64,000 bases of DNA. Source: Mollicutes bacterium (GTDB lineage: Bacteria > Bacillota_I > Bacilli_A > Izemoplasmatales > Izemoplasmataceae). Below are positions 1-64,000 of the stretch, in pieces. The notes beneath the pieces were generated by a model. The model was not told where the DNA came from. It ran no database searches and was given only the letters and a program-made list of their open reading frames with translations. The stretch spans positions 1 to 64,000 of the forward strand of contig PULR01000063.1 of assembly GCA_003551005.1 (NCBI GenBank), read 5' to 3'. Position 1 is the first letter of the stretch. Every line of letters starts with the position of its first letter. Made by a program: the position numbers and the translations under genes.

Positions 1-563
1 CGCAATGCCACGAGATCATGGATTACTTGATGGTGCAGTTCAGCGATTCGAAGGACATCCATTTCAACTACTACTTCGACACGCCCGAAGGCGAGCTGGC
101 CGAGCGGGACATCACCCTGCGGGTGCGCACCATCCGCAAGGAGAAACACACCTCCTATCACCTCACCCTCAAGGTGCCCACCATCGACGAAGCGACCTAT
201 CTCGAATACCACCAGCGCCTGAGCGAACGCGAGATGCGCCGGATGGTCTACAACAACGAACTGCCCGAAGGCGAGATCAAGGACCTGGATTCCATCCACG
301 GCGGCGAGGTCCGCAACGTGAACATGATTCGCGTCAACCGCGTCTACGCGGAGTATCTCGACTTTTATGTCTACTTCGACAAGATCTCCCACCGGGGCCG
401 CACCTACTATGAAATCGGCACCCGCATCGATTCGTCCAAGGCCGAGGTGAATGAAGAGCAGGCCCAGGCCTTCAAGGACCTCCTCGCGGCTTTCGACATC
501 ACCTTCAAGCAGACGGACCGCCGCTCGCGGAAGTTCCGCTACCGCCCGAGACAAGGCGACTAA
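1..563 (+). CDS. CYTH-domain-like protein, 5' end truncated by window start
   Basis: Frame is open to the window edge (QCHEIMDYLM...); alternating charged beta-strand pattern (ITLRVRTIRKEKHTSYHLTLKVP) resembles the CYTH/YjbK family. Confidence 0.6.
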   Translation, partial: QCHEIMDYLMVQFSDSKDIHFNYYFDTPEGELAERDITLRVRTIRKEKHTSYHLTLKVPTIDEATYLEYHQRLSEREMRRMVYNNELPEGEIKDLDSIHGGEVRNVNMIRVNRVYAEYLDFYVYFDKISHRGRTYYEIGTRIDSSKAEVNEEQAQAFKDLLAAFDITFKQTDRRSRKFRYRPRQGD

Positions 564-570
564 AAAAAGA

Positions 571-622
571 AACCGGCCCGCTCGTCTGGGAGTCATCCCA
601 GAGCAAGCAGGCCGGTTTTTGT
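571..622. terminator. Bidirectional intrinsic terminator
   Basis: aaccggcc...ggccggttttt stem with T-tract on + and A-tract on the other side, between convergent genes. Confidence 0.8.
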
Positions 623-632
623 TATGGGCGGT

Positions 633-2234
633 TCAAAGCAGTACGAAGTAAACGCCGAGCACGGCCAGGTAGATCACCAGCAGATAGTTCGCCGTCTCGA
701 AGGCCAACCGGAACTTTCCGACGCGGGCGAGCGTACGGAACCCGCGGCTGAGCACGAACCTGACGAACAAGGCGCCAAAAGCAACCATGACGAGGAACTC
801 GAGCAGCCCGCCGAGGGTGAAGCGCGAGACATGCGCCAGATCCACATCGAGCAGCGTTTCGGCAAGCGGCACATGAAACAGACCGAACGCCATGCAGGCC
901 CCGGCGATCAACACCAGCGGCAGGACTTTGTGGATGTGGCTGAAGGGATAGCTCAGCTTTTTCTCACCGAAGAAAATCGCTGAAAGCTTGACGAAACCGG
1001 CGACGCTGCCGACGTTGATCAAGAAGACGGCATAGTAAAGCAGAGGCTCCCCTTCCAGCGCCCCGGTGATGAAAGACTTGGAGACATAGCCGTTTGTCAG
1101 CGGCGCACCGGCGATGGAGAGCATTCCGATGAACATCATCACAGTGGTCACAGGCATGGACTTTGCCACCCCGCGGATCTTGGCGAGCTCTTTCGTGCGA
1201 TAGACGACCACGATCAACCCGGCGCCAAGGAAGAGCAGCGCCTTGAAGAGCGCATGGTTGAGCACATGCAGCAACCCGCCCGAATAGCCGTCCATGACGA
1301 CGAGACCGACGAGGATGATGCCCAGCTGCGCGAGGGTGCTGTAGGCGAGCAGCTCCTTGATGTTCGTCTGCAGCACCGCGAAGACGGCGCCCACAAAGCC
1401 GGTCGCGAGACCGACGATCAAGAAGAAGGTCTCATACTCGATGCCGGCGGGTGCGAACATGTCGTTGAGGCGGATGAACATGTAGATGCCCGCCTTGACG
1501 ATGATGCCCGAAAGCAAGGCGCTGATCGGACTCGGGGCCGCGCCATGGGCCTTCGGCAGCCAGCTGAACAGCGGAAAAAGGGCCGCCTTGACGGTCGCGC
1601 CCGTCATCATCAGCACGAACGAAAGCTGAATGACTCTGTAATCGCCATGCCCGGCCATCTCGCCGCCGATAGCGGCGATGTTGAGCGTGCCGAAACTGTA
1701 ATATAGCAGAATCACGCCGATCAGGAAAGCAAGCACGCCGGCGGTGTTGATGAGCAGATAATAGATGCCCGCGCGGATCGAACTGCCGATCTTGCGGAAG
1801 GCGATCAGCACGGTGACAATGATCGTCATGAGCTCGAGGAAGACAAACAGGTTGAACAGGTCATTGGTCTGCAGCACGCCCATGAAGACACCCTGCAAAA
1901 ACAACAGGAAAAACAGGAACGTCGGGGAGGAATCGTGCTCGTCGTAGGTGTAGATGAGCACCATCCACCAGAGGAACAGCGACATGAACACGAACGGCAG
2001 GCTGAGCCGGTCGTTCAAAAGCGAGATGCCGATGCGCTCCTCCCAGCCGCCGATGACGATCAGCGTCTCGGAGAAGTCGGCCTGGAAATGCAGGGCATAA
2101 ACCACCGCAAAGACGGTGAGCACCGCCTGCATCACGAGGGCGATTTCGTGCGAACGCCTGGGCTGCAGCACATAAATCACAATCGCGGTGAGCACGGGCA
2201 GGAAGATCAGCAGCAGGGCGATGTTCGCCATCAT
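633..2234 (-). CDS. mrpD: Na+/H+ antiporter subunit D (Mrp/Mnh D, complex I ND-like)
   Basis: 533 aa multi-TM protein with KAALFPLFSWLPKAHGAAPSPISALLSGIIVKAGIY proton-channel motif. Confidence 0.93.
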   Translation of the reverse strand: MMANIALLLIFLPVLTAIVIYVLQPRRSHEIALVMQAVLTVFAVVYALHFQADFSETLIVIGGWEERIGISLLNDRLSLPFVFMSLFLWWMVLIYTYDEHDSSPTFLFFLLFLQGVFMGVLQTNDLFNLFVFLELMTIIVTVLIAFRKIGSSIRAGIYYLLINTAGVLAFLIGVILLYYSFGTLNIAAIGGEMAGHGDYRVIQLSFVLMMTGATVKAALFPLFSWLPKAHGAAPSPISALLSGIIVKAGIYMFIRLNDMFAPAGIEYETFFLIVGLATGFVGAVFAVLQTNIKELLAYSTLAQLGIILVGLVVMDGYSGGLLHVLNHALFKALLFLGAGLIVVVYRTKELAKIRGVAKSMPVTTVMMFIGMLSIAGAPLTNGYVSKSFITGALEGEPLLYYAVFLINVGSVAGFVKLSAIFFGEKKLSYPFSHIHKVLPLVLIAGACMAFGLFHVPLAETLLDVDLAHVSRFTLGGLLEFLVMVAFGALFVRFVLSRGFRTLARVGKFRLAFETANYLLVIYLAVLGVYFVLL

Positions 2235-2566
2235 GACGCATCACCCTTGCCGAAAATCTTCGACCACTCAATCGAGCCGTAGTGATGGAAGAGCTTGATA
2301 CAAAGCATCAACGCCAGCGCTGTGACGGTCGAGCCGATGACGATGGTGGTGATCATCAGCGCCTGCGGCAGCGGGTCGACGATGGCCACGACGTCCTCCC
2401 CGATAATCGGAATCGTCCCGCCCTCGAAGTTGCCGAGATTCAAAAACAGCAGGATGATGCCGGATTCGATGATGGTGATGCAGAAGACGCTCTTGATGAT
2501 GTTGTTGCTCGTGGCGAGACCGTAGAAACCGACGAGAATCACAATAAAAGTCAGTAGCGGATCCAT
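2231..2566 (-). CDS. mrpC: Na+/H+ antiporter subunit C (NuoK-like)
   Basis: 111 aa, VDPLPQALMITTIVIGSTVTALAL motif; overlaps mrpD start by 4 bp. Confidence 0.92.
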   Translation of the reverse strand: MDPLLTFIVILVGFYGLATSNNIIKSVFCITIIESGIILLFLNLGNFEGGTIPIIGEDVVAIVDPLPQALMITTIVIGSTVTALALMLCIKLFHHYGSIEWSKIFGKGDAS

Positions 2567-3271
2567 TCAACGACCCTCCTTGAGGAAGGCGGTGAAGATC
2601 GTCCACAGCCCGAAGGCAACCTTCAGACCGATGAGCACATTGAGGGTGACAAGATAGACGACCTGCCACTGCCGTCCGGCGGCCGGCGCGACGAAGTTGG
2701 TGAAAGCGGTCGAACGGGTGAAGAGGCTGAGCAGCGCCACGAGGATGATCGCCAGATAGAGCACTTTCTCGATGGTCACGATGCGCTTGATATCGGTCTC
2801 TTTATTTTTGTCGATGAAATAGAGGATGAGAATCGCCGTCGCGGCCAGGGCTCCGCCCTGGAAGCCTCCGCCCGGGGAGAGATGTCCATTGAGGATGATG
2901 TAGAGGCCGAATGCGAGCAGCAGCGGATAGACAAGCCTCGCAAAGGAGATGAACAGATCCGGGGTCTTGTATTTGTCGATCATGAAATTCGGGTTCTTGT
3001 CCGCGAAGTCGTGCTTGCTGACCCAGATGACGCCCGAGACGGCCACCAGCAGGATGCCCGCTTCAAACAGGCTGTCGAAGAGGCGATAATCCAGCAGGAT
3101 GCCGGTGACGAGGTTGTTCGAACCGGTCTCCTCGAAGCCGTGTTCGAAGAAATAATCCTTCGTCGCGTCGTTGTAGAGACTGGCGAGGTCGATGAGCGAA
3201 GCGGCGAAAAGACCGAAAACCACCGCCATGGCTGCAATCAGGATTAGTTTCCTACTCACCGAACTCAACAT
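2567..3271 (-). CDS. mrpB: MbhE-like segment fused to MrpB domain
   Basis: N-term NNLVTGILLDYRLFDSLFEAGILL resembles MrpA C-terminal/MbhE; C-term LSPGGGFQGGALAATAILI is MnhB-like. Confidence 0.85.
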   Translation of the reverse strand: MLSSVSRKLILIAAMAVVFGLFAASLIDLASLYNDATKDYFFEHGFEETGSNNLVTGILLDYRLFDSLFEAGILLVAVSGVIWVSKHDFADKNPNFMIDKYKTPDLFISFARLVYPLLLAFGLYIILNGHLSPGGGFQGGALAATAILILYFIDKNKETDIKRIVTIEKVLYLAIILVALLSLFTRSTAFTNFVAPAAGRQWQVVYLVTLNVLIGLKVAFGLWTIFTAFLKEGR

Positions 3272-3830
3272 CCTTGAAGGTCTGGACCTCGATGTCTGAA
3301 TAGTCCGCGGCCATTTCCTCGAGCTTGTGCATGAGGAGGCTCGATTCCTTTCCCTTCAGGTAATAAGTGCCGGTCTTTTCATCCTTGCTGACAATCAAGT
3401 CGACGTTGGTGCGTTCGCAGACATTCTGGTCGGGTCCCTCCATCTGGCAGATCATCGGGTCGTTGCAGATGTTCAGGTCCAGATGATAATGGTCCGTAAA
3501 CTGCTTGAGGAGGCGATAACCATACCCGGTGAACTCCTCGTCGCTGATGATGAAATCATCCATCGCCCGGTCCAGCACGATGAACTCGCGCTGACGGGAG
3601 ATGCTGATGACGTAGATAAGCGGGATGATCGCCGCCCCGATCGCCACTTCCGCAATGGCGACATCCGGGGCGTTGTTGATGACGTAAAGCGCCGAAACCA
3701 CTAACGAGAACGATGCAATCAGAATAATGATCGTGCGGTTGTTCTTGTGCAGCACGATCGCGATGGCGATGAAGATGAGCAGAATCTGCAGCGCATACGC
3801 CGTGATTTCCAGCAGTGTCAGATCAGCCAT
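3252..3830 (-). CDS. MbhD/DUF4040-like antiporter subunit with C-terminal soluble extension
   Basis: TM segments with NNAPDVAIAEVAIGAAIIPLIYVISI (MbhD/DUF4040 signature) followed by about 110 aa of soluble sequence. Confidence 0.8.
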   Translation of the reverse strand: MADLTLLEITAYALQILLIFIAIAIVLHKNNRTIIILIASFSLVVSALYVINNAPDVAIAEVAIGAAIIPLIYVISISRQREFIVLDRAMDDFIISDEEFTGYGYRLLKQFTDHYHLDLNICNDPMICQMEGPDQNVCERTNVDLIVSKDEKTGTYYLKGKESSLLMHKLEEMAADYSDIEVQTFKDVEFGE

Positions 3831-4176
3831 TGTCCGCAGCCTCCTTCTCTTCGGCTTCCAGCCGCTTGATGGGCACGCCTGTCAGGAAGGCGCTCCGGAT
3901 GACGACATGCGCGCTGATGGGGTTCGTAATCAGCAGGAAGCCCACCAGCAGCAAGAATCGGATTAGATAACGATAACAAAAATACAACGGCCCTTCGTCA
4001 TGACACACGATGGAGATCACCATCAATGCAAAAAGGACTACCAGACTCGAAATCGTGTCGATGATGGTCGCCGAGAGAAACCGGGTGTAGAGATTCTTCA
4101 GCCGGAAGAGACTCACCATCCCGAAAACAATCAGAATCCAGCTGAGGACGAGAAGAGCCATCGGGATTACGGTCAT
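3823..4176 (-). CDS. mrpG: Na+/H+ antiporter subunit G
   Basis: 117 aa, small TM protein with RFLSATIIDTISS...NPISAHVVIRSA pattern; position between F and MbhD-like. Confidence 0.85.
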   Translation of the reverse strand: MTVIPMALLVLSWILIVFGMVSLFRLKNLYTRFLSATIIDTISSLVVLFALMVISIVCHDEGPLYFCYRYLIRFLLLVGFLLITNPISAHVVIRSAFLTGVPIKRLEAEEKEAADNG

Positions 4177-4463
4177 TTTTCACGCCCCCCAGTCATGATG
4201 AATTTCGAAAGCAGCGTAATGGTCAGAAAGCCCACGATGCCATAGGCGATGGCGACATCAAGGACCAGCAGACTGTCGCTGACAGTGGCGAAGATCACCA
4301 CGAGCATGACCACCTTGATGCTGATCAGATTGACCATCAGGATGCGGTCCCAGATCGTCGGACCGATGAGCAGCCGGACAAGCCCGGCACCGATCGCGAG
4401 GATGAGCACGAACATCGTGAAATAGAGGAACCCTTCTAAAACAGCGCTGATCTCAAGCATCAA
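4173..4463 (-). CDS. mrpF: Na+/H+ antiporter subunit F
   Basis: 96 aa, LLIGPTIWDRILMVNLISIKVV...DVAIAYGIVGFL MnhF signature. Confidence 0.9.
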   Translation of the reverse strand: MMLEISAVLEGFLYFTMFVLILAIGAGLVRLLIGPTIWDRILMVNLISIKVVMLVVIFATVSDSLLVLDVAIAYGIVGFLTITLLSKFIMTGGREK

Positions 4464-4972
4464 AGGTCCCTCCTTTTGCGTCTGAGCAGCCGCTCGAATC
4501 GCTCACGGATCGGCGCCTCCACTTCCTCGCGGGACACCCCGATGCGGGATAAGGTGAGCACGGTCACGGTACGCTTTTTCATGTTGCTGTCGATGGTGAT
4601 CGTCCCCGGCGTCAGGGTGATCGAATTCGCGACGATGCCGACGTCGATGTCGGCCTCGACATCGAGCTGCATCGTGAAGACGATCGGCTCATAATGCCGG
4701 AAAATCAGGTTGAGGATGAAGATAATCGCCGCCTGAAAGATTCCGACTAACAAAAAAAAGACATAGTGGATCAAACGCCACGGCGAGAAGGAGCGATAAC
4801 TCTGCCCCTCCCCATAGACAGTCCGATGGGTCACCTCAGTCAGGACCACCGGAATCACGACGCCGGCGAGCACGGTCTCCGGCGAGAAGTTGAGGGCAAA
4901 GAGAAACCAGAACGCCACCAGGATCAGAAACAGTTTATAGCGGAGCTTGATGTATTCAAGCATGCCTTTCAC
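4460..4972 (-). CDS. mrpE: Na+/H+ antiporter subunit E
   Basis: 170 aa, NSITLTPGTITIDSNMKKRTVTVLTLSR MnhE signature. Confidence 0.9.
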   Translation of the reverse strand: MKGMLEYIKLRYKLFLILVAFWFLFALNFSPETVLAGVVIPVVLTEVTHRTVYGEGQSYRSFSPWRLIHYVFFLLVGIFQAAIIFILNLIFRHYEPIVFTMQLDVEADIDVGIVANSITLTPGTITIDSNMKKRTVTVLTLSRIGVSREEVEAPIRERFERLLRRKRRDL

Positions 4973-5066
4973 CTTCTGTTCTTTTGCAAAATCACTGATA
5001 TTATAACAGATTCACCAGTTAAATAAAACGTTTAGATGTCCTCGGGGCAAGCGTCATTCATGGTAT

Positions 5067-5900
5067 TCACCGCTTCGATGTACGATGAAGCCGCCACAAG
5101 CTAACCGGCAGCACCCCGAAGACAAACACCGCAGGCAGGGCCACCTCGAGTTCAGGAATCGCATCGAACGCGCCTTCGAAAACCCCGCGCCGCCAGAGGG
5201 TGTAAAAACCGTTGTGCGTCAGATGGATGAGAATCGGCACCCAGATCGAACGACTCCAGATGAAAGCGAGCCCGACCACAAGTCCGAGCGCGAAGGCGAC
5301 CAGCCCATCGACCACGTTCATCTGATACACCGCGAACAAAAAGGCAGTCAGCACGAGACTCATCCACAGCGACGCCCGCTGGCGTTCGAATACGCGGAAA
5401 AGAATGCCGCGGAAGAAAATCTCCTCGAAGAAAGGGGCGAACAGCACCATCGCGAACACCATCGCCGTCGCCTCCCCTTCCGCGACCACCTCGAGCCGCG
5501 ACTGCAGCTCCGCGAGAGTCACGGGAAAGAAATGCCGCACCAGCCGCAGCAAAGAGCTGCTCAAGAAGACAATCGACACGCCGATGGGGATGGCAAGAAG
5601 CAGACTGTTTTGCCTCGGGGGATAGAGCCGCGAGTGACGGATGAAATCACGCCGCAGAAGGAAGCGGACGGCGCCATAAAGAAGGCTCAGCACCGCCACC
5701 ACGAAAAGCAGCCCGTAGAAATCCAGCCGGAAGAGCCAGACATGCAGGGCTTCCTCACCCAAGTCCAGTCCGGCCAGCGCCAAAAGATGGAAGAACGCCT
5801 CGGCGCCGTGGGTGAACAGCAGGTTGAGAAGCAGAGCACTCAGGGAGAGGATAAGCACCACCGAGACGAGCCTCGCGAAAAAAAGCAGCGTGGATTTCAA
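5067..5900 (-). CDS. CPBP family intramembrane metalloprotease
   Basis: FAPFFEEIFFRGILFRVFER and HLTHNGFYTLW motifs (EExxxR, HxxxN). Confidence 0.88.
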   Translation of the reverse strand: MKSTLLFFARLVSVVLILSLSALLLNLLFTHGAEAFFHLLALAGLDLGEEALHVWLFRLDFYGLLFVVAVLSLLYGAVRFLLRRDFIRHSRLYPPRQNSLLLAIPIGVSIVFLSSSLLRLVRHFFPVTLAELQSRLEVVAEGEATAMVFAMVLFAPFFEEIFFRGILFRVFERQRASLWMSLVLTAFLFAVYQMNVVDGLVAFALGLVVGLAFIWSRSIWVPILIHLTHNGFYTLWRRGVFEGAFDAIPELEVALPAVFVFGVLPVSLWRLHRTSKR

Positions 5901-6574
5901 TCCGACGCCTCCCGTCTTTGAAATACGTACAGCCGGTTCTCCTGTTCACGGTTTTTCCCCAACCACACTTTCGTCTCTTGAATGCAGGTGAAAGCGGGGG
6001 CGAAACGTTCGAACCAGGCAGCGTCACCATGGTTCAGAAGATATAGACCGCCAGGCTCCTGATACAAGGACTCCTCCACGTGTTCAAGCCCCTCGGCTTC
6101 AAGCGTCTCGGCGTCTAGATAAGGATTCATTTTCACCAGCAGCCTGCCCCCGGGTTTCAAGATGCGCGCAAGGGCATCGATCGTCCGCAGAGCATCGGCC
6201 TCGGTCAGGTTGTCGAGGATGTTGGAGAGAATCGCCCCGTCGAAGGCTGAATCCGCGAACACATCGAGCACTTCTGTCGACCCCTGCTTGAGATGGACAC
6301 TCCCGCCGGCCTTGGCGAATAATGCCTCGGCGGCCTCGAGGGCGCTGCTCGATAAATCCACGCCCGTGCACTCGGCCTGTCGCACCTTCGAAAGACGCAA
6401 AAGCATCCGTCCCGACCCGCAGCCGAAGTCCAGCACGCGTCCGCGCGCCTCGACAAGCGTATCCAGCGCGGCATCCAATGTTTCATCCCCGCTGCTCAGC
6501 GAGGCTTCCGCCGAGGATTCGTGCCCGGCGAAGACCTGATCCCAGAAACGACGTGTCTGCTCATAAGCAGCCAT
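5897..6574 (-). CDS. Class I SAM-dependent methyltransferase
   Basis: VLDFGCGSGRMLLRLSK motif I; 4 bp overlap with the CPBP gene. Confidence 0.9.
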   Translation of the reverse strand: MAAYEQTRRFWDQVFAGHESSAEASLSSGDETLDAALDTLVEARGRVLDFGCGSGRMLLRLSKVRQAECTGVDLSSSALEAAEALFAKAGGSVHLKQGSTEVLDVFADSAFDGAILSNILDNLTEADALRTIDALARILKPGGRLLVKMNPYLDAETLEAEGLEHVEESLYQEPGGLYLLNHGDAAWFERFAPAFTCIQETKVWLGKNREQENRLYVFQRREASD

Positions 6575-6593
6575 CCGGTGTCCTCCTCATCAT

Positions 6594-7193
6594 TCAAGTC
6601 TCGAGCGAAAGCAGCGCGATGACGGTCTTCGCATCCTGTATGTCGCCGCTTTTCGCCAGCTGCACCGCTTCGTCTAGAGGCATCCTGACAATTTCAATGT
6701 CTTCGTCCTCATCCCCCTCGGGCGGCGCCTTTAGCAATTCAACCTCCTGGGCGACGAATATCTCGATCTGCTCGTTGGAGAAGCCGATGGCCGAGTAGAT
6801 GGTCGAGATCGGCTCGAGGTCCTTTGCACGATAGCCGGTCTCCTCTTCGAGCTCGCGCACGGCACAGACGCGTCCATCTTCCGTCGCCTCATCCTTCTTG
6901 CCCGCGGGGATCTCGAGACTGTCGACGCCCGCGGCATAGCGGTGCTGACGGACAAGCACGACTTCCTTTTCGGGTGTGATCGGCAGCACGGCGGCGGCCC
7001 CGACGTGCTCGACGACCACGCGCCGCCCTTCTTTTCCCGAAGGCAGCGCGACCGTATCCTCATAGACCTGCAGGAAGTCGCAATCGTATTTCAATTCACG
7101 CGCGAGTTGTTTTTCGCGCTTCACCATAGTCATCCCTTTCCTTTCAGCACAAGTAAGCTCCTCAATCAGGGGCCTGCTCCCATTATGCGACAA
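6594..7193 (-). CDS. NUDIX hydrolase (ADP-ribose pyrophosphatase type)
   Basis: GX5EX7REUXEEXGU: AGKKDEATEDGRVCAVRELEEETGY. Confidence 0.9.
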   Translation of the reverse strand: MSHNGSRPLIEELTCAERKGMTMVKREKQLARELKYDCDFLQVYEDTVALPSGKEGRRVVVEHVGAAAVLPITPEKEVVLVRQHRYAAGVDSLEIPAGKKDEATEDGRVCAVRELEEETGYRAKDLEPISTIYSAIGFSNEQIEIFVAQEVELLKAPPEGDEDEDIEIVRMPLDEAVQLAKSGDIQDAKTVIALLSLET

Positions 7194-7223
7194 ACCCCCG
7201 CCGCTTGCAAGCGACGGGCGGTC

Positions 7224-8588
7224 TTACCGATGGCGCGTGACGGTGAAACGTTTGAGCGTGTAGGGTTCGCCCGGGCCGATGCCGGCTTTTTTGAGGGCGA
7301 CGGCGAGTTGCTTCCGGGCGGTGTCGATGCCTTCAAGGTCTGGAAGCAGTATCCCTCGCCGGTCCCCGGCTTCGACGAGGATGCCGTATTCGGCCGGGTC
7401 GAGGTCCTCGAACGTCGTCCGTTCGGCGGGCTCGAGCACGTCGACCTTGATCTCGAGCTCGTCGAGCTCCTCACGTTCAACTGGCGGGAACCTGGGATCC
7501 TGCCTCGCGGCCGCCACCGCGGCAGCCGCAATCTCTTCGGGCAGGGAGCTGTGCTGCGCGCGCTCCGTACCGATGCACCCGCGCAGATTCCCATCCTTGA
7601 ATAGCGTGACGAAGGTTCCCCTCGGCGCTTCCTTAAAAAGCGCTTCGGCGGCGGAAGCATCCAAGGCGATGCGGCCGTGTTTTAGGTAGCTCTGCAAAGC
7701 TCCGCGGGCGAGACGCACGTGCGGGGAGGGGCTCTGCTTCGCCTCGTCTGAAGAGGCTTCCTGCTTGCTTTTGGACTCTGAAGCTGCGTCCTTGACTGAG
7801 TAGGAGACCACCGCGTATCCGACCCCGAAGGGCCCTTCGTAACTGTGGAAGTGCGCATCCACATCCAGACCCTCTAGCGCGCCGCCCATCATGGTGAAAG
7901 GGCGCAGGCCGCATTCGGCGGCGCGCTCGGTGAGGGAGGCGTCGAACGTGGCGAGGCGCTCGAACTGCTTGCTTCTGAGGACTTCGACAAGCTGCTCATC
8001 GAAGAGGGGACCTTCCTCAGCGAAGCCGTAGGGCCCCTCGTGCTTGAGTCTATGCGAGAGATCACCGCTGGCGATAAGCACCACGCGGCGCTCTGTGCGT
8101 TCGACCGCGTGATGGATGGCCAGCCCGGCGCGAAGGTGGTCGTGAAGGCGCAAACCGGAAGGGGAGAGGCGGACAAGCCGGAAGGCAGAATACGCCTCCT
8201 CGATGAAATGCAGCGGCACCATCGCGCCATGGTCGAGCGCATCCCCCGAAGCGCCTTCAAGGCCCCCGGGCAGCCCGGCTTCGCGATAGGCATCGGCGAT
8301 GGCTTCACAAAGCGTTGTGTCCAACTCATAGGAGAAAACGGCCTCCGGCGCACCGAACTGCGCGAGCGACCCTTCGACCTTATCTCCCGGAGTGATGTGG
8401 AAATAATCGGCATAGGCCGGCGCGTGCGGGGAGATGAGAATCACGGTGTCAGGGGCTTTCTTTGCGATATCCGCGGCAACCCGCCGAAAACCCTCCAGCG
8501 TGTCGGCGATGTGACGCTCCTTGCCCCGGCCCACCGCGCGGTGGGCGAGCGGGGGATGAGGGACGACATAGGCGCCAAGGATCGGCAT
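7224..8588 (-). CDS. AmmeMemoRadiSam protein: Memo-like (B) domain fused to AMMECR1 (A) domain
   Basis: N-term GAYVVPHPPLAH...DTVILISPHAP and LIASGDLSHRLK (Memo/extradiol dioxygenase fold); C-term GTFVTLFKDGNLRGCIGT (AMMECR1). Confidence 0.92.
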   Translation of the reverse strand: MPILGAYVVPHPPLAHRAVGRGKERHIADTLEGFRRVAADIAKKAPDTVILISPHAPAYADYFHITPGDKVEGSLAQFGAPEAVFSYELDTTLCEAIADAYREAGLPGGLEGASGDALDHGAMVPLHFIEEAYSAFRLVRLSPSGLRLHDHLRAGLAIHHAVERTERRVVLIASGDLSHRLKHEGPYGFAEEGPLFDEQLVEVLRSKQFERLATFDASLTERAAECGLRPFTMMGGALEGLDVDAHFHSYEGPFGVGYAVVSYSVKDAASESKSKQEASSDEAKQSPSPHVRLARGALQSYLKHGRIALDASAAEALFKEAPRGTFVTLFKDGNLRGCIGTERAQHSSLPEEIAAAAVAAARQDPRFPPVEREELDELEIKVDVLEPAERTTFEDLDPAEYGILVEAGDRRGILLPDLEGIDTARKQLAVALKKAGIGPGEPYTLKRFTVTRHR

Positions 8589-8618
8589 GAAACCACCTCC
8601 GGAATGGGTGTGAAATCG

Positions 8619-9497
8619 TTAGACGTTCCCTAAGCGGATATTCCGCATCCCGTGTTTGCGGCCGATGCGGCGGGCCCGCTTGAGCGTGGGGAGGGGCGTG
8701 GGCGGACGGGTGGACTTCCAGGCGGGGAAGAAGCGGGAGAGATGCCAGGGCGTGTCCGCCTTCAGATTGGACGAAAGCGCGGCGGCGATGGCTTCGAGGG
8801 AATCCTCGCTGTCGTTGATGCCGGGGATGATCAGCGTGGTCACTTCCAGATGCTTCCCGGCCTGCTGCAGGCGGCGCATCGTCTCCATCACGGGCGCGGC
8901 ACGCGCGCCGCAGTGCCGCCGATACATCTCGTCGGAGGGGCCCTTGTAATCGATGTTCGCCGCATCGAGGTAAGGCAGGATGTCCTCAAGGGGCGCGGGG
9001 TTGATGAATCCGTTCGAGACCCAGATGTTTTTCAGGCCGGCCTCGTGGGCGAGACGCATGATCGAAAGCGCGTATTCAAAATAGATCGTCGGTTCGGAAT
9101 AGGTCGCCGCCAGGCTTTCACAGCCATATCGGCGGGCAAGTTCGACGTGGGTCTCTGGCTCGAGGAAGCGACCCTTGATGCGGCGGTTCTGCTTCGGACT
9201 CTGGGAGAGGGCGTAGTTCTGGCACCATCCGCAGCGCATGTTGCAGCCGACCGCCGCATAGGAATAGGACCATGTCCCCGGTAAAAACGCATGCAGCGGT
9301 TTCTTCTCGATCGGGTCGATGGCGGAAGCCGCGGTCATGCCATAATTCAACGCATACAGGGTTCCCCCGCGATTCTCTCTCACGCCGCACAGACCGCGGC
9401 TTCCCGCTTCAATCCGACACTCGTGCGGACAAAGCCCACAGCGCACGGCGGATGACTCGAGCCGTTCATAATGCATCGCTTCTTTCATGGGTCCCAC
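8619..9497 (-). CDS. amrS: AmmeMemoRadiSam system radical SAM enzyme
   Basis: Radical SAM CNMRCGWCQNYALSQ plus N-terminal CGLCPHECRI; adjacent to the Memo/AMMECR1 gene. Confidence 0.92.
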   Translation of the reverse strand: MGPMKEAMHYERLESSAVRCGLCPHECRIEAGSRGLCGVRENRGGTLYALNYGMTAASAIDPIEKKPLHAFLPGTWSYSYAAVGCNMRCGWCQNYALSQSPKQNRRIKGRFLEPETHVELARRYGCESLAATYSEPTIYFEYALSIMRLAHEAGLKNIWVSNGFINPAPLEDILPYLDAANIDYKGPSDEMYRRHCGARAAPVMETMRRLQQAGKHLEVTTLIIPGINDSEDSLEAIAAALSSNLKADTPWHLSRFFPAWKSTRPPTPLPTLKRARRIGRKHGMRNIRLGNV

Positions 9498-9611
9498 CCC
9501 CTTCTCATCTTCATTATACCCGCCAGTCCGACGACCTTCAACGTGGCTTTTACCCGGGTGTTTCCATCACACGCCTCTCATGGTAGGATAAATTTGTAAG
9601 GAGGGCGATTC

Positions 9612-10175
9612 ATGGACGACAATCAAGCCATCCGCAGCATCCTCAAGGCCCACGCCCGCCGCTACCCGCTCATGCAGGCCGGGGATTATCTGAAGCTCAT
9701 CCACCAATCGGCCTTCGGCCCGGCCCACGGGCGAAAACCGCCTGCCGATGAGGTGATTCTCACCCGCCTCGAGCAGGAAGCTCGTAACCTGCCACGACCT
9801 GTCAATCAGCCGCATTTCGAGCCGCTGCCCCTAGGCTACGCGCGGGTGCATCTAGGGCCGGCCATCGACGCCGGCATCCCCATCGAGCGGATCGCCTGCG
9901 CCTTCGCATGCGCCCTGCACACCGCTTTCGACCCCGATGCCGGGCACAGACGTTACCGGGCGCTCTGCGAGGTGCTGCTCGACATGGCCGAAGCCGGCGA
10001 ACTCCCCATCCCGCCGGCCGACGTCCAGGCGTGGGTGAAAACCCTCGCCTCACCCCCAAAGCCGCTGTCCCACTCAGACACCTATCGGTCCGCCTACCAG
10101 CCCCATTACCGTGTGCTGGAAGCCCCGCGCGCCCGCATGCTCATCCACAGCACCCACAAAGGAGGGTCCCGATGA
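9612..10175 (+). CDS. Conserved hypothetical protein coupled to aldo/keto reductase
   Basis: 187 aa, YPLMQAGDYLKLIHQSAFGPAH; ATGA overlap with the next gene. Confidence 0.8.
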   Translation: MDDNQAIRSILKAHARRYPLMQAGDYLKLIHQSAFGPAHGRKPPADEVILTRLEQEARNLPRPVNQPHFEPLPLGYARVHLGPAIDAGIPIERIACAFACALHTAFDPDAGHRRYRALCEVLLDMAEAGELPIPPADVQAWVKTLASPPKPLSHSDTYRSAYQPHYRVLEAPRARMLIHSTHKGGSR

Positions 10176-11323
10176 AACCCATCACCCGCAAACGCCACAA
10201 CTTCCCATCAATCGACGCCGAACCTTCACTGCTCGGTTTCGGCTGCATGCGCCTCCCGCTCAACAGCGACGACCCGAGCGACATCGACGAGGAACGCGCC
10301 ACAGAGATGCTCGAGCTCGCCTACCAGCGCGGCGTCAACTATTTCGACACCGCCTATCCCTACCACGGCGGCGCCAGCGAGCCTTTCGTCGGAAGGGTCC
10401 TCTCCCAGTATCCACGCGAAAGCTATTATCTGGTCTCCAAGCTGCCCAGCTGGGAGATCGAATCGGCCGAGGATGCCGAGCGCATCTTCTTCGAGCAGTT
10501 AGAGCGCTGCGGCGTGGAGTATTTCGACTTCTATCTCGCGCATGCGCTCAACCGCAGGCTTCTCGAGCGCTACCGCGAACCCGGCGTGATGGACTTTCTT
10601 GAAAGAATGAAGCATGAGGGCCGCATCAAGCATCTGGGTTTTTCCTTTCACGACACCCCGGACGTGCTGAAGACCATTCTCGATTTTCACCCGTGGGACT
10701 TCGTGCAGCTGCAGATCAACTATCTCGATTGGGACTTCCAAAACGCCCGGCGTCAATACCGACTCGCCGTAGAATACAACCTGCCCGTCATCGTCATGGA
10801 GCCCATCCGCGGCGGCGCGCTCGCGAGACTGAACGAATCCGCCCGGGAGATCCTGAGCAATTACGATGCCCGCCAGAGTCCGGCATCGTGGGCGCTGCGC
10901 TACACAGCCTCGCTTGAGAACGTCCTCGTCGTGCTCTCAGGCATGTCGAATCTGGATCAGACGCAGGAGAACCTGGAAACGTTCACCGATTTCTCCCCGC
11001 TCACCGACAGCGAACAGCGTGTGCTTGATGAAGCTCTTGAAGCCTTTCTGCAGAGCCGGACGATCCCCTGCACCGACTGCGGCTACTGCACACCCTGTCC
11101 GGAAGGCGTCGACATCCCCGGCGTCTTCCGCGCCTACAACGAATACGCCATCACGGAACGAGAGGGCGCCCTCGTGGGCCGAATAGAAAAAAAGGACCCA
11201 AACGCGCGCCCCGAGGCCTGCATCGCCTGCGGGGTCTGTCTCGAGCACTGTCCACAGGGCATCGACATCCCGGATGAACTCAAGCGGATCGAAGCGTTCC
11301 ACCATTCCCGCGAGGAAGAATAA
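10172..11323 (+). CDS. Aldo/keto reductase with C-terminal 4Fe-4S ferredoxin domain
   Basis: MKPITRKRHNFPSID start after AGGAGG; AKR fold motifs and CTDCGYCTPCPEG...CIACGVCLEHCPQGI. Confidence 0.93.
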   Translation: MKPITRKRHNFPSIDAEPSLLGFGCMRLPLNSDDPSDIDEERATEMLELAYQRGVNYFDTAYPYHGGASEPFVGRVLSQYPRESYYLVSKLPSWEIESAEDAERIFFEQLERCGVEYFDFYLAHALNRRLLERYREPGVMDFLERMKHEGRIKHLGFSFHDTPDVLKTILDFHPWDFVQLQINYLDWDFQNARRQYRLAVEYNLPVIVMEPIRGGALARLNESAREILSNYDARQSPASWALRYTASLENVLVVLSGMSNLDQTQENLETFTDFSPLTDSEQRVLDEALEAFLQSRTIPCTDCGYCTPCPEGVDIPGVFRAYNEYAITEREGALVGRIEKKDPNARPEACIACGVCLEHCPQGIDIPDELKRIEAFHHSREEE

Positions 11324-11351
11324 AGGCCGTCCCCTCAGGGGCGGCCTATTC
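11324..11351. terminator. Intrinsic terminator between convergent genes
   Basis: ggccgtcccctcaggggcggcc hairpin followed by T-rich tract. Confidence 0.65.
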
Positions 11352-12518
11352 TTTCATCTGCGCCCGGCAGAAGTCTCCCATCCGGCGGAGCGCTTCGTCG
11401 AGCCGTGACAATGAGCAGGAGAGGGCGATGCGCACGTACGCTTGCGAGCGCCCGCCGAACTGAACGCCGGGCGAGAGGACGACGCCGTAAGGATAGAGCC
11501 CTTCTGTGAAGGCGGCCCCGTCCATGCCGGATGAAGAGACATCCACCCAGGCCAGATACGTGCCTTCGAGCGGTGCGATCTTGCTTGCGGGCAGAAAATC
11601 GGCGAACGCCGCTTGCAGGCGTTCATACTGCCTCTGGATGTGGACGTTCTGGGCATCGACCCAGCCGTCCCCTTCTTCGTAGGCGGCTTCCAGCGCGCGA
11701 AGGGCGAGCACGTTCGGGGCTCCGATGTGCATCGCTTGGAACGCTTCCTTCAAGCGGCGGCGGATATGCCGATCAGGCGCGACGACGTAGGCCGCCTGCA
11801 GCCCGGCGATGTTGAAGGTCTTGCTCGGGGCGTTGATCAGGACGATCTTGCTGTATTCACCGAAGAAGGCCCCGGCGCTGACGAACCGCCGGTCGGGATG
11901 GATGATGTCCGCGTGGATCTCATCGCTCAGAAGTGTCGCGCCATACGTGCGGCACAGCGTGATAAGCTGCGAGAGCTCCTGTTCGCTCCACACCCGTCCG
12001 ACGGGGTTGTGCGGCGAACAAAGCAGTACGATCCGAACCCCTGAGGCCAGCTGCGCTTCAAGTCCCTTGAGGTCCATCTCGTAGCGGGTGTCCCCGATGC
12101 GTAGCGGGTTGTGGGCGACCTTGCGCCCGGTGGATTGGATCAGGGGCTCGAAGACATGGTAGACGGGCGTCTGGATGGCGATCCGCTCCCCGGGCTCGCT
12201 GAGCGCCTGCACGAGCGCCGCAATGGACGTCAGCACCTTGGGGGCGGGTAGAATCCATGACTTCTCAAGTTCGAGTCCGTAGCGTCTGGCGTTCCACTCC
12301 CGGATCGCTTGGAAGAACCTCTCTCCCGCACCGGCATAGCCGAAGGCGCCGTGTCCGACCCGCTCGCGAAGCGCCTGCTTGATTACAGGGGCGGTCTCAT
12401 AATCCGAATCGGCGACCGAGAGGGCGATGGGGTCGGGATGGTCGCTTTTCGCCGCCGCGCGCTTGTATTTCGCTGAATCGCTGCCTTTCCGGTCCACGGT
12501 TTCAAAAAAATCGTCCAC
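11346..12518 (-). CDS. MalY/PatB-family PLP aminotransferase (cystathionine beta-lyase type)
   Basis: SVADSDYETAPVIKQAL, SDEIHADIIHPDRRF, NAPSKTFNIAGLQ PLP-lysine motif. Confidence 0.92.
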   Translation of the reverse strand: MDDFFETVDRKGSDSAKYKRAAAKSDHPDPIALSVADSDYETAPVIKQALRERVGHGAFGYAGAGERFFQAIREWNARRYGLELEKSWILPAPKVLTSIAALVQALSEPGERIAIQTPVYHVFEPLIQSTGRKVAHNPLRIGDTRYEMDLKGLEAQLASGVRIVLLCSPHNPVGRVWSEQELSQLITLCRTYGATLLSDEIHADIIHPDRRFVSAGAFFGEYSKIVLINAPSKTFNIAGLQAAYVVAPDRHIRRRLKEAFQAMHIGAPNVLALRALEAAYEEGDGWVDAQNVHIQRQYERLQAAFADFLPASKIAPLEGTYLAWVDVSSSGMDGAAFTEGLYPYGVVLSPGVQFGGRSQAYVRIALSCSLSRLDEALRRMGDFCRAQMKE

Positions 12519-12654
12519 TTCTCATCCTCCTCACACCGACCATTGTAACGCAAACGAAGCATTCGCGCGAGTAGGGAAAGTTGATGATCTTCAACGAAAT
12601 CTGATGAAAATTGCAAAAAAATTGATGGAGAGACCTGTATGGCAGACGCCACTA

Positions 12655-12698
12655 AACAAAAAAAGCCCCTCCCGGCATCCATGCAGGGAGGGGCGCTT
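12655..12698 (-). terminator. Intrinsic terminator after nagA
   Basis: gcccctccctgcatggatgccgggaggggctttttttg on the minus strand. Confidence 0.85.
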
Positions 12699-12720
12699 CA
12701 TGGTGTGGAATATTCGTCTC

Positions 12721-13845
12721 TCAACGCTGGTAGCGGAATTCGCCATCGACCAGCGTCGCCACCACGTCGAAATCTGCATCGAGAACCGTCAGGTCGGCGG
12801 CTTTTCCCGCTTCGATGGTCCCATGACGGTCGTCGATGCCGAGGGTGCGGGCGGGGTTCGTGCTCGCCGCCCTGGCCAGCGCGACGATATCCAGCCGCGT
12901 GGATTCGTTCATGATGCGCACCGCGCGGTTGAGATGCAGGGTGCTGCCGGCGATCGAACCCGACTCCAGCCGCGAGACGCCGTCCTTGACGTGGATGGGC
13001 TGCCCGCCGAGGGTGTATTGGCCATCGGGGAGGTTCTTCGCACGAATAGCGTCGGTGACGAGCGTGATCTGGTCGAGGGGCTTGTTCTTGGCGAAGAAGT
13101 CCAGCGCCTCGGCGGAGGTGTGGATCCGATCGGCGATGACCTCCGCCATCAGCTCATCTTCATAGAGGGCCATGCCGGTGAGCCCGAGGTCGCGGTGGTG
13201 GAATTTCGACATCCCGTTGTAGCAGTGCGTGACGCGCTTCACGCCTCGCTCCATGGCCTCTTTGACATCGGCCATCTTCGCATCGGAGTGGCCCATCGAG
13301 ACCACCACGCCGGCTTTCTGAAGATAGTCCAGAAAAGAAGGGTCCTGTTTCTCGGGCGCGAGCGTCACGAGCCGTATGCGGCCGCCGGCTGCATCGTTCA
13401 ACCGGTCAAATAGCTCCGGCGTGCCTTTGACGATGTATTCAGGATTCTGCGCGCCCTTGTAGGCTTCGTTAATGAACGGGCCCTCAAGATGCACACCAAG
13501 CAGCCTGGCTCCGGGGGCCTCGGCCTGATGGATTGCGGAAAGAGCCGCGAGGATATCCTGTTCGGCCATGGTCATCGTGGTCGAGAGAAACGCGGTGGTA
13601 CCCTCCTTGAGAAGGTTGCGGGAGATGCGGGCGATGCCCTCGGGGTCCGCATCCATCGCATCGTCGTCGTCCGTGCCGTGCACGTGTGTGTCGATGAATC
13701 CGGGCAGGACTCTCGCTCCTTTCAGATCGACACCGGCCTCATTCGTTCGTTTGCGTACGTCCCGGATGATCCCGTCATCGATCTCAATCACGGCATCTTC
13801 CAGCACGCCGTCTTCGAGGACGGCGTCCAGGTTCGTGAGAATCAT
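12721..13845 (-). CDS. nagA: N-acetylglucosamine-6-phosphate deacetylase
   Basis: LPGFIDTHVHGTDDDDAMD, VHLEGPFINEAYKGAQNPEYI, THCYNGMSKFHHRDLG; internal Met preceded by GGAGGGG. Confidence 0.92.
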   Translation of the reverse strand: MILTNLDAVLEDGVLEDAVIEIDDGIIRDVRKRTNEAGVDLKGARVLPGFIDTHVHGTDDDDAMDADPEGIARISRNLLKEGTTAFLSTTMTMAEQDILAALSAIHQAEAPGARLLGVHLEGPFINEAYKGAQNPEYIVKGTPELFDRLNDAAGGRIRLVTLAPEKQDPSFLDYLQKAGVVVSMGHSDAKMADVKEAMERGVKRVTHCYNGMSKFHHRDLGLTGMALYEDELMAEVIADRIHTSAEALDFFAKNKPLDQITLVTDAIRAKNLPDGQYTLGGQPIHVKDGVSRLESGSIAGSTLHLNRAVRIMNESTRLDIVALARAASTNPARTLGIDDRHGTIEAGKAADLTVLDADFDVVATLVDGEFRYQR

Positions 13846-13918
13846 CGCGACCCCTCCTTTTCTTTGTGGATTGCACAATTATTATACCGCATTCCGTCAT
13901 TCAAGGAAAAAGGTTCGC

Positions 13919-14845
13919 TCACAGCTCGCGGATGCGGATGCGTTGTGCATAAGCCTCAATCGCATCCGGATCGACGTCGCCGATGGCCTCCCGGCCGGCG
14001 TTCGAGACCCCGCAGGCGTTGGCCCGCCGCAGCATGTCCGTCAGTTCGAGCCTTGCTTCCAGGCCGGCGGCGAGACCCGCGGCCACGCTGTCGCCGGAGC
14101 CTACCGGGTTCACAGCCCGGATGGAGGGCACCTCGAGCCGCCAGGACCGCTCCCGCTCGATGTAGACCATGCCCGCCTCCCCCAGGGAGACGGCGGCGGC
14201 CTCGGCACCCATGGCCAGTGTCTCGAGGGCGGCGTCGGCGATCTCATCAACCGTGTCGAGCGTGCGCCCCAGCAAGCCTTCAAGCTCTTTTTGGTTCGGC
14301 TTTATCAGATCGGGTCCACCTTTCAATCCCTCGCGCAGCGGCTCGCCGCTGCTATCGAGGATGACCTTCGCTCCGGCGCGCTTGGCTTGATCGACGCAGG
14401 TCCGGTAGAAGGTCGTCGGCAGCGCTTCAGCCAAACTGCCCGAGAGCACCACTACCTCGACGCCCTGTAGAAGCGTGGGCAGACCAGCATAGAAAGCTTC
14501 CAGACGCTTGGCGTCAATAGCGGGTCCGGGCTCGACTAGTTCGAATGTCTGGCCGGACGCATCGGCGATGCTGATGGTCGTGCGCGAGGCGTGTTGCACC
14601 CACTCAAAAGCGGTCTCGACACCAAGCGAGGAGAGCCTGGATTCAATGTAGCCGCCTTCACGGCCGCCGAGGAATCCCCCGGCGCGGACATTCCTGCCCA
14701 GCTGCCGCAAGACTTTCGTGACGTTGATGCCCTTGCCGCCGGCGTCGACGGTGTAGCGTGAGACCCGATGCGCAACGTCGAAATCGAAGCGATCGATGAA
14801 ATACATCCGATCCAGAGCGGGATTGGGAGTGATGGTGAGGATCAA
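13919..14845 (-). CDS. 1-phosphofructokinase/tagatose-6-phosphate kinase family (LacC/FruK-like)
   Basis: MILTITPNPALDRMYFID; AVNPVGSGDSVAAGLAAG PfkB motif. Confidence 0.9.
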   Translation of the reverse strand: MILTITPNPALDRMYFIDRFDFDVAHRVSRYTVDAGGKGINVTKVLRQLGRNVRAGGFLGGREGGYIESRLSSLGVETAFEWVQHASRTTISIADASGQTFELVEPGPAIDAKRLEAFYAGLPTLLQGVEVVVLSGSLAEALPTTFYRTCVDQAKRAGAKVILDSSGEPLREGLKGGPDLIKPNQKELEGLLGRTLDTVDEIADAALETLAMGAEAAAVSLGEAGMVYIERERSWRLEVPSIRAVNPVGSGDSVAAGLAAGLEARLELTDMLRRANACGVSNAGREAIGDVDPDAIEAYAQRIRIREL

Positions 14846-15696
14846 GACGCCTTCCCTCCACTGCCGCAGATTTCAATCTTCTCTTCGGCGACCCGCTGCA
14901 TGGCCGCCTTGGCGGTGGCGAAATACTTGCGCGGGTCGTTTTCTTCGGGGTGGTCGGTGAAAAAGTCGCGAAGGGCCTCTGCAAAGGGAATCTTCAGCTC
15001 GGTGGCGAAGTTGACCTTGGCGATGCCGTAATCGATGCAGCGGCGGATGGCATCCGCCGGCAGGCCCGAGGCGCCATGGAGCACAAGCGGAATCTTCACG
15101 CGCTCGCGGATGGCCTTCAACCGCTCGTAATCCAGCGAGGGCTCCGCATCATAAAGCCCATGCGCCGTACCGATGGCCACCGCGAGAGTATCCGTCTTAG
15201 TCCGCTCGACGAACGTCCTTGCCAGGTCAGGGTCGGTCAACTGATCCTCGCCGGCTTTGACTTCCACGCCATCTTCTCTTCCGACAAGCTTGCCAAGCTC
15301 GCCTTCCACGCTAGCACCATAATCATGTGCCCGCTCAACCGCTCGGCTTACCAGGTCGACGGTTTCTTCAAAAGGCAGCATCGACCCATCGAGCATGACT
15401 GAACGCGCACCGAGCTCGAGCGAGGGAACGATGTCCTCGATGGCCGTGTGGTGGTCGAGATGATAGGCGATGGGGATGGAGGCGCTCTGGGCGGCGGCCT
15501 TCACGAGCGCATGCATAAAGACATCGCCCGCCGAACGCCGGGTGCCCGGGGTGGCGGCGAGGATGAGAGGGCTTTGGTGCTTCTCACCAGCCGCGAGCAC
15601 GGCCTGGATGGTCTCTAGATTGTAGACGTTGAACTGCGGCACGGCATACCCGGCTCGCTGTGCGGCGATGAGCAGTTCCTTGCTTGTCTTGAGCAT
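14842..15696 (-). CDS. Class II fructose/tagatose-bisphosphate aldolase
   Basis: AVPQFNVYNLETIQAVLAAGE, YHLDHHTAIEDI, LVLHGASGLPADAIRRCI. Confidence 0.92.
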   Translation of the reverse strand: MLKTSKELLIAAQRAGYAVPQFNVYNLETIQAVLAAGEKHQSPLILAATPGTRRSAGDVFMHALVKAAAQSASIPIAYHLDHHTAIEDIVPSLELGARSVMLDGSMLPFEETVDLVSRAVERAHDYGASVEGELGKLVGREDGVEVKAGEDQLTDPDLARTFVERTKTDTLAVAIGTAHGLYDAEPSLDYERLKAIRERVKIPLVLHGASGLPADAIRRCIDYGIAKVNFATELKIPFAEALRDFFTDHPEENDPRKYFATAKAAMQRVAEEKIEICGSGGKAS

Positions 15697-15729
15697 GTTT
15701 CTCCCTCCTCGTGGTGTGGGGCGGTTGTG

Positions 15730-15761
15730 AAAAAAAGTAGCCCGCCGCGCGGGCGGGCTAC
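15730..15761 (-). terminator. Intrinsic terminator inside the amino-sugar operon
   Basis: 10-bp perfect stem ggtagcccgcc../..ggcgggctac around loop gcgcg, then TTTTTTT on the minus strand. Confidence 0.85.
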
Positions 15762-15775
15762 CTTTGGCTGCGCGG

Positions 15776-17149
15776 TCACTCGTTCTGCTCTTCTTCGAGC
15801 AGGTCGCCTTTCTTCGCGCCGCGGAAACGGACGCTCAGAGCGACGATGGCTGCGGCGAAGAGGATCAGCCCGACAACGGGCACGCCGATGAAGAAGAACA
15901 GCCGGATCAGGCTCAGAGCCGTGATGCCATCGGTGACGAGGTAGGCGAGTCCTTCGACGCCGTAGTCGACCAGCTCATAGAGCGGATAGAACAAGGCGAC
16001 GGGGACCGAAAGCAGGATACCATAGACGAACCCGGCAATCATCGCGCCGCGGCGTCCGCCGAGGGCGTTGCCGAAGATACCGGCCGCACCACCGGTGAAG
16101 AACGCGCCGATAATGGCGGGTACCGGAATGACGGTGCCGATCGGAATCGAGATGGCGAGTCCCACGAGCGTGCCGAAGAACGCGAAGATGAAACCGATCA
16201 TCAGCGCCTTGGGTGCATAGGCGAAGATGACGGGCACATCGAGCGCGGGGCGTGCGCCGGGGACGATCTTCAGCGCGATGCCGCGGAAGGCGGGCACGAT
16301 CTCAGCGAGGAACATCCGGACACCATAAAGCAGCACAAGGACGCCGGCTGCGAAGCCGAGACCACGAAGCAGACCGAAGATCAGGTAGTGCTGGTCGCCG
16401 GCGAATTCAGCCACGAACTCGGGACCGGCCGCGATGACGGTGACGAGATACACCAGCACCATGACAATCGACACAGCGATTGCCGTGTCCTTGATGAAGC
16501 TGAGCCGCTCAGGCACATTGACATCCTCGGTGCTTTTCTCCGGGTTGCCGAAGAGCTTGCCGATGTAGGCCGAGGCGATGACGCCGAGCGTGGTGAGGTG
16601 GCCGTAGGCGATCTTGTCCTCGCCGGTCAGTCTGCGCATCGCAGGCTGCGCGATGGCGGGCAGGAGCGTCAGGATCGAGCCCTGCAGGAGCGAACCGAAG
16701 ATGACGGTGTTCGTCTCGCTGACGCCGAGGTCATAAAACGCCCACGCCAGGCCGCCGGCCAGGATCCACATCATGTGGCCCGTGAGGAAGATGTACTTGA
16801 AGGGCGTGATGCGGGCGATGAGGACGTTCACCAAGAAGCCGAACCCGAGAATCAGGGCGGTCGTGCGGGCGATGAACGCGACCTGGTCGGACAGCGCGCC
16901 GACGACGGCTTCATCGAACGGCACGACGCCTTCGATGCCGAAACCTTCAACGAAGATGTCGGCGAAGGGCTCGAGGTTCTCGGCGATCAGATCCGAGCCA
17001 GCCGAGAGGATGAGAAAGCCCAGAATGGTCTTGAAGACCCCTTCGACGATGTTCTCGATGCGTTTCTTCTGTACAATCAGTCCAATGAGCGCAACCACAC
17101 CGAGTAGAATCGACGGCGTGGAAAACAGCTCCGTCAAGAATGCATACAT
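15776..17149 (-). CDS. PTS ascorbate/galactitol-type IIC (UlaA/SgaT-like)
   Basis: 457 aa, GVFKTILGFLILSAGSDLI...TGHMMWILAGGLAWAFYDLG; genomic context with IIB/IIA. Confidence 0.88.
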   Translation of the reverse strand: MYAFLTELFSTPSILLGVVALIGLIVQKKRIENIVEGVFKTILGFLILSAGSDLIAENLEPFADIFVEGFGIEGVVPFDEAVVGALSDQVAFIARTTALILGFGFLVNVLIARITPFKYIFLTGHMMWILAGGLAWAFYDLGVSETNTVIFGSLLQGSILTLLPAIAQPAMRRLTGEDKIAYGHLTTLGVIASAYIGKLFGNPEKSTEDVNVPERLSFIKDTAIAVSIVMVLVYLVTVIAAGPEFVAEFAGDQHYLIFGLLRGLGFAAGVLVLLYGVRMFLAEIVPAFRGIALKIVPGARPALDVPVIFAYAPKALMIGFIFAFFGTLVGLAISIPIGTVIPVPAIIGAFFTGGAAGIFGNALGGRRGAMIAGFVYGILLSVPVALFYPLYELVDYGVEGLAYLVTDGITALSLIRLFFFIGVPVVGLILFAAAIVALSVRFRGAKKGDLLEEEQNE

Positions 17150-17166
17150 ACTGCAATCCTCCTATA

Positions 17167-17457
17167 TTATTTTTGTTGCTTGGACTCCAGGTTCTCGATA
17201 GCTTTGAGCAGCTTCTCCTTGACCTCTTGTGAATCGGAGATGTTGTCGATCACGAGCACTTCTCCACCGAACTCGGAAGCGTTGCGTTCAAGGTCCTTGC
17301 TCAAGACATAGATATCGGCGTTCATGCTCTTGGCCGACCCGAGGTCGACGCTCTCAAGCTCCGCCTTGATGCCGGCTTCCTTCAGCGCATCCTCGATGGA
17401 CATCTTGAGCATCATGCTCGATCCCATGCCGAGACCGCAAGTGGCGACGATCTTCAT
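17167..17457 (-). CDS. PTS IIB component (SgaB/UlaB-like)
   Basis: MKIVATCGLGMGSSMMLKMSIEDAL phosphocysteine loop. Confidence 0.9.
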   Translation of the reverse strand: MKIVATCGLGMGSSMMLKMSIEDALKEAGIKAELESVDLGSAKSMNADIYVLSKDLERNASEFGGEVLVIDNISDSQEVKEKLLKAIENLESKQQK

Positions 17458-17493
17458 CCGCGTCCCTCCTTTCTCTGCGGCTTGTCCGCCTCA

Positions 17494-18237
17494 TCAGAGG
17501 CAGCTGATGCGTTTACGGTATTTCTCGATGTGCTTCTTGTTGATTTTATCGCCTTCATCCAGGTTCGAACTGACCCAGATGGGAGGCTCGTATCCTTCCT
17601 TGACCAACCTGTCGACGGTCTCGACGACGACGGATTGGATAATCGTGAAACCGATGATCGAGGAGGTCGGGCCGAACTTCGTCTGCAGACCCTCGATCTC
17701 CATGACGGCATCGCCGGCGACACCCCGGTTATCAAGGATGACGTCCGCGAAATCATAGGTCTTCTTGCCGGAGGGATGCCGGCTCTCTACCGAGCGTGCG
17801 AAATCCTCCGAAAGCAAGGTGATGACTTTCAACCCTCGCTCCTTGGCTTCTTTGGCCATCTCGATCGGGGCCGGGTTGCGCGCGGAGGTCGAGGCCACGA
17901 GCATCACGTCCTGCTCATGCACGGTCTCGTTGTCGAGAATCGCTTTGGCATAACCCTGCTGGCGTTCACCGGCAGTCGAGAGCGGCGCCTTGGGCGCGAG
18001 CGACATCGCCGGCGGCAAAATGGCGTTCACCGGAACCAGCCCGCCGGCTCTGTAGAAGACTTCCATGGCGTACATCTGCGAGTGCCCGCAGCCGAAGACG
18101 TGCAGCACGCCGTCCGACTTGATGGAGTCCTTGACGAGCTCGGCTGCCGCTTCGATGTTCTCCCCCTGGGTGCGTTCGACGTCTTCGTAGATGTCCTTGA
18201 CTTTCTGCATATAGGTCTTATAAAGCATGACGTTCAC
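17494..18237 (-). CDS. SIS-domain protein (UPF0309-like sugar isomerase/phosphosugar binding)
   Basis: VLHVFGCGHSQMYAMEVFYRAGGLVPVNAIL; SIS fold. Confidence 0.88.
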   Translation of the reverse strand: MNVMLYKTYMQKVKDIYEDVERTQGENIEAAAELVKDSIKSDGVLHVFGCGHSQMYAMEVFYRAGGLVPVNAILPPAMSLAPKAPLSTAGERQQGYAKAILDNETVHEQDVMLVASTSARNPAPIEMAKEAKERGLKVITLLSEDFARSVESRHPSGKKTYDFADVILDNRGVAGDAVMEIEGLQTKFGPTSSIIGFTIIQSVVVETVDRLVKEGYEPPIWVSSNLDEGDKINKKHIEKYRKRISCL

Positions 18238-18686
18238 TCCTGTTCCTTGGATTTTAGAATGCGTTCAACAGCTTCGGGCGACTCCGCCTTGATGAGTTCC
18301 TCGATTGCCTCCGCATCCTGCAGGATGCTGCTGAGGCCGGCAAGCAGGTCGAGGTGTGATTGCTTGTCGGTCGCGGACATCGCGAAGAAGAGCTTGATGG
18401 GGTCCTTGTCGGGAACACCGAAATCGACTCCCCTCTGCGATGTAGCCAGACTCAAGCCTGTCTTCAAGGCACCGTGTTCCGGCCTGGCATGGAAGAAGGC
18501 CACGTGCGGGGCGACCAGGATGTACATCCCGTGTTCTTCGACCGTCTCGATCATCTTATCGATGTAACCTTCTTCGATGTAGCCCTCTTTCAGAAGCAAT
18601 TCTCCGGATATTCTGGCGGCCTCCCGCCAGTCGGCGGGATTCTGATGGGTCTGGATGCGGTTCTTTTCGACTATCGGCATGATCAT
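18234..18686 (-). CDS. PTS IIA component (fructose/mannitol/Ula type)
   Basis: YILVAPHVAFFHARPEHGALKTGLSL phosphohistidine region. Confidence 0.88.
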   Translation of the reverse strand: MIMPIVEKNRIQTHQNPADWREAARISGELLLKEGYIEEGYIDKMIETVEEHGMYILVAPHVAFFHARPEHGALKTGLSLATSQRGVDFGVPDKDPIKLFFAMSATDKQSHLDLLAGLSSILQDAEAIEELIKAESPEAVERILKSKEQE

Positions 18687-19822
18687 GTATCCTCCTGGGG
18701 GTAGGGATAGAGTCTGACACCTTTCACGACACGGTTGATAACACCTTCGGGGCTCGGGTCGTCGGGATTGATGCCCTGCTTGTAGGATTTCAAGAAGGCG
18801 AGCCGCTGGGCGGCGACGAGGTAGGGAAACAGCAGGAACGCATCCGGCATCGCGGTCTTCGCATCCGCGAGCGTGACTTGCCGATCCGCGGCGATGGATT
18901 CGTCGTAGCCCTCGCTGAAGACGACATCCTGTGTCATGCCGTCGCCTTCGAGCTCCTCAAGCAAGTCGCGTTCGTATTTTCTTGTGTAGTCGTCGTTGGA
19001 GAGGAACTGAAAGACCGTCGTCTTTTCATCGATGAAGGATTTCGGTCCGTGACGAAAGCCGAGCGGGGTGTCCGAACGGGTCGCGATGCGGCCGGCGTTC
19101 AGCTCGAGCATCTTGAGTTCCGCTTCCTTCGCGAGGCCCTTGAACGGGGCGGAGCCGAGGAAGACCGCCTTCTTGAAGTCGCTGGCGGCGACGGCATCGA
19201 GCGTCTCGGAGGTCATGACCTTCTTTGCCATCCCGGCGGCGCGGTCGACGGTCTTTGCATGCTCGTTGATGGCGTCGAGGTTGAAAAGCAGAAGCGAGGC
19301 GAGCGCCATCGTCGAGAAGCTGCCGGTCATCGCGAGGCCCTTGTCATTGGCCGCTTCCGGCATGTAGACGACCAGTGCGTTGTCGTCTTCTTCTCCACGA
19401 CGGGCCAGCGAGCCTTCGCGGTTGCAGGTGAGGATGATGTGGTAGACCTCGTCGATCAGCGCATCGGCGAGGTCCACCGTCGCTACGCTTTCGGGGCTGT
19501 TGCCCGAACGGGCGTAGGAGACAAGCAGCGTCGGTCGCTTGGGGCGGAAATACGCTTCGGGGGCGGCGACGATGTCGGTCGTGGCGATGGGTTCCACCAC
19601 GAAGGGACTGCTGGTATTTATATAGGGAGCGACCGTCTCTCCGATGAAAGCGGAACTTCCAGCACCTGAGAGGATGACTCGGAGGTCCTTGTCGCTGCTC
19701 ACGCGTTTCAGAAAACGGGCAATGTCTTCCTGTCGGCTTTGGATGGTTTCGTAGGTCTCCCGCCAGAGCCTGGGCTGCTGGGCGATTTCACGGTAGGTGG
19801 TGTAGTTCTCGTAAGCGTTCAT
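18683..19822 (-). CDS. agaS: AgaS-family SIS-domain ketose/aldose isomerase/deaminase
   Basis: RVILSGAGSSAFIGETVAPYI, LVSYARSGNSPESVATVDLAD, GFRHGPKSFID. Confidence 0.88.
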   Translation of the reverse strand: MNAYENYTTYREIAQQPRLWRETYETIQSRQEDIARFLKRVSSDKDLRVILSGAGSSAFIGETVAPYINTSSPFVVEPIATTDIVAAPEAYFRPKRPTLLVSYARSGNSPESVATVDLADALIDEVYHIILTCNREGSLARRGEEDDNALVVYMPEAANDKGLAMTGSFSTMALASLLLFNLDAINEHAKTVDRAAGMAKKVMTSETLDAVAASDFKKAVFLGSAPFKGLAKEAELKMLELNAGRIATRSDTPLGFRHGPKSFIDEKTTVFQFLSNDDYTRKYERDLLEELEGDGMTQDVVFSEGYDESIAADRQVTLADAKTAMPDAFLLFPYLVAAQRLAFLKSYKQGINPDDPSPEGVINRVVKGVRLYPYPQEDT

Positions 19823-19848
19823 GGTTCCATCCCCTTTCAATCAGTGTC

Positions 19849-19874
19849 GGTAAAATCGTCATGACGTCATTACC
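19849..19874. promoter_or_regulatory. Putative operator between gntR-type regulator and agaS
   Basis: GGTAAaatcgtcATGACGTCATTACC: GGTAA/TTACC ends and an ATGACGTCAT palindrome in the intergenic gap. Confidence 0.4.
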
Positions 19875-19898
19875 AGTAGAAGGAAAATAATTGACGGG

Positions 19899-20621
19899 TC
19901 ATTCGAGCACGACCCGGTAGTTGAACTGATCGCCGCGGGCGATGCTGATGGTGTATTCAATGATTTCGTCGTCTTCGTAGGTGGTCCGCTCGATCATCAT
20001 GCTCGGGACCGCCTGGTTCACCTCTAGCAGTTCGGCCTCGTAATCGCGGGTGGTGACCGGTTTGAGGACTTCTTCCGCTTTTGAGAAAGAGACATCGAAT
20101 TGATTTCGGAAGACATCGTACATCGGAGTGTCTTCAAGGTCCTCGCGGACAAGGCCTTTGAACCGTTCAACGGGAAGATAGGTCCGTTCATACATCATCG
20201 GCGTATCATCCGCCATGCGCAGACGGACCAGCCGATAATGCGGGCTGCCGATCTCCACGCCGAGCTTGCGGGCGATTTTCTCATCGCTTGAATGGGTGTC
20301 GAACTCCAGCACCTTCGACCAGGGCTCCCGCCCGATCTTCTTCATCTCGTCGGTGAAACTGTAGAAGCCGAGCAGGTCCTGGCTCAGTTTCGGGGCGACA
20401 TAGGTGCCGTCCCCGTGACGTTTCTCGAGCAGGCCCATCGAGACCAGTTCATTGACGGCGTGGCGGACGGTCACCCGGCTGACATCATACATCTCGCAGA
20501 GTTGTCTTTCCGAAGGGATCCGCTCGTTTTCAAGATATCTCCCCTCCTGGATGTCCTTGACCAGGATCTCCACCAGTTGATAATACAGAGGGAGTTTGCT
20601 GTTTTTATCGACTGCTGCCAT
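19899..20621 (-). CDS. GntR family transcriptional regulator with UTRA domain
   Basis: IPSERQLCEMYDVSRVTVRHAVNELVSMGLLEKRHGDGTYV wHTH; UTRA-like C-term. Confidence 0.92.
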   Translation of the reverse strand: MAAVDKNSKLPLYYQLVEILVKDIQEGRYLENERIPSERQLCEMYDVSRVTVRHAVNELVSMGLLEKRHGDGTYVAPKLSQDLLGFYSFTDEMKKIGREPWSKVLEFDTHSSDEKIARKLGVEIGSPHYRLVRLRMADDTPMMYERTYLPVERFKGLVREDLEDTPMYDVFRNQFDVSFSKAEEVLKPVTTRDYEAELLEVNQAVPSMMIERTTYEDDEIIEYTISIARGDQFNYRVVLE

Positions 20622-20842
20622 GCTATCCTTCCTTCAGACCGTCAGAGAACCTTTGATTTATAATACCTCTATAATACCACTTACATTTTTAACCTATCAT
20701 AACGCTTTCACTCTGTCAACGCGAACTCTTTTATAATTTCCCCCCTCCTGATTCCTTGTACTGCTCGGAGCAGCCGGAGAGCGTGAAAAAAATTTTTTCG
20801 GGTTATTCTTTCATGGTACAATGAAAGCAAGGAGGAAAGAGC

Positions 20843-22360
20843 ATGGAATATGTGCAGTTGTTCGGGTTGACAATCTCGCTTTTGATCGCTGTGGCCCTCG
20901 CCACCTATGGGTGGCTGTATCGCTCGCGAAATGGCGCACCAGCTATCGTGATCCTTTCCGTGCTTTTTTTTCTTTGGCATCTCACGACTTTCTTTGAAGG
21001 GCTGTCCACCCAGATCGAGACCATGCGTTTCTGGCGCGACATGCAGCAGATCAGCGTTTTCCTCACGCCCTTCTTTCTTTTCCGCTTCGCCCTCGATTTC
21101 TCCGAGAACAGGTTGCGCTGGCCGCTCACGGCGCTGATCATCATCCCGCTCACGGGCATCCTGCTCATCTTCACCAACCCAGTCCACGGCCTCGTACGCG
21201 AGGGGTACTTTCTTATCGAGGACGCCCCTTTCGTCCAGCTGCGGGTCGACCTCACCCCCTTGGGAGCGTTGAGTCTCATCGCGAGCACGGCTTTTCTGCT
21301 AGTCGCCGTGGTGATGCTGCTGGATTACCACCGACATGTGAGCTTGAAAGTCAAGAAACAGATCCGGCTGTTCGTCGGTGCCATCACGCTCAACGTCCTT
21401 TTGACCATCGCCAATCTTACACTGCTTCGGGGTCTTGGCTACAACGTCCTGACCTCCACGCTCTATACCCCGAGCGCGGTGATTCTCTTCTATGGGTTCT
21501 TCCGCTACGATTTCTTCGTGGTCTCGCCGCTCTCCAAGGAGAAGCTGCTCACGACTCTCAAAGATCAGATTCTCGTACTCGACGAATCAAACCGACTGGT
21601 TGAATTCAATGAAGCCGCCGCTGAACATTTTTGCGACCATCACGCGGTGGCACTCGAGGTGGGAATGCCCGTGTGGCGGTTCTTCCCCCAGCCTCCCTGC
21701 GTGCCCCTTGGGAACAATCCACACCGAAACGCCTATCAGGAGGTCGCTCACCCGCACGGGGATGAAATCCGTTATTTCAGAATCCGCTACCACAGCCTGC
21801 AGGGGAACCGGCGTTTTCAGGGCACGCTGATCGTCATCGAGGATGTCACCATCGACACACAATACGAGATCCAGCTCAAGCATCGGGCGGACCGCGATCC
21901 GCTCACAAGTCTTCTCAACCGCACCACCTTCCAGCAACACTATGAACAACTCGAACGTCACAACCGCTCGCTGGTGCTGCTCGACATCGACGATTTCAAG
22001 GCGATCAACGACGCCCATGGCCACGCCGTCGGCGACCGCACCCTTATCCTCTTCGCTGCGGCCATGCAGGAAGCGGCTGGAGGCAATGCCATCCTCGGCC
22101 GCCTCGGCGGCGAAGAATTCGGCATCGCCTATCAAGATATTCCGTCCGAGGAAGCCAAAGCGCGGGCCGAAACACTCAACCGTCTCATCCGCGAACGCGA
22201 CTTTGAAGGCGTGAATGTCACCGTCAGCATCGGTCTCGCCCACGACCCCGATGGCTCGAAACCTTTCGACCGCATCCGTGCGGAAGCGGACAAAGCCCTC
22301 TACCAAGCGAAGGATGCGGGAAAAGACACAGTGTGTTCGGACCTTGATCATCCGCAGTGA
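20843..22360 (+). CDS. Membrane sensor diguanylate cyclase (7TM N-term, PAS, GGDEF)
   Basis: RDPLTSLLNRTTFQQHYEQL ... LGRLGGEEFGIAYQD (GGEEF); N-terminal TM array. Confidence 0.9.
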   Translation: MEYVQLFGLTISLLIAVALATYGWLYRSRNGAPAIVILSVLFFLWHLTTFFEGLSTQIETMRFWRDMQQISVFLTPFFLFRFALDFSENRLRWPLTALIIIPLTGILLIFTNPVHGLVREGYFLIEDAPFVQLRVDLTPLGALSLIASTAFLLVAVVMLLDYHRHVSLKVKKQIRLFVGAITLNVLLTIANLTLLRGLGYNVLTSTLYTPSAVILFYGFFRYDFFVVSPLSKEKLLTTLKDQILVLDESNRLVEFNEAAAEHFCDHHAVALEVGMPVWRFFPQPPCVPLGNNPHRNAYQEVAHPHGDEIRYFRIRYHSLQGNRRFQGTLIVIEDVTIDTQYEIQLKHRADRDPLTSLLNRTTFQQHYEQLERHNRSLVLLDIDDFKAINDAHGHAVGDRTLILFAAAMQEAAGGNAILGRLGGEEFGIAYQDIPSEEAKARAETLNRLIRERDFEGVNVTVSIGLAHDPDGSKPFDRIRAEADKALYQAKDAGKDTVCSDLDHPQ

Positions 22361-22362
22361 AT

Positions 22363-22392
22363 GACAAAAGCCGGCAGGACCGGCTTTTATTT
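22363..22392. terminator. Bidirectional intrinsic terminator
   Basis: aaaagccggcaggaccggctttta hairpin between convergent genes. Confidence 0.75.
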
Positions 22393-22395
22393 TGC

Positions 22396-23010
22396 TTATG
22401 GTTCTTTATCGAAAAGCACCTGGTGAAGCCGCTTGCGGATGCTAGGCAGCCGCTCGTGGAAAAACTCGGGATGGTCCTTGAACCATTTGATGTTGAGCGG
22501 AGAGGGATGGGGCAGGACGAACGTATCCTTGTCCTTGAGCGTCCGGGTGTGCATGACGAGCTCGTGAAACGTTTCACCAGGGAAGAAATAGTCCGCGGCG
22601 GCCTTGCCGACGATGAGGAAGATGGTATTCTCGAGTCGCTTTAGCTCGGCCTCCAGCCAGAGGTCGGCGCATATTTTCGGCGGTTTGCGATCCCCGCCGC
22701 GGGGTGTCTTTCCCGGGAAACACTTGCCGACGGACGTGATATAGAAGCGAGAGGGGTCATAAAACACCTCACGGTCGATGCCGTACCACTCTCCTCGCAG
22801 CTTTTCTCCCGAAGCATCGTCGAAGGGGAATCCGCTTTCGTGGACGGAGCGCGAGGGCGCCTGGGAGATCTGCGCGAGGGGGGCGGTAGGATGACCGCGC
22901 ACCACGGGGCGCGGCTCATGGGGAAAACGCCCCCGGCATTCACGGCAGGCACGGATCCGTTCAAGCAGGTCGGCTTCCGCGTTCAAATCGCTACGACTTT
23001 TCCCAGGCAT
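22396..23010 (-). CDS. Uracil-DNA glycosylase family protein
   Basis: FYITSVGKCFPGKTPRGGDRKPPKIC and FVLPHPSPLN motif. Confidence 0.85.
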   Translation of the reverse strand: MPGKSRSDLNAEADLLERIRACRECRGRFPHEPRPVVRGHPTAPLAQISQAPSRSVHESGFPFDDASGEKLRGEWYGIDREVFYDPSRFYITSVGKCFPGKTPRGGDRKPPKICADLWLEAELKRLENTIFLIVGKAAADYFFPGETFHELVMHTRTLKDKDTFVLPHPSPLNIKWFKDHPEFFHERLPSIRKRLHQVLFDKEP

Positions 23011-24979
23011 AGGCATCAAACCAGCCGGTGATCTCATCAAGGCGCTTCATCCTCGCCTTCGGCTTGCCGCTGCGGGAGAGTTCATGGGTCTCGCCCTTGA
23101 ACCAGACCAGCCGGCTCGGCACGCCACGCTCCTTGAGGATGGCAAATAGCTGCTGCGCCTGTTCAATCGGACAGCGGTAATCCTGATCCGCGTGGATGAT
23201 CAGTGTCGGCGTGTCGATATTCTGCGCCTGCATCAAGGGGGATTGCTCGGCGAGCGCCTGCGCATCATGGATGGGATGACCGGCCGTCTGGTCGGCGGCG
23301 AACAGATAGCCGATGTCGCTCGTCCCGTGGAAGGAGCGCCAATCGGCGATCGACCGCTGGGTCGCCGCGGCCTTGAACATCCTCGTGCGGCCGAGCATCC
23401 AGTTGGTCATGAATCCGCCATAGGAGCCGCCGGTCACGAACAGTCGGTCCGCATCCACCCCGCGATATGTCTGTTTCACCTCGTCCACGAACGCCATCAG
23501 ATCCTCGTAGTCGATCGTGCCATAACGCCCGCGGATGTCGGCGAAGGCATCCCCCTTGCCATCGGAGCCGCGGGGGTTCGCGAACATGACCACATAACCC
23601 CGGCTCGCCCACAGCTGCATCTCGTGGTAGAAAATGCGGCCATAGACCGTCTTCGGTCCGCCGTGGATGTTGAGGATGGCCGGGTGCTTCGTCTTGGGGC
23701 TATAGTCCGCAGGAAGCAGCACAAAGCCTTTCACCGTGTGGTCCTCCCCTTCTACGACCAGCGGTCTTGGAGCCGCGACGTAATGACCGGCCAGCACTTC
23801 TTCGTTGAGAGCCGTCAGGCGCCGAAACGTATCCGTCTTCTCTTCCAGAGCGTAGATTTCCTGCAGGGACTGTCCCTGCATGCCGATGAGGATCCTGTGA
23901 TTGTCCGCCCGGACAAGTCCATCCACGGAACCATCCATCACGGTGTCGGTCTCGACACCGTTTTCAAGCGTGAACCGTTTGATTTCGGAGTGATCATCGA
24001 TGGTCGCGACGAAAAAATAGGCCCCTTCGTGCACGAACCCTGTCGGCGAGGGAAGCAGTCGGCAGTCGGTTCCGATGGTGTTGCTGGGATTTTCGCCAAA
24101 TCGTGTCGAAAGCTTCAACGCGCCATCCTCGACAAGGTAGAAATCCGGGTTCTCATTCAAGCCGTAGCGCCGCATATCCTTCGCGAGGGCGAGAATCCTG
24201 CCCTCGAGCTCGAAGAGACGCTCCACGCTGTATTCCATGCGGTCATACAGCGTGTAGCGGCGCCCGGAGGAGGCCTCGTAGGCATGAATCTGCGCATAGG
24301 GTGTACGAACGGTCTCGAGCGGACTGCCCGCGAAGTAGATAACCTCGCGGTCCTCGCTGAGGGCGAAGGTGCCGACGGCGAAATCCGGATTCTGCAACGG
24401 TGTGTAGCTGCCATCCGCCTCCCGGATGAGAAGCTGCTTGGGCGTCTCGTGGATGAACCCGGCGCCGTTCATGTAATAGGGCAGCCGTTCGATGGTCTCG
24501 TAGGCCTGCGCCTCCTCGAGCTGTTCAAGGTGGCGCTTGCGCGCCTCCTCCTCACCGGTGTAGAGGATGTGGTCCGAGGGCCTCAGCTGTGCACTCAGAA
24601 GCAGCCTTCCCCCTGGCAGGGACGCTTCAAGCTGCGCGGGGAAGGGGAGTGTGAAAGCGTGCTCGAGCGTCTTGTTTGGTATTCGATAGCGGTAGATGCT
24701 CTTGCGTTTTTGTTGCTTGAGCGCGTCGCGTTCCTGCTGGTTCTTCTGCAGATCCAGAAGCAGCGTCTCCTCATCCGTGAAGAGGAACGCCGAGTTTTCT
24801 TTCAGCGAGCGCAGACGTCTGACGCCCTGTTCGTCCCCGATGTAGAGATCGTGCGTGTAGGTGTTCGCTTTCCAATCCGCCTGCGAGGCGACGAAGGCAT
24901 AACGACTCCGTCCCGGCGAGGCCTGCAGCCGTCCGAGAAACCGCGTCCGCAGCAGTGTTTCATTCGTGATGGGTTCCAT
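22991..24979 (-). CDS. S9 family peptidase (acyl-aminoacyl/prolyl oligopeptidase type)
   Basis: VTGGSYGGFMTNWMLGRT nucleophile (GxSxGG) plus LIIHADQDYRCPIEQAQQLF and C-terminal GETHELSRSGKP. Confidence 0.93.
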   Translation of the reverse strand: MEPITNETLLRTRFLGRLQASPGRSRYAFVASQADWKANTYTHDLYIGDEQGVRRLRSLKENSAFLFTDEETLLLDLQKNQQERDALKQQKRKSIYRYRIPNKTLEHAFTLPFPAQLEASLPGGRLLLSAQLRPSDHILYTGEEEARKRHLEQLEEAQAYETIERLPYYMNGAGFIHETPKQLLIREADGSYTPLQNPDFAVGTFALSEDREVIYFAGSPLETVRTPYAQIHAYEASSGRRYTLYDRMEYSVERLFELEGRILALAKDMRRYGLNENPDFYLVEDGALKLSTRFGENPSNTIGTDCRLLPSPTGFVHEGAYFFVATIDDHSEIKRFTLENGVETDTVMDGSVDGLVRADNHRILIGMQGQSLQEIYALEEKTDTFRRLTALNEEVLAGHYVAAPRPLVVEGEDHTVKGFVLLPADYSPKTKHPAILNIHGGPKTVYGRIFYHEMQLWASRGYVVMFANPRGSDGKGDAFADIRGRYGTIDYEDLMAFVDEVKQTYRGVDADRLFVTGGSYGGFMTNWMLGRTRMFKAAATQRSIADWRSFHGTSDIGYLFAADQTAGHPIHDAQALAEQSPLMQAQNIDTPTLIIHADQDYRCPIEQAQQLFAILKERGVPSRLVWFKGETHELSRSGKPKARMKRLDEITGWFDAYAWEKS

Positions 24980-25023
24980 GGGTCACCTTCCTTATTATTC
25001 ATGGTCGCCCTGGGAGACTGTTC

Positions 25024-25539
25024 TCAGCCACCGAGGGTTAATGCGTATTTTCGTTCACGGGCTTTGCGACCGACATCTATTTCCCGTGTGATGCCGGTAT
25101 CGGAGAATCCCAGCGTCTCGTGGAACAATCGCGCGCCGGGCGCTTCTTCAAGAGCCCAGAGAATGACACGGGCGTACCCTTCCGCAGCCATCGCCTGCCG
25201 CGCCTTTTTGAAAAGCGCCTGCCCGAGACCCTCGCGCTGGTGGTTCGGCCGGATATAAAGCCGCCAAAGCTCACATGTCTTTTCGGTTTCGGCGGAATGG
25301 CGGGGGGCGCCGTAGGAGAGCAGCCCGGCCGCTTCGTCGTCGCTGAAGAGGATGAGTGTCGTCGGTTCTCCGGTTTCCAGCTCCTCGGCGAACCCTCTGC
25401 GCCGAGCTGGAAAAGACAGCCGGCTGCGCAGAAATTGTGCATCCACCACATCCTTGTAGGCTTCCTGGAGGGAGGCGGAATGCACAGCCGCCAGATCGTC
25501 CACATCGTCTTCACGTGCGGGGCGGATTATGACATCCAT
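25024..25539 (-). CDS. GNAT family N-acetyltransferase
   Basis: LWRLYIRPNHQREGLGQALFKKARQ motif A. Confidence 0.9.
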   Translation of the reverse strand: MDVIIRPAREDDVDDLAAVHSASLQEAYKDVVDAQFLRSRLSFPARRRGFAEELETGEPTTLILFSDDEAAGLLSYGAPRHSAETEKTCELWRLYIRPNHQREGLGQALFKKARQAMAAEGYARVILWALEEAPGARLFHETLGFSDTGITREIDVGRKARERKYALTLGG

Positions 25540-25553
25540 GGTATCGTCTCCTT

Positions 25554-26417
25554 TCAGCGCTCTTCAGACCCGCTGCCTTCCAAGTCCCTAGCAGCCGGCC
25601 GAGGGCTGTTGAGCCGGTAGAAGTAATACGTCGCGTCGTCGTAGCCGCATTCGTAGAGGTCCGCAAGGTGCTCAGCGTCGAAATCGAGCACGCGGCCGAG
25701 GGAGCCTTCGTGTTTGATCTCGTGAAAAACAACGCCCTCCGTCGCGAGCTTTTTCGGGTCGTAGAAAGGGTGGCGGTGCAGATGCACGATGAGAATCTCA
25801 TCACACCCGGCGTCGATCAGCGGGGGGATGGGCACGTTGTCGAAGACGCCGCCGTCATAATACTTGTGTTCATCCAGCGTGACCGGCGGGAAGAGCACCG
25901 GGATGGAAGCCGAAGCGATGAGCGCACGCAGCGCCGCTTCCCTGTCAAGATCGTGCAACGGCACGTAGAGGGCGTTCGATTCCTTGAGCACATAATGCCG
26001 ATAAGTCGCGCGGATCAAGTCCAGAAGGCCTTCATCCCTGCGCCCTCCCCGCGAGAGGGTGGCGTAGACCTCCCGCGCTTTCAAGCGATCATAATCGACG
26101 GCCTCGCGGAGAACCCGTTCATAGACCTCCATCGAATACACCCCCCGGTCCAGACGGAAACGCCGATACCACGGGGTTTCCTCCCGATCAACGGGGTTGC
26201 GGGGAAGATTATCCTCAGGGAGGCTGAACCACACATCCCGCAGCGCGGCGCCTCCGCGAGTGGCCAGCACGGCGGCGTTCGCGGCGCCGATCGAGGTGCC
26301 CGCGAAGGCGCGCGCCCGCGCGAGGATTCCAAGTTCCTCGAGCGCCACGGCGACACCCGCCTGATAGGCTCCGCGGGCGCCCCCGCCCGTGAAGCAGATC
26401 CCTAGCTTCTCTCCCAA
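25554..26417 (-). CDS. Patatin-like phospholipase family protein
   Basis: CFTGGGARGAYQAGVAVALEE, AGTSIGAANAA (GxSxG), DGGVFDNVPI (DGG). Confidence 0.93.
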   Translation of the reverse strand: MGEKLGICFTGGGARGAYQAGVAVALEELGILARARAFAGTSIGAANAAVLATRGGAALRDVWFSLPEDNLPRNPVDREETPWYRRFRLDRGVYSMEVYERVLREAVDYDRLKAREVYATLSRGGRRDEGLLDLIRATYRHYVLKESNALYVPLHDLDREAALRALIASASIPVLFPPVTLDEHKYYDGGVFDNVPIPPLIDAGCDEILIVHLHRHPFYDPKKLATEGVVFHEIKHEGSLGRVLDFDAEHLADLYECGYDDATYYFYRLNSPRPAARDLEGSGSEER

Positions 26418-26523
26418 GGGCCGACCTCCTATGACATGCGTAAGTAATCCTTATTGTATCATGGACGGATGGGTCTCTCATCCTAAGTTCGACAAATCCT
26501 GTGCACACAAGCAGACGTCCGCT

Positions 26524-27861
26524 TCAATCCGCCACGCGTTTGCCGACCCACTGGCGCCGGAGCCAGCGCTGGAAGACCAGCGCCCCCCGGACGCATTCAT
26601 CGGCCGCCAGACCGGCCACAACGCCGAGCAGTCCATAGCCGAGTTCCAGCCCGAAGAGATAGGATACACCCACGCCGGCCCCGAGCATGCTGAAGATGGC
26701 GATAACGACGGGATAGACCACATCCCCGCTGGCGCGCAGCGCCTGGATGACGACCAGATTCGACAATCGGCCGAATTCAAGGACGATTACGATCGCCATG
26801 GCCTGCCGGCCCAGGGTCAGGATTTCCGGATTGTCTGTGAAGATGCCGAGGATGGTCTGCGCCTGCCAGAACATGAATGTGGCGATGCTGATGACGATCA
26901 CGATGGCGATCTTCAGTGTGCGGAGCGTGCGACGGTAGGCGCCGTGGTAATCGTGCGCGCCCACATGCCATCCCACGATGATCTTATTGCCCTGGGCGAC
27001 GGCGAGGGCGAAGACGAGGACGGGCATCATCATGTTGTGGATGTACTCGTGTGTCGTCAGTGCCAGCGTGCCGATGGTGTTGAGAAAACCCAGCAGAATA
27101 ACCTGCGTAAAATGGTAGACGAATTGTTCGAAGGCGCTGGGGATGCCGATGCGGAAAATCTTCGCGAAATGGTGCTTGAGCGGCGCGAGCCGCAGGAAGA
27201 ACGGATGGACACCCAGCTTCCGGTACAACAACGCCAACGTGACAATCAAGCCAACACCCTTGCTGGTCGTCGAAGCGATCGCCGCGCCCGTGACGCCCAG
27301 TTCCGGCGCGAAAGCGAAACCAAAGATCAAGAAGCCATTCAGGATGACATTCAGGATGTTTGAAAACCCGACGATAATCATCACGATCTTGGTCCGTCCG
27401 AAGCTCTTGAAACCAGCCCCCGCAGCTTGTGTCAGGGCGATGAAGAGCAACCCGATGGCCCGGATCCTCAGATAAATGAGCGAATCATCGAAAATGACCG
27501 CTTCGGTGCGGATCAGACCCAGCAGCGTATAGGCGAAAAGCTGCAACGAGACCAGAAGGATGAAGGCGAGCAGGGCGTTGGACAGCAGTCCGGTCTTGAT
27601 GGCGTGTTTCGCTTCCTGGCGTTGTTCGGCGCCGAGATATTGCGAGACAACCACTCCGACCCCGATCGCGACCACGTTGAGCAGGACCGTGAAGAGGGTC
27701 ATCAGCCGCCGGCCGTTCGCCACCGCAGCGACCGCAAGATCGTCGTATTGAGAAAGCATGAACGTATCCGCCACGCCGATGAGCATGATGAACAGCAGCT
27801 CGATGTAGATCGGCCAGGCCAGTTTGAACAGATTCGTCTTCCCGGGTTGCATGGCAATCAC
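26524..27861 (-). CDS. MATE family efflux transporter
   Basis: 445 aa, 12-TM pattern; LFKLAWPIYIELLFIMLIGVADTFMLSQYDD, QAAGAGFKSFGRTKIVM. Confidence 0.92.
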   Translation of the reverse strand: MIAMQPGKTNLFKLAWPIYIELLFIMLIGVADTFMLSQYDDLAVAAVANGRRLMTLFTVLLNVVAIGVGVVVSQYLGAEQRQEAKHAIKTGLLSNALLAFILLVSLQLFAYTLLGLIRTEAVIFDDSLIYLRIRAIGLLFIALTQAAGAGFKSFGRTKIVMIIVGFSNILNVILNGFLIFGFAFAPELGVTGAAIASTTSKGVGLIVTLALLYRKLGVHPFFLRLAPLKHHFAKIFRIGIPSAFEQFVYHFTQVILLGFLNTIGTLALTTHEYIHNMMMPVLVFALAVAQGNKIIVGWHVGAHDYHGAYRRTLRTLKIAIVIVISIATFMFWQAQTILGIFTDNPEILTLGRQAMAIVIVLEFGRLSNLVVIQALRASGDVVYPVVIAIFSMLGAGVGVSYLFGLELGYGLLGVVAGLAADECVRGALVFQRWLRRQWVGKRVAD

Positions 27862-27949
27862 CTTTCTTCAAACGCCACCATTCTAACACATCTCTCTTTC
27901 CCGCTGCACAGGTCGCACAGAAACCAAAGCTTGTCTGCCTTATTTGCAT

Positions 27950-27977
27950 GAAAAAAGCCCGCGGACAGGCCGCGGGC
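27950..27977 (-). terminator. Intrinsic terminator downstream of thioredoxin-like gene
   Basis: gcccgcggcctgtccgcgggcttttttc on the minus strand. Confidence 0.85.
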
Positions 27978-27986
27978 AGGTTATCT

Positions 27987-28220
27987 TTACTCTGAGAGCA
28001 GTTTCACGATGTCGCGAGCGGAAGGAATCTTTCCGGAGACTCTGACTTCACCATCGACCACGAGCGCGGGAGTCTGCAGGATGTTATATTCACTGATGGC
28101 GGCGATATCCTCGACTTTCTCGATGTCCGCTTCAAGGCCCAGCTTCTCAACAGCCTGTCGTGTGTGCTGTTCAAGCAGCCGGCACTTCTTGCATCCGGTT
28201 CCAAGAATCTTCAGTTCCAT
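27987..28220 (-). CDS. Small thioredoxin-family redox disulfide protein
   Basis: MELKILGTGCKKCRLLEQHTRQAVEKLGL (CxxC) ... TPALVVDGEVRVSGKIPS. Confidence 0.9.
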   Translation of the reverse strand: MELKILGTGCKKCRLLEQHTRQAVEKLGLEADIEKVEDIAAISEYNILQTPALVVDGEVRVSGKIPSARDIVKLLSE

Positions 28221-28254
28221 CGTATTCACCTCCTCAGCATTTCGTTTATAGCCA

Positions 28255-29334
28255 TCAACCATAAAACCACAACCCTCCGATGAGACCGACAACGCCGGAG
28301 AACAGAATGACAAGCAAGAAATACGTTGCTGATCGGCGGAATCCAAGGACCTTCCCGATGACGATCATGTTCGGCAGGCTGAGGGAGGGTCCGGCCAGCA
28401 GCAACGCTGTGGCCGGTCCAAGATGCATGCCGCTATCGAGGAACGCACGGACAATCGGGACTTCGGTGAGCGTCGCAAAATACATGAAGGCGCCGAATGC
28501 GCTCGCCAGCAAGTTCTGCGGATAGGTGTTCGCACCGACCAGCGGCACGAGGATCTCTTCCGTCAGGAAATAACCGATGATGCCCGCGATGAAAATACCA
28601 ATCACGAAAAGCGGGATGATCCGTCTGGCAAGGTCGAGCGTCGCCCGTCCCCATGCCAGCATTTCCTGTCTGTCGAAGAATAATGCCAGCTCGAGAATCA
28701 GCAGCGCACCGAGCACGCCGGTTACGGCAAGGGTCACATACTGCCCGACCAGCATGCCGATCAGCGTCAGGAAAAACAACCCGGTCTGCCATGAAGCGCG
28801 GGAGGTTTCCGCACGTCCGCCGGCGGCGAAGAGCTGTTCATTCGCGTCTATCGTCTCGCGTCGATGCCAGATGAAGAACATGGCGAGGCCAATGACAAGC
28901 GCCAGCGCGATCGCACCCACGACCCGGACCAGGCCGACGGCCAGCCCGAAGAACGAAAAGGTGAGGATGATCGCCAGCACGTTCACAGCCGGACCCGAAA
29001 ACAAAAAGGCCGTCGCCGGTCCGATGCCGGCGCCTTTCTTGCGGATCGAGGCAAACATCGGCAGCACTGAACACGAACACACCGCCAGCACCGCGCCGCT
29101 TACGGAAGCAACAAGAAAAGAGAGCCGCTTATCGGTCTTCGGTCCAAAGAACCGCAGGATGGCTTCTTTTGTCAGCAACGCCACGATCGCCCCGGACAGT
29201 GCGAAAGCAATGGTGAGCGACAACACACGTCCGAAGAAGAAACCGATCTCCCGTTCTTCTCCGAGGAAATAATCCAACAAGCCATCGATGCCCTCAAGCA
29301 CGACATCGGCAAATGTATGCAAAATATCTATCAT
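28255..29334 (-). CDS. Permease of the YraQ/ArsP (DUF318) family
   Basis: CSCSVLPMFASIRKKGAGIGPATAFLFSGPAVN and GPATALLLAGPSLSLPNMIVI. Confidence 0.88.
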   Translation of the reverse strand: MIDILHTFADVVLEGIDGLLDYFLGEEREIGFFFGRVLSLTIAFALSGAIVALLTKEAILRFFGPKTDKRLSFLVASVSGAVLAVCSCSVLPMFASIRKKGAGIGPATAFLFSGPAVNVLAIILTFSFFGLAVGLVRVVGAIALALVIGLAMFFIWHRRETIDANEQLFAAGGRAETSRASWQTGLFFLTLIGMLVGQYVTLAVTGVLGALLILELALFFDRQEMLAWGRATLDLARRIIPLFVIGIFIAGIIGYFLTEEILVPLVGANTYPQNLLASAFGAFMYFATLTEVPIVRAFLDSGMHLGPATALLLAGPSLSLPNMIVIGKVLGFRRSATYFLLVILFSGVVGLIGGLWFYG

Positions 29335-29356
29335 GAAATCATCCTTCTTTTGAACA

Positions 29357-29704
29357 TCAGCGATACTCTCGACGATAAATGTCCCGGAGTTCCTCACGGT
29401 CGGCCATACGACTATGGTCGGCGGCTATCTGCGGGTCTTCAGAGAGCCTTTCGGCTGTCGCGTCCACGAGCTGTGCGACGAACGCATCGTCGGTGAGGGA
29501 ATACGTCACGAACTTCGCATCCCGGTTGATGCGCACCAGATTAGCGTCCCGAAGTTTCCCCAGATGTCTCGAGACCGTTGGCTGTGGAAGATTCAGCACG
29601 ACGACGAGTTCACACACGCAGAGCGCTCGTCGCTTCAGCACAAGCGCAATCCTTAACCGGGTCGGATCGGCGAGCGCTTTATAGATATTCATGACTGACT
29701 CCAT
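29357..29704 (-). CDS. arsR: ArsR family metalloregulator
   Basis: ADPTRLRIALVLKRRALCVCELVVVLNLPQPTVSRHLGKL, with CVC metal-binding motif. Confidence 0.92.
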   Translation of the reverse strand: MESVMNIYKALADPTRLRIALVLKRRALCVCELVVVLNLPQPTVSRHLGKLRDANLVRINRDAKFVTYSLTDDAFVAQLVDATAERLSEDPQIAADHSRMADREELRDIYRREYR

Positions 29705-29722
29705 CGTCAGACTCCTCTCATA

Positions 29723-29757
29723 TTCTGTTATCCGAATACGTGTATATCATAACAGAA
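29723..29757. promoter_or_regulatory. Inverted repeat, candidate ArsR operator
   Basis: TTCTGTTAT-17 nt-ATAACAGAA, 9-bp perfect arms, about 20 bp upstream of the arsR start. Confidence 0.7.
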
Positions 29758-29784
29758 GCGCCCTGAGGACGCAATGCATACTAT

Positions 29785-29813
29785 TAAAAAAGACGCAGGT
29801 CACTGCGTCTTTC
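29785..29813 (-). terminator. Intrinsic terminator
   Basis: aagacgcagtgacctgcgtcttttttaat on the minus strand. Confidence 0.75.
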
Positions 29814-29831
29814 CACGAGAGTCTTTACCGG

Positions 29832-30296
29832 TCATGCACTTACATACAAGAGCAGGCTGATGAGGGCGCCGACCACGCTAGCCCCGGATGCGGCGTAGAT
29901 GCCTTCGAGACGTTCCCAGGCTACAGAAAGCATGTTTTCCGATCCGGCGATGGTATAGGCGATCTCGATGTTCTCCGGCAGCCGGAACAACAGAATCGCA
30001 CCGACGACAAAAGCCGCGAAGGAGAGAATCGACAGCCGGCTTGAATACAGCGCCGCCGCCCCGCCGATCAGCGGCAGGCCGAAGGCGATCAGGGCGTAGA
30101 GCGAAAACGGCAGTTCGGCGCTGGCGACCGACCCGAGATCGAAGATTTCAACATCGACGATCTCACCACCAAGAAGCACTTCGTAGCCGGCGAAGGAGAG
30201 TCCTTCGTACTCGAGTGCGGGAAGCAGCATCAACAGCGCCACAATAATTCCCACGGCGAACAGCAACCGTCTTAGGGTTCGAGGCAAGAGTTTCAT
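29832..30296 (-). CDS. Hypothetical membrane protein
   Basis: 4-TM-like hydrophobic pattern, MKLLPRTLRRLLFAVGIIVALLML; no family recognised. Confidence 0.7.
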   Translation of the reverse strand: MKLLPRTLRRLLFAVGIIVALLMLLPALEYEGLSFAGYEVLLGGEIVDVEIFDLGSVASAELPFSLYALIAFGLPLIGGAAALYSSRLSILSFAAFVVGAILLFRLPENIEIAYTIAGSENMLSVAWERLEGIYAASGASVVGALISLLLYVSA

Positions 30297-30354
30297 CGTA
30301 TCCCTTCTTTCTTCAAACATCTCCATGATAACAGGTGTCCCTTCGATTGTCGCT

Positions 30355-31308
30355 TCATGCGCTGTATTTCAGGCGTCCCGCCTGCCTCAGCGTGTCACCG
30401 TCAAGGTTTACCAGCCCTTGCGCAAGCGCGTATTCAACCACTTCACGGAATTCTTCCGGGGTGATGCCGCGGGCGATTTCCGGGTATCCTTTCAAACCGA
30501 AGGGCGGACGGTACTGAGCCATGAGGTTGACGTAGGTATCCCGAGTGAGGGTGGAAGCGACCCAGTCGATGAACGCCTTCGCATCTTCGATTCCTTCGGG
30601 CATGATCAGATGCCGGAGCATCAACCCTCGCAGAGCGGTGCCCCTTTCATCGCACTGCAGGATGCCGACCTGCCGGTGCATGGTCTCGACGGCTGCTTTG
30701 GCGACGTCAGGGTAGTGCTTGGCACCGCCGCCGCTGTAGCGCTTTGCGCGAGCGCTATCGAGGTGCTTGACGTCGGCGAGGTAGATATCGACGATTCCTT
30801 CAAGCAGCTTTAATATAGCCGGGCTTTCATAGGCGGAGGTGTTGTAGACGAGGGGCAGGCGGAAACCTGACTTGATGGCCGTTCTGAGGGCGGCAAGGAT
30901 GTCGGGGAGGAAATGGGCCGGTGTGACGAGGTTGACATTCGCGCAGCCTCTTTTCTGCAGCGCAAGCATCATTTCCGCGAGCTCGAAGCTGCTGGTTCTC
31001 CGTCCGCGTCCTTCGTGCGCGATGTCGGCGTTCTGGCAGAACACGCAGCGAAGATTGCAATGGGAAAAGAAGATCGTTCCGGACCCTTTTCTGCCGAGGA
31101 GAGGTTCTTCTTCTCCCGGATGGGGGCCATAGCTGGCGACGACGGCTTTAGCAGGCGCGCCGCAGAAACCGACCTCCCCCTCCCTGCGGTCGACGAGACA
31201 CTCCCGCGGACAAAGCCGGCAGTCTGAGTAATGGTAATCGGCCGCAGTGATGCGCCTGTCAAGCTCGCCGCTATGGAAAAGCGGGAGATAAGCCGGTTCG
31301 TGCTTCAT
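30355..31308 (-). CDS. Radical SAM protein (PflA-like, COG1313 type)
   Basis: CRLCPRECLVDRREGEVGFCGAP and FFSHCNLRCVFCQNADIAH. Confidence 0.9.
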   Translation of the reverse strand: MKHEPAYLPLFHSGELDRRITAADYHYSDCRLCPRECLVDRREGEVGFCGAPAKAVVASYGPHPGEEEPLLGRKGSGTIFFSHCNLRCVFCQNADIAHEGRGRRTSSFELAEMMLALQKRGCANVNLVTPAHFLPDILAALRTAIKSGFRLPLVYNTSAYESPAILKLLEGIVDIYLADVKHLDSARAKRYSGGGAKHYPDVAKAAVETMHRQVGILQCDERGTALRGLMLRHLIMPEGIEDAKAFIDWVASTLTRDTYVNLMAQYRPPFGLKGYPEIARGITPEEFREVVEYALAQGLVNLDGDTLRQAGRLKYSA

Positions 31309-31654
31309 TGGGCTTCACCTCTTGTGTGGGTCAGGAAAGGTTCTTAAAAACAATGTCCGCGCCCCCGGTGATGAATAGCACGACATGAAGATGAGAAACA
31401 TCCTCATATTAGCTAGTATAACACACCAACGTCCTGCAGGAGTTTTCGGTCGGATGAGGGCGTGTAGACGCTCCTTCTCCCCGAAAGACAAAACTAAACT
31501 GCTGTAGTCCCCGTCAGGTTGCCGCGCGGCTATTCACCACGGCTGTGGTCTCGAAACTATTGCACATGCATTTACATCCCCCTTTCAGATGAACTAAAAT
31601 AAACCCAGACTACGAAGACTGACCCAAACTATCCTAACCAGGGGGAATATTCGT

Positions 31655-32164
31655 ATGAAACGCATCGCCCTTCTGCTTGAGAACCAGTTCGACGACAAAG
31701 AACTCATCTATCCTTATTTCCGACTACAGGAGGCAGGTTATCAGGTCGACCTTGTCGGCACCAAGCCGGACACCATCTACAAAAGCAAGCATGGTATGCC
31801 CATGAAAAGCGACCTTGGCGCGGAGGAAGCAAAGTCGGATGACTACGAAGCGCTTGTCATTCCGGGTGGCTTCTCGCCCGATTACATGCGCCGCTCGCAA
31901 GCGACCATCGACTTCGTCAGAACCCTGAACGACCAGAAGAAACCGATCGCCGCCATCTGTCACGCGCCTTGGGTCCTGATCTCCAGCTGCGATCTGCAGG
32001 GCGCACGCCTGACCGGCTTCCCTTCGCTTCAGGTTGACATTGAGAACGCCGGAGCAACGTATATGGACGAAGCAGTCGTCGTCGATGGCAATCTGATCAC
32101 CTCCAGAACCCCCAAGGATCTGCCGGCATTCCTGAAGGCCATCCTCGAGGCTCTCGACACCTAA
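31655..32164 (+). CDS. DJ-1/PfpI family type 1 glutamine amidotransferase-like protein
   Basis: LVIPGGFSPDYMRR ... PIAAICHAPWVLIS nucleophile elbow. Confidence 0.92.
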   Translation: MKRIALLLENQFDDKELIYPYFRLQEAGYQVDLVGTKPDTIYKSKHGMPMKSDLGAEEAKSDDYEALVIPGGFSPDYMRRSQATIDFVRTLNDQKKPIAAICHAPWVLISSCDLQGARLTGFPSLQVDIENAGATYMDEAVVVDGNLITSRTPKDLPAFLKAILEALDT

Positions 32165-32177
32165 TGCGGAATAAACA

Positions 32178-32226
32178 TGAAAAACGGACATCTCCTTCGA
32201 GCCAATCGTCGGAGATGTCCGTTTTG
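32178..32226. terminator. Bidirectional intrinsic terminator
   Basis: aaaacggacatctcc...ggagatgtccgtttt, long perfect stem. Confidence 0.85.
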
Positions 32227-32234
32227 TATATGGT

Positions 32235-32792
32235 CTATCTTTTCTCGAGACGTTCAAGGGAACTCGAAACGTCCACGACCCAGATCATGTGGCTGAACCC
32301 GAGACGCTTGGATTGAACATGAAAGGCCGGCTCTCCGAATAGACGCCGCCAGATCTGCTTCGAGGATTCGATGATCGTATCGAAACAGACCGTCTCGACG
32401 CCTTTCGCTAACAACGTGTTCAAGATGAACAGCAGCAACTCCACTCCGTACCCTTGTTTTTGAAAAACAGGGGCGATGTAGAGCGATCCGATCTCAATCA
32501 TATCTTCAAGCTCCCCGCCGGTCTGTTTCAGGATGCCTTTGTTCGGCGGCCTTCCATAGGCGATCGTCCCCACCGGCTCGTCTTCCTTAAAGGCCAGAAA
32601 ATACCGGGAATCCGGTGAAGTGAACGCCTGGTGAAGCTGGTCCATCTTGAAAGCCAGTTCCTCCTCCGGAGAGAGGAACTCCTTGATGGACTCCTGCTCG
32701 AAGGCGGCTTTGATGGTCCGCCACCACAAGGTGCGGATGCGTTCAGCATCCTCCTGGGTCGCTTCGCGTATGGATAAGCGGGATTCCTTCAT
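32235..32792 (-). CDS. GNAT family N-acetyltransferase
   Basis: EIGSLYIAPVFQKQGYGVELLLFILNTLLAKG. Confidence 0.82.
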   Translation of the reverse strand: MKESRLSIREATQEDAERIRTLWWRTIKAAFEQESIKEFLSPEEELAFKMDQLHQAFTSPDSRYFLAFKEDEPVGTIAYGRPPNKGILKQTGGELEDMIEIGSLYIAPVFQKQGYGVELLLFILNTLLAKGVETVCFDTIIESSKQIWRRLFGEPAFHVQSKRLGFSHMIWVVDVSSSLERLEKR

Positions 32793-32876
32793 GTTGATTC
32801 ACCTCTGATGAGTGGCTCTGATTGCATTAATGTACTTACAGCCCTTCTTGTGTTGCTTTTGAAACACCACCCTCGC

Positions 32877-33191
32877 TCAGAGTTGAACAGAGGGAAGTTT
32901 TTTATAGGTAGAGAACTTTTTTATGTGTGTCGTCTTCTTATCTCCCTCTCGACTCAGTGCGTAATACCATATCTCATGCTTTCCAAGGTCCGGGTCGGTT
33001 TCAGCCTGCTTTCTCGCAGCCAGTAATGCGTCGTAATACTCGTTGGCGCGGGCGCGGTCGAACGTTTCAAAGATGAGCGTCCCATGCCCATGGTTCTTCT
33101 TTTTCAAGGCATGCCACTCGAGACCGGGCTCCCAGTCTAAAGCGGGTGCTGTGTCCACAAGATACTTACGAATTCGCATGATTTCTTTCAT
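32877..33191 (-). CDS. Hypothetical protein
   Basis: 104 aa ORF with SD-like aggaggag upstream; no family recognised. Confidence 0.6.
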   Translation of the reverse strand: MKEIMRIRKYLVDTAPALDWEPGLEWHALKKKNHGHGTLIFETFDRARANEYYDALLAARKQAETDPDLGKHEIWYYALSREGDKKTTHIKKFSTYKKLPSVQL

Positions 33192-33736
33192 ACAACTCTC
33201 CTCCTAGTTTAAAGGACTCGGTTTAATCTTAAGGTATTGCTCGTCGTTAATCAAGGGTCAGGCTCTTGATCAAGCCTGAAGCGGATTTGTCCTCACATTT
33301 CAACTCGGATGGATTCAAAAGCGTGCTCGCCTTGAAAAACTAACGCACGCTAGAGTGTCAGGGTGTTCGGGCCGGCTTAACCAAGCAAAGGTTCATCCAG
33401 AGCAATTCGAGGATTATTAACGACAAGCTTGTATCATCGTCTCTTTGAATTTCTTTCCCTAAGGACAACATACTGTATCTCATTGGCTTCGATCTCTGCT
33501 TTATTTTCAATATGTTTTTTTCAACCTTACATATAAAGCGTCACCTTGTGATGCATGGCTGGGGACCTGTGTATGGCAGACTGCTTTCAAAAAGCTAAGC
33601 ACCCGAAACGGATACAGCTAATATTTTCAAAAGTCGGCTACATATGCATCTTCCTGTGGTAGAATAGTATCCGGTGCCGAAAACACCCTGCCTAAACGGG
33701 ACATTGACGGACACACATCTCTTCAGGAGGCTTTTC

Positions 33737-34270
33737 ATGACATTAACAATCAAAGAAACTGACCATACGGATCTACCCAACGTAATGCGCCTTTGGAACA
33801 CCGGTGACGTCATGCGCGATCTCGGTTTCCCTGATGGGCTCGGGATCACGATTGGACGCTTGGAACGCTGGCTCGACCAACTCGACGCCAATCCGGACGC
33901 CAAGCATTTCTCTCTCTATCACGACACCCTGGGATATGTCGGTGAGACTTCCTTTTGCCTGTTCCCAGAAGACGACAGCGCCTGCCTCGATGTCAAGCTC
34001 CTGCCCCATGCTAGGGGCCGCGGCATCGCCCGGGAGGCACTGAGCCATACGATCGACCATGTAGTCGAGACCGGGAAGGTCACCCTGGCCTACGCTGAAT
34101 TGAACCCCATGAACCAACCGGCGCTTACCCTCTATGAAAGACTCGGCTTCTGCGAAGAGCCCATACCGATCCATCTCGAAGACGAAGACACCTTCGAGGA
34201 GGAAGACACCGTCTACCTTGAACTTTCTCTTGCTGAATGGACGCATCGCCTAAGGGACGGTATTCACTGA
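33737..34270 (+). CDS. GNAT family N-acetyltransferase
   Basis: MTLTIKETDHTDLPNVMRLW after AGGAGG; DVKLLPHARGRGIAREALSHTI. Confidence 0.85.
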   Translation: MTLTIKETDHTDLPNVMRLWNTGDVMRDLGFPDGLGITIGRLERWLDQLDANPDAKHFSLYHDTLGYVGETSFCLFPEDDSACLDVKLLPHARGRGIAREALSHTIDHVVETGKVTLAYAELNPMNQPALTLYERLGFCEEPIPIHLEDEDTFEEEDTVYLELSLAEWTHRLRDGIH

Positions 34271-34322
34271 CGATCACCCTGGCACGGCACGGCGATTTCA
34301 GTTTGTCAGACGAGGTGAGACT

Positions 34323-34943
34323 GTGGAACACTTACAAATCGGCGATCATCAAGTCACTTTCGATCCAGAGCAACATCAATACACCGTCGACGGGCGGAGC
34401 GTCCCAAGCATCAGCCGGATTGTCGAGACGCTCCGCCCGCGCAGGCAGGCCCGCATCGATCCCGAAATTCTTCAAATGGCCGCAACCCGAGGCAATACGC
34501 TCAAACAAAACATCCTCGACTACGAACAACGTGGCCGGAAGGTCTCGGACAAGGAGCTGCAGAGCTACCACTCGCTCAAGCGGCTGCATCAGTTCAGCGC
34601 CTTGAAGACGGATACCGTGGTGTTGCTCTTCAAGGACGGCATCGTTGTCGGCGCGGGACGCTTCGATTTTCTCGTTGCCTCCCCCCACATAGACGGAAAA
34701 GGCCTCGCAAGCATCAAGCGCAGCCTTCATCTCGACACACAGCGGCTTCAGCTACAACTCAACCTCTATCGGCTGGGGTATGAACAGACCTACCGACAAC
34801 GCATCGACTACTTGAAATGCATGCACATCCGTGGGCGTAATGGCGCCTACGTCGATATCCCGATCGACCGACCGCTTGCGGAGCGCGCGCTAGAAACCTA
34901 TCTTGAGAAGCACCCGCCGGATTACACCGCATACACCGGATAA
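34323..34943 (+). CDS. PD-(D/E)XK nuclease-like protein (RecB-like fold), catalytic motif apparently degenerate
   Basis: FDPEQHQYTVDGRSVPSISRIV, GRFDFLV, LASIKRSLHLDTQRLQLQLNLYRLGY; GTG start. Confidence 0.7.
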   Translation: MEHLQIGDHQVTFDPEQHQYTVDGRSVPSISRIVETLRPRRQARIDPEILQMAATRGNTLKQNILDYEQRGRKVSDKELQSYHSLKRLHQFSALKTDTVVLLFKDGIVVGAGRFDFLVASPHIDGKGLASIKRSLHLDTQRLQLQLNLYRLGYEQTYRQRIDYLKCMHIRGRNGAYVDIPIDRPLAERALETYLEKHPPDYTAYTG

Positions 34944-34982
34944 CAGCACGGCCTTTCACCCGAAAGAGCCGTGCTGTTTTAT
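34944..34982 (+). terminator. Intrinsic terminator
   Basis: aacagcacggc...gccgtgctgttttatt. Confidence 0.85.
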
Positions 34983-35359
34983 TGCACCAAAGGGCTGCTG
35001 TTTAGCTGACACTTTGTAGACATTGGTATGTTTTTTTATAATATAAGCTATTAACGATATCTGTGTCGGATATGAGCATCCGCTATTTACATCTGAGGAA
35101 GGTCTTGTGGTTGGAATGACTTGCTACAACCAAGCAGCGTCTGAGCTTTTTTTGCAGGCCTTTACAGAGTCTCTTTGTGATATACAAGTGCTAGCAGCAT
35201 GGACACACTCAATGAATAACTAGTTATAGTTTTTTTCTTTTCCATGGGGTATACTGAAGACGAAGTTTAGAGAGAATCCGTAGCAACCAGATGCAGCAAC
35301 GCTTTCCTTGAAACAACCTTAGCAAACGATTGGAATAAACCGGAAAGGATTGGATAAAC

Positions 35360-36841
35360 ATGGCTAGACAGCAGGGTATGAAAAAAATCTCGACGGGATT
35401 GGAAGGCTTGAACGATATCCTCAAGGGCGGTTTCATCCAGGGAAACAGCTACTTGCTCACAGGCGGGCCGGGCACCGGCAAGACAACAGCCGGACTGGAG
35501 TTTTTATGCAACCCTGCACTGGGCCGGCCGAAATCCCTATTCGTCAGTTTCTCTGAACCCGTCGGGAAAATCCGTCGGGATGCTGAAAAAAGAACGTTCA
35601 ATCTAGAAAACGTGGAATTTCTCGATTTGACCCCGAGCCAATCCGACATCAGGAACATGGACTACACCATCTTCGCCCCGGACGAAGTTGAAGCCTCACC
35701 CATCATCAAACGCATCATCGACCGCATCGAGGGTGTAAAGCCCGAGCGCATCTATCTCGATGGTGTCTCACAGCTTAAATACATCTCCGCAGATACATAT
35801 CAGTTCCGCAAACAGCTACTTATCCTCCTTAATGTCATCACCGGGAGTGAAAGCACGCTTCTGCTATCGTCCGAAAGCAGCGAGACCCTCAAGGATGATG
35901 ATCTGCAGTTCATCTGTGATGGTGTCATCAATCTGCTCTTCACAGGAGAAGAACGCGGTATTCGTGTAAAGAAGTTCAGAGGTTCTTCTTTCAAACCCGG
36001 CGTCCACTCCATCACGCTGGGTGATGAGGGGATGGCGATCTTTCCCAAAATCACACCCGAAGACCTCCACAGGATAAGCAAAAAACAGCATCAAACCATC
36101 TCCTCGGGCATCACGGAGATCGACAATCTGCTGCATGGAGGAATTGAACGCGGCACCACCACCGTCATCAGCGGACCCACCGGAGTGGGAAAATCGACCC
36201 TGGCCGCTCAGTTCGCCTATCAAACGGCGGTTCGAGGCGAGCACACCTTGATTTACACTTTCGAAGAAACCGCGGAATCCATTATCACCCGATGTAAAAA
36301 CATCAATATGCCCATTGAGAGCATGTTCAAGCAAGGGAACTTATCCATCGAGAAGATAAATCCGCTGGAATACACCCCTATTCAGTTCGCCCACCTGGTC
36401 AAGGAACATGCGAAGAAGCACAATACCAGCATGGTCGTGCTCGATAGCATCTCAGGCTACGAACTCTCCTTCATCCGTAACATCTACGAGTTCGGCCAGA
36501 AAGAAGAAATGCTGAGAAGCATCCACATCCTGGCCGAACACTTGAAGAGTATGGGAATCAGTCTAATCCTGATCAACGAAGTCCACGACATCACCGGAGA
36601 CTTCAAGGTTTCCGAACATGGCATCAGCTACATCGCCGACAACATTCTCTTCATACGCTATATCGAGGTCGGCGGCCGGATTGAAAGAGCCATCGGGGTC
36701 CTCAAGAAGAGGCTCAGCGATTTCGAAAAGACCTTGCGGGAATTCAACCTGACCGCCGAGGGCATCAACGTCGGCAGACCGCTGAGTGAATTGCGCGGTG
36801 TGCTGAGCGGTGTCCCCGAAATCGTGAAGGCGGATAATTAA
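35360..36841 (+). CDS. KaiC-like/RAD55-family ATPase with two KaiC domains
   Basis: Walker A GGPGTGKTT and SGPTGVGKST; FEE motif; C-term ISYIADNILFIRYIEVGGRIERAIGVLKKR typical of KaiC. Confidence 0.92.
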   Translation: MARQQGMKKISTGLEGLNDILKGGFIQGNSYLLTGGPGTGKTTAGLEFLCNPALGRPKSLFVSFSEPVGKIRRDAEKRTFNLENVEFLDLTPSQSDIRNMDYTIFAPDEVEASPIIKRIIDRIEGVKPERIYLDGVSQLKYISADTYQFRKQLLILLNVITGSESTLLLSSESSETLKDDDLQFICDGVINLLFTGEERGIRVKKFRGSSFKPGVHSITLGDEGMAIFPKITPEDLHRISKKQHQTISSGITEIDNLLHGGIERGTTTVISGPTGVGKSTLAAQFAYQTAVRGEHTLIYTFEETAESIITRCKNINMPIESMFKQGNLSIEKINPLEYTPIQFAHLVKEHAKKHNTSMVVLDSISGYELSFIRNIYEFGQKEEMLRSIHILAEHLKSMGISLILINEVHDITGDFKVSEHGISYIADNILFIRYIEVGGRIERAIGVLKKRLSDFEKTLREFNLTAEGINVGRPLSELRGVLSGVPEIVKADN

Positions 36842-36876
36842 TCCTTACTCAGTAATGTAAGAAACTAAAACAGGTG

Positions 36877-38598
36877 ATGTCTATGCGCACAATCACACTT
36901 TTCCTCGCGAATCAGAATGACAAAGCGCTGATCGGCTCTTTCCTCGAAGACGAATACCGTGTGGTCACGGGTAGCAGAGAAACCCTTGAAGAGAGTCTTT
37001 TGGATGCGGATATGGTGATGTTGGACCACCGGGCGCTTGCCACGCTTCATACAGACATCCAGGCTTTCAAACAAAAATATTTTGCAGATTATCTGCCTGT
37101 GTTGCTGCTCATGGACAAACGGGCCAGCCTTCCCAAACGTATGGCCGCACCTGTCGATGAAATTTTCCGCCTGCCCATTAAAAAAGCGGAATTCGCGCTA
37201 CGGATCAATAATTTGCTGAAAACGAAACGCCTGTTCGATGATTTCAAGCAGGTCCTCGATGACAGTCCTACCGGCATTTGTATCCTGCAGGAAGAGAAAA
37301 TCCGTTATTTCAACCCTTCTTTCCTCCAGATATTCAATGAGGAGCGACAAGACCTGCAGGGACGACCATTCGCAGAACTGCTCGATCAGCCAAGCAGGGA
37401 TAAGCTGCGAAACTTACGCAAAGACGAAAGCGTCCCGAAGCAGCCCTTTGATGTCGAGCTGCGCTCGTCAAAGAGAAGTTGTGAAATCAGCATCTCCCGC
37501 ATCCAGTTCAACGACCAATCCTCTCTGCTCATCAATGCCGTGGACATTACCCGCCGGAAATCCGCCGAGGCTGAACTCCGCCACAAAAGTTACCACGACA
37601 GTCTCACCGGCCTTTACAATCGTTCGTTCCTAGAGACCGAGATGAAAAGGTTGGATACAAGCAGACAGCTCCCCCTGGGCGTCATCATGCTCGATATCAA
37701 CGGACTGAAGCTGATCAACGACTCCTATGGCCATCAAGTCGGAGACGAGATGCTGCAGATGGCCGCTGATGTGTTGAGAGAATCCTGCCGCCAAGAGGAC
37801 ATCATCGCCCGCTGGGGGGGCGATGAATTCGTCATTCTCCTGCCGGCTACACAGGAGCAGGCGCTAAAAAAAATTAGTGAACGGATCCGGTCCAACGCAC
37901 GTACCGCGAGCAGCCATGCCCTACCGCTTTCCATCGCGTTGGGTACAGCATCGAAAACCAGGAAAACCCACAAGCTGAGCGATGTCCTCAATCTCGCCGA
38001 AGACCGGATGTACAAACAGAAACTATCCAAGACCCAAAGCCACAAGAATGCAGTGGTGCTATCCTTCTTGAACGCCCTCAGCGAGAAGAGCTTCGAGACC
38101 CACGAACACACGGAGCGGATGGAAGCCTACGGGGTGAAACTCAGTCGGAAAATCGGCCTCACCGAATTCCAGCTCGACCAGCTAAGACTGCTCATCAACC
38201 TGCATGATATCGGAAAAATCAATCTTCCTGAGAAAATCCTCACAAAACAGGGCCCGCTGACCGACGAAGAGTGGCAACTGATGAAAAAACACCCGGAGAC
38301 CGGGTATCGCATCGCCACCGCCACAGAAGATTTTTCACACGTGGCGGCCGAAATTCTCGCACATCATGAGCACTGGGATGGGTCCGGTTACCCACAAGGT
38401 CTCAAAGGAGACGAAATCCCGCTTCTATCACGAATTTGTGCAATTGTGGACGCTTATGAGGTGATGTTGAACGGGCGGCCCTATAAAAAAGCCATGTCAA
38501 AAGAAGAGATTATCCAGGAATTCAAGCATTCCGCCGGGAAGCAGTTCGACCCCGAGCTCACGGCCCATTTCATCTCCATCATTGAGACAGAGGAGTGA
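36877..38598 (+). CDS. REC-like - PAS - GGDEF - HD-GYP protein
   Basis: REC-like N-term (DADMVMLDHRAL...RLPIKKAEF), ARWGGDEFVILLP, LHDIGKINLPEKI, HHEHWDGSGYPQGL. Confidence 0.9.
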   Translation: MSMRTITLFLANQNDKALIGSFLEDEYRVVTGSRETLEESLLDADMVMLDHRALATLHTDIQAFKQKYFADYLPVLLLMDKRASLPKRMAAPVDEIFRLPIKKAEFALRINNLLKTKRLFDDFKQVLDDSPTGICILQEEKIRYFNPSFLQIFNEERQDLQGRPFAELLDQPSRDKLRNLRKDESVPKQPFDVELRSSKRSCEISISRIQFNDQSSLLINAVDITRRKSAEAELRHKSYHDSLTGLYNRSFLETEMKRLDTSRQLPLGVIMLDINGLKLINDSYGHQVGDEMLQMAADVLRESCRQEDIIARWGGDEFVILLPATQEQALKKISERIRSNARTASSHALPLSIALGTASKTRKTHKLSDVLNLAEDRMYKQKLSKTQSHKNAVVLSFLNALSEKSFETHEHTERMEAYGVKLSRKIGLTEFQLDQLRLLINLHDIGKINLPEKILTKQGPLTDEEWQLMKKHPETGYRIATATEDFSHVAAEILAHHEHWDGSGYPQGLKGDEIPLLSRICAIVDAYEVMLNGRPYKKAMSKEEIIQEFKHSAGKQFDPELTAHFISIIETEE

Positions 38599-38689
38599 AG
38601 ATTAATCGGCATGGCGTGATACTGTCTTCACTTAAAAACGCTTATATTTCCTGATTGGACTTTAGACTGCGGCCCGTTGAATAAGACAA

Positions 38690-38716
38690 AGCCCTCATCT
38701 TTATGGAGGGCTTTAT
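38690..38716 (+). terminator. Intrinsic terminator
   Basis: aaagccctcatctttatggagggctttatta. Confidence 0.8.
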
Positions 38717-39082
38717 TATTAGCTTTGCATCCATGGTATCAGGTAGTGTCCCAATGCAGACACACCAAAGTCGGTGTCAGAAAGAGACGGGCTTGCCCAC
38801 ATCTTTAAACAGTCCGCTTCGTCCCCAAAGAAACAAACAGTGTAACCGTTGAGCGTGTTAGAGTGAAAATCAACCGGGTAGTCCATAATCTAGCAGGGTT
38901 TTAACCCGAGAAGCATCAGGCACAGTAGAAACAGCTCCAAAGCACCCTGGACACTTTGAAAAACAAGTCAACCTCATTGCTGAGCGAATGAGAAGCTGCT
39001 CATGTGCAGCAAAGAATAATTCCGGTCTGTGCCCTGCCCGCGCAGAGGGATCATCTTCTATAGAGGTTTTTGCGAATGAACG

Positions 39083-39400
39083 TCAAACAACAGCATCCTC
39101 GGTGCATTCAACCCTCATGTAGTCGACCAGCAGCCCGAGGATCTTGAACTCGCTTTTGGTATCGTGATCGCCCACGAGCTCCCAGCCGTAGGTCTCCACC
39201 TCAATTTCACGCGGTTGATTCACTTTCTCTTTTATCCGTTCCAAAAGCGGAGCCTCGATACTTCCCAACCGCAGGACAAAATGCGTCCTGCCCTGCTGTT
39301 TCTCCACGGAGATGGAGAATGCATCCTGCCCATTCATCATCATGAAGCAACTGAGTTCATGAATAATTCTCGTCTGAATGCGGATCTCCTGTCGGGTCAT
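39083..39400 (-). CDS. Hypothetical protein next to DUF1576-like pseudogene
   Basis: 105 aa ORF, start 4 bp after the reconstructed end of the upstream gene. Confidence 0.6.
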   Translation of the reverse strand: MTRQEIRIQTRIIHELSCFMMMNGQDAFSISVEKQQGRTHFVLRLGSIEAPLLERIKEKVNQPREIEVETYGWELVGDHDTKSEFKILGLLVDYMRVECTEDAVV

Positions 39401-39403
39401 GGT

Positions 39404-40640
39404 CTAACCTCCTTCTTCCCCGTTCTTCGAGAGCGCTTCGAAGAACGGTATCATCAATGCTGCTACAAAGCCGGCGGCGAAGCTGTTTTTATAAAGGTTG
39501 AACCCACCTTCCTGGAACACAAGGGCCAAGGGGTGATAACGACATGGATGAATCCCGCCAGTGCATCCGCCAAAACACCATAGCGCCCGGCGATGAAAGA
39601 GACGGCCGACACAAACAGCACAGCGATCATCATCCCGATGCCGTGAAACGTATGGTCGGTCAGCATCACGGCGAGATAGGCGCCGACCATGACCGGAATC
39701 GTATTGCGAGGATGCTTGCCGAACGCACCGAACCCCATCACCGTCAGAATCGCGCCCCTGACAGGGCCGTTGATCTCAAACTGTAGCACGGTCAACACGG
39801 CCGCGCACAAGATGCCCGTGATACCGACATTCAGCAAGGACACGCTACGTCCGTAATCACGAATGAAATCCGAGACCAGCCTTCCGGTCGAGCGCATCAG
39901 CATCAGATGTTTTCTGTGCACCTGCGCGTCGTTGATGTAGGCGATCAAGATGAAGATAATCGATAGCAGGACCGTCAGCAGCATCAAAGCTTCTAAGCAG
40001 CGCCGAAAACCCCATAGAGAGAACGCCCAGCGCGAAGCCGATGTTGTAGAGGTTGTAGCCTTTGTGGAAACGCTGGGTATGGGCGCCCAGCGCCGGCAGC
40101 ACAAACCCCGTGTCCAAACCGACGACAATACCAACTGGAATACCGATTGCATAATTCCAAGAGGAAGCGAGCGAGAACCACTCCGCCCCCGAACAATGCC
40201 GAAGATCATGAAGCTGACAATCGGTGAAATTCCGGTCGAGAACAGCACAACAATCATGAACGACTTGAAATCGAGCTTCTGCAATCTCGTAAACAGATAG
40301 ATGCCGACATAGATGGGGATGGTATTGAAGATGTTCTTGCCGAAGAACGAAAAGCCGGCAATAGTCATGATGCCGGCGAAGACCAGACCGGACATATTCA
40401 TCTTCAGAAAACTGATCATGATGACGTTGATCAATAGAATGGTCGAGACATTAAAAGCGTCGCCCTAGACTGCCGATTTCCAAATAGTCGCTGATCAGGA
40501 TGCTCGGACTTTGCAGGATGGCTAGATAACCGTTGTATATGCTTCTGGGGTCATCAAATAAAACGCCATCGAAAACAAAATCAGAAACATCAGAGTTAAA
40601 GCCAATCATGGTTTCAATATTAGTTTGGCAATCATGGAAG
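39404..40640 (-). pseudogene. DUF1576-like membrane protein, reading frame broken at four points
   Basis: Conserved segments alternate between two frames: NIETMIGFNSDVSD.. / FNVSTILLINVIMISF.. / AEWFSLASSWNYAIGIPVGIVVGLDTGFVLPALGAHTQRFHKGYNLYNIGFALG / LMLLTVLLSIIFILIAYIND.. / LALVFQEGGFNLYKNSFAAGFVAALMIPFFEALSKNGEEGG. Confidence 0.82.
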
Positions 40641-40855
40641 AGCCTCCAATGTGAACGTGCTGTCCCTTGGATTTTACCCATTTCCTTACCGAAATGAAAT
40701 AGGCCTGTTAAAAATATTCAACATATTGAAAACGACACACATAAAACACCTTTCAGAAGCAAAATGGTCCGCCTCTCCTGATTTCTACGGTAAAACTCCA
40801 ATCAGAGGATACGGACCATCGATCGCACGCACGCAGACATAGGAATTACCGGAAC

Positions 40856-43006
40856 TCATGCATCGAACGTCGACAAGAAGACCTCGACAAGATCCGGGTC
40901 GAACTGGATGCCGGCACACCGCCTGAACTCTTCTTTGATCGCCTGTTCGCTCATCGCCCGCTTGTAGGGCCGTCCGTAGCTCATGACGTCGTAGGCATCG
41001 GCGATGGCGACAATCCTGGCCAGCAGGGGGATATCCTTCCCGCGGAGGCCTCTGGGATAGCCGTTGCCGTCCCAGTGCTCATGGTGGGCGAGGATGCCTT
41101 GGGCGACATGGGAGAATTCTTCGCTCGCCAGCGCGATGCGGTAGCCGATGACGGGATGTTTCTTGATCATCTCCCACTCCTCTTCACTTAGAGGATCGGC
41201 TTTCTCTAGAACATGACTCGGGATATTGATTTTACCAATATCATGCAGACGCACGAGGATGTCCAGACGGTTGAGCTCGACATCGGGAAGCGCCAGCTTT
41301 TCCGCAATTCCTCTGGCCGCCTCCTGCATGTCGCGGATGTGTCTCGACGTCTCGGGACTGATTTCCCCAAGCGCGCCGACGATGGTGTTGAGGGTTTCAC
41401 TCTTCGAACTGCGGCTTTCCGTCATTTTATGCGTGTACATGGTATCCTCGGCCATTTTCAATACATCGGAGAGCGTCTGTTCAGTAGTTTCCTTGCTCGC
41501 ATAACCGACCGCCAGAGATAGCGGAAGGTTTTCGACGTAGACTTTTTCTCCCCGTGTCTTCAAACGCTGACAAAGAGCCTGAGTCACTTCCAGCGTTGTC
41601 CCGGGAAGCAGCACGATGAATTCATCCCCGCCCCAGCGCACGACAATATCCCGCTCACGGGAACATGCCTTCAGAATCTCGGCCGTCCGCTTGAGCATCT
41701 CATCACCGGTGGCATGACCGTAGGTATCGTTCGCGAGCTTGAGGCCGTTCACATCGACCATCACCAGACTCAAGGGCAGCTGAGTCGGTGTGTCGAGTTG
41801 GTCGATGGTCTCTTCGAAATAGCGTCGGTTCGGCAGCCCGGTCAGGAAATCATGCGTGCTCATATGGCGGATTTTCTTCTCCATTCGCTTGCGATGGGTG
41901 ATATCCGTGACCAAGCCGAGAATGTAGTCCTGGTTGTAAAAGGAAACCTTCCCTTTGCGGACCTCCACCGGGAACACTGTGCCATCCTTGCGGCGATATT
42001 CAGTCTCGATGGTATGTGAATCACCGAGCGACCATTGTCGCCAGTATTCTTTGATCTTGGACGGTTCGGGGTTCGCCGTTGAGGACTCCGGGTGCAGATC
42101 GAAGACCGTGCGCGCCGTCAATTCCGTTTTCGAGTACCCTGTCTGCCGGGCGGCCTCCCGGTTGACTTCCAGGATGCTGCCATCGAGGTCGTGCAGATAG
42201 ACCGCATCCATGGATTGTTCGATTAGGGCCCGGTATTTCTCTTCGGATCGTTTCAAGTCGGCTTCCATTTGTTTGCGCTGGGTGATATCTCGTGCCAGTG
42301 ACAGTATGAAGTCCCGGTTGTCAATGACGACCTTCTTGGCCCGAATCTCTACTGGAAATACGTCGCCATGCTTCCGCTGATGTTCGGCTTCGAGGGTCTT
42401 GGTCTCCCCGGTTTTCCAGGTTCGCCACTGCTTCAAAATAGCTTCTCTTTGTTGGTTGACGGGTGAAGTTTGCGGGTGCAGATCAAGGACGCTGCGCTCT
42501 AAGAGTTCGCTCTCGGAAAAGCCACTCTGTACAATCGCCTCTTGATTGACTTCCACAATACGCCCGTTCAGGTCGTGAAGATACACGCCGTCCATGGTTT
42601 GTTCAATCAGCGCCCGATATTTCGACAACGATTGCTTGAGGGCGTGCTCGTCCTGCTTGCGCCTGGAAATGTCGCAAATCCGCTCCACGACCCACTCGAC
42701 GGTCTGTTCCTCGTTCGCGAGAGGGGTCAGAGTCGCTTCAAACCAATGACCGGCGTCGGTCTGATACTCTTCCTGGATTGACGTGGCCGATTCGAACACC
42801 TGCCGGATGCGGTCTTTGACGTGCTGCTTTTGCAGGCGGTCCGCATCTACGGGGGATGAGAGTGGCCGCGCCGGCTCCCCGCTGGAATCGCCCTGATGAA
42901 AAACATGGTCATTCGCATAGACCATGTTTCCTTCGGCATCATAGACAAACACCCATTCATCCATGGAATCCAGCAACCGTTGAAACCAGAAGTGTGACAT
43001 GAACAT
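40856..43006 (-). CDS. Multi-PAS - GGDEF - HD-GYP protein
   Basis: PAS/PAC repeats (MDGVYLHDLNGRIVEVNQEA, MDAVYLHDLDGSILEVNREA), VRWGGDEFIVLLP, HDIGKINIPSHVL, HHEHWDGNGYPRGL; start after AAAGGAG. Confidence 0.92.
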   Translation of the reverse strand: MFMSHFWFQRLLDSMDEWVFVYDAEGNMVYANDHVFHQGDSSGEPARPLSSPVDADRLQKQHVKDRIRQVFESATSIQEEYQTDAGHWFEATLTPLANEEQTVEWVVERICDISRRKQDEHALKQSLSKYRALIEQTMDGVYLHDLNGRIVEVNQEAIVQSGFSESELLERSVLDLHPQTSPVNQQREAILKQWRTWKTGETKTLEAEHQRKHGDVFPVEIRAKKVVIDNRDFILSLARDITQRKQMEADLKRSEEKYRALIEQSMDAVYLHDLDGSILEVNREAARQTGYSKTELTARTVFDLHPESSTANPEPSKIKEYWRQWSLGDSHTIETEYRRKDGTVFPVEVRKGKVSFYNQDYILGLVTDITHRKRMEKKIRHMSTHDFLTGLPNRRYFEETIDQLDTPTQLPLSLVMVDVNGLKLANDTYGHATGDEMLKRTAEILKACSRERDIVVRWGGDEFIVLLPGTTLEVTQALCQRLKTRGEKVYVENLPLSLAVGYASKETTEQTLSDVLKMAEDTMYTHKMTESRSSKSETLNTIVGALGEISPETSRHIRDMQEAARGIAEKLALPDVELNRLDILVRLHDIGKINIPSHVLEKADPLSEEEWEMIKKHPVIGYRIALASEEFSHVAQGILAHHEHWDGNGYPRGLRGKDIPLLARIVAIADAYDVMSYGRPYKRAMSEQAIKEEFRRCAGIQFDPDLVEVFLSTFDA

Positions 43007-43267
43007 TCTCCTTTGCGCCAGGGCCCGTAGACGAGACACCCGCTGAAAAGCACCTATCGGCCCTTGCTTCAGGACCTGCGCTTCGCACCACCTAGACACG
43101 CGGCAACCAGCGTTTGATGATGCCTGCATGGTTCCCCCGGGGGGTTGCTGCGACCAGTGGTAAGAATAAATATAGGAGAATAGTTTATCATACTTTCTGT
43201 GTGAACCGCAAAAAACATATATGTGCTGTCCGTTTGTTTTCCCTGCTACAAACAACGCTCATAAAAA

Positions 43268-43310
43268 AATCCACACCCCCTCAGCGCATGACGGTTGAGG
43301 GGGTGTGGAT
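43268..43310 (-). terminator. Intrinsic terminator downstream of GGDEF gene
   Basis: atccacaccccctca...tgagggggtgtggat 15-bp stem, then TTTTTTT on the minus strand. Confidence 0.85.
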
Positions 43311-43401
43311 TGAGGGGATCTTTCTTCGCTGACCCACCTACCTTTGCGGAAGTGCTTTCGAGTCTTCCCCGCAAGCGCTCCTGTAAAGGAGGCATGGGAG
43401 C

Positions 43402-44517
43402 TCACACAGCGTAATTTTGGCTGCCAATTCGTGAACGATCATCTTTCTGCTGGTACATGCCCCTCTCGGCCATCTCGATCAAAGCCGGCAGCGGTTCTCC
43501 TTTCTCCCGGATCGCCACGCCCACGGCGAACGAGAAGGGGGCTGGGTCCTCGCCTATTTCCGAGGAGTACCGGGAGAGCTGCTCGAGAAAGGCATCGTTC
43601 GCTTCCTTCTGTGCATGCGGCCGGACAAGGACGAATTCGTCGCCGCCATAGCGGACGAGAAGATCGCCTTCTTCGAGCAGACTGTTGAGGATTTCCGCAG
43701 TCCTTGCCAAAAGCTGGTCTCCCACACGATGGCCATACGTGTCGTTGATCTCCTTGAGATTGTTCAGATCGATGAACATCACCGTGCAGGCTTGCTCGTA
43801 ATCTTCGTAGGCAGGCTGGATGTATTCTTCAAGATACGCCCGGTTCTTCAATCCGGTCAGACGGTCGTGGAAGCTGAGATACTGCAAGCGTTGCTTTTCC
43901 AGCTGCTCTTTATGGTTTTCCCTGACGAAATGCATATAGAGCATGCTCACACTCACCCCGAGACCCAGGGTCGCGGTGAGGCTCAACCCATAGGGAATGT
44001 AGAGCGGAGAAGATACAATGAGGGGAAAGAATGCCAAATACACAGCGTAGAGGAGATGGAACACACCGACGGCGCGCATCCCGCCTTCAAACCCCCTGAG
44101 CAGTTCCACCCCCGAAACACCGAAGAAGAACGCCGAGAAGGTGAAGACCATCGATGCAAAGATGGAAAGGGGATAATCAAACAGCGGGTGGATGAAGACA
44201 AGGACAAAGAAAGCAAACAGGACTCCACTCCAGATTCTAAGGAAAGACTTTTCACCGTAGGCGTATACCCCTTTTTGAAAGAAGTAACCAGCGGCGATGA
44301 TGCCGAGCGAGAACAGATATCCGAATACCGAATTCTCTGTAGCAAGCGCCAGGTAGAAAGCCCCATAGGAAAACAGCAGCAACGTCCACGTGATCAGCCA
44401 TTCACTCAGATAGCGTCGTCGGGATTGACGATAGTAATAAAACACTACGCCCCACATGACTAGCGCTCCGGCAAAGAAAAAGGCTGTGACAATCTCCAAT
44501 AGCGCGGTAGTCTCCAT
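43402..44517 (-). CDS. Membrane-anchored GGDEF diguanylate cyclase
   Basis: N-terminal TM array; HDRLTGLKNRAYLEEYI ... LVRYGGDEFVLVRP. Confidence 0.9.
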   Translation of the reverse strand: METTALLEIVTAFFFAGALVMWGVVFYYYRQSRRRYLSEWLITWTLLLFSYGAFYLALATENSVFGYLFSLGIIAAGYFFQKGVYAYGEKSFLRIWSGVLFAFFVLVFIHPLFDYPLSIFASMVFTFSAFFFGVSGVELLRGFEGGMRAVGVFHLLYAVYLAFFPLIVSSPLYIPYGLSLTATLGLGVSVSMLYMHFVRENHKEQLEKQRLQYLSFHDRLTGLKNRAYLEEYIQPAYEDYEQACTVMFIDLNNLKEINDTYGHRVGDQLLARTAEILNSLLEEGDLLVRYGGDEFVLVRPHAQKEANDAFLEQLSRYSSEIGEDPAPFSFAVGVAIREKGEPLPALIEMAERGMYQQKDDRSRIGSQNYAV

Positions 44518-44914
44518 AGCTCCCACTCCCCCGTGGAAGAATTACAGACAGTTAATCATTAAAGTATAAACGAAATATCGAAAAAGTTCAAACACTCCCG
44601 GACCCAGGGATGGAATAAGACAGATTACAGCATCCGATGGCGGATTTCCCTCTCTAGCTATGCACTGAGTATCCCTATTAAAAAGCTGAGCCCCCGCTTG
44701 CATGCGAACGCCCAGCTTATTAGGAAATTCCTTCAGAAAACCATTAGCAACTTTGAGGAACAAAAATACGCGGATGGCAAACGCGCAGGCAGACGAATTC
44801 GTTCTCCCGGTCGTGATTGGATGTCAGTCCGTTTCGTCACAACAAAAGGCGCTGATTAGCGGTCTACTCACGTAACGTTGAATGAAATGAACCATGCCTA
44901 GAGCGTGGCCGGAT

Positions 44915-46597
44915 TCACATCTCGCCGCGAAGATACGACTCGGCATCCATAAGTTGGGGGGAAGCTTGACTGCGCAGCCAATGTTTCAAGGCTCTGAACT
45001 CCATAGGTTTCGCGAAATAATAGCCCTGAACCCCATCAAAGCCAAGTTCATCGACCGTCTGCAACATGGTTTCGTCTTCGACACCCTCAGCAACCACCCT
45101 CATGCCCAGGTCCTTGGCCAGACGCACCGCCGCGCGCACGATGGAATAAACCCGTTCATCATCCATCATCTTCCAGATGAAATGCTGATCGACTTTCAGT
45201 GTATCCGCCTCGAATGCTCCCAGGTAATAAAGCGAAGAATGGCCCTTGCCGAAATCATCGATCGCGGTGCCTATACCGTGCGACTGCAACGTCGAAAGCT
45301 GCCGTTTGGCGGCCTCCGGATTCTGCATCAACGCGGTTTCAGTAAGCTCGACCTTGAGGCGTGAAGGGGCGATGCCTTTTGTCTCGAGCGCTTTGGGCAG
45401 ACGTTCGAGAAACTTTCCGTCATAAATATTTTTTGCGGATACATTGATGGAAAAGTACACATCATCCCACTGATTCGGGAAAGCGTCGATCACTGTCAAG
45501 ACTCTTTGCAATAGCCACTCGGTGAATGTGTGTATCAATTCGGTTTTTTCAATCAGGGGGATGAAACGTCCCGGTGAAATTTTTCCTTTTTCAGGATGCT
45601 GCCAGCGTACGAGCGCCTCCAAACCGACCAAAGTGGCGCCTTCCGGACTGAGCTGCGGCTGGAAGGTAATATAAAGCTCGTCATTCTCAAGGGCGCTAGA
45701 AAATCCGGAGAGCAGTTCATAATCCTCCTGCTGCTTATCAAGTTCTAGGTCCCGTATGATATAGAAGGTGCGCAGCTTGAAGGCGATGTTGCTGCGGGCG
45801 GTTGGCGTATTGAAATCCGTGGCATAGAATCGCGACTCACTCGGGGTCTTCGCTTCAGCCCCCAGATGGATAGCCACATAGAGCGGTATGCCGTGAACAT
45901 CCCATTCATTGTCCAACACTGCTTGTAGGTCCTCTACATCCTTTTCCAATCCACTTGAGGGCATGGCAATCCAGAACTTATCCGAATCCGACTGCACCAC
46001 GAAACCCTTCTTGCCAAGATTATCGATAAGGACATCATACAGCTTGCGCAACAAATCCCGATACACTCCGATGCCGAGCATGTCGACGATGGATTGCTTG
46101 TTGCCGATCAACACGCTCGTTAACGTATACGTGTGATTTATTTTAGGCGTGAAAAACCTCAAGGCATTGATGTCGGGAATATCGGTCAGCTGGTTCCTCG
46201 TCCTGAGTTGATGAATGGTCCGTGACGAAGCGCGAAGCCTTGTTGCGACGTAACCACTGAACGCACCGACTCCGGCAAATAGGACAAGCCGCAGGATGGC
46301 GTCCACAACCATCACGAATGTTCCGTCCAGTGGGTCGATGATAGCCAGAAGCGGAGCCAGCATCACCCCGGCTAATGCTCCCATGAAAGCCCCCCATCTT
46401 ACACCTAGTGCTAATCCGGAAATCACCAGCGGGAGGAATACCACATAACCATAAAGGTAACGGACATTCTGAGCAGCGTTTGCCAGAATATAGACCAAAA
46501 CGCTAATCAGGATAACGGTGACTAAAGAAACCAGAAAACGGTGACGATAAATAAGAGCAATCCAATTCGGAATTCGTTTGGAAACAGGAAGACGCAT
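44915..46597 (-). CDS. Membrane-anchored EAL phosphodiesterase with degenerate GGDEF domain
   Basis: LVGLEALVRWQHPEKG, IDDFGKGHSSLYYL, TLKVDQHFI; no GGDEF motif in the middle domain; start at an internal Met with SD aaggaggga. Confidence 0.9.
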   Translation of the reverse strand: MRLPVSKRIPNWIALIYRHRFLVSLVTVILISVLVYILANAAQNVRYLYGYVVFLPLVISGLALGVRWGAFMGALAGVMLAPLLAIIDPLDGTFVMVVDAILRLVLFAGVGAFSGYVATRLRASSRTIHQLRTRNQLTDIPDINALRFFTPKINHTYTLTSVLIGNKQSIVDMLGIGVYRDLLRKLYDVLIDNLGKKGFVVQSDSDKFWIAMPSSGLEKDVEDLQAVLDNEWDVHGIPLYVAIHLGAEAKTPSESRFYATDFNTPTARSNIAFKLRTFYIIRDLELDKQQEDYELLSGFSSALENDELYITFQPQLSPEGATLVGLEALVRWQHPEKGKISPGRFIPLIEKTELIHTFTEWLLQRVLTVIDAFPNQWDDVYFSINVSAKNIYDGKFLERLPKALETKGIAPSRLKVELTETALMQNPEAAKRQLSTLQSHGIGTAIDDFGKGHSSLYYLGAFEADTLKVDQHFIWKMMDDERVYSIVRAAVRLAKDLGMRVVAEGVEDETMLQTVDELGFDGVQGYYFAKPMEFRALKHWLRSQASPQLMDAESYLRGEM

Positions 46598-46776
46598 TCC
46601 TTGGTTCCCTCCTTGAGATGGGGTAATCATCGATGTCCCTTCAAGGAAACTCAAATACTAGATGGTGAGGAAGTTCCTGTTGATGAAAGCAAACCCCAAT
46701 TAAGGTTTTCATTTTTTTTATTATAGCAACAGCACTTGTGAAACGCCAACTGAAATGCAACTTGTGTAGCTATTGA

Positions 46777-46801
46777 AAAAGGACAAGCTTTCGGCTTGCC
46801 C
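46777..46801 (-). terminator. Short intrinsic terminator
   Basis: gggcaagccgaaagcttgtccttttt on the minus strand. Confidence 0.7.
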
Positions 46802-46927
46802 ATCTTCGTTAATCCCGATAATTTGCGGGGCCAATCGGGAGAGCCTTCCGAACTCGTGACATGTCCAACTTAGCGACCGAATGAAGGGAGAACGGCAGGA
46901 TATGACGGACAGGAAACGGCAAAACCA

Positions 46928-47161
46928 TTACCTGCAATAGTTGCTTAGCGTCACATCAAGCGTGAATGCATGCCGCGTTTCCATGCGTTCATAAAGCGTC
47001 TTGAGCATCGCGAAGACTTCCGCCGGCGTGCCTTTGACGACGGTGGAGAGCGGTCCGGTGTCCATCTTCAGATCAAAAGACCCGATCAGCTCGAGCGCTT
47101 CATCGACGGCGGCATCGACATCCTCAACACCGAACGGGTGAAAGCGGACTTCACACGTCAT
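46928..47161 (-). CDS. YkoF-like thiamine/HMP-binding family protein
   Basis: MTCEVRFHPFGVEDVDAAVDEALELIG...DTGPLSTVVKGTPAEVFAML. Confidence 0.7.
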   Translation of the reverse strand: MTCEVRFHPFGVEDVDAAVDEALELIGSFDLKMDTGPLSTVVKGTPAEVFAMLKTLYERMETRHAFTLDVTLSNYCR

Positions 47162-47835
47162 GCTGGCTTGCGAAAATGCGCCCACAGGAATCCTCCTTCC
47201 GCATTCGAGGCTGCGAGGGCGGCCTCCCTCTCGTGTGTCAGGTGCTCCTCCTGACTCTGCGGAGGCGTGAAGAGGCAGTGCCTCAGGGTTTCGAGATTCC
47301 CGGGGTCCAACGCCTCGAGCTCGGCGGCGTTCTTGAAACCGGCGTGGGCGAAGACCGTGTCCTTGAAAGTCTCGGATTGGTAAAGCGCGCCCCAGTCGCT
47401 GTCTTTATTGATGGTGCCGATGATGACCCTGCCGTCCTGCTTCACGACCCGTTTCATCTCCTCGTAGGCCTTTTGCGGGGAGGAGAAAAATTCCAGCGTG
47501 GCCATGGAGATGACGACGTCAAAGGTGGCATCGGAAAAATCCAGTGCATGGGCGTCCATCACCTCGAAGGTGATGTCCCGTCCTGTGCGGGCCGCTTTCT
47601 GCTGGGCGACCTTGAGCATTTCAGGGGAGATATCGACCGCCGTCACACGTGCACCCCTCTGAGCGAGTTCAAGCGTGAGCGTGCCGGTGCCGGCGCCGAT
47701 CTCCAGGATTCGCATGTCTTCTTGCACAGCGAAATCTTCAAACAATCCGCGTTTCTCTACCTCATCCACGAACTGTCCGAGCGGCGTCTGGAAAAAATCG
47801 TCGTATTGTCTGGCTTCTTTGTCGAAAACCGGCAT
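47158..47835 (-). CDS. Class I SAM-dependent methyltransferase
   Basis: ILEIGAGTGTLTLELAQRGARVTAVDISPEML. Confidence 0.92.
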   Translation of the reverse strand: MPVFDKEARQYDDFFQTPLGQFVDEVEKRGLFEDFAVQEDMRILEIGAGTGTLTLELAQRGARVTAVDISPEMLKVAQQKAARTGRDITFEVMDAHALDFSDATFDVVISMATLEFFSSPQKAYEEMKRVVKQDGRVIIGTINKDSDWGALYQSETFKDTVFAHAGFKNAAELEALDPGNLETLRHCLFTPPQSQEEHLTHEREAALAASNAEGGFLWAHFRKPA

Positions 47836-47916
47836 GGAATCCTCCTTACTGATTGCAACGGTAGGCTGTATTTCCCGTTAACAACCGCTTCCCGCTTCAC
47901 CCCGGGTACTTTCTAA

Positions 47917-48195
47917 TCATTTGTATTTGAAGGAGAAGTTCGGATTCGCCACAGCGATTTCATGCAAGAGCACATCCAGTCGCTGTGCATAATCGCCGAG
48001 CGAGGCGATCAAGTCATCGTGGTTCTTGATGATGAGCCGTACGGGACCCTCGGCGCTCAGCAAGACATCCTCAAGCGCCTTGAGGTCGTCCCCTTCATAC
48101 TCAAGATCGGTAAGCGCCTCACGCATATACGCATGAAACGACGCCTCGGAATCGACAGCCGACCCATCAACGGTAACCTTTAGTCTTTTAGCCAT
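47917..48195 (-). CDS. Barstar-like (barnase inhibitor family) protein
   Basis: MAKRLKVTVDGSAVDSEASFHAYMREALTDLEYEGDDLKALEDVLLSAEGPVRLIIKN matches the barstar layout. Confidence 0.65.
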   Translation of the reverse strand: MAKRLKVTVDGSAVDSEASFHAYMREALTDLEYEGDDLKALEDVLLSAEGPVRLIIKNHDDLIASLGDYAQRLDVLLHEIAVANPNFSFKYK

Positions 48196-48488
48196 CCAAT
48201 CACCTCGTTTTCTACTATTATCAGTATAACATACTCTCCGGGCGAAGAGAGGAATGCAACGCCTACACCCATGATTCCATGCCTCTATCCCTGATGGCAC
48301 GGCAGAGATCCGCCTTTGACTTATTTCATGATGAGGAGCGCTCAGCGTGGTCCCTCGCTCGTCGGCTAGCGCGGGGAAGCAGACAAGTTGGGATGCTGCT
48401 CCGCATAAAAAGTTGCAACCCCTGGTATTTGATTATATACTATAGACATCTGTGCGCTTGAAGGGCGCTTGAACGGGGGATACAGCCT

Positions 48489-49439
48489 ATGAAAGGAAAG
48501 GTCTTCAAATGGTTGATGATCGGCGTGCCGCTGGTGTTGGTCGGTGTGATCGGGTTCGTGGTTCTGGGCAGTTATCTTGAACATCGGGACCTTGTGGCAG
48601 AGGAAAAGGCAGACTTCCCGCCGCCGGGGACATTAGTCGATGTGAATGATGAGAGCGATCGGCTGCATGTTTACGCTGAAGGGGAAGGCGAACCGACGCT
48701 GGTGTTCATGTCAGGGCTGGGCACCAGTTCCCCGCTCTATGATTTCAAGCCGCTCTACGAAGAATTATCCGACGACTACCGTATTGTTGTTGTCGAGCGG
48801 GCCGGCTACGGGTGGAGCGATATTTCCTCCCGTGCAAGAGACATTGACACCGTTCTGGATGACACGCGCGCCGCGCTCAATCTTTCTGGAGAAGCCCCGC
48901 CCTATGTCCTTCTGCCACACTCCATGGCCGGTATCGAGGCGTTGCACTGGGCCAATCAGTATCCGGAGGAGATTGAAGCGATTGTCGGGCTGGACCCTTT
49001 AGTCCCGGAATATCATAAGCAACGGGATGAAGAGCCTTCATTCTCCTTGCTGATCGATTTTCTGATGAGCACCGGACTTGTCAGACGCGGGCCTGATGTC
49101 TTTGAAAACAGCTTCCCGGCAATGGAAAAGGGACTTTTGAGTGAAGCGGACGCGGAAATTGCACGCACCATTTTCTTTCGCCGCGTGCAGACCGAAAGCA
49201 TGAAGAATGAACTGGATAGCCTCTCGGATAACGCACAGACGGTCGCTGAAAAAGGAAAGCCCGATATCCCCTTCCATGTGTTCATTGCGGGTGAGAATGA
49301 GGATGAATACTGGCAGGAAAGCTTAACGGCATACGCAGAAGCAACGAATGGAACCTACCACATTCTGGGGGCAGGCCATTACATCCATCTCGAAAAGACA
49401 GCATTCATCACCGAAGAAATCAAGAACATCCTTGAGTGA
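48489..49439 (+). CDS. Alpha/beta hydrolase with N-terminal membrane anchor
   Basis: MLPHSMAGIEALHW-type nucleophile elbow (LPHSMAGIEA), ILGAGHYIHLEK catalytic His region. Confidence 0.88.
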   Translation: MKGKVFKWLMIGVPLVLVGVIGFVVLGSYLEHRDLVAEEKADFPPPGTLVDVNDESDRLHVYAEGEGEPTLVFMSGLGTSSPLYDFKPLYEELSDDYRIVVVERAGYGWSDISSRARDIDTVLDDTRAALNLSGEAPPYVLLPHSMAGIEALHWANQYPEEIEAIVGLDPLVPEYHKQRDEEPSFSLLIDFLMSTGLVRRGPDVFENSFPAMEKGLLSEADAEIARTIFFRRVQTESMKNELDSLSDNAQTVAEKGKPDIPFHVFIAGENEDEYWQESLTAYAEATNGTYHILGAGHYIHLEKTAFITEEIKNILE

Positions 49440-49488
49440 ACCACAAGACTCTGCACAGATCGTGAACGGACAATCACCCATAAGCAAA

Positions 49489-49530
49489 GCGGTTCACACC
49501 TTGATGAAAACAGTGTGAACCGCTTTTTTA
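49489..49530 (+). terminator. Intrinsic terminator
   Basis: gcggttcacaccttgatgaaaacagtgtgaaccgctttttt. Confidence 0.88.
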
Positions 49531-49675
49531 CTGCGCCCGTGAACTTGGACACTATCCCTCCATGCAAAAGTGGCAGTTCACTGAGGGGGAGCTTCGGTTA
49601 TGTCATGCATTCCCCTTTTCACCCGTTGCATTCCTTCCGGATAGACGTTTCAGGGTTGGGTGGTGTCCCCGTCTT

Positions 49676-50089
49676 TTACATGCTTTCCTCATCCACGATT
49701 CTCCCGTTTTCAAGATAGACAATGCGGTCGGCCATGTCTATGGCGTCCTGATAATCATGAGTGACAAAAACAGCGGTCATATTTCGTGATTGAATGCTTG
49801 TGCGAAGTTCTTTGCGGATGGAACGTTTCAGATTTGCGTCGAAATTACTGAAGGGTTCATCAAGCAATATGAGATCCGGGCTGGGGGCGAGCGCCCGGGC
49901 GAGGGCGACGCGTTGCTGCTGACCTCCGGATAGTTCATGCGGGTAGCTGTGTCGTTTGTCCCTCAGTTTCACGAGCTCAAGCATCTCATCGACACGCTTT
50001 TTCTTGAATCTTCTGCTTTCCCCTTTCAAGCCGAAGGCGATGTTTGCCGCAATATCTATAGTGAAGTCATTGCATGTTAGACATCTCAA
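49676..50089 (-). pseudogene. ABC transporter ATP-binding protein fragment lacking Walker A
   Basis: DIAANIAFGLKG...LSGGQQQRVALARAL...LILLDEPFSNFDANLK...VFVTHD; N-terminal about 90 aa absent. Confidence 0.8.
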
Positions 50090-50251
50090 TAGCTTGGCAA
50101 TGAATAATAAAGGTAACAGTCAATATTTTATAAACACGCGTTGCATATAAATTGTATGCGCATCACTCTTAAGGCACAATAAGGATTGCAAACATCGCGA
50201 ACCATTCGGCTGCGCTTTTCTCGTTTAGATTCTACGAAAGGGTGATGATTC

Positions 50252-50596
50252 ATGAAAAGCCGGATCCTTGCAGGTTTAGTGAGTGGAGCTATTTTAGGGG
50301 TTTTCTGCATCATCGGTGCTTCCACACGCAATCCGGATGCCACCGGCGGCTTCTTCTTCGCGTTCTGGTTCAACCGGGTCGTCATGGGCCTGGCGATCGG
50401 CATGACAGGAAACGCTTCGCGCAATGTCATGCTTGCGAAGGGGCTCATTCTGGGAACCGTCATCTCCTTCGCCTTCTTCAGCACCACCGGTTTCGAAGAC
50501 CTCCTTGGATTCCTCGCCGGCATCGTCTACGGCGTGATCATCGGGCTCGCGGTTTATCTGGCCCAGAAATACAGAGAGCCGGAGATAGAACATTAA
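50252..50596 (+). CDS. Small hypothetical membrane protein
   Basis: 114 aa, 3-4 TM; gaaaGGGTGatgattcATG start context. Confidence 0.65.
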   Translation: MKSRILAGLVSGAILGVFCIIGASTRNPDATGGFFFAFWFNRVVMGLAIGMTGNASRNVMLAKGLILGTVISFAFFSTTGFEDLLGFLAGIVYGVIIGLAVYLAQKYREPEIEH

Positions 50597-50676
50597 GCAT
50601 CACCATGTCCTGATAAAAAAATGTTATGGACCGTTACTAATCACTTTGACAATCGACACGGTCGCCGACAATCAAA

Positions 50677-50711
50677 AAGGAGTAACCCGCGCGGGATTAC
50701 TCCTTTTCATA
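50677..50711. terminator. Intrinsic terminator-like hairpin
   Basis: aaaaggagtaacccgcgcgggattactcctttt. Confidence 0.75.
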
Positions 50712-51215
50712 TGTGCTCGTTGGATTCATGTATGCTGCTTCTCTAGCATGAAAAGCTGAATATGATTCCACTCGTGGTCTGCTCAACAGCTACAAATACG
50801 AAAAACAAGAAGATATTACAGCTGAATTGAAAGAAATCTATTAACCCTTAACAACACAAGTTTGTGTTCTTCACTATTGAAATCCCCACTGGACCGATAT
50901 CTGCGAGATAGACCCATCCCTTCTTGGGGATCTTACTGAAAATCTACTGCACAACGTCCATCAGTGTACAAGACAGTGCTCTTGAAGGCGTTCACCCTGG
51001 GAAACGAGACGGGAGAGAGGAGGCCGGCTTCCCGCACTCGTCAAAGTTGAAAATCCTATGGTATACTGAACTAACAGTCATTCTGGTTTGACGGATTAGA
51101 GGGTGGATGCCCGGCAATGGACCTTTACGACTCAAAAGAGAGCTTTAAAACACTTGCTTGTTTGGATTAAATTGAGCATGCATGGTGCGTAGCGTGTACT
51201 GAAGGGAGCTGTGCG

Positions 51216-51752
51216 ATGAGAAAAGAACCGATTGAATCCCTACTTGTCGAATATGGTTTCAAGGATTTCCGCTGGGTCGCGCCGGAAGCGATCGCCGTCA
51301 GGCAGTGGGTGCGTTTCCTGTGTGTCGAAAGTTGTCCTTCATACGGGAAGAAGGCCGTCTGCCCGCCGCATGTCCCCGCGATTGAAGAATGTGAACGGTT
51401 CTTCTCCGAGTATCATGCGGCGATTCTGATTCGCTTTGAAATGAAGGCGCATCATCGGGATGACGACCCGGAGGTATTCCAGGATATCGACCGGCGCCTG
51501 ATCGAGCTGGAGAAACGTCTGTTCTTCGAGGGTCATCCCAAGGTCATTGTGCTGCCGGCCACCATCTGCTATCGATGCGAGGAGTGTGCAGGAAGGAAGG
51601 ACTTATGTCGTCACAAAGAGAGCGCCCGGCCCACGCCCGAAGCACTGGGGGTCGACCTCTTCGAGACCGTGAAGAGTGTCGGGTATCCCTTAAAGGTCAT
51701 AAAGGACCTAGACGAGACCATGAACCGCTATGCGCTGCTCATGGTCGATTGA
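51216..51752 (+). CDS. DUF2284-like Cys-rich metal-binding protein
   Basis: CVESCPSYGKKAVCPPHVP and CYRCEECAGRKDLCRHKESARPTPEALGVDLFETV. Confidence 0.88.
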   Translation: MRKEPIESLLVEYGFKDFRWVAPEAIAVRQWVRFLCVESCPSYGKKAVCPPHVPAIEECERFFSEYHAAILIRFEMKAHHRDDDPEVFQDIDRRLIELEKRLFFEGHPKVIVLPATICYRCEECAGRKDLCRHKESARPTPEALGVDLFETVKSVGYPLKVIKDLDETMNRYALLMVD

Positions 51753-51842
51753 TCCACGGAGGTCTTCGTCTATGACATCAAAAAGACCGTCGTCACCCTG
51801 CCGCAATATGTTGAGAATTAACACCCCGTCGAACCCTGACAA

Positions 51843-51873
51843 TGACGCGGCTTCTAGCTGCGTCATTTTTTGT
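51843..51873 (+). terminator. Intrinsic terminator
   Basis: aatgacgcggcttctagctgcgtcattttttg. Confidence 0.75.
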
Positions 51874-52573
51874 GTCTTTTGTCGTCGTGGGCGATTCCCT
51901 TCACAAAAAAATCTTTAAATAAGTTTTTTCCAAGTATAAAAAACTGCACCCCTTGACTGGATCAAGCGAATCCAGACTGCGGGGCGCAGAACCATGCGGG
52001 TGAGACCGGTAACACTTTTCATAGGTGAGTGAAGCGTTTGATATCAATGCCACCGATGGATGGTCCCGGTTCTTCTGTTTGGAGCGGAGAATGAGTCCGC
52101 CCAGGCCGAGTGTCAGAATCGTGAACAAAACGCCCCAAGCATTTTGACTCTCCCGGTTATTACTCACTGCAGATTCCCCTCTGGATTGTTTGGTAGTAAT
52201 CTTCGTCGACAACTGTAAAAACCTAAGGACAAAGCTTTCAATTATACTTTTATTACATCAAGTCATTTTGGATTTTCAAAATCCGCTTTACTTGCGTGTC
52301 TCGCATGGGTTGTCTATCACGTTTAGAAAGTTTCTGGGATCGCGTATCACCATGTATCTTCCAACCAACCGGGAAATCTTCCGTCCTGTGGTCGTGAGCA
52401 GCACCACCCAACTCCAGATGCGAGTATCTGTTGAAGATAGTTAAAGAATGCATTCTAACATGCCTCAATAATCTGCGCGGTTTGTAAAGCTGTGGATTGG
52501 TTAGCTAGTAAAACTCTGATTTCCAACAGAGGACGATAAGTAGAAGAGCATGGATTGTTGAATAATTCCATAA

Positions 52574-52603
52574 AAAGAAGAACCCGAACGTCCGTCCGGG
52601 CTC
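52574..52603 (-). terminator. Intrinsic terminator of the MurNAc operon
   Basis: agcccggacggacgttcgggttcttcttttt on the minus strand. Confidence 0.75.
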
Positions 52604-52628
52604 AATGAAAAGGGGTATGTAAGGGGGG

Positions 52629-53114
52629 CTATATTTCCTCATGGATCACAAGTTCCAACATCGCTTCACCAGAAGCTTTTCTTCCCTCACGCAAGGATAG
52701 TTGCTTGACTCTATCCATGTTGGTGATGACAATCGGTGTGATGAGGGGCTTGTCGTGCTTCTGAACTTTTTTGGGATTGACTTTGATCAGGGGGTCTCCT
52801 GTCTGCACGCGATCGCCTTCGGCAACAAAGGATTTAAATCCCTTCCCTTTGAGGTAGACTGTATCGAGTCCGATGTGAATCATGATTTCGAGGCCTTCCT
52901 CATTTCTAAACGAGACCGCGTGCTTGCTTGGGAATACATGCATGATCTCTCCCGCGCATGGCGCGCGGAAAAGGAAGGTCTCGGGTTCGATGGCCGCACC
53001 GTCCCCCATCATTTTATCCGCGAATACTTGATCGGGAACGTTTTCCATTTTCTTCACTACGCCGTCTACCGGGGCATACAATGTCGATGTCATCATTTCC
53101 CGCCTCTCGTTCAA
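52629..53114 (-). CDS. PTS glucose-type IIA component
   Basis: 161 aa; LEIMIHIGLDTVYLKGKGF (active His HIGLDTV), FLFRAPCAGEIMHVFPSKHAV. Confidence 0.93.
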   Translation of the reverse strand: MNERREMMTSTLYAPVDGVVKKMENVPDQVFADKMMGDGAAIEPETFLFRAPCAGEIMHVFPSKHAVSFRNEEGLEIMIHIGLDTVYLKGKGFKSFVAEGDRVQTGDPLIKVNPKKVQKHDKPLITPIVITNMDRVKQLSLREGRKASGEAMLELVIHEEI

Positions 53115-54151
53115 AGCTTGATAAAGCGTATCTTCTTGCCGTTCGCCAGACTTTCCAGCATCCCGCGATACTTCTCATCGACAGTCCCGATGACATTGAC
53201 ACGTTCATCCTGAGGCTTGTCTCGCTTGATGATCTGAATCTCGCCAGAATAGCGTTTGTAGCGCTTATTGTCGATGGTGATCGCGCCGGCTTCGCGGGTT
53301 GTCGTGTGGCAGGGCTCGATGGTCTCCCCTGCGCTTGCATACATCCGGGACTCTTTCAACCGAAGCAGTGACGCCGGGGAATCGGGGCGGATGGTAAAGG
53401 TGGTCTCATATAAATATTCATAATCGGAAACGAATGCGACCGGGATGCGGATGATTCCATCGTGCATGGTCGCTTCAATCAATTGACGCTGATGATCGGA
53501 TAGCGTCGCATCGCCGATCATCACCGAGGCAACGTTGTAGCGGTGCAGAAGCTCGATAAAAGATGCGTAAGGGGGAAGGGACCGATGGTGTTCAAGGGTG
53601 GGCAGCCCTTCGTGTATCGGGCCCCGTTTCAAGTCGTCTCCGGGGATGAAAGCCATGGTTGAGACGCCCAGATGGTTCAATCTATTGTTGAGCGAGTTGA
53701 ACAGCGTTTCATCCAGTCCCGTCTCCGGCCGTGGATAGAAATTGTGCAGCGCCCAGACTTCGCCTTGAAGACGTTCAATTAGTTCCTGGTTTACAATCGT
53801 GGCATTCAAAACAACGGGAACCTTCTCGTTCATGGCGAGAATCTCCTCGTCATCAAAGCCGAAATCGGGGCGTACGGCATCGAGCTGCAAGGTATCGACC
53901 ATGGCGGGAAAATCGGTATTCAGATAGTCAAACGTCCGCTTGGAAATATCGGCAATCACCTTGAAGCCCCGCGCTTTCAGCCAGGTGCACATGGTGGCGG
54001 CGTTCGAGGGATAATCCGGAATTGCTTCGTACTCTTCTTGAAGATGGAGGGAAGTGAATATCGTATATCCACTTCCCGCCATTGTCTTCAGCATGGGTTT
54101 TTGTCGGTCAAAATGGGAAAGATAGACCGAAAAACCCAGTGTGTCAAACAT
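53111..54151 (-). CDS. mupG: MupG-family (DUF871) 6-phospho-N-acetylmuramidase
   Basis: LGFSVYLSHFDRQKPMLKTMAGSGYTIFTSLHLQEE, NFYPRPETGLDE; operon context. Confidence 0.88.
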   Translation of the reverse strand: MFDTLGFSVYLSHFDRQKPMLKTMAGSGYTIFTSLHLQEEYEAIPDYPSNAATMCTWLKARGFKVIADISKRTFDYLNTDFPAMVDTLQLDAVRPDFGFDDEEILAMNEKVPVVLNATIVNQELIERLQGEVWALHNFYPRPETGLDETLFNSLNNRLNHLGVSTMAFIPGDDLKRGPIHEGLPTLEHHRSLPPYASFIELLHRYNVASVMIGDATLSDHQRQLIEATMHDGIIRIPVAFVSDYEYLYETTFTIRPDSPASLLRLKESRMYASAGETIEPCHTTTREAGAITIDNKRYKRYSGEIQIIKRDKPQDERVNVIGTVDEKYRGMLESLANGKKIRFIKL

Positions 54152-55562
54152 TCTCCAGCTCTTTTACACGGACGAGGAAATGCGTGACGATGAATCCGCC
54201 AATGTAGGAAATGACCAGTCCAATCACATACAGGACCATGCCGTCAAGCACACCCTGCATGAGCGGGATGGCGACCAGTCCCGAGGGTCCCCATGCGCCG
54301 GCGGTGACGCCGGCGACCATGACAAAGGCGCCTCCGAAACCGGCTCCGAGCCCCGCGGTGATGAAGGGCTTGCCCAGAGGCAGCGTCACACCGTAGATGA
54401 GCGGTTCGCCAATACCCAGGACGCCGGCCGGCAGCGCACCGGCGATGACGGACTTCATGCGCTGATGGTTGATCTTGCGGGCTTTCAGATAGATAGCCAG
54501 TGCCGCACCGACCTGTCCCGCACCCGCCATGGCGAGAACAGGGAACAAGGGCACGCCGCCGAGCTCTTCAAGCTGGATAGCATAGATGGGAATCAAACCA
54601 TGATGCATGCCCACCAGCACCAGTGGCAAGAAGAGCGCGGCCAGAATAAAGCCGGAAATGAGATTCACAACCGTGTATTCGGACCCGATGAACAGCTGGA
54701 GGAACGCAATGAGCCCATCGGAGAGGAAACCCGTGAGCGGCATGATGCCGAGCACGACGATCAACGTCGTCACGAGGATGCTGATGATTGGAGTGAGGAT
54801 GATGTCCAGCGTATCAGGCACGCGTTTGCGGACGAACTTCTCGACTTTGGCGAGGATGTACACGGAAATGATGACCCCGATGATCCCGCCTTTGCCTGTC
54901 GTCAGGATGGATTCGAGCGGCTCCGCTTCGTTGAACAATCCCAGAATCTGCGAGATTTCATCGATCTCACCCGAGATTGTTATCGCGCCAATCATGCCAC
55001 CCAGGCCGAGCGTGGCCCCGAACTGTCTCGCTGAATTGATGCCGACGAATATGGCAAAATAGCCGAGAAATCCCGTTCCGATCAAGGCGAAGAGATTCGC
55101 GACGAGCAACCAGAAGTCATTTTCTGTCCCGGTCTCGAAGATGACATCGGAGAGACCACTGAAGATACCGGCGGCGATGATGGCCGGGATGAGCGGGATG
55201 AAAATGTTGGCGATCGTCTCAAGACCGCGACGGAAAGGACCTTTCTGCTGGCGACCCTTGATATCTTCCTTGGTCTCCTCCCAGTCTTCTGTGACGGCGG
55301 ATTCAAGCTCGATGCCGAAATCCTCGGAAAAGATGTCGATGATCTTCTTCGCTTTTCCGGGTCCGACAACCACCTGCAGTGTGGATTCTCCTTGAACGCC
55401 CATGACACCCTCGGTTTCCTGAAGTGCTTCCCGGTCTACTTTCGAGGGGTCCTTGAGACGTATCCGGATGCGCGTCATGCATGGACTTGCGGCGCGGATG
55501 TTCTCCTTGCCGCCGATCTGTTCGATAATCGTCTGTGCGAGTTGTTTGTTGTCGACTGCCAT
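54144..55562 (-). CDS. murP: PTS IIBC, N-acetylmuramic acid type (MurP-like)
   Basis: IRAASPCMTRIRIRLKD IIB Cys; IGEPLIYGVTLPLGKPFITAGLGAGFGG IIC; context with murQ. Confidence 0.9.
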   Translation of the reverse strand: MAVDNKQLAQTIIEQIGGKENIRAASPCMTRIRIRLKDPSKVDREALQETEGVMGVQGESTLQVVVGPGKAKKIIDIFSEDFGIELESAVTEDWEETKEDIKGRQQKGPFRRGLETIANIFIPLIPAIIAAGIFSGLSDVIFETGTENDFWLLVANLFALIGTGFLGYFAIFVGINSARQFGATLGLGGMIGAITISGEIDEISQILGLFNEAEPLESILTTGKGGIIGVIISVYILAKVEKFVRKRVPDTLDIILTPIISILVTTLIVVLGIMPLTGFLSDGLIAFLQLFIGSEYTVVNLISGFILAALFLPLVLVGMHHGLIPIYAIQLEELGGVPLFPVLAMAGAGQVGAALAIYLKARKINHQRMKSVIAGALPAGVLGIGEPLIYGVTLPLGKPFITAGLGAGFGGAFVMVAGVTAGAWGPSGLVAIPLMQGVLDGMVLYVIGLVISYIGGFIVTHFLVRVKELENV

Positions 55563-55657
55563 TCAAAATTCTCCCCTCTTTTTTTATTATTGTGGTGTGA
55601 TAGGAAAGATGAACCCTTACTGCGCTCGGAAATCACCTCCATACAAAGAACACTAAA

Positions 55658-56548
55658 CTATAAGATTGCTTCGCGGACGTGGCCATCCGCGGCTTCAAGG
55701 CGCCTCTTTGCCTCCTGGTTGCTGCAGCTGGCAAGAATCATGACAATAGCGGTCTTGACAGCGCCTTCCGCTTCTTCAAGCGTCTGCTCTGCAACAGTGT
55801 GTTCAACGCCTGTTGCTTCGACGACAATGTCGACCGAACGCCGCTTGAGTTTCTCATTGGTTATCTGCAGATCTACCATGTAGTTCTTGAATACTTTGCC
55901 TAGACCGACCATTGTGAATGTGGAGAGCATATTCACTACCATCTTCTGAGCCGTTCCGGCCTTCAACCGGGTCGAGCCCGTGAGTACTTCCGGGCCTGTG
56001 ACCGGTTCGATGGCTATGTCAGCGTGCCTGCCGATCACGGAAGCTTTGTTGTTGGCTACAGCGACCGTGGCCGCACCTTTCTGCTTGGCGTATTTTATGC
56101 CCTCGACGACGTAGGGAGTGCGGCCGCTCGCCGCGAGACCGACCAGGACATCCTTCTGAGAAAAACCGATGTTCTCGAGGTCCTCTTGTGCCATGGTCTG
56201 GCTGTCTTCCGCGCCTTCAACAGCCTTCATGAATGCTTTTGTCCCTCCTGCGAGCAGTCCTTGAACCTTGTCCGGTGAAACGCCGAATGTCGGCGGGCAT
56301 TCCACTGCATCCATCAACCCGATGCGTCCGCTGGAGCCGGCACCCATGTAGATCAGCCGTCCGCCGGATTGAAGACGGTTCTTGATGATTTCAATCGCTG
56401 CTTTTATATGGGGAATCTCATCTCTGACAGCACTAGCGACGGCGGCGTCTTCAGTATTCATGACTTTCAGACCTTCTTCGAGGTCCATGGAATCCAGATC
56501 CCGGGTTTTATCGTTGCTCGTTTCCGTGGTTAGTGTGTCTAGCTTCAT
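55658..56548 (-). CDS. murQ: N-acetylmuramic acid 6-phosphate etherase
   Basis: GGRLIYMGAGSSGRIGLMDAVECPPTFGV, VGLAASGRTPYVVEGIKYAK. Confidence 0.95.
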   Translation of the reverse strand: MKLDTLTTETSNDKTRDLDSMDLEEGLKVMNTEDAAVASAVRDEIPHIKAAIEIIKNRLQSGGRLIYMGAGSSGRIGLMDAVECPPTFGVSPDKVQGLLAGGTKAFMKAVEGAEDSQTMAQEDLENIGFSQKDVLVGLAASGRTPYVVEGIKYAKQKGAATVAVANNKASVIGRHADIAIEPVTGPEVLTGSTRLKAGTAQKMVVNMLSTFTMVGLGKVFKNYMVDLQITNEKLKRRSVDIVVEATGVEHTVAEQTLEEAEGAVKTAIVMILASCSNQEAKRRLEAADGHVREAIL

Positions 56549-57393
56549 CAGTCCTTCTCCTTTCTAATATGAGTGCGTGCGATCATTTTCAAGGACGTTT
56601 CATATTGTCTGTTGGCATACGTCGTATAGAGGATGTCAACGACAGACAGCTGTGCCATTCTCGAGGACATGGCGCCACTTCTGAAGATGGATTCATTAGC
56701 AGCGATGAAGAGATTGTAATCGCAAAGGTCGGCAATAGCTGAAGACCCATAGCGTGTGATCGACACGGTGGGGACGCGGTTTTCTTTCATCGATTCGAGG
56801 CAACGGATGATTTCCTGGGTCTTCCCCGAATAGGAGATGGCAATGCCCAAGTCCTGACTGGTCATGTTCCTTGCTGTCAGCCACTGTACATGCCAATCCT
56901 CCGCAATCGTAATGTGCTTGTTCAAGCGCAGAAGCTTCTGCTGCAGATCGCGAGCGACATTGAAGGATGAACCGAGGCCGAAGGCGCAGATGTTATCTGC
57001 CTTCATGAGCAAATCCACTGTCTTATCCACGACATCATAATCCAGTAGATTCAGCGTGTCCTCTAAAGACAGGATATTCTTGCGTGTAATCTTATCGGCA
57101 ATCTCCTTGACGCTGTCGCCCTTGGTAATCTCGCTTTCGTCCTCTTGCGGTGTCTTTTTGCGCATGGCGAGTTCATAAATCAGGGAATGGATGAAGTCCT
57201 TGTAACCCTTGAAGCCGAGACGCTTGCATAGCCGGATGGCCGTCGATGCCGAAGCGTAGCTCCGTTTGGCCAGTTCATGGACGGTGAGGTCGGCGGTCTC
57301 CTCGGGGTTGTCGAGTATGAAGCGGACAATCGCCTTTTCTGTTGCGTGTGCGTGGGGATAATATTCCCTCAGTTTAATCAGTGCGTTCTGCAT
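56548..57393 (-). CDS. murR: MurR/RpiR family transcriptional regulator
   Basis: N-terminal HTH (TVHELAKRSYASASTAIRLCKRLGFKGYKDF) and SIS domain. Confidence 0.92.
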   Translation of the reverse strand: MQNALIKLREYYPHAHATEKAIVRFILDNPEETADLTVHELAKRSYASASTAIRLCKRLGFKGYKDFIHSLIYELAMRKKTPQEDESEITKGDSVKEIADKITRKNILSLEDTLNLLDYDVVDKTVDLLMKADNICAFGLGSSFNVARDLQQKLLRLNKHITIAEDWHVQWLTARNMTSQDLGIAISYSGKTQEIIRCLESMKENRVPTVSITRYGSSAIADLCDYNLFIAANESIFRSGAMSSRMAQLSVVDILYTTYANRQYETSLKMIARTHIRKEKD

Positions 57394-57412
57394 GATTGTT
57401 CCCCCTTAGATT

Positions 57413-57455
57413 ACCCGACCGCTTTTATTATCGGTCGGGTGGAATTATGTGTCAA
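57413..57455 (-). promoter_or_regulatory. murR promoter with overlapping inverted repeat (candidate MurR operator)
   Basis: Minus strand TTGACA-17 nt-GATAAT; 9-bp inverted repeat ACCCGACCG/CGGTCGGGT flanks the -10 element. Confidence 0.8.
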
Positions 57456-58079
57456 TGCACCATAACATAAACGGAATAATGTTTCACGTTTTGAATATTT
57501 TTTAGTGATTTGCCTCTTTTCATGAAACTTATCTCAAAATCAAGGGTCTCCACTACTAATTTTTGTATTACCTTACACCTTTGTTTACTTACTCTCCACC
57601 CGTTTATGAAAGCTTCATAGCTCACTTCTTTTATAGATAAAACGACAGCCAAGCGAAAAATGCGCAATCCCCGGTAGTCGATCACACTTAGAAATATGTG
57701 TACCCTTAACGTCTAGTTATCAACAGACTCAGGTTCACTCATTAAACCTCAAGAGGCGATGGGGGCATTGTTAATAATCTGCCTTTGTTTTTCACGTGTC
57801 TTAGGTGAAGAGAGAGTTAAGCGTTAGAAGCGCGAATTTGAGTTCGCTTCTATTGCGTTTTATCAACCAACCATTTACACTTATAAAGACACTGACAACT
57901 GTATGCAGCTAGCATTATTTATGAGAAATGTTGGGCCTGAAACTCTGATAAAGGCCAGTCGCAACAAGCTTGTGATGGCTACCCATGAATCAATGCCTAT
58001 CCTAAATACCCCGTTGGTTTTGAATGTTTCCATTGCCTCGGGTTATGTTCGCTCAAACTGTGAAAGGGGGGAGGATCTC

Positions 58080-58961
58080 ATGCGCCATTTCGGCATTATT
58101 CTGATCATGCTTTCCGCTTTTTTCTGGGCCGTCAGCGGCGGGATCTCGACCTTTCTGATGAACCATGGCCATTCCCCTTTCATCATTGCGTTCTTCCGCG
58201 GGTTTTTAGCTCTTCCCTTTTTTCTTGCGTGGAGTGCTCGGATGCCTCTGCGCCGCGTCTTTCAGTGGAACAAGTGGTCCTGGCTCGCCGGTGCCGGCGT
58301 GGTGGGGAATTTCACCTTCTATCTCTTCAGCATTGAAGCGGCCGGGCTTCCGATCGCCATCACCCTGATGTATACGGCCCCTGCATTCGTGCTGCTAATC
58401 TCCCTGCTGGGCGGTTTCGAGAAATCGACGCTTTCGAAGTGGCTGCATGTAGGGGCCGTCATCGCAGGCATCGTGCTATTGACGCAAGCTTATAATCTGG
58501 ATAATCAAGCAATCAGCCTCGCGGGCATAGTTTCCGGGATTCTCTCGGGCATCTCCTACACCGTGTTCATTTTCGCCTTCACCCTTGCATCCAGAACCAA
58601 TCATGTCGGGGTGTCGCTGCTGCATGCGTTCTTGGTGTTCTCACTCCTTCTCGGAATCGCCATCAATCCCATCGAGGCCGCACAGTCGCTTCTCAGCGTG
58701 GATGTCGGCTGGTTCATCCTGCTGGGGGCATTGGGGGCGGGACTGTCGTTTTCCCTTTACCTTTACGGTCTCCGCCGGACATTGCCGACCACCGCCTCCC
58801 TGGTGGCAATGATCGAGCCGGTGACGGCATCCTTGATCGGCATCTTCATTTTCAACGATTATCTCAATGTTGTGCAGGCAGTGGGCATGGTGATTATCCT
58901 GCTGGCTATTGCCCACTATAGTTTCAAAAGTCGCGGTGGCGAAGAATTCTCTACTGCATAA
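58080..58961 (+). CDS. EamA/DMT family transporter
   Basis: 10-TM pattern, MRHFGIILIMLSAFFWAVSGGISTFLM after aaaggggggagg; duplicated EamA repeats. Confidence 0.92.
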   Translation: MRHFGIILIMLSAFFWAVSGGISTFLMNHGHSPFIIAFFRGFLALPFFLAWSARMPLRRVFQWNKWSWLAGAGVVGNFTFYLFSIEAAGLPIAITLMYTAPAFVLLISLLGGFEKSTLSKWLHVGAVIAGIVLLTQAYNLDNQAISLAGIVSGILSGISYTVFIFAFTLASRTNHVGVSLLHAFLVFSLLLGIAINPIEAAQSLLSVDVGWFILLGALGAGLSFSLYLYGLRRTLPTTASLVAMIEPVTASLIGIFIFNDYLNVVQAVGMVIILLAIAHYSFKSRGGEEFSTA

Positions 58962-59184
58962 CCATTGTTTTGCAGCATAGCAATCTTTCATTAAAGAGCG
59001 GTCTGTTATGCGCAGACTTGTTGAATCGTGTCATATAATGGTATGCTTAGCTTGAAGAGTCCCGGCTTTCCCACCCGCTTGCATAGGAATGGCAGGTTCA
59101 TCGACGTGGGAAAGAGAGCCGGGCCCCGGTGAAATTAAAGATGCTAGGAATCGTTCATCTATGAAAAATCGAGGGGGAAGATTC

Positions 59185-59601
59185 ATGAAAAAACTGTATT
59201 ACTCTGCCTTTGTCTATGTGGTTCTCGGACTCGCCTTCGGCGTGGTCTACCGTGAACTGACGAAGCACTATGATTTTGAGGGGTATACCCAGCTGTCGGT
59301 GCTGCATACGCACGCACTGATGCTGGGGATGACGTTCTTCCTGACGGCACTGGTGCTGGAGCGGCTCTTTTCGTTGACAAAGGGCCGAAGCTTCTTCCCT
59401 TGGTTCCTACTCTACCATGTCTCCCTGGGCGGGCTGCTGGTGACGATGCTCATCCGAGGAATCGGCCAGGTAGTCTCCTGGGAGCTGACCGGCTTCAATC
59501 ATGTCGCCGGTCTGTTTCACGTTCTCATCAGCATCGCCTTCATCTGGTTCTTCATCATTCTCGGCGGCAAGATCAGATTTCAAAGCAAGCCAGACCTGTG
59601 A
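59185..59601 (+). CDS. DUF2871-like membrane protein
   Basis: MKKLYYSAFVYVVLGLAFGVVYRELTK...LSVLHTHALMLGM...GFNHVAGLFHVL. Confidence 0.85.
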   Translation: MKKLYYSAFVYVVLGLAFGVVYRELTKHYDFEGYTQLSVLHTHALMLGMTFFLTALVLERLFSLTKGRSFFPWFLLYHVSLGGLLVTMLIRGIGQVVSWELTGFNHVAGLFHVLISIAFIWFFIILGGKIRFQSKPDL

Positions 59602-59689
59602 CCTTCTGAGCGAACGAGTGGTTTGCTTTCTGAAGCGGACTGGCGCCGAGTGCGTGTCGACAGTCTGAATGGAACACACACTGCGGATC

Positions 59690-59716
59690 AAGGGGTCGAA
59701 GAAACAGACCCCTTTT
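59690..59716 (+). terminator. Intrinsic terminator
   Basis: aaggggtcgaagaaacagacccctttttt. Confidence 0.8.
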
Positions 59717-59767
59717 TTACTTGTGTGTTCAGTTTTCTGGTATTATTTTGATGAAAGGACTGATCGT

Positions 59768-61375
59768 ATGAAACACAATTTCAACGCATACCCATATGCA
59801 TCGAAGCGTACCCTGTCTCTCGCTCAGAACGGTGTGGTCGCCACCACTCAGCCGTTAGCCGCTCAAGCGGGGCTGGATATGTTGAAACAGGGCGGGAATG
59901 CCGTCGATGCCGCCATCGCCGCGGCGGCCTGTCTCACCGTTGTCGAACCGACAGCGAACGGCATCGGCGGGGACGCCTTCGCTATCGTCCACTTCAACGG
60001 AAAGCTCTACGGACTCAACGGAAGCGGCAAGTCTCCGGGCGCACTCTCGCTCGAGGCCTTGAAAGCAGCAGGGCTGAAGGAAATTCCGCGTTTCGGAGTG
60101 ATTCCGATCACCACGCCGGGGGCGGTGAAAGCCTGGGCGGATCTCAACAAACGCTTTGGAAACCTGGCTTTCACGACGGTTTTAGAACCCGCCATCTTGC
60201 TTGCTGAAGAGGGATTCCCGATCAGTCCAACCATCGGGGAAGCCTGGAAGCATGCTTTCGAAAAATACAGAAAACTGTTGAATGGAAAAGTCTTCAAGCC
60301 TTTTTTCGATACGTTCACGAAAAAGGGTGCACCCTATCAAGCAGGAGAGATATGCACCCTCAAGGACCATGCAAAGACTCTGCGAAAAATTGCCAGCACG
60401 AAAGGAGAGAGTTTCTACACGGGTGAGCTTGCCGAACAGATGACAACCTTCATCCGAAAACACGGCGGGTATCTTTCCTTGGATGATCTGCAATCCCACC
60501 GTTCGCTCTGGGTTGAGCCCCTCCGAATCAACTACAGAGGCTATGATATTCATGAACTCCCCCCCAATGGTCAGGGCCTGATCACCCTCCAGGCGCTTGA
60601 GATGCTAAAAGGATTTGCATTCCCCACCGACTTTGAAGCGCGTGAAATGCACCAGCAAATCGAAGCCATGAAGCTTGCTTTTGAAGAAGGACTTGAAGAA
60701 ATAGCAGACCTGGAACATATGCGCCGAAGCGTGGAATCCTTGCTCGATCCGCAGCATCTCAAAAAGCTAGCAGAAAAAATCGGGCAGAAGGCAAGAACAC
60801 CCAGACCCAGCGAGGAAAACTACACCGGGACCGTCTATCTCTCAACAGCAGACAAGGACGGCAACATGGTCTCGTTCATTCAAAGCAACTACATGGGCTT
60901 CGGAAGCGCCATTACGATTCCCGGCACCGGCATTACGATGCAAAACCGCGGCAAGGACTTCTCAACAGATGCCGCCTCCCCCAACGCGTTAGCAGGGAAC
61001 AAGCGCTCGTACCATACCATTATCCCCGGTTTCATCACGAAGGACGAGCTGCCGGTTTGTTCTTTCGGTCTCATGGGAGGATATATGCAGCCCCAGGGTC
61101 ACCTGCAGCTCATCCAGAGCATCCTGGATCAACGATTGAATCCGCAGGCCGCACTCGATAAGCCGAGATGGCAATGGGTCAAAAACAACCACATCAAGGT
61201 GGAAAGAGAGATGCCCGCACGGTTCATCGAGACCTTGAGGGAAAAAGGGCACACCGTGGAGATCGAGGACAATAAGGCATTGTTCGGACGCGGAATGATT
61301 ATCTGGCGTTTGGACAACGGCGTCTACCTATGCGGGGTGGAAAAACGAGCGGACAGCCACGCAGCCCTCTATTAA
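59768..61375 (+). CDS. Gamma-glutamyltransferase family protein
   Basis: GVVATTQPLAAQAGLDMLKQGGNAVDAAIAAAACLTVVEP; TGTVYLSTADKDGNMVSFIQSN (Thr nucleophile). Confidence 0.93.
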   Translation: MKHNFNAYPYASKRTLSLAQNGVVATTQPLAAQAGLDMLKQGGNAVDAAIAAAACLTVVEPTANGIGGDAFAIVHFNGKLYGLNGSGKSPGALSLEALKAAGLKEIPRFGVIPITTPGAVKAWADLNKRFGNLAFTTVLEPAILLAEEGFPISPTIGEAWKHAFEKYRKLLNGKVFKPFFDTFTKKGAPYQAGEICTLKDHAKTLRKIASTKGESFYTGELAEQMTTFIRKHGGYLSLDDLQSHRSLWVEPLRINYRGYDIHELPPNGQGLITLQALEMLKGFAFPTDFEAREMHQQIEAMKLAFEEGLEEIADLEHMRRSVESLLDPQHLKKLAEKIGQKARTPRPSEENYTGTVYLSTADKDGNMVSFIQSNYMGFGSAITIPGTGITMQNRGKDFSTDAASPNALAGNKRSYHTIIPGFITKDELPVCSFGLMGGYMQPQGHLQLIQSILDQRLNPQAALDKPRWQWVKNNHIKVEREMPARFIETLREKGHTVEIEDNKALFGRGMIIWRLDNGVYLCGVEKRADSHAALY

Positions 61376-61479
61376 CTTGTGCGTCTGGAAGCATTCACTG
61401 AACATCCATCTCCACATAAACAGCTTGTGCTGGAATTTTGAAAGCAAGAAGTTCCTGACACGAAAACACATCAAACAAA

Positions 61480-61515
61480 AAGGTCGCCATGGCTTTTCAT
61501 GGCGACCTTTTCTAC
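61480..61515. terminator. Intrinsic terminator
   Basis: aaaaaggtcgccatggcttttcatggcgacctttt. Confidence 0.85.
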
Positions 61516-61609
61516 TTGTTGTTCTTTCTATCTGCAGTCAAGTAGCGACTGTTTTCGACCGCTTGAACCATTCACGATGATGCTATCATAGCCGTCAAAA
61601 GACCCGTGC

Positions 61610-62242
61610 TCAAGACGCGGCGTTGCTCTCATCGAGATATTGTCTGATTTTTGTCACGATGAGGTCGACGGCAATGTCGTGACTGCGGTCGTTGGGAATG
61701 ATGACGTCGGCATGGCGCTTGGTCGGTTTGATGAACCGATGAAACATGGGCTTGACTGTCTTGATGTATTGGTCGATGACGCTCTCCATCGAACGTTCAC
61801 GCTCCTCCATGTCGCGTTTCAGACGCCGGATGAAGCGAATGTCGTCATCAAGCTCGACATAGATGTTCATATCGGAGAGGCTGCGAATGTGTTCGTTTTC
61901 AAGAATCAGAATCCCTTCGACGATGATGACGGTGCGGGTGTGTATCTTCTCGGTCCGCGTCGAGCGGGTGTAGTTCACAAAATCATAGATTGGCTTCTCG
62001 GCGCTCTCCCCCTTGAGCAGACGGAACAGATGCGCATAGAGCAATTCGTTGTCCAATGACTTGGGATGGTCGTAGTTGGTCTGCTTGCGCTGTTCGAGCG
62101 AGAGGGCACTTTGGTCGTGGTAGTAGTCATCGTGGTTGAGAATCAGCACATCCTTCAAGCCGGCCTTGCTGACAATCTTCTGCACGACGGTGCTCTTGCC
62201 CGAGGCCGAACCGCCGGCTACTAGGAAAATCAGGGGTCTCAT
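61610..62242 (-). CDS. udk: Uridine kinase
   Basis: LVAGGSASGKSTVVQKI P-loop, LNHDDYYHDQS, NYDHPKSLDNELL. Confidence 0.93.
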   Translation of the reverse strand: MRPLIFLVAGGSASGKSTVVQKIVSKAGLKDVLILNHDDYYHDQSALSLEQRKQTNYDHPKSLDNELLYAHLFRLLKGESAEKPIYDFVNYTRSTRTEKIHTRTVIIVEGILILENEHIRSLSDMNIYVELDDDIRFIRRLKRDMEERERSMESVIDQYIKTVKPMFHRFIKPTKRHADVIIPNDRSHDIAVDLIVTKIRQYLDESNAAS

Positions 62243-62758
62243 GACTGCCTCCTTTGCAATCGGTGAAAGGAATCAAACGCGCTTCAGTGTCATTCTATCC
62301 TTGACAAGGGCAAGGCTTTTGCACCGTTTTGTCTGCACGGAAAAGGTCGCAAGAGGATGCTGCTTTGCAGTAGTACTTTCAGCCATCAAACCAAGCCCGT
62401 CGGATTTATTATTATTATTCTATCATGCAAACAAGCGATCTGAAAAAACATCAAAACGCGGTTGGTGGTGTGAATCGACAGCGCATATGTAGAAACAACC
62501 CTATACATTCAGATTTTTCCTATGAAGTTATTAGCGTTCTTGTCATGGCATGAATAAGGAAGTAGTGACTGAAAGAAAATCCCAAGATATGTCCTGACAA
62601 TCGTTAGAACTCTCCATGATGATTGTGCTGCCCGCCACGAGACCCCTGCTTTTCGGCTCACGCCTATCAAGCAGGTCATGATGTCTGTCCTGTTCACCCT
62701 TTATATATGGTGAATGCACATCTCCTCATGGTAAGCACCAGGCGATAGGCGTCTTGAA

Positions 62759-64000
62759 TCATCCGATGAGGTCGCGGCGCTTGTATCCTAAAAAGCCGAT
62801 AGTAAAAAGCATGGCGGCCAACAGGCACAGGATGAGAGCCGGCAGAATCCGGAACTCATCGATGGGAAGGGCATCCACATGACCGAAGGGCGCGAGGTTC
62901 TGCATCCACTCCGGCAGTCCCACGACAGTGCCGATGTAGGTTGCGAAGAAGGCATAGACAAAATAAATCCACACAATATAGGTCATCCGCGGCAGCAACC
63001 CCACGACCAAAGCCGCAAGGGAGACCATGAAAAGCAGCGCCGGCAGATAAGCAAAGGCCGACTGCAAGACAAGGCTGATCGCAAACGGCTCATCCATAGA
63101 AGCGTACACACCTGTATAAAGACCCAAAGAGCTGAAGAGCAGCATCACCGCCGCGCCGGCAATCGCAACCGCGGCATGCGCAGCGAACATCTGGATTCTC
63201 GGGACGGCACGCGCATAGATATGTTCCGTGTGATTTCTCTTTTCTTCACTCGCCAGCCGTAACAGGAACATGACGGGACCGATGCCCGCCGTGATGCCGA
63301 CCACCATCATGATGGTGGTCATGAACTGGACGGTCAAGGGATAATCTCCACCCGGCAGCATGTCATCGAAGATTTCATGATCCTGGATGAAAAGGTCGAT
63401 ATCCCCGAAAATCGAGCCATAAGACGCGCCCAGGATGAACAGCACCACAATCCAGGCGAGGATGGAGGGTCGCAGGAGACGCAGGACGATGCCGCCCGGC
63501 GTCCGGAGGAAGCGGGAGGCACCTTTTTTCCCCGCCCGCTGAGGCATCAGACCGGTTCCGGTGTCGCGTCTGGCGTTGAGAAAGAGCGCCAGCGGCGCAA
63601 CCGCGAACGCGAGGCCGAGCGTGGCGAGGTTCAACAGATTGCTGTTCTCGATAAAAACCTGTGACCGCAGGGACCAGTTAAGCGGAATCAGCCAGACGAG
63701 TACGTTATCGGAGATATCGCCGATGCCCCGAAGCACATACATAGCACCCAGCAGGAGAAAAGAGACCGCCATCGCTGTGCGGTTATTTTCGAACAGCTGG
63801 CACACCAAAAAACTCAGGGAGGCCATGAGTATCCCGCTGACGGCAACGGCGAGACCAAAAGTCATCGATCCGCCGAAGGTGAAGCTGTCCCCGGGAACCA
63901 TCGAGATCCCCACGCCGATGAGGAAACCGAGCGCAACATTCATCGCGGCGACGATGAGCAAAGCGGCTACAGGCTGGGAAAGACGACCGACGGGCAACGA
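62759..64000 (-). CDS. ABC-2 type exporter permease, N-terminus truncated by window end
   Basis: 12-TM-like duplicated pattern, frame open to the window edge. Confidence 0.82.
   Translation of the reverse strand, partial: SLPVGRLSQPVAALLIVAAMNVALGFLIGVGISMVPGDSFTFGGSMTFGLAVAVSGILMASLSFLVCQLFENNRTAMAVSFLLLGAMYVLRGIGDISDNVLVWLIPLNWSLRSQVFIENSNLLNLATLGLAFAVAPLALFLNARRDTGTGLMPQRAGKKGASRFLRTPGGIVLRLLRPSILAWIVVLFILGASYGSIFGDIDLFIQDHEIFDDMLPGGDYPLTVQFMTTIMMVVGITAGIGPVMFLLRLASEEKRNHTEHIYARAVPRIQMFAAHAAVAIAGAAVMLLFSSLGLYTGVYASMDEPFAISLVLQSAFAYLPALLFMVSLAALVVGLLPRMTYIVWIYFVYAFFATYIGTVVGLPEWMQNLAPFGHVDALPIDEFRILPALILCLLAAMLFTIGFLGYKRRDLIG

Follow-up and report, generated by a model that had tools for sequence, protein, structure and literature searches.

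A KaiC-Like ATPase Gene Paired with the Gene of a Predicted Cyclic-di-GMP Enzyme in Mollicutes-Type Bacteria

Results and Discussion

A KaiC-type ATPase probably controls cyclic-di-GMP (c-di-GMP) in the uncultured, small-genome bacteria studied here, a reading that we base on genome sequences, because the pairing of kaiC with a GGDEF-HD-GYP gene recurs in every relative that has KaiC. In the window (the whole analysed stretch of DNA, 64,000 nucleotides), kaiC is followed by the gene of a partner protein that is predicted to be both maker and destroyer of c-di-GMP. Both genes lie where the first-pass annotation had placed them, and they reveal the following features:

35360..36841, plus strand: KaiC-like two-domain ATPase, 493 aa, KaiB-less "SY" type (PF06745 twice)
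about 35387-36049, plus strand: KaiC CI domain (PF06745)
about 36101-36778, plus strand: KaiC CII domain (PF06745)
36626..36631, plus strand: S423-Y424, which aligns with S431-T432 of clock KaiC (27-protein alignment)
36842..36882, plus strand: 41-bp spacer with a ribosome-binding-like site, AGGTG, at 36872-36876 (fold z-score 0.0)
36883..38598, plus strand: pseudo-receiver-PAS-GGDEF-HD-GYP protein, 571 aa from ATG 36883 (domain and motif matches)
36883..37236, plus strand: N-terminal pseudo-receiver, an unannotated family common to KaiC-neighbouring histidine kinases (profile-profile comparison)
37240..37551, plus strand: PAS domain (PF00989, PF13426, PF13188)
37591..38034, plus strand: GGDEF domain, RWGGDEF with RxxD I-site (PF00990, E 1.1e-38 and 7.8e-40)
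38071..38559, plus strand: HD-GYP domain, HDIGK and HHEHWDGSGYP (PF13487, HD_5, E 5.4e-36)
38688..38714, plus strand: terminator-like hairpin, 9-bp stem, 9-nt loop, then ATTATTA (-13.7 kcal/mol, z -2.5)

The first-pass annotation had described a gap of 35 bp without a visible terminator. The spacer is indeed short, but it measures 41 bp: ATG 36883 is the likelier start of the partner gene, given the AGGTG at 36872-36876 and the alignment with the start of an orthologue. As to the terminator, the description stands. A pattern scan (loop limit 8) listed none on the plus strand between the two genes, and the spacer holds no terminator-like structure (fold z-score 0.0); the hairpin at 38688-38714 is located 3' of the partner gene. 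An assembly artefact as the source of the pair is ruled out, since both genes lie on one contig and the pair is repeated in independent assemblies. A chance neighbourhood is likewise rejected, as the adjacency is repeated in four other genomes. Kai protein and enzyme would form a single signalling unit of two genes, which is part of an overall explanation that we favour with modest confidence.

A KaiB-Less KaiC of the SY Type

The window protein carries two PF06745 domains (E 6.7e-67, Pfam) with Walker A and B motifs, as is characteristic of the KaiC superfamily of ATPases; its Walker A sequences read GGPGTGKTT and GPTGVGKSTL. The top matches of a PDB search are KaiC proteins (E 1e-53). With both P-loops and the FEE motif of CII in place, the protein is apparently competent as a two-ring-type ATPase.

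A clock function is unsupported for this KaiC. The lack of a nearby kaiB in the first-pass annotation extends further, as KaiB is missing from the window's whole genome (best E 0.37). The S431/T432 phosphorylation dyad of clock KaiC is lacking and its place is taken by S423/Y424. Finally, the protein falls short of the NCBIfam cut-offs for clock KaiC (PRK09302, 246 vs 408 bits; TIGR02655, 149 vs 546 bits). A 24-h clock is therefore not implied. KaiA has been reported from cyanobacteria only (PMC5520375). In the alignment of 27 KaiC proteins, the phospho-site of the KaiB-less clade is mostly S/Y or T/Y, and SY/TY sites have been described for KaiB-less KaiC types (PMC3164672). Among the relatives discussed below, G062 has S/H at this dyad and both G006 and G080 have S/S, as compared with S/Y in the window.

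Distribution of the Pair within the Order

Besides 90 genomes of the order, we examined samples of its class (395 genomes) and its phylum (392 genomes). KaiC is rare in the order: five of the 90 genomes carry it, namely the window's genome, G001, G062, G006, and G080, which are draft assemblies of 64-97% completeness. No further KaiC was found in the class and phylum samples. A scan of viral contigs yielded nothing beyond two weak fragments, and a wider scan of genome contigs returned just the G001 contig and weak archaeal KaiC fragments. In all five kaiC-bearing genomes, a GGDEF-HD-GYP gene abuts kaiC. An adjacency confined to this strain would have counted against the reading of the first-pass annotation; the pair is also present in G001 and G062, and a convergent DGC-KaiC-KaiB arrangement occurs in G006 and G080.

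Two architectures can be distinguished. Architecture A, found in the window, G001, and G062, consists of a KaiB-less SY-type KaiC followed by a pseudo-receiver-PAS-GGDEF-HD-GYP protein. The KaiC of G001 is 72% identical to that of the window, gene order is the same with a spacer of 34 bp, and the GGDEF motif and I-site of its enzyme are intact. The surroundings are different: the G001 pair lies beside hppA, cmk, rpsA, and der, whereas the genes that flank the window's pair on its left are found in G001 on a separate contig without kaiC. In G062, whose KaiC shares 42% identity with that of the window, a 133-aa receiver gene is inserted between kaiC and the enzyme gene and overlaps with both by a few bases; the GGDEF motif of this enzyme is degenerate (GGGQF), its HD-GYP domain is intact.

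Architecture B, found in G006 and G080, consists of a membrane GGDEF-HD-GYP protein, then a clock-type KaiC, then KaiB (Pfam KaiB, 79 and 60 bits, respectively):

L009 3799-4110, minus strand: KaiB gene, a short gene directly after kaiC (G006)
L019 9100-9456, plus strand: KaiB gene, a short gene directly after kaiC (G080)

At the G080 locus, a GGDEF gene and the gene of a B12-binding protein that contains a Wx9EH motif (L019 3804-5871, minus strand) are divergent from the DGC-KaiC-KaiB unit. The B12-binding protein is closest in the PDB to the cobalamin-binding 8j2x/8j2w and to the GGDEF-domain cobalamin protein 8j2y. Together with the GGDEF gene, it may supply the Kai/c-di-GMP unit with a light signal.

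The two architectures correspond to two KaiC lineages. In a tree of 27 KaiC proteins, those of the window, G001, and G062 group with haloarchaeal and Acaryochloris KaiC-like proteins (support 99/99), while those of G006 and G080 group with the kaiB-linked KaiC of Cereibacter and pass PRK09302 (542 and 538 bits). The closest relatives of the window's KaiC are G001 and then the haloarchaeal and Acaryochloris proteins at 36-45% identity. The AU test rejects a common KaiC ancestry of all five pairs (p 6e-68). It does not reject a clade of the window, G001, and G062 (p 0.21), although the free tree sets G062 with Acaryochloris. Tree, AU test, and NCBIfam scores consequently indicate that a GGDEF-HD-GYP gene became the neighbour of kaiC at least two times in the order. 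Three kaiC lineages with such a neighbour are separable, and we estimate the chance of such a neighbour at about 1% per lineage (about five GGDEF-HD-GYP genes, with the gene total estimated at 1,250).

The Partner Enzyme and its Pseudo-Receiver

All catalytic motifs are present in the partner protein (RWGGDEF; the RxxD I-site, RQED; HDIGK; HHEHWDGSGYP), and domain matches agree with the PAS domain and the intact-looking GGDEF and HD-GYP domains seen in the first pass. The predicted enzyme thus combines the motif and domain of a GGDEF diguanylate cyclase with those of an HD-GYP phosphodiesterase (HD and HHExxDGxGYP within an HD_5 domain); the latter domain matches the HD-GYP of PDB 4mcw with E 4.5e-40.

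The degenerate GGDEF in G062 would limit the output there to breakdown, and for this reason HD-GYP output may be the conserved or essential part. Along this line, KaiC could be a sensor of osmotic, oxidative, or energy state that acts mainly through c-di-GMP degradation by HD-GYP and less as a bifunctional switch. Work on Pseudomonas has linked KaiC-like proteins to biofilm and to resistance against stress (Terrettaz 2022, as cited), and G062 retains its HD-GYP domain. Both the window and G001 keep an intact GGDEF motif and I-site, which speaks against a mainly degradative output. We regard this reading as a tentative one, and it is more a refinement of the favoured explanation than a rival.

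For residues 1-118 of the partner, no Pfam match at all was found, Response_reg included. The Asp of beta3 (D48) is retained, whereas the acidic pair, the T, and the Lys are missing; D48 is thus all that is kept of the residue set of a functional receiver (DD, D, T/S, K). What had been called a REC-like domain is receiver-like indeed, but has to be addressed as a pseudo-receiver. The same loss of Lys and retention of Asp is observed in 13 of 13 sequences, including ten KaiC-neighbouring kinases from haloarchaea and Acaryochloris. AlphaFold gave a pLDDT of 44 for the whole partner and 41 for the pseudo-receiver alone, the alignment depth being too small for usable models.

Profile-profile comparison (hhalign) relates the pseudo-receiver to the N-termini of the haloarchaeal and Acaryochloris histidine kinases next to kaiC (probability 99.6), as opposed to stand-alone KaiC-linked receivers (probability 24). 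The N-terminus of the alpha- and betaproteobacterial (rhizobial-type) KaiC-linked kinases compared here gave no match (probability 7). HMM scores between the pseudo-receiver set and the kinase N-terminus set range from 34 to 81 bits, compared to a maximum of 23-33 for ordinary receivers. Within the order, the pseudo-receiver is present in three of 90 genomes, exactly those with the KaiC of architecture A, not counting three additional matches (E about 1e-4) that resemble ordinary receivers; among the 395 sampled genomes of the class, it was found nowhere else. The tie of the family to kaiC is not strict, as two Haladaptatus loci encode the pseudo-receiver with no adjacent kaiC. The stand-alone receiver of G062 scores 57 bits against the profile of haloarchaeal KaiC-linked receivers (ordinary receivers, maximum 16). 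Both homologies indicate that KaiC, receiver, and pseudo-receiver effector co-recur in two domains of life. Since the pseudo-receiver is homologous to the kinase N-termini beside the closest KaiC relatives, the window's pair resembles a known KaiC/two-component pair in which a c-di-GMP output has taken the place of the kinase.

The catalytic half has a different affinity. In a tree, the GGDEF-HD-GYP part is nearest to the G001 orthologue and then to a resident paralogue (support 90/93), which sits 2.3 kb from the partner gene. Judging from this grouping, a KaiC/pseudo-receiver module appears to have arrived by transfer and to have been fused to a GGDEF-HD-GYP half of local origin. The paralogue is one of three more c-di-GMP genes that form a small cluster at 40856-46654, within 9 kb of the pair:

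40856-43255, minus strand: PAS-PAS-PAS-GGDEF-HD-GYP
43402-44526, minus strand: membrane GGDEF
44915-46654, minus strand: EAL with degenerate GGDEF

In this neighbourhood, the pair might be co-located without physical coupling, as part of a signalling neighbourhood or mobile cassette, with a pseudo-receiver serving for dimerisation only, as in PleD. The three additional genes, the proximity of the closest paralogue, and the dimerisation mediated by PleD-type pseudo-receivers (PMC12632262) fit such a scenario. Yet the pair is found amid other surroundings in G001, G062, G006, and G080, and two unrelated KaiC lineages gained the same type of neighbour, so that we consider mere co-location unlikely.

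The window's genome (G000; 1.35 Mb, 65 contigs) contains 15 GGDEF matches and no match to a PilZ receptor. Receivers are scarce, with two matches only in a PF00072 scan. The top one, G000:C60:581-904 (L057), has an in-frame TAG and is located ahead of a histidine kinase ORF. The other (L058, contig C49 of G000, 1068-2042) is a receiver with a HalX-like domain; C49 is probably a haloarchaeal contaminant of the draft genome, as its neighbouring proteins are acidic and haloarchaeal-looking. In the window itself, GC content steps at about 30000-33000: the left part of the contig has 56-62% and the right part 51-53%.

Proposed Control of c-di-GMP by KaiC

The explanation that we find rather more probable than its negation is that KaiC, as part of one unit, binds the pseudo-receiver and sets c-di-GMP synthesis and breakdown by the partner. 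In detail, the KaiC hexamer would bind the N-terminal pseudo-receiver in a nucleotide- or phosphorylation-dependent state, and this binding would decide jointly with the PAS signal whether c-di-GMP is made or broken down. The input would be protein binding, which is likely since the pseudo-receiver lacks phosphotransfer residues; a phosphorelay was dismissed as first choice on account of this missing chemistry and the two PF00072 matches in the genome. In evolutionary terms, a module of KaiC and a pseudo-receiver kinase would have exchanged its histidine-kinase output for a GGDEF-HD-GYP half resembling the resident paralogues. The physical coupling of KaiC and enzyme, and its direction, are what we infer.

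Several observations argue for this explanation. The pairing in five of five genomes, across three lineages, is set against the low chance expectation per lineage. The pseudo-receiver tracks the KaiC of architecture A in the order and the class sample, and matches the kinase N-termini next to kaiC. The pair is kept in G001 amid other genes, and in G062 kaiC, receiver, and effector overlap, the receiver itself being of the haloarchaeal KaiC-linked kind. Receivers are scarce in the window's genome, one of the two being a likely contaminant. Elsewhere, a receiver or histidine-kinase gene lies beside 20 of 22 annotated plasmid KaiC genes, and the related KaiC/HK pair of Ramlibacter is co-transcribed (PMC3164672). 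The pseudo-receivers away from kaiC in haloarchaea, the lack of a PilZ match, and the c-di-GMP cluster, by which clustering by theme could have brought the genes together, count against it.

Conversely, the enzyme or c-di-GMP itself might feed environmental input into KaiC, which then acts elsewhere, e.g., via a separate receiver as seen in G062. The enzyme gene stands first in the architecture B loci, ahead of kaiC and kaiB, and in Synechococcus changes in c-di-GMP alter the KaiC clock in its period, phase, and amplitude via unidentified factors (PMC13001216). Against this direction, the KaiC-associated pseudo-receiver occupies the N-terminal input position of the partner, as in the kinases interpreted as outputs of KaiC, and no other KaiC target is visible within the unit. 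We hold the reverse direction to be unlikely, but a serious alternative in view of the effect in Synechococcus.

A broader reading, possible but doubtful in our judgement, is that, within one order of small-genome bacteria, KaiC proteins of two unrelated lineages each gained a direct link to a GGDEF-HD-GYP enzyme, Kai acting as timer or state sensor with c-di-GMP as its immediate output and no phosphorelay. Taken jointly and with the same reserve, the KaiB-less archaeal-type hub would be wired via the transferred pseudo-receiver, and the clock-type KaiC-KaiB via a membrane-bound enzyme, once beside a predicted cobalamin-type light sensor that has a GGDEF gene of its own.

The pair touches the question of the role of KaiC homologues outside cyanobacteria, and in cyanobacteria an effect of c-di-GMP on the clock has recently come to light (PMC13001216). 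The two-gene unit narrows this question to two proteins with a directly measurable c-di-GMP output, and the unnamed pseudo-receiver is a concrete candidate for a KaiC-binding surface.

Comparison with Known Systems

That kaiC lies beside kinase, receiver, or GGDEF/EAL genes is already known from a genome paper of 2011, in which a KaiC-binding N-terminal domain was also proposed (PMC3164672). The window's pair has the characteristics of the class described there, a KaiB-less SY/TY KaiC adjoining a REC, HK, or GGDEF gene as dedicated partner. In the literature that we searched, no work was found to link KaiC with an adjacent HD-GYP protein; the two terms occurred together in just two papers, the c-di-GMP/clock study (PMC13001216) and a review. 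None of the 22 plasmid KaiC genes inspected has a GGDEF neighbour. This survey of neighbours covered the order, the class and phylum samples, and plasmid KaiC; pseudo-receiver-GGDEF fusions are possible in Cyanobacteria, Chloroflexota, and proteobacterial chromosomes.

The KaiC and Nt_HK of Ramlibacter (Rta_04330/Rta_04340, the "second kaiC context" of PMC3164672) share with the window the operon arrangement, the KaiB-less SY/TY KaiC, and, after KaiC, a signalling protein that begins with a dedicated receiver-like region. Their output is a histidine kinase instead of PAS-GGDEF-HD-GYP, and the KaiC-linked N-terminus of the alpha- and betaproteobacterial kinases compared here gave no profile match to the window's.

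The haloarchaeal hubs with REC or PAS-HK neighbours contain the closest KaiC relatives outside the order and a homologous pseudo-receiver in the neighbouring HK; the stand-alone receiver is common to them and G062. Makarova, Galperin and Koonin proposed the archaeal KaiC-like hubs in 2017 (cited in PMC5847659). Their outputs are HK or stand-alone receivers, in contrast to c-di-GMP in the window, and GGDEF is near-absent from Archaea (PMC5847659).

In the kaiBC loci with a GGDEF/EAL neighbour (the "first kaiC context" of PMC3164672), a Kai protein likewise adjoins a c-di-GMP enzyme, and the architecture B loci also share KaiB with them. The enzyme has HD-GYP here and EAL there, and architecture A, as in the window, differs further by the lack of KaiB and a KaiC that is not of clock type by NCBIfam. 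Response regulators of the PleD/WspR type (REC-GGDEF) also place a receiver-like domain ahead of GGDEF, but the window's protein is distinguished from them by the absence of phosphoacceptor chemistry, the C-terminal HD-GYP, and its KaiC partner. Compared with all these systems, a predicted GGDEF-HD-GYP output beside KaiC, in two KaiC lineages and in Mollicutes-type bacteria, appears to be new, as does a partner whose putative input domain is homologous to that of KaiC-neighbouring kinases.
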